A stretch of DNA of 20,264 bases from IMG/VR virus record IMGVR_UViG_3300022857_000101, positions 1 to 20,264 of that record. One strand, given 5' to 3'. The DNA is from a virus. The notes beneath the pieces are model-generated. The model did no database searches. It worked only from the letters and a program-made list of their open reading frames with translations, and was not told the origin of the DNA. Shown here in pieces: positions 1 through 20,264 of the stretch; position 1 is the stretch's first letter; each line of letters starts with the position of its first letter. Both the position numbers and the translations under genes were made by a program.

Positions 1-57
1 AAGGAAGGTAAAAAGAGGTACAAAGTACCAAAACGTAAAACTAAGAAGAAAAAATAA
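1..57 (+). CDS. C-terminal end of a Lys-rich protein (partial)
   Basis: The window opens inside a reading frame that ends in TAA at 55-57. The 18 visible residues are KEGKKRYKVPKRKTKKKK, a very basic tail. The frame lies 5 bases before the next start, so it is probably the upstream gene of the same transcription unit. Such Lys-rich tails occur on small phage DNA-binding or virion proteins, but nothing in this fragment identifies a function. Confidence 0.5.
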   Translation, partial: KEGKKRYKVPKRKTKKKK

Positions 58-62
58 AAATT

Positions 63-719
63 ATGGCTAGATTAATAAGTTATCCAATTATTTCAACTTT
101 GGCATTGGGCGATTTGCTCCCTGTTACGGACGTATTGGGTGCCAGTTATCCGCTGAAAAACATTACTGCAGAGAATTTAACTAAATTCGTAACCGATAGG
201 GCTACATTGCAAAAGGTTGTGTCTGCTGGCAATACATATCAAGCAAGTCCATCGGGATCTTTATGGACGTTTGGTGACGCAATAACCTCAACCTCCACTT
301 CTTTTACGAGTCTTATAAGTGGTAAAAGATTTAAAACTACATTTATAGGCGACGGGTCCTTTGTTGATGTGTTACCTAATCAAATAGTTTTTAACACTGC
401 GTTGGGCAACACAACCTCCATAACCTCTAACACAGCATTATCTAGCGGCATTAATTTGCAATTGCCCTCGTCAAGTGGTACATTAGCATTAACCTCAGAT
501 ATAACATCGTCTCCTTGGGATACGATTACCGGTGGTATAAATTATGCAGGTGGTAATGTTGGTATTGGAACTACTAGTCCTACTTCTAAGCTAGAAGTTG
601 ACGAAGGTGATATTGAAGTAGCCGACTCAGCTAGCGGATTAATATTAAGGTCGCCTGACGGCACAAGATATAGAATAACGGTAGCCAATGGTAGCGCCTT
701 AAGTGTAGCGGCAGTTTAA
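63..719 (+). CDS. Fibre-like virion surface protein (218 aa)
   Basis: Residues 1-50 form a short N-terminal region (SYPIISTLALGDLLPVTDV) of the kind that attaches small fibre proteins to the virion. The rest is rich in Ser, Thr, Gly and Asn, with beta-repeat character. It includes the phrase PSSSGTLALTSDI and the motif GNVGIGTTSPTSKLEV near residues 164-179. These phrases are familiar from phage tail fibres and Bacteroidota surface proteins, where they usually precede a C-terminal chaperone/peptidase S74 domain. No such domain is present here: the protein ends about 40 residues later, so it is either a short fibre or a shortened one. It is followed by a 63-base gap with a putative promoter. 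The structural role is inferred from composition and motif. Confidence 0.6.
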   Translation: MARLISYPIISTLALGDLLPVTDVLGASYPLKNITAENLTKFVTDRATLQKVVSAGNTYQASPSGSLWTFGDAITSTSTSFTSLISGKRFKTTFIGDGSFVDVLPNQIVFNTALGNTTSITSNTALSSGINLQLPSSSGTLALTSDITSSPWDTITGGINYAGGNVGIGTTSPTSKLEVDEGDIEVADSASGLILRSPDGTRYRITVANGSALSVAAV

Positions 720-752
720 TAAAATAAAAATTATTTGTAGCTTTTTTAATTT

Positions 753-770
753 CCGTGTAATTATATAATA
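753..770 (+). promoter_or_regulatory. Putative phage promoter P1 (groEL unit)
   Basis: The sequence CCGTGTAATTATATAATA lies 12 bases before the groEL start, with a run of six T at 742-747 upstream. The core ATTATATAATA recurs exactly at 7553 and 16569 and, as ATTATATTATA, at 19201 and 20076, each time before a gene that follows a non-coding gap. It contains a TATAAT-like -10 box. A start site about 7 bases downstream would give an almost leaderless mRNA. Recurrence is seen directly; promoter activity is inferred. Confidence 0.5.
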
Positions 771-782
771 AAATCTAATTAA
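767..782 (+). repeat. Shared 16-base leader, copy 1 (before groEL)
   Basis: AATAAAATCTAATTAA lies immediately before the groEL ATG. The same 16 bases occur exactly at 8952-8967 before gldM, and with one change (T to C) at 8514-8529 before gldL. It overlaps the end of putative promoter P1. It probably acts in the untranslated leader, possibly in translation initiation in a host that makes little use of Shine-Dalgarno pairing. Confidence 0.55.
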
Positions 783-2321
783 ATGAATCAAATAGTAAAG
801 CAATTTAGCTTCGGAGACGAGGGTAGAGATAAAGTATTTAAAGGTATTGAGACCTTAACGGAAGCAGTGGCTTCTACACTAGGTGGCGGCGGAGAATGTG
901 TTATATTCGAGGACGCACAAGGAATACCTGTAATAACAAAAGATGGTGTAACAGTAGCAGAACTATCTGTATTGTTGGATCCTGTAGAAAATATGGGTGC
1001 ATCATTAGTTAAACAAGCAGCCAGAAGAACGGTGACCGAAGCAGGTGATGGTACAACCACATCCACAGTATTAGCCCATGCAATACTAAAAGAATTTGAC
1101 AAGTCAAAAGAAAAGTTTACCAGTAGAGAAAAGCGCGCAGCTATTGAAAAAGTGGTGGGTAAAGCCTTAGATAACTTGAGTAAACAAGCGAAACCAGTTA
1201 ATGGCGGCATGATTGACGAAGTGGCTACTATATCTACAAACAACGATCCTGAACTAGGCAAGCTAATTGCAGACGCATACAGGGCAGTTGATTTAACCGG
1301 GGTTGTTATGATGGAAACATCACAAGACGGTAATACTAGTATAGAAGTAGTTGAAGGGGTGCAATACGAAAAAGGGTTCACAAACAATCATTTTGTAACA
1401 AACCCTGCGACTAACACAGCAGAACTAGTTAATCCAAAGATATTACTAGTAGATTCGGCAGTGGATACTATTAGGCAGATACAAACAATATTAGAGCATG
1501 TAATACGAAATAACATGCCGTTACTCATTGTAGGGGACGTAGATCCCAAAGTTGCAGCAGCATTAGCAATGAATAAGAATAAAGGGTCTATAAAGATTAA
1601 TATAGTTCCTGCGCCTACACACGGGGTGAATAGAAAAGAAATATTCGATGACTTAGCGCTATTAACGGGGGCTACAGTTATAAGTGAAAACCTAGGGGAT
1701 GATTTAGATCTAATCGATCTATCTTGTTTAGGTACTTGCTTAAAGTCTGTGTCAACATTCAAAGATACGGTCTTCCAAATAGATGAAGAGCAATCTGAAG
1801 AAGTGCGGTCTATCATAAGCAACATAAAAGAACAATTGCTCACGGAGTCTAACTCTGGCAAGGTAATTAAGTTTGAAAAACGATTAGCAATGCTTTCAGC
1901 TAAACTAGCTATAGTAAAAGTAGGTGGTAACTCCGATGTAGAGCTAAACGAAAAGAAAGATAGGGTGGAGGATGCAATATGCGCTACCAAAGCAGCTATT
2001 AAAGAAGGTGTGGTTGCCGGAGGGGGAATTGCCCTTATAAATGCAGCTACGAGTATAAAAGCTAAAACACCTGCGGAGGAATTAGTTTTAAAAGCACTAT
2101 ACTACCCTTGCAAAACAATAATGAAAAACGCAGGCCTCAAATACAAGGACATCGATAAAAAGAACTACGGGGTCAACGTGGAAACCGGTAAAACGGTTAA
2201 TATGTTTAAAGCAGGAATTATAGATCCCGTATTGGTTACAAAATCAGCTTTAAAGAATGCTGCCTCAGTTGCTTCGACTATATTGTCAACTAACTGTGTT
2301 ATGTCTAACGTAAGAGGATAA
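783..2321 (+). CDS. groEL: Phage GroEL-type chaperonin (Cpn60, 512 aa)
   Basis: This is an ATP-driven group I chaperonin that would form a ring chamber for folding proteins in the cytoplasm. The equatorial domain carries ITKDGVTVA (D54, equivalent to E. coli D52) and AGDGTTT (D89, equivalent to D87). RVEDA supplies D397 (equivalent to catalytic D398) and is followed by the VVAGGG turn at 411-415, so ATPase activity looks intact. The apical domain is less conserved: the segment that reads RGYLSPYF in E. coli is KGFTNNHF here (197-204). The protein stops after TNCVMSNVRG and lacks the Gly-Met-rich C-terminal tail of bacterial GroEL, making it about 35 residues shorter than the usual 545-550. 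groES follows after one base. Phage GroELs are known, and a role in folding capsid, fibre or other virion proteins is the likely inference. Confidence 0.95.
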   Translation: MNQIVKQFSFGDEGRDKVFKGIETLTEAVASTLGGGGECVIFEDAQGIPVITKDGVTVAELSVLLDPVENMGASLVKQAARRTVTEAGDGTTTSTVLAHAILKEFDKSKEKFTSREKRAAIEKVVGKALDNLSKQAKPVNGGMIDEVATISTNNDPELGKLIADAYRAVDLTGVVMMETSQDGNTSIEVVEGVQYEKGFTNNHFVTNPATNTAELVNPKILLVDSAVDTIRQIQTILEHVIRNNMPLLIVGDVDPKVAAALAMNKNKGSIKINIVPAPTHGVNRKEIFDDLALLTGATVISENLGDDLDLIDLSCLGTCLKSVSTFKDTVFQIDEEQSEEVRSIISNIKEQLLTESNSGKVIKFEKRLAMLSAKLAIVKVGGNSDVELNEKKDRVEDAICATKAAIKEGVVAGGGIALINAATSIKAKTPAEELVLKALYYPCKTIMKNAGLKYKDIDKKNYGVNVETGKTVNMFKAGIIDPVLVTKSALKNAASVASTILSTNCVMSNVRG

Positions 2322-2322
2322 T

Positions 2323-2583
2323 ATGAACGCAATAGGTAGAAACATAATTATAAAGAAGTTAAAGGAAGGGGTAACCGCTACTAAAGGAGGTTTGCTTCTG
2401 GCTGAGAATCACCGCGAGGACATAAGGTATGTAGAAGCTACGGTTGTATCAACTGGTAGTGAATGTGACGGAATCAACAAAGACGACGTTATATATTACG
2501 ACAGACACGCCGGTCATAAGATAGAGCTCGATCGTGAAACATACCACGTTATTAAAGTACAAGATGTAGTATTTGTTTTATGA
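2323..2583 (+). CDS. groES: Phage GroES-type co-chaperonin (Cpn10, 86 aa)
   Basis: This is the predicted lid of the chaperonin ring. Residues 17-30 (VTATKGGLLLAEN) match the GroES mobile loop, where a GG pair (22-23) precedes three hydrophobic residues (LLL) that dock on the GroEL apical domain. The C-terminal half has the usual pattern KDDVIYYDRHAG then ETYHVIKVQDVVFVL. At 86 aa it is about 10 residues shorter than bacterial GroES; the missing part falls in the roof-loop region, so the dome may be more open, as in phage T4 gp31. The start lies one base after the groEL stop, and the stop overlaps the next start as ATGA, indicating translational coupling. Confidence 0.92.
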   Translation: MNAIGRNIIIKKLKEGVTATKGGLLLAENHREDIRYVEATVVSTGSECDGINKDDVIYYDRHAGHKIELDRETYHVIKVQDVVFVL

Positions 2584-3032
2584 GGAAGTTAACCGGGGGT
2601 GATATAAAAGATCTAGGGTTATTAAAGCATTATAGGATTATACGCAAATGGGCTTGCAAAACAAATGGGATAACCGATGCAGATTTAGAACTACTAATAT
2701 ACTTCGATTGTTTAGGACAGTTTAAGAAGCGTGATTTTGAAGACGGTAGCCTTACATACTCTTGGGACAATAGGAGATGGAATAGACTGCTTAAAGAGGG
2801 CTGGATAGTCAAATGGCGAGGTTACAACGGAGCAGATAAAAGCTATAGTATATATAAGATAAGTTTCAGGTGCAAATGCTTAATACAGCAGATGTATCGG
2901 ATAATGTTAGGGGAAGAGGATATACCTACTTCAACTAGGCGTAACCCCGTAATGAAAAAAGCATCTTACAGCGATAAAGTTTACTCCGCTGCATTTGATA
3001 AAGTTAATAACGATAAAACAAGATATTTATGA
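2580..3032 (+). CDS. Winged-helix-like phage protein (150 aa)
   Basis: I do not recognise a named family with certainty. Residues 12-45 (LGLLKHYRIIRKWACKTNG then ITDADLELLIYFDCLG) look like the first helices of a MarR-type winged helix. WNRLLKEGWIVKWRG at about 66-80 followed by SYSIYKIS resembles the recognition region and a beta wing. The basic C-terminus (RRNPVMKKASYSDK) would suit nucleic-acid contact. It overlaps both neighbours by four bases, so it is translated with groES and the next small gene. It could be a regulator of late genes or a small virion or packaging protein. The winged-helix fold is inferred from pattern only. Confidence 0.6.
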   Translation: MRKLTGGDIKDLGLLKHYRIIRKWACKTNGITDADLELLIYFDCLGQFKKRDFEDGSLTYSWDNRRWNRLLKEGWIVKWRGYNGADKSYSIYKISFRCKCLIQQMYRIMLGEEDIPTSTRRNPVMKKASYSDKVYSAAFDKVNNDKTRYL

Positions 3033-3232
3033 TAAATTCAAACATGATGGGTCAAGTACCTGGCGTGCAAGACACAGCGGAGATAGCAATGCAACAAGCT
3101 CAGTTACAAGCAAGAGGAATGCAGCAACCTACTTATCAAGCTAATGGTGTTAACCCTGCGTTTGCAGCTGTAACAAACGGAGTAGCAGGAGATATAACGG
3201 CAAGAAATAATGCCATGAATGGCTTAATATAA
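3029..3232 (+). CDS. Small Gln/Ala-rich phage protein (67 aa)
   Basis: This is a hypothetical protein whose start overlaps the upstream stop as ATGA. Residues 15-40 are rich in Gln, Ala and Met (DTAEIAMQQAQLQARGMQQ) and could form one amphipathic helix. The C-terminal half is Asn/Ala/Gly-rich. There is no membrane segment and no known motif. The tight coupling on both sides supports real expression; the function is unknown. Confidence 0.55.
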   Translation: MINSNMMGQVPGVQDTAEIAMQQAQLQARGMQQPTYQANGVNPAFAAVTNGVAGDITARNNAMNGLI

Positions 3233-3237
3233 AAACT

Positions 3238-3459
3238 ATGAATTACAAAAAAGAAATGGTAGCTAACCCAACAGGAGGAGCTAGCGGACAAATAGGTGAA
3301 TCAGCTTTATGGGATGGACCATTAAGTCAACAAGGAAGACCACACGGCAAAGGATCCTCTTCAGGAGCAAATGGTATGGAATTACTCAAATACCCATCAC
3401 CTTACGAGTCAAAGCCAATTACACAATGTGCAAAAGGTAGATCGAATGCGGCTTACTAG
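3238..3459 (+). CDS. Small Gly/Ser-rich phage protein (73 aa)
   Basis: This is a hypothetical protein starting 5 bases after the previous stop. It is low in hydrophobic residues and rich in Gly, Ser, Pro and Lys (for example GPLSQQGRPHGKGSSSG), suggesting a flexible or disordered protein. Its last 14 bases overlap the start of the M15 peptidase gene in another frame. Function is unknown; it may be a minor virion component or simply a spacer gene in the lysis region. Confidence 0.5.
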   Translation: MNYKKEMVANPTGGASGQIGESALWDGPLSQQGRPHGKGSSSGANGMELLKYPSPYESKPITQCAKGRSNAAY

Positions 3460-3829
3460 TAACTTTAAGAAAGCAGAGTTTGAATGTAAATGCGGTTGTG
3501 AGATGCCTATGGATGTGTTTTTTAATATCCAAAAGCTAGCTAACCAATTACAGTACGTTCGTGATTTCTTAGAATTACCAATAACATTAACTAATGCATA
3601 TCGGTGCCGAAGCCACAACAAAGAAGTGGGTGGAGTTTCTGACAGCCAACACATATTAGGTAAGGCAGCGGATTTGCAAGTTAAAGGATTAACTACAGCA
3701 GAATTGTATAAAGCAGTAGATATTTTAGCAGAGTATAACCACGTTCTTCAAGGAGGATTAGGTTTGTACAACACCTTTGTTCATTACGATATACGTGGCA
3801 ATAAAACTAGGTGGGACAAAACAAACTAA
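3446..3829 (+). CDS. M15-family peptidase, probable endolysin (127 aa)
   Basis: This is a predicted zinc D-Ala-D-Ala carboxypeptidase/L-Ala-D-Glu-type endopeptidase that would cut peptidoglycan cross-links at lysis. The zinc ligands of the M15 family are visible: QHILGKAADL gives H69 and D76 (H-x6-D), and FVHYDIRG gives H113 with D115. NAYRCRSHNKEVGG (50-63) is the conserved Arg/Ser-containing strand before them. No signal peptide is seen, so export would need the nearby holin. I chose the ATG at 3446, since AAAGGT lies about 8 bases upstream and the protein then starts where the domain does. An earlier in-frame ATG at 3371 would add 25 unrelated residues that lie wholly inside the previous gene. 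Confidence 0.88.
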   Translation: MRLTSNFKKAEFECKCGCEMPMDVFFNIQKLANQLQYVRDFLELPITLTNAYRCRSHNKEVGGVSDSQHILGKAADLQVKGLTTAELYKAVDILAEYNHVLQGGLGLYNTFVHYDIRGNKTRWDKTN

Positions 3830-3835
3830 TTAAGT

Positions 3836-4135
3836 ATGGCAGTAGCAAAGAAAAAGGGTAAAGCACCTTCGCGTAAGAAATCTAAAGGGAATTACGCGGC
3901 AGTAAAAAAAGGTAAAGGTTCAGGTAAAAAAGCCGGTGGTGGTATGACCGCTAAAGGCGTTGCAAAGTATCGTAAAGATAACCCGGGCAGCAAGCTAAAA
4001 ACTGCTGTTACAACACCTCCTTCTAAATTAAAAGCAGGTAGCAAAGATGCTAAAAGACGTAAAGCCTTTTGTGCAAGGTCTAAAAGCTGGAAATCAGAAA
4101 GAGGATTAGCTGCACGAAGAAAATGGAACTGTTAA
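3836..4135 (+). CDS. Small basic phage protein, MTAKGVAKYR family (99 aa)
   Basis: Residues 1-35 are Lys/Gly-rich and probably disordered. Residues 37-99 carry a block I recall from many cyanophages and other marine phages: GGMTAKGVAKYRKDNPGSKL, then LKTAVTTPPSKLKAG, then RRKAFCARSKSW, ending in RKWNC. The two Cys residues and many Arg/Lys residues suggest nucleic-acid or virion binding. The function of the family is unknown to me. It lies between the M15 peptidase and the holin, followed by two still smaller basic proteins. Confidence 0.7.
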   Translation: MAVAKKKGKAPSRKKSKGNYAAVKKGKGSGKKAGGGMTAKGVAKYRKDNPGSKLKTAVTTPPSKLKAGSKDAKRRKAFCARSKSWKSERGLAARRKWNC

Positions 4136-4136
4136 T

Positions 4137-4274
4137 ATGAAAAAAAACAAACCAAATTGCGGCTGCCTTAGTAAATACATGAAACCTGCTGTTCAAGGAA
4201 CAAAAGGATCAAAAGGCAGAAACGGGTGGGATGCAAAACCAGTATTTAGAATAACTAATCCAGGTAGACGATGA
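4137..4274 (+). CDS. Very small basic Cys-containing protein (45 aa)
   Basis: The ATG at 4137 lies two bases after the previous stop and the frame ends in TGA at 4272-4274. The protein begins MKKNKPNCGCLSKYMKPAVQ and ends in RITNPGRR. It has a CGC pair and 13 Lys/Arg residues. The start of the next small gene overlaps its stop as ATGA, which supports real translation. No function can be assigned. Confidence 0.55.
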   Translation: MKKNKPNCGCLSKYMKPAVQGTKGSKGRNGWDAKPVFRITNPGRR

Positions 4275-4375
4275 AAAATAAAAAGAAGACCACACCCTGT
4301 TGGAAAGGATACATAAAGCAGGGAACAAAGAAAAAAGGGGACAGAACAGTGAACAACTGCGTTAAAAAGAAATAG
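4271..4375 (+). CDS. Very small PCWKGY/NNCVKK-type protein (34 aa)
   Basis: The frame starts in the ATGA overlap at 4271 and stops with TAG at 4373-4375, one base before the holin start. It reads TTPCWKGYIKQGTKKKGDR then TVNNCVKKK. The pattern PCW-x-GY-x-Q-x-G-x-KKK...NCV is one I recall as a short conserved module in cyanophages and other marine phages, alone or at the end of larger proteins. The two Cys residues could pair or bind metal. Function is unknown. Confidence 0.65.
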   Translation: MKNKKKTTPCWKGYIKQGTKKKGDRTVNNCVKKK

Positions 4376-4376
4376 A

Positions 4377-4787
4377 ATGAGTAAGATAATTTCATGGTTA
4401 ACTGGAGGGCTTATTAAAGAGGTCGGATCTGTGATCGATAGTTTAACGACTACAAAAGAGGAAAAGCTTGAGATTAAAAAACAATTGCAAGTTATTCTTG
4501 AAAAAGCCGAGGCTAACGCTCAAATAGAAGTTACTTCAAGATGGAAGTCGGACATGAATTCTGATAGCTTCCTTTCAAAAAATATTCGGCCAATGGTATT
4601 AATATACCTAACATTTATATTTTCTGTATTAGCATTTGCTGACGGAAATATTGGTCAATTTAAAATAGCAACAGAATATATACCTATATTTCAAACGCTA
4701 TTAGTTACAGTCTATGGAGCTTACTTTGTAGGGAGATCATGGGAAAAGAGTAAAAAAATAATGAATAATAAAATAAATAAAGAATAA
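4377..4787 (+). CDS. Probable holin (136 aa)
   Basis: This is a predicted inner-membrane protein that would release or activate the endolysin at the end of infection. Residues 20-60 form a charged, probably coiled helix (TTTKEEKLEIKKQLQVILEK). RWKSDMNSDSFLSKNIRPMV follows, then two hydrophobic segments at about 73-88 and 103-119. The C-terminal tail is Lys-rich. The order of a soluble helix, the conserved S-K-N-I-R-P entry and two or three membrane helices resembles the 3TM holin family of phages and gene-transfer agents. The position two or three small genes after the M15 peptidase fits a lysis cassette. Its stop overlaps the next start (TAATG). Confidence 0.72.
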   Translation: MSKIISWLTGGLIKEVGSVIDSLTTTKEEKLEIKKQLQVILEKAEANAQIEVTSRWKSDMNSDSFLSKNIRPMVLIYLTFIFSVLAFADGNIGQFKIATEYIPIFQTLLVTVYGAYFVGRSWEKSKKIMNNKINKE

Positions 4788-5074
4788 TGGGACAATTTGG
4801 AAACCAACCAGACTTCGGAACGGAAGCAGCAACAGTAACAGCTACTGACACTATAACTTTCGCTACAAGCGTACGAAGCTCGTGTTTATACATAGGAACA
4901 GGTGGGGACGTTAAAGTTATACTATCTGGTGTAACCCAAGCAGACGGTACGCCTCCTACGGCAGTAGAAGCTGTACTATTCAAGAATATCCCTGACGGAT
5001 CGTTCTTGCCGGTGATAGTAGACTATGTATTACTTACGGGCACAACTGCAACTGACATTATAGCAATAAAATAA
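4787..5074 (+). CDS. Small beta-rich virion protein (95 aa)
   Basis: A compact beta-sandwich-like protein. The phrases CLYIGTGGDVKVILSGV (about 34-50) and FKNIPDGSFLPVIVDYVLLTG (about 65-85) match a pattern I know from marine phage structural proteins, where small domains with YIGT-GG-VKV and NVPDG-x-LPV decorate heads or tails. It starts in a TAATG overlap with the holin gene. The precise position in the virion cannot be told from sequence. Confidence 0.6.
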   Translation: MGQFGNQPDFGTEAATVTATDTITFATSVRSSCLYIGTGGDVKVILSGVTQADGTPPTAVEAVLFKNIPDGSFLPVIVDYVLLTGTTATDIIAIK

Positions 5075-5075
5075 T

Positions 5076-5225
5076 ATGGGACTAGGATTAGGGTTAGGTA
5101 TCTGGTGGCCTATTCAAACATCAATTATTCCTGGTTTACTGAAACTACTTAAAGCCAGAGCTGACTACTTTGAAAACGCTAGGTGTACCACCGCAACTTT
5201 ACAAAATTTAGAAAATATAAAATAG
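5076..5225 (+). CDS. Small protein with hydrophobic N-terminus (49 aa)
   Basis: The ATG at 5076 follows the previous stop by one base, and the frame ends with TAG one base before the fibre gene. It begins MGLGLGLGIWWPIQTS, continues with a hydrophobic stretch to about residue 25, then KARADYFENARCTTATLQN. It may be a small membrane or virion peptide. I recall similar GLGLGLG-type mini-proteins beside tail-fibre genes in marine phages. No function can be assigned. Confidence 0.55.
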   Translation: MGLGLGLGIWWPIQTSIIPGLLKLLKARADYFENARCTTATLQNLENIK

Positions 5226-5226
5226 T

Positions 5227-7110
5227 ATGCCAAATTTACTTCAAAAAGCTTCCATAGTATTAACTCCTACCGCTTACGACAGCGGTAAGTTTTTATGCGC
5301 AAAACCCATAGATGGATCGGGGGATTTTGACTTCAGTAGAAATTCTGCGGCGACGCGTGTTAATTCTCAAGGGTTAGTTAAAGATGTTCAGATACTATCT
5401 AGTAATTTGGTGCAGAACGGAGACTTTAGTCAATTAGGAAGTGAAGAGGTTTCTAATGGTAGCTTTACTAATGGGGGAACAGATTGGGATTTTGGAACGG
5501 GTTGGAGTGTAGGAGATAATAAAGCGGTTTGTGATGGAACTAACATTGCCTATTTAACACAAACTGGAGTTTTAGCAACAGGGACATCATATAGGGTGCA
5601 GTTTGATATTGTAGATTATACAAGTGGGAGTGTAAAATATAGAGATAATGGTCTTGTAAGTGGACAATCTTTTTCTGGTGTTGGCAGTTATACAGATTAT
5701 GTTGTAGCTGGTGGTGGTCAGTTTAGATTAATGAGTGAAAGTTTCATCGGCTCTATTACAAATATTAGTGTTAAGGAAGTAGGGCAAAATTGGAGTTTGG
5801 AGGCTGGCTGGAGTATTGGAGCTAATAAAGCGGTTGGAGATGGCACGGCTTTTACCAATATAACGCAAACACCTATACTTATACAAAACAAAAAAGTAAA
5901 GTTAACTTTTGATATTTTAGATTATGTTAGTGGAACATTTAGGTTAATACCATCAGATAGACAAGATGGATTAGATGAAAGATTTAGCGGAAATGGTAGC
6001 TATGAAGTTATTTACACATCAACAGTAGATTTTTTTAGGTTTCGGCAACAAGTATTTGTTGGCTCTGTAACAAACATATCAGTTATAGAAATTACAAATG
6101 ATACTAACCTCCCTAGAATAAACTACGAGGGTTTCAGTTATGATGGTAGCGGTAATATAATTCCAGATAGCGGCTGTGGGAGCTGGTTGTGGGAAAATCA
6201 GTCAACAAACCTAATAACTTATAGCGAGGATTTTAGTAATAGTAGTTGGTTTAAAATGAATACAACTATAACAACAAACACCGTAATTTCTCCTGACGGT
6301 ACTTTAAATGCTTCGTCTTGGATTACAGATACTGCAGGTCAAAAGCTTCAAAGAAGTACAATCGGTTTAACTAGTGGGAATGAATATACTTTCAGTATCT
6401 ATATAAAAGCAGATACAAATATGAATGTAGGAATAGGTGGTATAACATCAGCAGTTGTATCTGTAGCAGTGACAACCGAGTGGCAAAGGTTTGAAGTAAC
6501 TCAAAATCCAAATTCTACTACAAGATACCCCCAATTGCGAAATATAGGTGATAGTGGAACTTTTTACATTTGGGGTGCACAACTAGAAGAACAATCATAC
6601 GCAACATCTTACATTCCCACATCGGGAACATTAGTAACACGTAACCAAGATTTATGTACCAATGGAGGTAGTGTTTCAGCAATAAATAGTGCAGAGGGTG
6701 TTTTATATGCAGAAATAGCAGCGTTGGCTAATGCAGGAACTAATAGAGCAATAGCTATAAGCGATGGCAGTACCGCAAATGCAGTAAGATTTTATTATAT
6801 CGCAACAGATAATAGAATTATAGGTACTGTAAAATCTGGAGGTACAACATATTTTAACTTTAACAGTGTTTTATCAAATGCAACAGATTTTTTAAAAGTA
6901 GCTATTTCATATAAATTAAATGAATTTAAAATGTATGTAAATGGTATTTTAGTATTTACAGATACAAGCGGCAATACTCCTATAAATTTAAATGAATTAG
7001 CTTTTGATGATGGCGCTGGCAATGCCAACTTCTACGGCAAAACTAAATGCGTTGCAGTTTGGAAAGAAGCTTTAAGCGATGAGGAACTTGCAGAACTAAC
7101 AACTATATAA
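5227..7110 (+). CDS. Tail fibre/adhesin with jelly-roll modules (627 aa)
   Basis: This is the likely receptor-binding or carbohydrate-binding virion protein. The N-terminus (FDFSRNSAATRVNSQGLVKD, about 35-54) is a phrase typical of phage fibre-like proteins. Two related jelly-roll modules follow, about residues 80-185 and 190-292, each with the sequence W-x-GW-S-G-NKAV-DGT...DI-DY-SG...GS-TNISV. A third carbohydrate-binding-like module (about 325-470) ends in YIWGAQLEEQSYATSYIPT. The C-terminal 150 residues look like a concanavalin/laminin-G fold (VAISYKLNEFKMYVNGILVF) and end in WKEALSDEELAEL. There is no enzyme motif. The modular repeats suggest growth by duplication, and this is the gene most likely to define host range. 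Confidence 0.8.
   Translation: MPNLLQKASIVLTPTAYDSGKFLCAKPIDGSGDFDFSRNSAATRVNSQGLVKDVQILSSNLVQNGDFSQLGSEEVSNGSFTNGGTDWDFGTGWSVGDNKAVCDGTNIAYLTQTGVLATGTSYRVQFDIVDYTSGSVKYRDNGLVSGQSFSGVGSYTDYVVAGGGQFRLMSESFIGSITNISVKEVGQNWSLEAGWSIGANKAVGDGTAFTNITQTPILIQNKKVKLTFDILDYVSGTFRLIPSDRQDGLDERFSGNGSYEVIYTSTVDFFRFRQQVFVGSVTNISVIEITNDTNLPRINYEGFSYDGSGNIIPDSGCGSWLWENQSTNLITYSEDFSNSSWFKMNTTITTNTVISPDGTLNASSWITDTAGQKLQRSTIGLTSGNEYTFSIYIKADTNMNVGIGGITSAVVSVAVTTEWQRFEVTQNPNSTTRYPQLRNIGDSGTFYIWGAQLEEQSYATSYIPTSGTLVTRNQDLCTNGGSVSAINSAEGVLYAEIAALANAGTNRAIAISDGSTANAVRFYYIATDNRIIGTVKSGGTTYFNFNSVLSNATDFLKVAISYKLNEFKMYVNGILVFTDTSGNTPINLNELAFDDGAGNANFYGKTKCVAVWKEALSDEELAELTTI
5501..5846 (+). repeat. Internal DNA repeat in the fibre gene (5501-5540 and 5807-5846)
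   Basis: Two in-frame 40-base stretches encode GWSVGDNKAVCDGT and GWSIGANKAVGDGT. About 33 of the 40 bases agree, including TAATAAAGCGGTT. They mark the same place in two tandem jelly-roll modules 306 bases apart (102 codons). The retained DNA identity suggests a fairly recent duplication or continuing recombination between modules. Confidence 0.65.
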
Positions 7111-7112
7111 TT

Positions 7113-7526
7113 ATGATGCAAATATATAAAACGAATTTTCCAACACAACAACAAGGGAAAGATTACCTATTGAATTTAGGGGTAATATTAGAAGTAGAAA
7201 ACGAAATAGTCTTTGCACCAACAACAGCAGCAGTTGTCTATATAGGTAAGGTTGTAGAAACACCAGGTACATACGGTCCTGACGGTCACGAGATAACACC
7301 ACCTGTTTACTACCCTGGGTTTGCGATTGACGTTATGTCAAGCTCTGGTTTAGATTTCGGTACTTACGCTGTATATCCAGCAGATGCGTCAGCGCATAGC
7401 TTTTATGGTTGGGCAAAGAATGCAGAAGTGCCGCCAAAAGAGGCAATTATAAATACCAAGCTGGATCCAGAAGTTAAGATCATTGTAGATGTAGAAGATA
7501 AAGCAAAAGCAATAATAGAAGAATAA
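7113..7526 (+). CDS. Small phage protein downstream of the fibre gene (137 aa)
   Basis: I do not recognise this family. The frame begins with two Met codons (7113 and 7116), so the start is uncertain by one residue. The N-terminus (QIYKTNFPTQQQGKDYLLNLGV) looks helical, the middle (about 45-105) beta-rich with VVYIGKVVETPGTYGPDG and VYYPGFAIDVM, and the C-terminus acidic (VDVEDKAKAIIEE). Its position directly after the fibre suggests a fibre partner or another virion surface protein. A putative promoter follows it. Confidence 0.6.
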   Translation: MMQIYKTNFPTQQQGKDYLLNLGVILEVENEIVFAPTTAAVVYIGKVVETPGTYGPDGHEITPPVYYPGFAIDVMSSSGLDFGTYAVYPADASAHSFYGWAKNAEVPPKEAIINTKLDPEVKIIVDVEDKAKAIIEE

Positions 7527-7545
7527 AAACAAGTTTTTTAAAATT

Positions 7546-7563
7546 ACGGGTGATTATATAATA
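7546..7563 (+). promoter_or_regulatory. Putative phage promoter P2 (zincin-gldL-gldM unit)
   Basis: ACGGGTGATTATATAATA matches P1 at 15 of 18 bases and contains the identical core ATTATATAATA. As at P1, six T (7534-7539) lie upstream. The core ends 10 bases before the ATG at 7574. No other putative promoter of this type is seen until 16569, so this one may drive everything from the zincin-like gene through gldL, gldM and terminase to the portal. Confidence 0.5.
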
Positions 7564-7573
7564 AACAAAGAGT

Positions 7574-8500
7574 ATGGCATACAAACAAAATTTCGGTAGA
7601 GACAATTTAACAAACTCAAACATAGCCGCTCTCACTAACGGGGGTACTGATCCAGAAACTGATCCAAAAAAACCAGTAGTAGGACCTGCTGAAAAACAAG
7701 GCGTTAATGACAAGACTAAATTTGGTTATGTTAGACCTGATCCAGAAGGACATAAGTCTACTCTACGTGAACCTTCATCTGCATTAAAAAAACACACTTG
7801 GCAAAGTATGGATCCTATTACTGGAGACAGTAGTAAGTACAAGAATGATAGCATTCTTTCTACACAGAGGGGAATGGATCTTAGTTCTTTAAACAATAGT
7901 CCTGGTGCTAATTCTTTTATGGATACATATAATAATCCTAAGACTAAAGAAATGATGCTTGCACAAACTGATCTTACTAGCAAGCAATACGACAACATGG
8001 TTGTTCAAGGGATGGAGCCTGAAGTTGTAGTTGGAGGAAATGAGTATGGATCTGCTGCGCAGTACAAGAATGGAACTGTTCACATGGGAGAAGATTACGT
8101 AAATGACGCACCAAAGGAAACACATGAAAGATCACATGCTGCTGGGTTTGACGTTATTCAACAAGCAAACATTAAGAGAGTACTTGGTAGTGCACACAAA
8201 CAAGGTAAAGATAATAAGAAAAGCAGAAGCTACACTGAATACATAAACCAGCCTCACGAACAGTACGGAAACTTTGTAGAGTTTAGAGAAGGTTTGGGCT
8301 TAGAACCTGGAACAAAAATACCTCCAGAAGAACTAAAAAAATTAGTAAAGAAAAAAGGTCTTGATCAAAGTGGATTCTACAAAACATATAATGACGAAAA
8401 CTTATCTAATGCATTAGAAAATGTAGCAAGTACGAATGAAAGTAAAGGCAATTCTTTTTCACAAAGGTTTAAAAGAAATAGAGATTCCGTTCTTAGTTAA
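7574..8500 (+). CDS. HExxH zincin-like metallopeptidase candidate (308 aa)
   Basis: Residues 184-188 read HERSH, a perfect HExxH zinc-peptidase motif in the context KETHERSHAAGF. The protein then has YTEYINQPHEQYGNFVEFRE (220-239), where E229 is a candidate third zinc ligand. This HExxH, then Y..x..P.E...F..R arrangement is one I associate with small Bacteroidota phage and plasmid proteins of unknown role. The N-terminal half (1-110) is polar, low in hydrophobics and probably disordered; the C-terminus is basic (SQRFKRNRDS). There is no signal peptide. It is the first gene after promoter P2 and directly precedes gldL. It could be a prohead-type protease, a virion-delivered protease or an inactive structural relative. 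Peptidase function is inferred. Confidence 0.6.
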   Translation: MAYKQNFGRDNLTNSNIAALTNGGTDPETDPKKPVVGPAEKQGVNDKTKFGYVRPDPEGHKSTLREPSSALKKHTWQSMDPITGDSSKYKNDSILSTQRGMDLSSLNNSPGANSFMDTYNNPKTKEMMLAQTDLTSKQYDNMVVQGMEPEVVVGGNEYGSAAQYKNGTVHMGEDYVNDAPKETHERSHAAGFDVIQQANIKRVLGSAHKQGKDNKKSRSYTEYINQPHEQYGNFVEFREGLGLEPGTKIPPEELKKLVKKKGLDQSGFYKTYNDENLSNALENVASTNESKGNSFSQRFKRNRDSVLS

Positions 8501-8513
8501 TAAAATATAAATC

Positions 8514-8529
8514 AATAAAATCTAATCAA
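8514..8529 (+). repeat. Shared 16-base leader, copy 2 (before gldL)
   Basis: AATAAAATCTAATCAA lies three bases before the gldL ATG. It differs by one base (C for T) from the copies before groEL (767-782) and gldM (8952-8967). It is part of the 32-base gap after the zincin-like gene, which shows no other signal. Confidence 0.55.
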
Positions 8530-8532
8530 ATT

Positions 8533-8934
8533 ATGTTAAAATCTAAACAAGAGTTAATCAATATAGTGTATGGCCTTGGGGCCGCGGTTGTAATCATCGG
8601 AGCATTATTTAAAATTATGCACTGGCCTTACGGAAACTTGATGCTTATTATAGGGCTCATAACCGAGGCGGCAGTGTTCGTTATTTCTGCATTTGAAAAA
8701 CCTGAAAAATCTTTAGAGGAATCAACCTCGTTTGTGGGAGAATTAAAATCTTCCAAAGAATACAATGAAGAAATAGAAAAAGCCACATTACAAATGAAAG
8801 CTTTTTCCAAGCAAGCCTCCGATAATAAATTAGTAGCAGAAAAATTAAAAGAACAAATGGGGCAATCGGCAAAAAGTCTTTCCTCATTAAATAAAGTATA
8901 CGGTGGTATGTTATCCGCGATGGGCAAAAGCTAA
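8533..8934 (+). CDS. gldL: GldL homologue, gliding/T9SS motor subunit, shortened (133 aa)
   Basis: GldL is the proton-channel ring protein of the inner-membrane motor that powers gliding and type IX secretion in Bacteroidota. Residues 11-35 (VYGLGAAVVIIGALFKIMHW) form the first membrane helix. Residues 36-54 (LMLIIGLITEAAVFVISAFE) form the second and carry E45, the likely equivalent of the essential motor Glu; K27 and H30 are also kept. The C-terminus, SLNKVYGGMLSAMGKS, is the conserved GldL ending. Host GldL, as I recall for Flavobacterium johnsoniae, is about 215 aa. Here the cytoplasmic coiled middle is some 80 residues shorter, yet the frame is open and both ends are intact. gldM follows after 42 bases, as in host gldKLMN operons, but gldK and gldN are absent. 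Confidence 0.93.
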   Translation: MLKSKQELINIVYGLGAAVVIIGALFKIMHWPYGNLMLIIGLITEAAVFVISAFEKPEKSLEESTSFVGELKSSKEYNEEIEKATLQMKAFSKQASDNKLVAEKLKEQMGQSAKSLSSLNKVYGGMLSAMGKS

Positions 8935-8951
8935 TCTAAATTATACTAAGC

Positions 8952-8967
8952 AATAAAATCTAATTAA
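8952..8967 (+). repeat. Shared 16-base leader, copy 3 (before gldM)
   Basis: AATAAAATCTAATTAA is identical to the copy before groEL and lies 9 bases before the gldM ATG. No Shine-Dalgarno sequence is seen between it and the start. The same element before three genes of bacterial type suggests a shared leader or translation signal. Confidence 0.55.
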
Positions 8968-8976
8968 AATAAAATT

Positions 8977-10569
8977 ATGGCAGGAGGAAAAGAAACCCCC
9001 AGGCAAAAAATGATTAACCTAATGTATTTGGTTTTCATTGCAATGCTGGCATTAAACATGTCAAAAGAAGTATTGTCTGCATTTGGATCGATTAATGAAA
9101 AATTAAACTTAGCTAATGCTAATTATGTCAGCAAAAACAATAAAGCTTTAAATAAGCTACTAAAAAAAGCCGCTACAAATAATGAATTTAAAGTAGCTTC
9201 AGAAATTGCAGATAGTGTACACGAGTTGTCAAACACATACAACAATTATTTAGCATCTCAAAAAAAACTGCTGCTGTCTAATCCTATATTTGTAAATGAC
9301 TCCACTAATGAAAAAACAGAATATGAGGTCATGGACCAATCTGATTTTTTAGATAAGTTGTATTATAGAGGAGGTAAGCTAACGCAAGAGGGGCAAACAT
9401 TTCTAACCCAAATGGATATCTACAGAAATAGTATGACCGCGCTACTTAAAGACGAAGACTCATTGCTGGTTGCTCAAATAAGCGATTATTTTGATTCTAG
9501 TGGCATAAAAGGGGGTGATGGCGTAATTAAAGATTATATAAGCTACAATTATGTAGGCTTCCCATTAGTTTCTTCATTAACTAAAATGACACAAATACAG
9601 AATAGTGTAAATACTATAGAAAACGATGTTCTTTTTTTGTTAGTTAACGACGCCTTAGAGGATGGTGCCGGAATAGAAGAAAATTACAAAGCAATTATGA
9701 TTGCCCCTAGATCTTCTTATTACGCAGGATCTACATTTGATGGCATAATATCTTTGGGGCGAGTAGACACTTCTACTAAGCCGGCTAAAGTTGAATTGTT
9801 ACTTGATGGAAAAGAAATTAAAGAAACCGAATATGAATTTAATCGGGGTAGAATAGCCCTTAAAGTAAGAGCTAGCAAAGCTGGAGATCATAAAATTACA
9901 GGAAAACTTATTTACATGCAAGATGGTAATGAGGTGGAGGTACTTGTAGATAAAAAGTTTACAACTATCAATAAGCCAAACATAGCCACAGTATCATCCG
10001 ATAAAATGAATGTACTGTATAGAGGCGTTTTAAATCCTTTAACTATTTCTTTTAGCGGCGTAAATGATGAAAACATTAAAGTTACGGCTCCGGGCTTATT
10101 AAAGCTAGGCAAAGGTAAATACGGAATTAACGTCACAGGGGTTAAAAGTGGAACTGTAACTGTTAATGTATCAGGAACACTTCCGGACGGAGAGATTGTT
10201 AAAGACAAAGCTTTATTCCGTATTAAGCAGGTGCCTTCTCCACAAGCAACGCTACGAGGGGATATAGCTTCAGAAGGAGAATTTAGGCTTTTGCGATCAA
10301 GCTTACAAAGATCTACAGTAGGAGCTAGTATGGGAAAAGATTTTGATTTTGATCTTCCATTAAAAGTTACCGGATTTAGCGTGTCAATTAGGGGTTATCC
10401 AACAATAGCCGTAGAAGGCAATAGATTTAATGAAAGGGCAATTAGAGCTATCAGCAAAGCAGGAGGAGGTGCCACCGTAAGAATATTTGACATCCAAGCT
10501 AAAATAATTTCAAATTCTAAATATAGAATGCCTAAAGTGGAGCAAATATATATTTCTTTAATAGATTAA
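8977..10569 (+). CDS. gldM: GldM homologue, gliding/T9SS motor subunit, full length (530 aa)
   Basis: GldM is the periplasmic shaft of the GldLM motor: one N-terminal helix sits in the GldL ring, and a dimeric periplasmic rod reaches toward GldK/GldN. The N-terminus is almost the host consensus: TPRQKMINLMYLVFIAMLAL (7-26), with R9, the Arg implicated in proton coupling, then NMSKEVLSAFGSINEKL. The helical D1 region covers about 35-235 and includes NYVGFPLVSSLTKMTQIQNS. The beta domains follow: YYAGSTFDGIISLGR (about 248-262), KMNVLYRGVLNPLTISFSGV (about 345-364) and SGTLPDGEIVKDKALFRIK (about 398-416). The C-terminal domain runs to the stop (FSVSIRGYPTIAVEGNRFN). Length is close to the roughly 510-520 aa of host GldM and no part is missing, so a functional protein is expected. 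Confidence 0.95.
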   Translation: MAGGKETPRQKMINLMYLVFIAMLALNMSKEVLSAFGSINEKLNLANANYVSKNNKALNKLLKKAATNNEFKVASEIADSVHELSNTYNNYLASQKKLLLSNPIFVNDSTNEKTEYEVMDQSDFLDKLYYRGGKLTQEGQTFLTQMDIYRNSMTALLKDEDSLLVAQISDYFDSSGIKGGDGVIKDYISYNYVGFPLVSSLTKMTQIQNSVNTIENDVLFLLVNDALEDGAGIEENYKAIMIAPRSSYYAGSTFDGIISLGRVDTSTKPAKVELLLDGKEIKETEYEFNRGRIALKVRASKAGDHKITGKLIYMQDGNEVEVLVDKKFTTINKPNIATVSSDKMNVLYRGVLNPLTISFSGVNDENIKVTAPGLLKLGKGKYGINVTGVKSGTVTVNVSGTLPDGEIVKDKALFRIKQVPSPQATLRGDIASEGEFRLLRSSLQRSTVGASMGKDFDFDLPLKVTGFSVSIRGYPTIAVEGNRFNERAIRAISKAGGGATVRIFDIQAKIISNSKYRMPKVEQIYISLID

Positions 10570-10602
10570 AAAAAATAACAATTAACAATTAAATTAAATC
10601 AA

Positions 10603-10875
10603 ATGAGTAAAGTAAAACAAATGAAACCAGCACCAGTAAACACAATTACTAAAGACGAGTTAGAGAAGATTACAGGAATTCAAACAGAATTGCAATCTTA
10701 TTTAGCTAACATCGGTGTATTAGAAGTGCAAAAAGCTAAAGCTATCTACCAAGTCAATATGCTTGAAAAAGACATGGACGAAGTAAAAAAAGATGTGGAA
10801 GCAAATTATGGAGCAATTAATATTAATCTTACCGATGGAACTTACGAGAAAATCGAAGTAGCATCTAAAGAGTAA
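10603..10875 (+). CDS. Small coiled-coil phage protein (90 aa)
   Basis: Residues 17-72 form one long predicted helix or coiled coil (KDELEKITGIQTELQSYLAN then EVQKAKAIYQVNMLEKDMDE), followed by a short beta end (GAININLTDGTYEKIE). I recall similar proteins near packaging genes of Bacteroidota phages but know no function. It follows gldM after a 33-base A/T-rich gap with no terminator, and the next gene starts four bases after its stop, so it is probably cotranscribed with gldLM and the packaging genes. Confidence 0.6.
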   Translation: MSKVKQMKPAPVNTITKDELEKITGIQTELQSYLANIGVLEVQKAKAIYQVNMLEKDMDEVKKDVEANYGAININLTDGTYEKIEVASKE

Positions 10876-10879
10876 GGTT

Positions 10880-11107
10880 ATGAGTAGTATTATAAGAAAA
10901 ATTAGTATCGGGGCTGACTATAAAAACGAAGCAATGCATTACTCTGTTAAACAGACAGTTTACGGCGGTCACGAGATTTCTCATATAATATTTCAAGAGT
11001 CTGATAATTCTTATAATATATTTATAAAAAAAGTAGATGAGGTGATGCCGTGGAAGAAGTTTAATTCTAACATGGCAATATCCGTTGAATATGACTTGGA
11101 GTATTAA
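10880..11107 (+). CDS. Small conserved marine-phage protein, DYKNEAMHY type (75 aa)
   Basis: The pattern ISIGADYKNEAMHYSVKQTV, GGHEISHI, SYNIFIKK and KKFNSNMAISVEY recalls a small protein of unknown function in many marine phages, often close to the terminase. It seems beta-rich, with no membrane segment. HEISH at about residue 31 resembles an HExxH motif, but the protein is too short and lacks a zincin helix, so a protease is unlikely. Its stop overlaps the next start (TAATG). Confidence 0.65.
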   Translation: MSSIIRKISIGADYKNEAMHYSVKQTVYGGHEISHIIFQESDNSYNIFIKKVDEVMPWKKFNSNMAISVEYDLEY

Positions 11108-11712
11108 TGCGGAGCATATATGATTTTATCATAAAGCCGGTGGGCAAAAGATATGATAACGAAGTTAAGGTTGGAGAGCATACCCTTGTAACAAATAGCT
11201 CTATAGAAAGTTTTAAGTATGTTAACAATATTGCTGAGGTAGTTGAAACGCCAGTTGCATTTGCAACCCCAATAAAGAAAGGTGATTTGATTGTCGTACA
11301 CCACAATGTGTTCAGGGTATTTTATGACATGAAAGGAACCAAAAAGAATAGTAGATCGTTTTTAAAAGATGATTTATTTTTTTGTAGCACGGATCAAGTT
11401 TACTTATATAAGAAAGCGGATACCTGGAAATCTTTTGGCGATAGGTGTTTTGTAGCACCTGTTAAGAATAGAAACGTTTTAAGCAACAAAAAAACAGCTG
11501 ATCTTATTGGTATACTTAAAATAGGTAATAGCTCCTTAGAGGAGTCTGGAATCAATCCAGGGGACATAATAGGGTTTACGCCGAATAGCGAATGGGAGTT
11601 TGTTATAGACGACCAGATTATGTATTGTATGAAATCAAATGATATTGTTATAAAGTATGGACTCGATAGAAACGAAGAGGAGTATAATAGCCGCTGGGCA
11701 CGAAGCAATTAA
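11107..11712 (+). CDS. Tandem GroES-fold-like protein (201 aa)
   Basis: The C-terminal half resembles a Cpn10 barrel: DRCFVAPVKNRNV, then LIGILKIGNSSLEESGINPGD, then IIGFTPNSEWEFVIDDQIMY and CMKSNDIVIKYG. This follows the GroES order of R-x-x-V-x-P, V-x-V-G, V-K-x-GD-x-V-x-F, I-DG-x-x-Y and M-x-x-SDI. The N-terminal half shows the same order more weakly: YDFIIKPVGKRYDN, VETPVAFATPIKKGDLIVVH, FRVFYDM and FFCSTDQVYLY. So it may be two GroES-like domains in one chain, like chloroplast Cpn20. It starts in a TAATG overlap and its end overlaps the next gene by 56 bases. Whether it caps a chaperonin or is a virion protein with the same fold cannot be decided from sequence. Confidence 0.55.
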   Translation: MRSIYDFIIKPVGKRYDNEVKVGEHTLVTNSSIESFKYVNNIAEVVETPVAFATPIKKGDLIVVHHNVFRVFYDMKGTKKNSRSFLKDDLFFCSTDQVYLYKKADTWKSFGDRCFVAPVKNRNVLSNKKTADLIGILKIGNSSLEESGINPGDIIGFTPNSEWEFVIDDQIMYCMKSNDIVIKYGLDRNEEEYNSRWARSN

Positions 11713-11929
11713 AGAATTAGTAAAGGTAGCAAAAGAAAAGATCGTTGACTCAGAAGAAGATATTTCAGCTGACAGACTTAAAAATGCTGCCGCTACTAAA
11801 AAGCTTTGTATACTAGATGCATTTGAAATACTTAATAGAATACAGGAAGAGGAGGGCATGATTGCGGAAGCTACAAAAGATTCTAACAAACCAGCGTTCA
11901 AAGGATTCGCAGAAGGGAGATCTAAATAA
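11657..11929 (+). CDS. terS: Putative small terminase subunit (90 aa)
   Basis: This is a mostly helical protein: KRSIIAAGHEAIKELVKVAK, then DSEEDISADRLKNAAATKKL and CILDAFEILNRIQEEEGMI. It ends directly at the TerL start in a TAATG overlap. The order, size and helical character suit a small terminase subunit that recognises phage DNA and loads TerL. No clear helix-turn-helix can be named, so the call is by position and character. The start at 11657 lies inside the previous gene (56-base overlap). No later Met fits until residue 68, so this start is likely. Confidence 0.5.
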   Translation: MDSIETKRSIIAAGHEAIKELVKVAKEKIVDSEEDISADRLKNAAATKKLCILDAFEILNRIQEEEGMIAEATKDSNKPAFKGFAEGRSK

Positions 11930-14142
11930 TGGCTTACGAACAACAATTATACGGTATAGTCAAAGACTATATTAGGCCTCAAGCAATTAAGAAAAAGAAT
12001 AGATATGCTAAGTGGGTTTACGGTTATGACAAGGAACACGATGTTGTTGTTATAAGTAAGTCCGGTAAGATAGGGGATATATATTTAATAAGCGGTGTGC
12101 ATATTGCATTGCCTTTATTAGAAGGAAAGCTTAGTGCGAAAGAAACAAAGTGGAAAGCACGCGAATACCCAAAAGAACTTAGCAGAATAAAAAGTGAAGC
12201 AGATTGGATTAAGTATCCTAATGCTTTTAAAGAAAAATGGTATGAGTATATTGACGGCGAGTTTAATAAGAGGGAAGAAGGTTTTTGGTTTAATAACAAA
12301 GGCAACCCTACTTATATTACTGGCGCTCATTACATGTACTTGCAGTGGTCCAAGATTGACGTTGGACAACCTGACTTTAGGGAATCAAACAGGTTATTCT
12401 ACATATTCTGGGAAGCTTGCAAAGCAGACAAGAGAAGCTATGGCATGTGCTACCTTAAAAACAGGAGATCTGGATTTTCTTTCATGGCTTCCGGCGAGAC
12501 CGTTAACCAAGCAACAATATCTTTGGATGCTCGATTTGGTATATTGTCCAAATCTGGCCCCGATGCAAAGAAAATGTTTACAGACAAAGTTGTACCAATA
12601 TCGGTTAACTATCCATTCTTCTTTAAACCAATACAAGACGGAATGGACCGTCCCAAGACAGAACTCGCATACAGGGTTCCCGCTTCAAAATTCACAAGAA
12701 GGAAGCTCGATTCAAACACAAAACCGGAAGAAATCGTTGGTCTCGACACCACGGTCGACTGGAAAAACACAGGGGACAACTCGTACGATGGTGAAAAACT
12801 AAAGCTATTAGTTCACGATGAAAGCGGTAAATGGGAAAGACCAACTAACATACTTAACAACTGGCGAGTAACTAAAACTTGTTTAAGATTAGGTAGCAGA
12901 ATTATCGGTAAGTGTATGATGGGATCAACATCAAACGCTTTAGACAAAGGAGGTAAAAACTTTAAGAAGTTATATGAAGATTCTGATGTAGACCGCCGAA
13001 ACAAAAACGGTCAAACAAAAAGTGGGTTATACAAGTTGTTTATTCCTATGGAATGGAACTACGAAGGCTTTATTGATGAGCACGGTTGGCCTGTATTTGA
13101 AACACCTAAAAAAGAATTGCTTGGTCCTCAGGGAGATGTAATTGACGAAGGTGTTATAAATCATTGGGAGAATGAAGTTGAAGGTTTAAAAGATGATGCA
13201 GATGCATTAAACGAATACTACCGTCAATTCCCAAGAACAGAACAACACGCTTTTAGAGATGAATCGAAGCAATCAATATTTAACTTAACAAAGATCTATC
13301 AGCAGATAGATTATAACGATGAGTTAAGAAACAACACAATGGTTACCAGAGGAAACTTTCAGTGGAAGAATGGTATCAAAGATACCGAAGTAATGTTCTA
13401 CCCTAATAAAGACGGTAGGTTTTATATTACCTGGGTGCCAAATCAAGAACAACAGAATAACATAATAATAAAGAATGGTATTAAGTACCCTGGAAACGAA
13501 CATATTGGAGCTTTTGGCTGCGACAGTTACGATATTAGTGGTGTTGTTGGTGGTGGAGGTTCTAATGGAGCGCTTCATGGATTAACTAAGTTTTCAATGG
13601 AAGACGTACCGCCTAACCATTTCTTTTTAGAATATATCGCAAGGCCTTCAACCGCTGAAATGTTTTTTGAAGACGTGCTTATGGCCATGGTGTTTTACGG
13701 GATGCCGATACTAGCAGAGAATAACAAACCAAGGTTACTCTACTATATAAGAAGAAGAGGGTATCGAGGCTTTAGTATAAACAGACCGGATAGAACTTAT
13801 AACAAATTATCCGTAGCGGAACGTGAAGTAGGTGGTATACCTAACTCAAGTGAGGATATAAAGCAAGCACACGCCTCAGCGATTGAAACATATATAGAAG
13901 ATTTTGTAGGGCAAACAAAAGAAGGGTATGGAGACGTATACCTACAAAGAACATTAGAAGATTGGGCTAAATTCGATATAAACAATCGAACAAAGCATGA
14001 TGCTTCTATAAGCTCAGGATTAGCGCTGATGGCTTGCAACAAGCACAGGTACAGTCCTAAAGGCATAGTGAATAAAAAGAAATACTCCTTAGGCTTCAAG
14101 AAATATGATAATAAAGGGACCACTTCAAAAATAATACAATAG
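11929..14142 (+). CDS. terL: Terminase large subunit, DNA-packaging motor (737 aa)
   Basis: The ATPase-nuclease that pumps phage DNA into the prohead and cuts it. The ATPase domain has a Walker A-like motif LKNRRSGFS (176-184), a Walker B LLVHDE with D297-E298 (293-298), and a coupling motif MMGSTSN (330-336). The RNase H-like nuclease domain has D532 and D535 in GAFGCDSYDIS, and a third acidic candidate D691 in KHDASISSGLALM. The order and spacing are right for a complete TerL. The length is at the upper end for the family, as in crAss-like and other large marine flavophage terminases, with an extra N-terminal region of about 130 residues. The Walker A is the deviant type without GKT. The portal gene starts immediately after the stop. 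Confidence 0.9.
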   Translation: MAYEQQLYGIVKDYIRPQAIKKKNRYAKWVYGYDKEHDVVVISKSGKIGDIYLISGVHIALPLLEGKLSAKETKWKAREYPKELSRIKSEADWIKYPNAFKEKWYEYIDGEFNKREEGFWFNNKGNPTYITGAHYMYLQWSKIDVGQPDFRESNRLFYIFWEACKADKRSYGMCYLKNRRSGFSFMASGETVNQATISLDARFGILSKSGPDAKKMFTDKVVPISVNYPFFFKPIQDGMDRPKTELAYRVPASKFTRRKLDSNTKPEEIVGLDTTVDWKNTGDNSYDGEKLKLLVHDESGKWERPTNILNNWRVTKTCLRLGSRIIGKCMMGSTSNALDKGGKNFKKLYEDSDVDRRNKNGQTKSGLYKLFIPMEWNYEGFIDEHGWPVFETPKKELLGPQGDVIDEGVINHWENEVEGLKDDADALNEYYRQFPRTEQHAFRDESKQSIFNLTKIYQQIDYNDELRNNTMVTRGNFQWKNGIKDTEVMFYPNKDGRFYITWVPNQEQQNNIIIKNGIKYPGNEHIGAFGCDSYDISGVVGGGGSNGALHGLTKFSMEDVPPNHFFLEYIARPSTAEMFFEDVLMAMVFYGMPILAENNKPRLLYYIRRRGYRGFSINRPDRTYNKLSVAEREVGGIPNSSEDIKQAHASAIETYIEDFVGQTKEGYGDVYLQRTLEDWAKFDINNRTKHDASISSGLALMACNKHRYSPKGIVNKKKYSLGFKKYDNKGTTSKIIQ

Positions 14143-16554
14143 ATGAATGTAAGTACAAACACTAATAGTCCATTTCCTGATCAGGTAGTTAGCGAGGAAG
14201 AAAAAGCTACGCTAGAGTACGGATTGCAGGTTTCACGTGCTATTGAGCAAGAGTGGTTTAATTATGGGGGAGCGGGATCAAATAGATACGCTAGTAACTG
14301 GAATAACTTCCATAACCTTAGGCTATATGCCAGGGGAGAGCAAAGCGTACAGAAGTATAAAGATGAATTAGCTATTAATGGTGATTTGTCTTACTTGAAT
14401 TTAGACTGGAAACCTGTACCTATACTATCAAAGTTTTCAAATATTGTTGCTAATGGTATTACGCAAAAGCAATACGATATATCAGCGTACTCGCAAGATC
14501 CACAGTCTTTAAAAGCAAGGACGAATTACGCAGCAAATATACTTTTTGACATGAACACAAAGGACATTAGAGCAGCAGCGAGTTCTGTTTTGCCTATGGA
14601 TCTAAGTCGATCAGGTATGACGGACGCGCAACTTCCGGAGTCCATGGAGGAAAGAGACCTCCACATGCAGCTTAAGTACAAGCCTGCCATAGAAATTGCA
14701 GAAGAAGAAGCTATAAACACCATCCTAGCTACAAACGAGTTTGATTTAACAAGAGCAAGAGTTAACCAAGATTTGGTTAACATAGGCATAGGCATTACAA
14801 AAACATCCTTTAACCCTGCTGAAGGCATTGTTGTGGATTATGTAGATCCAGCTTATTGCGTTTGGTCGTACACGGAAGACCCACACTTTGAGGACATATA
14901 CTACGTAGGAGAAGTTAAGTCAATAACCATACCGGAACTTAAAAAAGAATTTCCTTACATATCTAATGAAGAATTAGAAAGAATTCAAAAATATCCTGGC
15001 AACCGCAGGATGATACAAGGTTTTGAAAACTACGATTACAACACAGTACAGGTAATGTACTTTGAGTACAAGACGTACACTGATCAAGTATTTAAAATAA
15101 AAAAGACGGATAACGGATTAGAAAAAGCAATTGAAAAAACTAGTGCGTTCGATCCACCGCCAAATGACAACTTTGATAGGGTAGCAAGATCAATTGAGGT
15201 TTTGTATGAAGGAGCTAAGGTAATAGGAACTGATATCATGCTTAAGTGGGAAATGTCTGAAAATATGACTAGACCATTAGCGGACACAACTAGGGTTGAA
15301 ATGAGTTACTCTATATGTGCCCCTAGAATGTACAAAGGAGTGATACAATCACTTGTAAGCAAGTGTATTGGTTTTGCTGACGTAATACAATTAACGCACT
15401 TAAAGATACAGCAGGTATTAGCTAGAATGGTTCCAGACGGAGTATTCTTAGATGTTGACGGTTTAGCTGAAGTTGATCTAGGTAACGGAACAAGCTATAA
15501 TCCTACGGAGGCATTAAACATGTACTTCCAAACGGGGTCCGTTGTAGGTAGGTCTATGACCCAAGAGGGGGACATGAACAGAGGCAAGGTTCCTATACAA
15601 GAGCTATCAAGCTCATCTGGAATCGGTAAGATACAAGCTTTAATTACCGCATACAATTATAATATGCAAATGATTAGAGATGTCACAGGTTTAAACGAAG
15701 CCCGCGACGGAAGTATGCCAGATGCTAATGCTTTAGTTGGCCTACAGAAAATGGCAGCTAATACGTCTAACACCGCTACGAAGCACATTCAGGACGCTAG
15801 CATTCAAATAGCCTTAAGCACTTGCGAAAACATATCGTTGAAAATAAACGATGTATTAAACTTCCCGCTCACTAAGAATTCGTTAATGAATAGTATATCT
15901 ACTTTCAATGTAGAAACATTAAGAGAGATTGAAAATCTTAACTTACACGACTTTGGTATATTTTTAGAAATGGAACCGGACGATGAGGAAAGAGCAGAGC
16001 TACAAAAAAACATACAAATATGCCTGCAGACAAAAGAAATTGATATTGAAGATTCAATAGATATTAACCAAATTAAAAACCTTAAGCTAGCTAACGAAAT
16101 GCTAAAACTTAAGCGCAAGAAAAAGCAAGAAAGAGAACAGGCTTTAGTACAACAAAATATACAGGCGCAAGCACAAGCAAATGCTGAGGCATCCGAAAGA
16201 GCTGCAATGGCCGAAGTACAAAAGCAGCAAGCTATGACGGCAGAAAAAGTTGCAATAGAACAGGCTAAGTCTAACTTTGAGATGCAAAGAATGCAGACCG
16301 AAGCACAGATTAAAAAAGAGTTGATGGCAACCGAATTTCAGTACAACTTGAAGCTAGCTCAAATGAATATGGAGGCTACTAAAAGTAAAGAAGCTCAAAT
16401 AGAAGACCGCAAAGACAAAAGAATTGAAAAAGAAGGATCGCAGCAGAGTCAATTAATAGAGCAGCGACAAACACAAGGATTGCCTAAGGATTTTGAATCT
16501 GCGGGCAATGACAATTTGGGGGGATTTGATTTATCCCAGTTCAACCCGCAATAA
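14143..16554 (+). CDS. Portal protein (803 aa)
   Basis: The predicted 12-fold ring at the head vertex through which DNA enters and leaves. Residues 15-60 (EEKATLEYGLQVSRAIEQEW then NRYASNWNNFHNLRLYARGE) and the core (DYVDPAYCVWSYTEDPHFED; YNYNMQMIRDVTGLNEARDG; DANALVGLQKMAANTSNTAT) match large portal proteins of marine phages. From about 645 to 775 the chain is Gln/Ala/Glu/Lys-rich, a very long predicted coiled coil (REQALVQQNIQAQAQANAEA). This is likely the crown or barrel that projects into the head. The location directly after TerL and before scaffold and capsid supports the call. The family name of the portal is not certain. Confidence 0.85.
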   Translation: MNVSTNTNSPFPDQVVSEEEKATLEYGLQVSRAIEQEWFNYGGAGSNRYASNWNNFHNLRLYARGEQSVQKYKDELAINGDLSYLNLDWKPVPILSKFSNIVANGITQKQYDISAYSQDPQSLKARTNYAANILFDMNTKDIRAAASSVLPMDLSRSGMTDAQLPESMEERDLHMQLKYKPAIEIAEEEAINTILATNEFDLTRARVNQDLVNIGIGITKTSFNPAEGIVVDYVDPAYCVWSYTEDPHFEDIYYVGEVKSITIPELKKEFPYISNEELERIQKYPGNRRMIQGFENYDYNTVQVMYFEYKTYTDQVFKIKKTDNGLEKAIEKTSAFDPPPNDNFDRVARSIEVLYEGAKVIGTDIMLKWEMSENMTRPLADTTRVEMSYSICAPRMYKGVIQSLVSKCIGFADVIQLTHLKIQQVLARMVPDGVFLDVDGLAEVDLGNGTSYNPTEALNMYFQTGSVVGRSMTQEGDMNRGKVPIQELSSSSGIGKIQALITAYNYNMQMIRDVTGLNEARDGSMPDANALVGLQKMAANTSNTATKHIQDASIQIALSTCENISLKINDVLNFPLTKNSLMNSISTFNVETLREIENLNLHDFGIFLEMEPDDEERAELQKNIQICLQTKEIDIEDSIDINQIKNLKLANEMLKLKRKKKQEREQALVQQNIQAQAQANAEASERAAMAEVQKQQAMTAEKVAIEQAKSNFEMQRMQTEAQIKKELMATEFQYNLKLAQMNMEATKSKEAQIEDRKDKRIEKEGSQQSQLIEQRQTQGLPKDFESAGNDNLGGFDLSQFNPQ

Positions 16555-16568
16555 GTACGTATTTAATA

Positions 16569-16579
16569 ATTATATAATA
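16569..16579 (+). promoter_or_regulatory. Putative phage promoter P3 (scaffold-capsid unit)
   Basis: ATTATATAATA, identical to the cores of P1 and P2, lies 7 bases before the scaffold-like gene. It lacks the adjacent CGTGTA stretch and the T run, though TACGTA occurs about 9 bases further upstream. It would allow extra transcription of scaffold and capsid, which are needed in many copies. Confidence 0.42.
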
Positions 16580-16586
16580 TCATATC

Positions 16587-17675
16587 ATGAACGAAAAAAC
16601 AGAAGGATCTTTTAAGATCAAATCTAAGCCGAAGCTAACTGACGAGCAATTGGCTGCTAAAAACAAGGAGCCATTAATAGATGTTCCAAGTAATGTAACA
16701 AGGGTAGTAATACCTAATGAAGGAAAGCCGGATCCAAAAGTAATAGTAGAACCGGAAGCAGAGGGCGGCCCAGTAATTAAAGAAATAATTGACGAGCCGG
16801 CAGCTGTAGCAAAGCCTGAAGCGGTTGCGCCGGCAGCGCCAGTAGAAGAATTACCAGAAAGTGTATCTAAGTTAGTTGACTTTATGCGGGAGACCGGAGG
16901 TGATATGCAAGACTACATTAGATTAAATACCAATTACGACGATGTAGATCGCGATGTATTGGTTAAAGAATATTATAAAAGTACTAAGTCACACCTAAGC
17001 GCAGAAGAAATTGATTTTATGATCGACGACAACTTTGCATTTGATGAGGACTTAGATGAGGAGCGAGATATCCGAAGAAAAAAACTCGCATATAAAGAAG
17101 AGGTTGCAAAAGCCCGTACGTTTTTAAATGAAACCAAGGATAAGTATTATGACGAGATCAAGTTGAACTCGCCTAAATTGTCAGGGGATCAGCAAAAAGC
17201 ATCAGACTTTTTTAATCGATATAAAGAGGACCAGGAAAGAAACGTCGCTAATCACGAAAAGTTTAAAGCCAACACTAATGAATTACTTGATGAGAATTTC
17301 GAAGGTTTCGATTTTGCATTGGGGGATAAAAAGTTTAGATATGGCGTACAAAACCCTTCGCAGATAGCAGAAAATCAATCAGACATTAGTAATTTCATAG
17401 GGAAGTTCCTTGGGAAAGATGGTACGATTGAGGATACCGCAGGGTATCACAAAGCATTGTATGCAGGTGCAAATGCCGATAAAATGGCAAATCACTTTTA
17501 CGAACAGGGCAAAGCCGACGCCATTAGAGATGTTGTAAACAAATCTAATAACACATCAAGTACAGCCAGAAAAGCTGCGCCTGTAGATAGCGCTAGGTTT
17601 GGAGCATACAAAGTTAAATCAGTTTCTGGAGCGGACTCATCAAGACTGAAAATTAAAAAATTTAACAAACAATAA
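16587..17675 (+). CDS. Probable capsid scaffolding protein (362 aa)
   Basis: Placed between portal and major capsid genes. It has the composition of a scaffold: a basic start (FKIKSKPKLTDEQ), a Pro/Ala/Glu/Val-rich disordered part to about residue 90, an acidic helical middle (MIDDNFAFDEDLDEERDIRR then KKLAYKEEVAKARTFLNE) and a basic C-terminus (KVKSVSGADSSRLKIKKFNK) that could bind the capsid protein. There is no protease motif. Crassvirales and T7-like phages have similarly placed scaffolds of variable sequence. Function is inferred from position and composition; it could instead be an internal head protein. Confidence 0.65.
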   Translation: MNEKTEGSFKIKSKPKLTDEQLAAKNKEPLIDVPSNVTRVVIPNEGKPDPKVIVEPEAEGGPVIKEIIDEPAAVAKPEAVAPAAPVEELPESVSKLVDFMRETGGDMQDYIRLNTNYDDVDRDVLVKEYYKSTKSHLSAEEIDFMIDDNFAFDEDLDEERDIRRKKLAYKEEVAKARTFLNETKDKYYDEIKLNSPKLSGDQQKASDFFNRYKEDQERNVANHEKFKANTNELLDENFEGFDFALGDKKFRYGVQNPSQIAENQSDISNFIGKFLGKDGTIEDTAGYHKALYAGANADKMANHFYEQGKADAIRDVVNKSNNTSSTARKAAPVDSARFGAYKVKSVSGADSSRLKIKKFNKQ

Positions 17676-17677
17676 CT

Positions 17678-19135
17678 ATGAGTTTATTACCACAGTTTGG
17701 GGAATTAGTCCCAACACAAAAACCGCAATTACTTGCGTCAAATTATCTACAATGGACAGACAGCGCAGGAGCTGACAACTTTGCGGATTTTGCACAGCAG
17801 TATTTACCAGAAATCTACGAAGCGGAAGTAGAGCGTTATGGAAACAGAACGTTATCTGGATTTTTACAAATGGTTGGCGCTGAAATGCCAATGACATCTG
17901 ATCAAGTTATTTGGTCTGAACAAAACCGTTTACACATTTCTTATATAGGTTGTACCACTGGAGCAATAGCGGGAACTACTCAAATAATAAATGTTAACCC
18001 TGGAGCAGCAGTTGATGTTCAAAATGTAATATCAGTAAATGATACTGTTGTCGTTTTGGATCCAACAACTGGGCTAGAAGCTAAAGCGGTCGTTACAGCA
18101 TCTGTAACAGGAGCAGGGGCAGGAGCTCAAATTACTGTTCAAACTTTTTCTGGAAAAACTCTTACAGGAGCGGCCCCGGGTGGATTAGGATTTACAGCCA
18201 CAGGGTTAAAGGTATTCGTTTACGGATCTACCTATGGCAAAGGATCTGACACAGTTGGAGGAAATGCTAGAACTAGTATTGAGCCTGTATTAACGCAGTA
18301 TTCAAACTCGCCAATTATAATTAGAGATCAATATGTTGTATCTGGATCAGATACCGCACAGATCGGATGGGTAAATGTAGCGACTGAAGATGGAACTGAT
18401 GGATACCTATGGTACCTAAAAGCGGAATCTGAAACTCGTTTACGTTTTAACGATTACCTAGAAATGGCGATGGTGGAAGGCGAATTAAATGCGTCTACAT
18501 TAAATGCATTTACTCAGCCAGGAACAGAAGGCTTATTTGCTGCTATTCAAGAAAGAGGAAATGTAGAAACCGGGTTTACTGCTGCCAACGGATTAGGGGA
18601 GTTTGACAAAATCCTTAAGAATCTCGATACACAAGGGGCTATTGAAGAGAACATGCTGTTCCTAAACAGAGAAACTGCTTTAGACTTTGACGATATGCTA
18701 GCTGAACTATCTTCTGGCGCTGCCGGGGGTGTTGCTTATGGATTATTTGAAAATTCAGCAGATATGGCGCTTAACTTAGGATTCAGTGGATTCCGTAGAG
18801 GATCTTATGACTTTTACAAAACAGATTGGAAATACCTAAATGATGCATCTACTCGTGGGGCGATCAACGGTGTTAATTCAATTGATGGTGTATTAGTGCC
18901 AGCTGGAACTTCTACTGTTTACGATCAAGTACTAGGAACAAATATCAGACGTCCATTTTTGCACGTACGATACAGAGCTTCTCAAACTGACGATCGTAGA
19001 ATGAAGTCTTGGTTAACAGGATCTGTAGGCGGAGCAAGTAGCTCAACTCTTGATGCAATGGAAGTAAACTTCCTATCTGAAAGATGTTTGATTACTCAAG
19101 CCGCTAACAACTTTGTACTATTCAAAGGAGTCTAA
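17678..19135 (+). CDS. Major capsid protein, HK97-fold type (485 aa)
   Basis: The main shell protein. The N-terminal part (DFAQQYLPEIYEAEVERYGN; RTLSGFLQMVGAEMPMTSDQ) would be the N-arm. Residues about 95-180 are Gly/Val/Thr-rich (GAGAGAQITVQTFSGKTLTG) and may be an inserted beta domain. The long region YNSPIIIRDQY-like to LKAESETRLRFNDYLEMAMV (about 205-265) suits the E-loop and spine helix. HVRYRASQTDDRRMKSWLTG near the end is typical of the P domain. The position two bases after the scaffold gene, the length, and the terminator right after it fit a highly expressed capsid gene. I saw no obvious maturation cleavage site. Confidence 0.82.
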   Translation: MSLLPQFGELVPTQKPQLLASNYLQWTDSAGADNFADFAQQYLPEIYEAEVERYGNRTLSGFLQMVGAEMPMTSDQVIWSEQNRLHISYIGCTTGAIAGTTQIINVNPGAAVDVQNVISVNDTVVVLDPTTGLEAKAVVTASVTGAGAGAQITVQTFSGKTLTGAAPGGLGFTATGLKVFVYGSTYGKGSDTVGGNARTSIEPVLTQYSNSPIIIRDQYVVSGSDTAQIGWVNVATEDGTDGYLWYLKAESETRLRFNDYLEMAMVEGELNASTLNAFTQPGTEGLFAAIQERGNVETGFTAANGLGEFDKILKNLDTQGAIEENMLFLNRETALDFDDMLAELSSGAAGGVAYGLFENSADMALNLGFSGFRRGSYDFYKTDWKYLNDASTRGAINGVNSIDGVLVPAGTSTVYDQVLGTNIRRPFLHVRYRASQTDDRRMKSWLTGSVGGASSSTLDAMEVNFLSERCLITQAANNFVLFKGV

Positions 19136-19150
19136 GGATTCAAATTATGT

Positions 19151-19191
19151 AAAGGAGGGGGGTGCCTTAGGGCGCCCTTACCTTTATTTTT
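19151..19191 (+). terminator. Rho-independent-type terminator after the capsid gene
   Basis: A G/C-rich hairpin in A/T-rich surroundings. The stem arm at 19151-19166 (AAAGGAGGGGGGTGCC) pairs with 19171-19185 (GGCGCCCTTACCTTT) around the loop TTAG, with some G-T pairs and one bulge. It is followed by the T-rich stretch TTTATTTTT. It lies 15 bases after the capsid stop and before a putative promoter. Confidence 0.8.
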
Positions 19192-19200
19192 AACTATTAA

Positions 19201-19211
19201 ATTATATTATA
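19201..19211 (+). promoter_or_regulatory. Putative phage promoter or leader element P5
   Basis: ATTATATTATA differs from the P1-P3 core by one base and is identical to the core at 20076. TATTTTTAA lies upstream. It ends only two bases before the ATG of the next gene, which would require transcription to start within the coding region if it is a true -10 box. It may therefore be a leader element, or the real start codon may lie further in. Confidence 0.3.
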
Positions 19212-19213
19212 TT

Positions 19214-20053
19214 ATGGCAAATAAAAAACCAGTGGCTAAAAAAGCCGAAAAAATAGAAGTTGTTGCACAAGAAGTTGCAGCACCTATTAAAAAAATAGAA
19301 GAGGCTCCGGCTAAACCCGAATGGGAAATAAAAGATAGGCTATACTATCTTACCGGGAGGCATACACCTTTGACACATACCATACCTTGCAAGCATACTA
19401 CGAAGCATTCGCTATTGTATTTTGACACAAAAAAGGGCACTCAAAAAGAGCTTAGATACGCAACCAATCATGATTCGCCTTTTAAAGAAAACCAAAAAGG
19501 GGAAGCAACACTTGGGCATATACAGTTTTTAAATGGAGACCTGCGAGTACCTAAAGAAAAACAGAATCTACAAAAGCTATTGTCGCTATATCACCCATTA
19601 AAAGGTAGAGTATACGAAGAGTTTGATCCAGTAGAAGAGGCGTACGACGATTTAGAACTGCTTGATTTGCAAACAGATGCAGCCGTTTTTGCTAGAGAAA
19701 TGGATATAGACGATGCTGAGGCCATCCTACGAGTTGAAATAGGTAGCGCTGTAAGTGAATTATCTTCTAAGGAAATCAAAAGAGACCTTAGGTTATTTGC
19801 TAGAAGTAATCCAGAATTGTTCCTAGAGCTAGCCCAAGATGAGAATGTAGGACTTAGAAATACAGCCATTAAAGCTACCGAAGCAGGGGTAATTGCTTTG
19901 TCACAAGATCAAAGAACATTTTCTTGGGCATCCAACGGAAGAAAGCTGATGAATGTGCCATTCGATGAAAACCCATATTCTGCAATGGCAGCATACTTTA
20001 AGACCGACGAAGGAGGGGAAGTATTCAGATCTATAGAAAAAAAGATTAATTAG
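19214..20053 (+). CDS. Conserved phage protein after the capsid gene (279 aa)
   Basis: I do not recognise a named function. Residues 1-35 are Lys/Ala/Glu-rich and probably disordered (KKPVAKKAEKIEVVAQEVAA). Residues 38-115 look beta-rich (RLYYLTGRHTPLTHTI; ELRYATNHDSPFKENQ; HIQFLNGDLRVPKEKQ). The remainder is helical and acidic (YDDLELLDLQTDAAVFAREM; DDAEAILRVEIGSAVSELSS; LFLELAQDENVGLRNTAIKA). The location after the capsid and before another structural gene suggests a head-completion, decoration or internal head protein. The ATG at 19214 directly follows an AT-rich element; no other upstream start fits. Confidence 0.62.
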   Translation: MANKKPVAKKAEKIEVVAQEVAAPIKKIEEAPAKPEWEIKDRLYYLTGRHTPLTHTIPCKHTTKHSLLYFDTKKGTQKELRYATNHDSPFKENQKGEATLGHIQFLNGDLRVPKEKQNLQKLLSLYHPLKGRVYEEFDPVEEAYDDLELLDLQTDAAVFAREMDIDDAEAILRVEIGSAVSELSSKEIKRDLRLFARSNPELFLELAQDENVGLRNTAIKATEAGVIALSQDQRTFSWASNGRKLMNVPFDENPYSAMAAYFKTDEGGEVFRSIEKKIN

Positions 20054-20068
20054 TAGTTTTTAAAAAAA

Positions 20069-20086
20069 ACACGTAATTATATTATA
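20069..20086 (+). promoter_or_regulatory. Putative phage promoter P4
   Basis: ACACGTAATTATATTATA resembles P1 (CCGTGTAATTATATAATA) in both the GTA and core parts, with five T at 20057-20061 upstream. It lies 68 bases before the next ATG, so unlike P1-P3 it would give a real leader, which contains a hairpin. Confidence 0.48.
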
Positions 20087-20097
20087 GATGGTGAATT

Positions 20098-20135
20098 AAT
20101 TTTAGCCGGCTTCATCACTGGGGCCGGTTAATATT
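20098..20135 (+). promoter_or_regulatory. Leader hairpin between P4 and the last gene
   Basis: AATTTTAGCCGGC (20098-20110) can pair with GCCGGTTAATATT (20123-20135) around a loop of about 12 bases; one T-T mismatch and one G-T pair interrupt it. A strong T tract is missing, so it is a weaker terminator than the one at 19151. It could end the upstream transcript, stabilise the 5' end of the next mRNA, or act in regulation. Confidence 0.45.
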
Positions 20136-20154
20136 TATAACAAAATAAAGTGAA

Positions 20155-20264
20155 ATGGCAGTAAATGTAGATATAGTTTATAAAACAGTGTTACTTATTC
20201 TGAACAAAGAGCAGAGAGGTAACTTAACTCCGGATGAATTCAACAAGGTTGCAACACAAGTACA
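20155..20264 (+). CDS. Probable virion structural protein (N-terminal 36 aa, partial)
   Basis: The frame is open to the window end. The visible start reads MAVNVDIVYKTVLLILNKEQ then RGNLTPDEFNKVATQVQ. The phrase NKEQRG-x-x-TPDEFN is one I recall at the N-terminus of a structural protein that follows the capsid genes in many marine phages. Its exact role (neck, ring or tail) is not known to me. A hairpin-bearing leader precedes it. Confidence 0.65.
   Translation, partial: MAVNVDIVYKTVLLILNKEQRGNLTPDEFNKVATQV

Follow-up and report, generated by a model that had tools for sequence, protein, structure and literature searches.

A phage-borne GroEL/GroES pair with an intact nucleotide site, a remodeled apical face, and an apparently dismantled ring–ring interface

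Introduction

Why does a phage carry a chaperonin together with a co-chaperonin of its own, and what kind of machine would the two proteins form? The question is raised by adjacent groEL and groES genes in a virus record of 20,264 bases, which was analyzed in its whole length (hereafter, the window) and in which terminase, portal, and capsid genes follow downstream of the pair on the same strand. A double heptameric ring is usual, but not strictly defining, in group I chaperonins, mitochondrial Hsp60 (mtHsp60) being an exception. GroEL homologues were known earlier from genomes of marine putative Flavobacteriaceae phages, and the discovery of the gene in such phages is not new (PMC5332604). 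Cells infected with a relative, phi38:1, produce the GroEL of that phage (PMC13288928).

Here, we propose, with a probability of about 60%, that a large clade of marine Flavobacteriia phages of ~60 kb has in this pair a dedicated group I chaperonin and co-chaperonin. The observed parts of this explanation are the homology of both proteins, the intact nucleotide site, the invariable presence of groES beside groEL, membership in an old phage clade, and purifying selection. The architecture of the ring and the client are discussed below as separate and more tentative matters.

Results

Identity of the gene pair and the nucleotide site

The original prediction of a phage GroEL/GroES pair at 783–2583 was confirmed: both open reading frames are found there (Table 1), and Pfam, PHROGs, and NCBIfam concur on their identities. 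GroEL matched Pfam Cpn60_TCP1 (4.5e-51, 174.5 bits; cut-off 34.3), phrog_5725 (2e-127), and the NCBIfam models PRK12849 (430.9 bits; cut-off 352) and NF000592 (428.7; cut-off 397), and it stayed under the equivalog cut-off of TIGR02348 (425.7 vs 582.1). This full-length Cpn60 homology over a curated cut-off assigns the protein to the group I chaperonins. GroES matched Pfam Cpn10 (1.5e-11, 44.6 bits; cut-off 21.1) and has both the Cpn10 fold and the hydrophobic tripeptide of the mobile loop. The single-chain AF2 models have pLDDT values of 83.8 (GroEL) and 86.8 (GroES). In Foldseek searches, the former resembled mtHsp60 (9shk; TM 0.89) and GroEL–ADP (TM 0.84), and the matches of the latter were Cpn10 structures.

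Table 1. Positions of the features of the window discussed in the text
Feature	Position	Strand	Remarks
Putative phage promoter (TGTAG...TTATATAATA)	736..770	+	35 bases, conserved; ends 12 nt before the groEL start codon
Phage groEL	783..2321	+	512 aa, no Gly-Met tail; Pfam Cpn60, phrog_5725, NCBIfam PRK12849
D54 codon (E. coli D52)	942..944	+	identical in 116/116 family members listed
D89 codon (E. coli D87)	1047..1049	+	identical in 116/116 family members listed
KGFTNNHF apical segment (E. coli RGYLSPYF)	1371..1394	+	GroEL residues 197-204
Q234 in helix H (E. coli L234, GroES and client contact)	1482..1484	+	Q in 116/116 listed; hosts L/M in 50/50
LAMN in helix I (E. coli L262-V263-V264-N265)	1563..1574	+	GroEL residues 261-264
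D397 codon (E. coli D398)	1971..1973	+	identical in 116/116 family members listed
Shortened equatorial loop, E. coli 421-439	2049..2081 (approximate)	+	holds D435 of the K105-D435 ring–ring salt bridge
Shortened equatorial loop, E. coli 459-476	2133..2168 (approximate)	+	E461, S463, V464 ring–ring contacts
Phage groES	2323..2583	+	86 aa; start 1 nt past the groEL stop codon; Pfam Cpn10
GroES mobile-loop tip GGLLL (E. coli GGIVL)	2386..2400	+	GGLLL in 109/119, GGL in 119/119 listed
Trimmed GroES roof hairpin	2455..2478 (approximate limits)	+	8 residues
orf2580	2580..3032	+	150 aa, overlaps the groES stop by 4 nt; phrog_17028 2.5e-9
Major capsid protein candidate, likeliest client (inferred)	17678..19135	+	485 aa; phrog_13704 3e-91, virion structural protein

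Two IMG/VR scans with family alignments yielded at least 116 different complete GroELs and at least 119 different GroES proteins, which are the family members listed in all counts below. The three aspartates that the original prediction had described as kept are invariant in 116/116 listed sequences, as are 17 of the 22 scored nucleotide-site positions, these three included. Changes in the family concern P33, replaced by A or G, and A480, replaced by V in 113/116 listed sequences. The nucleotide site is thus that of a group I chaperonin.

Family, distribution, and origin

The original prediction had called a complete phage pair unusual, which was not borne out. Among the matches listed, groES lies directly downstream of groEL in all 175 complete loci, with start distances of –20 to +1 nt. 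Both genes also occur in the isolates elemo and immuto (Flavobacterium phages), Panino (Maribacter), and phi40:1 (Cellulophaga) and in the uncultured genome ctfjg026 (MW202828). elemo, Panino, and ctfjg026 share with the window the order groEL–groES, related terminase and capsid genes, the lack of a Gly-Met tail, a weakened binding face, and a large loss of the ring–ring salt bridges, but their GroELs are merely 34–39% identical to that of the window. The Cellulophaga phages phi38:1 and phi40:1 and the genomes of marine putative Flavobacteriaceae phages likewise have a phage GroEL and homologous capsid and terminase proteins (PMC5332604); however, the GroEL identity is 35%, and in phi40:1 the order is groES first, then one other gene, then groEL.

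In the phylogenetic tree, the GroEL family forms one clade (support 100/99) outside the GroELs of Bacteroidota hosts. elemo and Panino, which have the terminase and capsid lineage in common with the window, are the nearest-grouping phages. Approximately unbiased (AU) tests rejected joining the family with Flavobacteriaceae GroEL (p = 1.9e-4) and with all sampled Bacteroidota hosts (p = 8.6e-5), although long phage branches leave the exact joins uncertain. Nesting within host GroEL, the outcome that would have contradicted phage-specific adaptation, was therefore absent. Pairwise dN/dS of GroEL is ~0.04, indicating strong purifying selection and hence a gene in use. The intact ATP site, this selection, and the separate clade support the earlier view of a working, phage-adapted machine.

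Recent capture of a host chaperonin that supplies the cell with general extra folding capacity is highly improbable. Such host-like GroELs do exist in phages, since those of immuto and DAC16 have only 0–1 of nine binding residues changed, but the family GroEL is at most 43% identical to any sampled host GroEL, and its binding face and ring interface are unlike those of all sampled hosts. The candidate was rejected on the AU tests, subject to the same caution about long branches.

Between ctfjg026 and the window, the terminase is 63% identical, and GroEL and GroES are 34–35% and ~35% identical, respectively; phage GroEL either evolves more quickly than the packaging gene or has been replaced. 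One contig (L042, positions 5001–6540) contains a groEL copy with several frame changes between pieces of high identity, which are probably sequencing errors.

Apical domain

The altered segments of the substrate-binding face were found as originally claimed: KGFTNNHF at residues 197–204 and LAMN at 261–264. Across the listed family, H203 occurs in 101/116 sequences (hosts, Y203 in 50/50), and helix I has M264 in 116/116 and A263 in 106/116 (hosts, VV in 50/50), while F204 and L237 are retained throughout (116/116). In the family consensus, six of the nine classical client/GroES contact residues differ from hosts, compared with 0/9 between E. coli and Bacteroidota, so that the canonical hydrophobic apical residues, typical of group I but not strictly defining, are largely replaced. 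The Kyte–Doolittle sum of eight face residues drops from 19.9 in hosts (18.1–20.0) to 10.3 in the listed family (5.9–12.3) and 8.2 in the GroEL of the window. Judged from the alignments, the apical face is really altered, in a manner largely constant within the family. Several of the altered residues are sites at which substitution by charged residues disables E. coli GroEL, and weak client binding is therefore possible.

The part of the claim that singled out the face did not stand. Change at the face (6/9) is not enriched over the other host-conserved apical positions (59/102, p = 0.44), nor with another definition of the face (p = 0.32), and we rejected the face as a special target. Rather, the apical domain as a whole is remodeled more than the equatorial domain (65/111 vs 43/126 host-conserved positions changed, p = 2e-4), a bias absent from the host-like phage GroELs of immuto and DAC16.

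C-terminal tail and GroES lid

The Gly-Met tail, which is typical of group I chaperonins but not strictly defining, had been reported missing; it is indeed absent from the GroEL of the window, from all 116 listed family members, and from most other phage GroELs that were checked. The predicted shortening of the GroES roof was also found: it has 8 residues here, whereas most Bacteroidota hosts have 12 and E. coli has 17. Five of the nine residues that separate the phage roof from that of E. coli are already missing in hosts, and shortening as an entirely phage-specific trait was rejected. The region around the mobile loop is three residues longer. At the position of I25, all 119 listed GroES proteins have L. 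Since 14 of 51 host GroES proteins likewise have L (37 have I), this residue was discarded as a phage-specific mark of weak lid binding. Single-ring GroEL is reported to function with GroES variants, one of them I25L (PMC5575113); the residue fits such a partner without being specific.

The original prediction had likened the cage to one enlarged as in phage T4. The T4 co-chaperonin gp31, with longer loops and without roof loops, is thought to enlarge the cage for its client, the 56 kDa capsid protein (PMC6318259). The phage GroES resembles gp31 in the direction of change, with a reduced roof and a longer loop region, but its changes are smaller: gp31 has no roof loops and a mobile loop of 22 versus 16 residues, whereas the roof here keeps 8 residues and the loop region gains three. 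Moreover, gp31 partners the host GroEL.

Ring–ring interface

All 50 host GroELs have the K105–D435 pair, the R452–E461 pair, a small residue at position 109, and one of V464 type. Among the listed family GroELs, the K105–D435 pair occurs in 9/116 (23/116 under a lenient rule), R452–E461 in 42/116, the small residue at 109 (A109) in 13/116, and the V464-type residue in 0/116; single residues persist more often (E461, 49/116; K105, 83/116). The loop matching E. coli 421–439 has 12 residues in 116/116 listed sequences versus 19–20 in hosts, and that matching 459–476, modeled as coil by AF2, has a median length of 13 versus 18. Host residues are retained at a mean frequency of 0.18 at seven contact positions and 0.56 at 157 other host-conserved equatorial positions, a difference whose p value (0.03) is indicative only, since the sequences are related and the loops are hard to align. 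The apparent loss of these contacts had been overlooked in the first reading.

SR1, the single-ring E. coli mutant, is mutated at R452, E461, S463, and V464 (PMC12696368), and mtHsp60 is mainly a single ring, for which the loss of both salt bridges is the cited explanation (PMC5575113). The lost contacts of the phage family include SR1 positions, which makes a single-ring GroEL with GroES plausible, and the mtHsp60-like loss of the two pairs is largely seen in the family sequences. The human mtHsp60–Hsp10 pair shares with the phage pair the lack of K105–D435 and E461–R452 and the use of a co-chaperonin, and it is among the closest folds (9shk) (PMC5575113). However, its identity is 36%, the TM match may reflect the conformational state, and the single-ring cycle of mtHsp60 is itself debated. 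Foldseek was rejected as a proof of a single ring, since its top matches are in different conformations and the model of one chain says nothing about rings.

A conventional double ring whose interface was rebuilt, with other contacts in place of the lost salt bridges, is given a little less than an even chance. The GroEL of phage EL, only ~22% identical to GroEL, forms double rings that split only with ATP (PMC7185714), and mtHsp60 still makes football-shaped double rings with a large interface despite lacking both salt bridges (PMC5575113). The persistence of E461 and K105 in part of the family agrees with this alternative, while the near-disappearance of the K105–D435 pair, V464-type residue, and A109, the shortening of two interface loops, and the low contact-position retention speak against it. 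Our own proposal is that a marine phage clade, independently of mitochondria, turned GroEL/GroES into a single-ring machine with a lid, which a weak, less hydrophobic interface would set free; we hold it only tentatively, at odds clearly below even. Other phage GroEL homologues have an altered or labile ring–ring assembly, namely OBP and AR9 (single ring) and EL (split by ATP) (PMC9598537, PMC7185714). These need no co-chaperonin, whereas the family of the window always has its own GroES, and GroELs of Bacillus and Pseudomonas giant phages are only ~21–27% identical to that of the window.

Proposed working cycle

The following cycle is proposed for the phage pair. GroEL subunits would assemble into a seven-fold ring, whose less hydrophobic apical face binds an unfolded phage protein. 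ATP binding would then lift the apical face onto the phage GroES via its LLL loop. Without Gly-Met tails, and with a trimmed roof and a mobile-loop region extended by three residues, the closed cage may be roomier than that of the host. The lid would probably be released through the weak GroEL–GroES interface and not by second-ring signaling, because the standard ring–ring contacts are mostly gone; this is the least certain step.

It is improbable that the phage GroEL has a role other than folding, such as that of a protein associated with the virion or delivered early. Preparations of free phi38:1 virions are reported to have contained a methylated (dimethylated) GroEL peptide (PMC13288928), but it could be carry-over from lysed cells, and the intact ATPase site and the ever-present GroES speak for a folding cycle.

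Candidate clients

The likeliest client of the phage cage would be the capsid protein, of ~53 kDa as estimated from its length (485 aa), whose homologue in Calle_1 is annotated as the major capsid protein. Capsid homologues occur in 85 phage records, of which, by record counts by organism and host, 77 carry GroEL; the other eight are phi19:3-type phages with a remote homologue (23%). This co-occurrence suits a capsid client, but it could reflect shared descent alone, because unrelated phages (immuto, phi14:2, and Vibrio phages) carry GroEL too. phi19:3, with no annotated GroEL, has two GroES genes (L374, 4085–4687; L373, 32116–32370), and one of its GroES proteins, of 200 aa, is encoded directly upstream of the terminase.

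That the pair mainly serves fiber, tail, or replication proteins is unlikely, though it has some basis in gene order: in the window, lysis and tail genes are close to groEL–groES, and in phi40:1 and immuto the chaperonin genes adjoin those for DNA polymerase. The nearby 627-aa tail protein is without a counterpart in the compared stretches of family genomes, whereas groEL is in all of them. The capsid protein is the best guess, with a better circumstantial case than the fiber.

Proposed operon, upstream element, and gliding-motor genes

The 35-base element stands before groEL in close relatives, and shuffled sequences gave no expectation of it by chance. orf2580 is conserved at 61–94% in seven family genomes compared, and weak relatives are located near groES on the opposite strand in elemo and Panino. 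Its Pfam matches were all sub-threshold, and a Pfam identity was rejected. groEL and groES form a proposed operon, probably with orf2580 as the third gene.

A 32-base element (TTTTTT..ATTACG.GT.ATTATATAATAAA) occurs in two copies, at 741–772 before groEL and at 7534–7565 before a block of orf7574, gldL, and gldM; the latter copy repeats the core of the 35-base element. This second copy stands, in three relatives, before a gene whose 114-aa product has a signal-like N terminus. The arrangement looks like a small phage promoter regulon.

The gldL (8533–8934) and gldM (8977–10569) genes encode components of the gliding/type IX secretion motor. GldL is internally deleted (133 aa vs ~210 in hosts), and GldM is full-length (NCBIfam TIGR03517, 357 bits). 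A second phage contig (L050) has a GldM 91% identical at the same place (dN/dS 0.07), and none was found in 24 other GroEL-family records searched. Flavobacterial gliding genes have been linked to phage adsorption and resistance (PMC13288928), so the phage copies might serve in superinfection exclusion or in taking over the motor. These genes are possibly more novel than the chaperonin pair.

Discussion

What is new in the phage pair, on the evidence of the alignments, is a variant in which the motor is intact, the face remodeled, the lid somewhat gp31-like, and the ring–ring interface largely dismantled. Among phage GroELs studied biochemically, those of EL, OBP, and AR9 work without a lid, and bacterial GroEL needs two rings for lid release. 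Whether two rings are needed has so far been approached via engineered SR1 mutants and mtHsp60; a lidded phage pair without ring–ring contacts would test it directly. The phage family would also offer a capsid-adapted cage and many natural variants for relating face chemistry to the choice of client.
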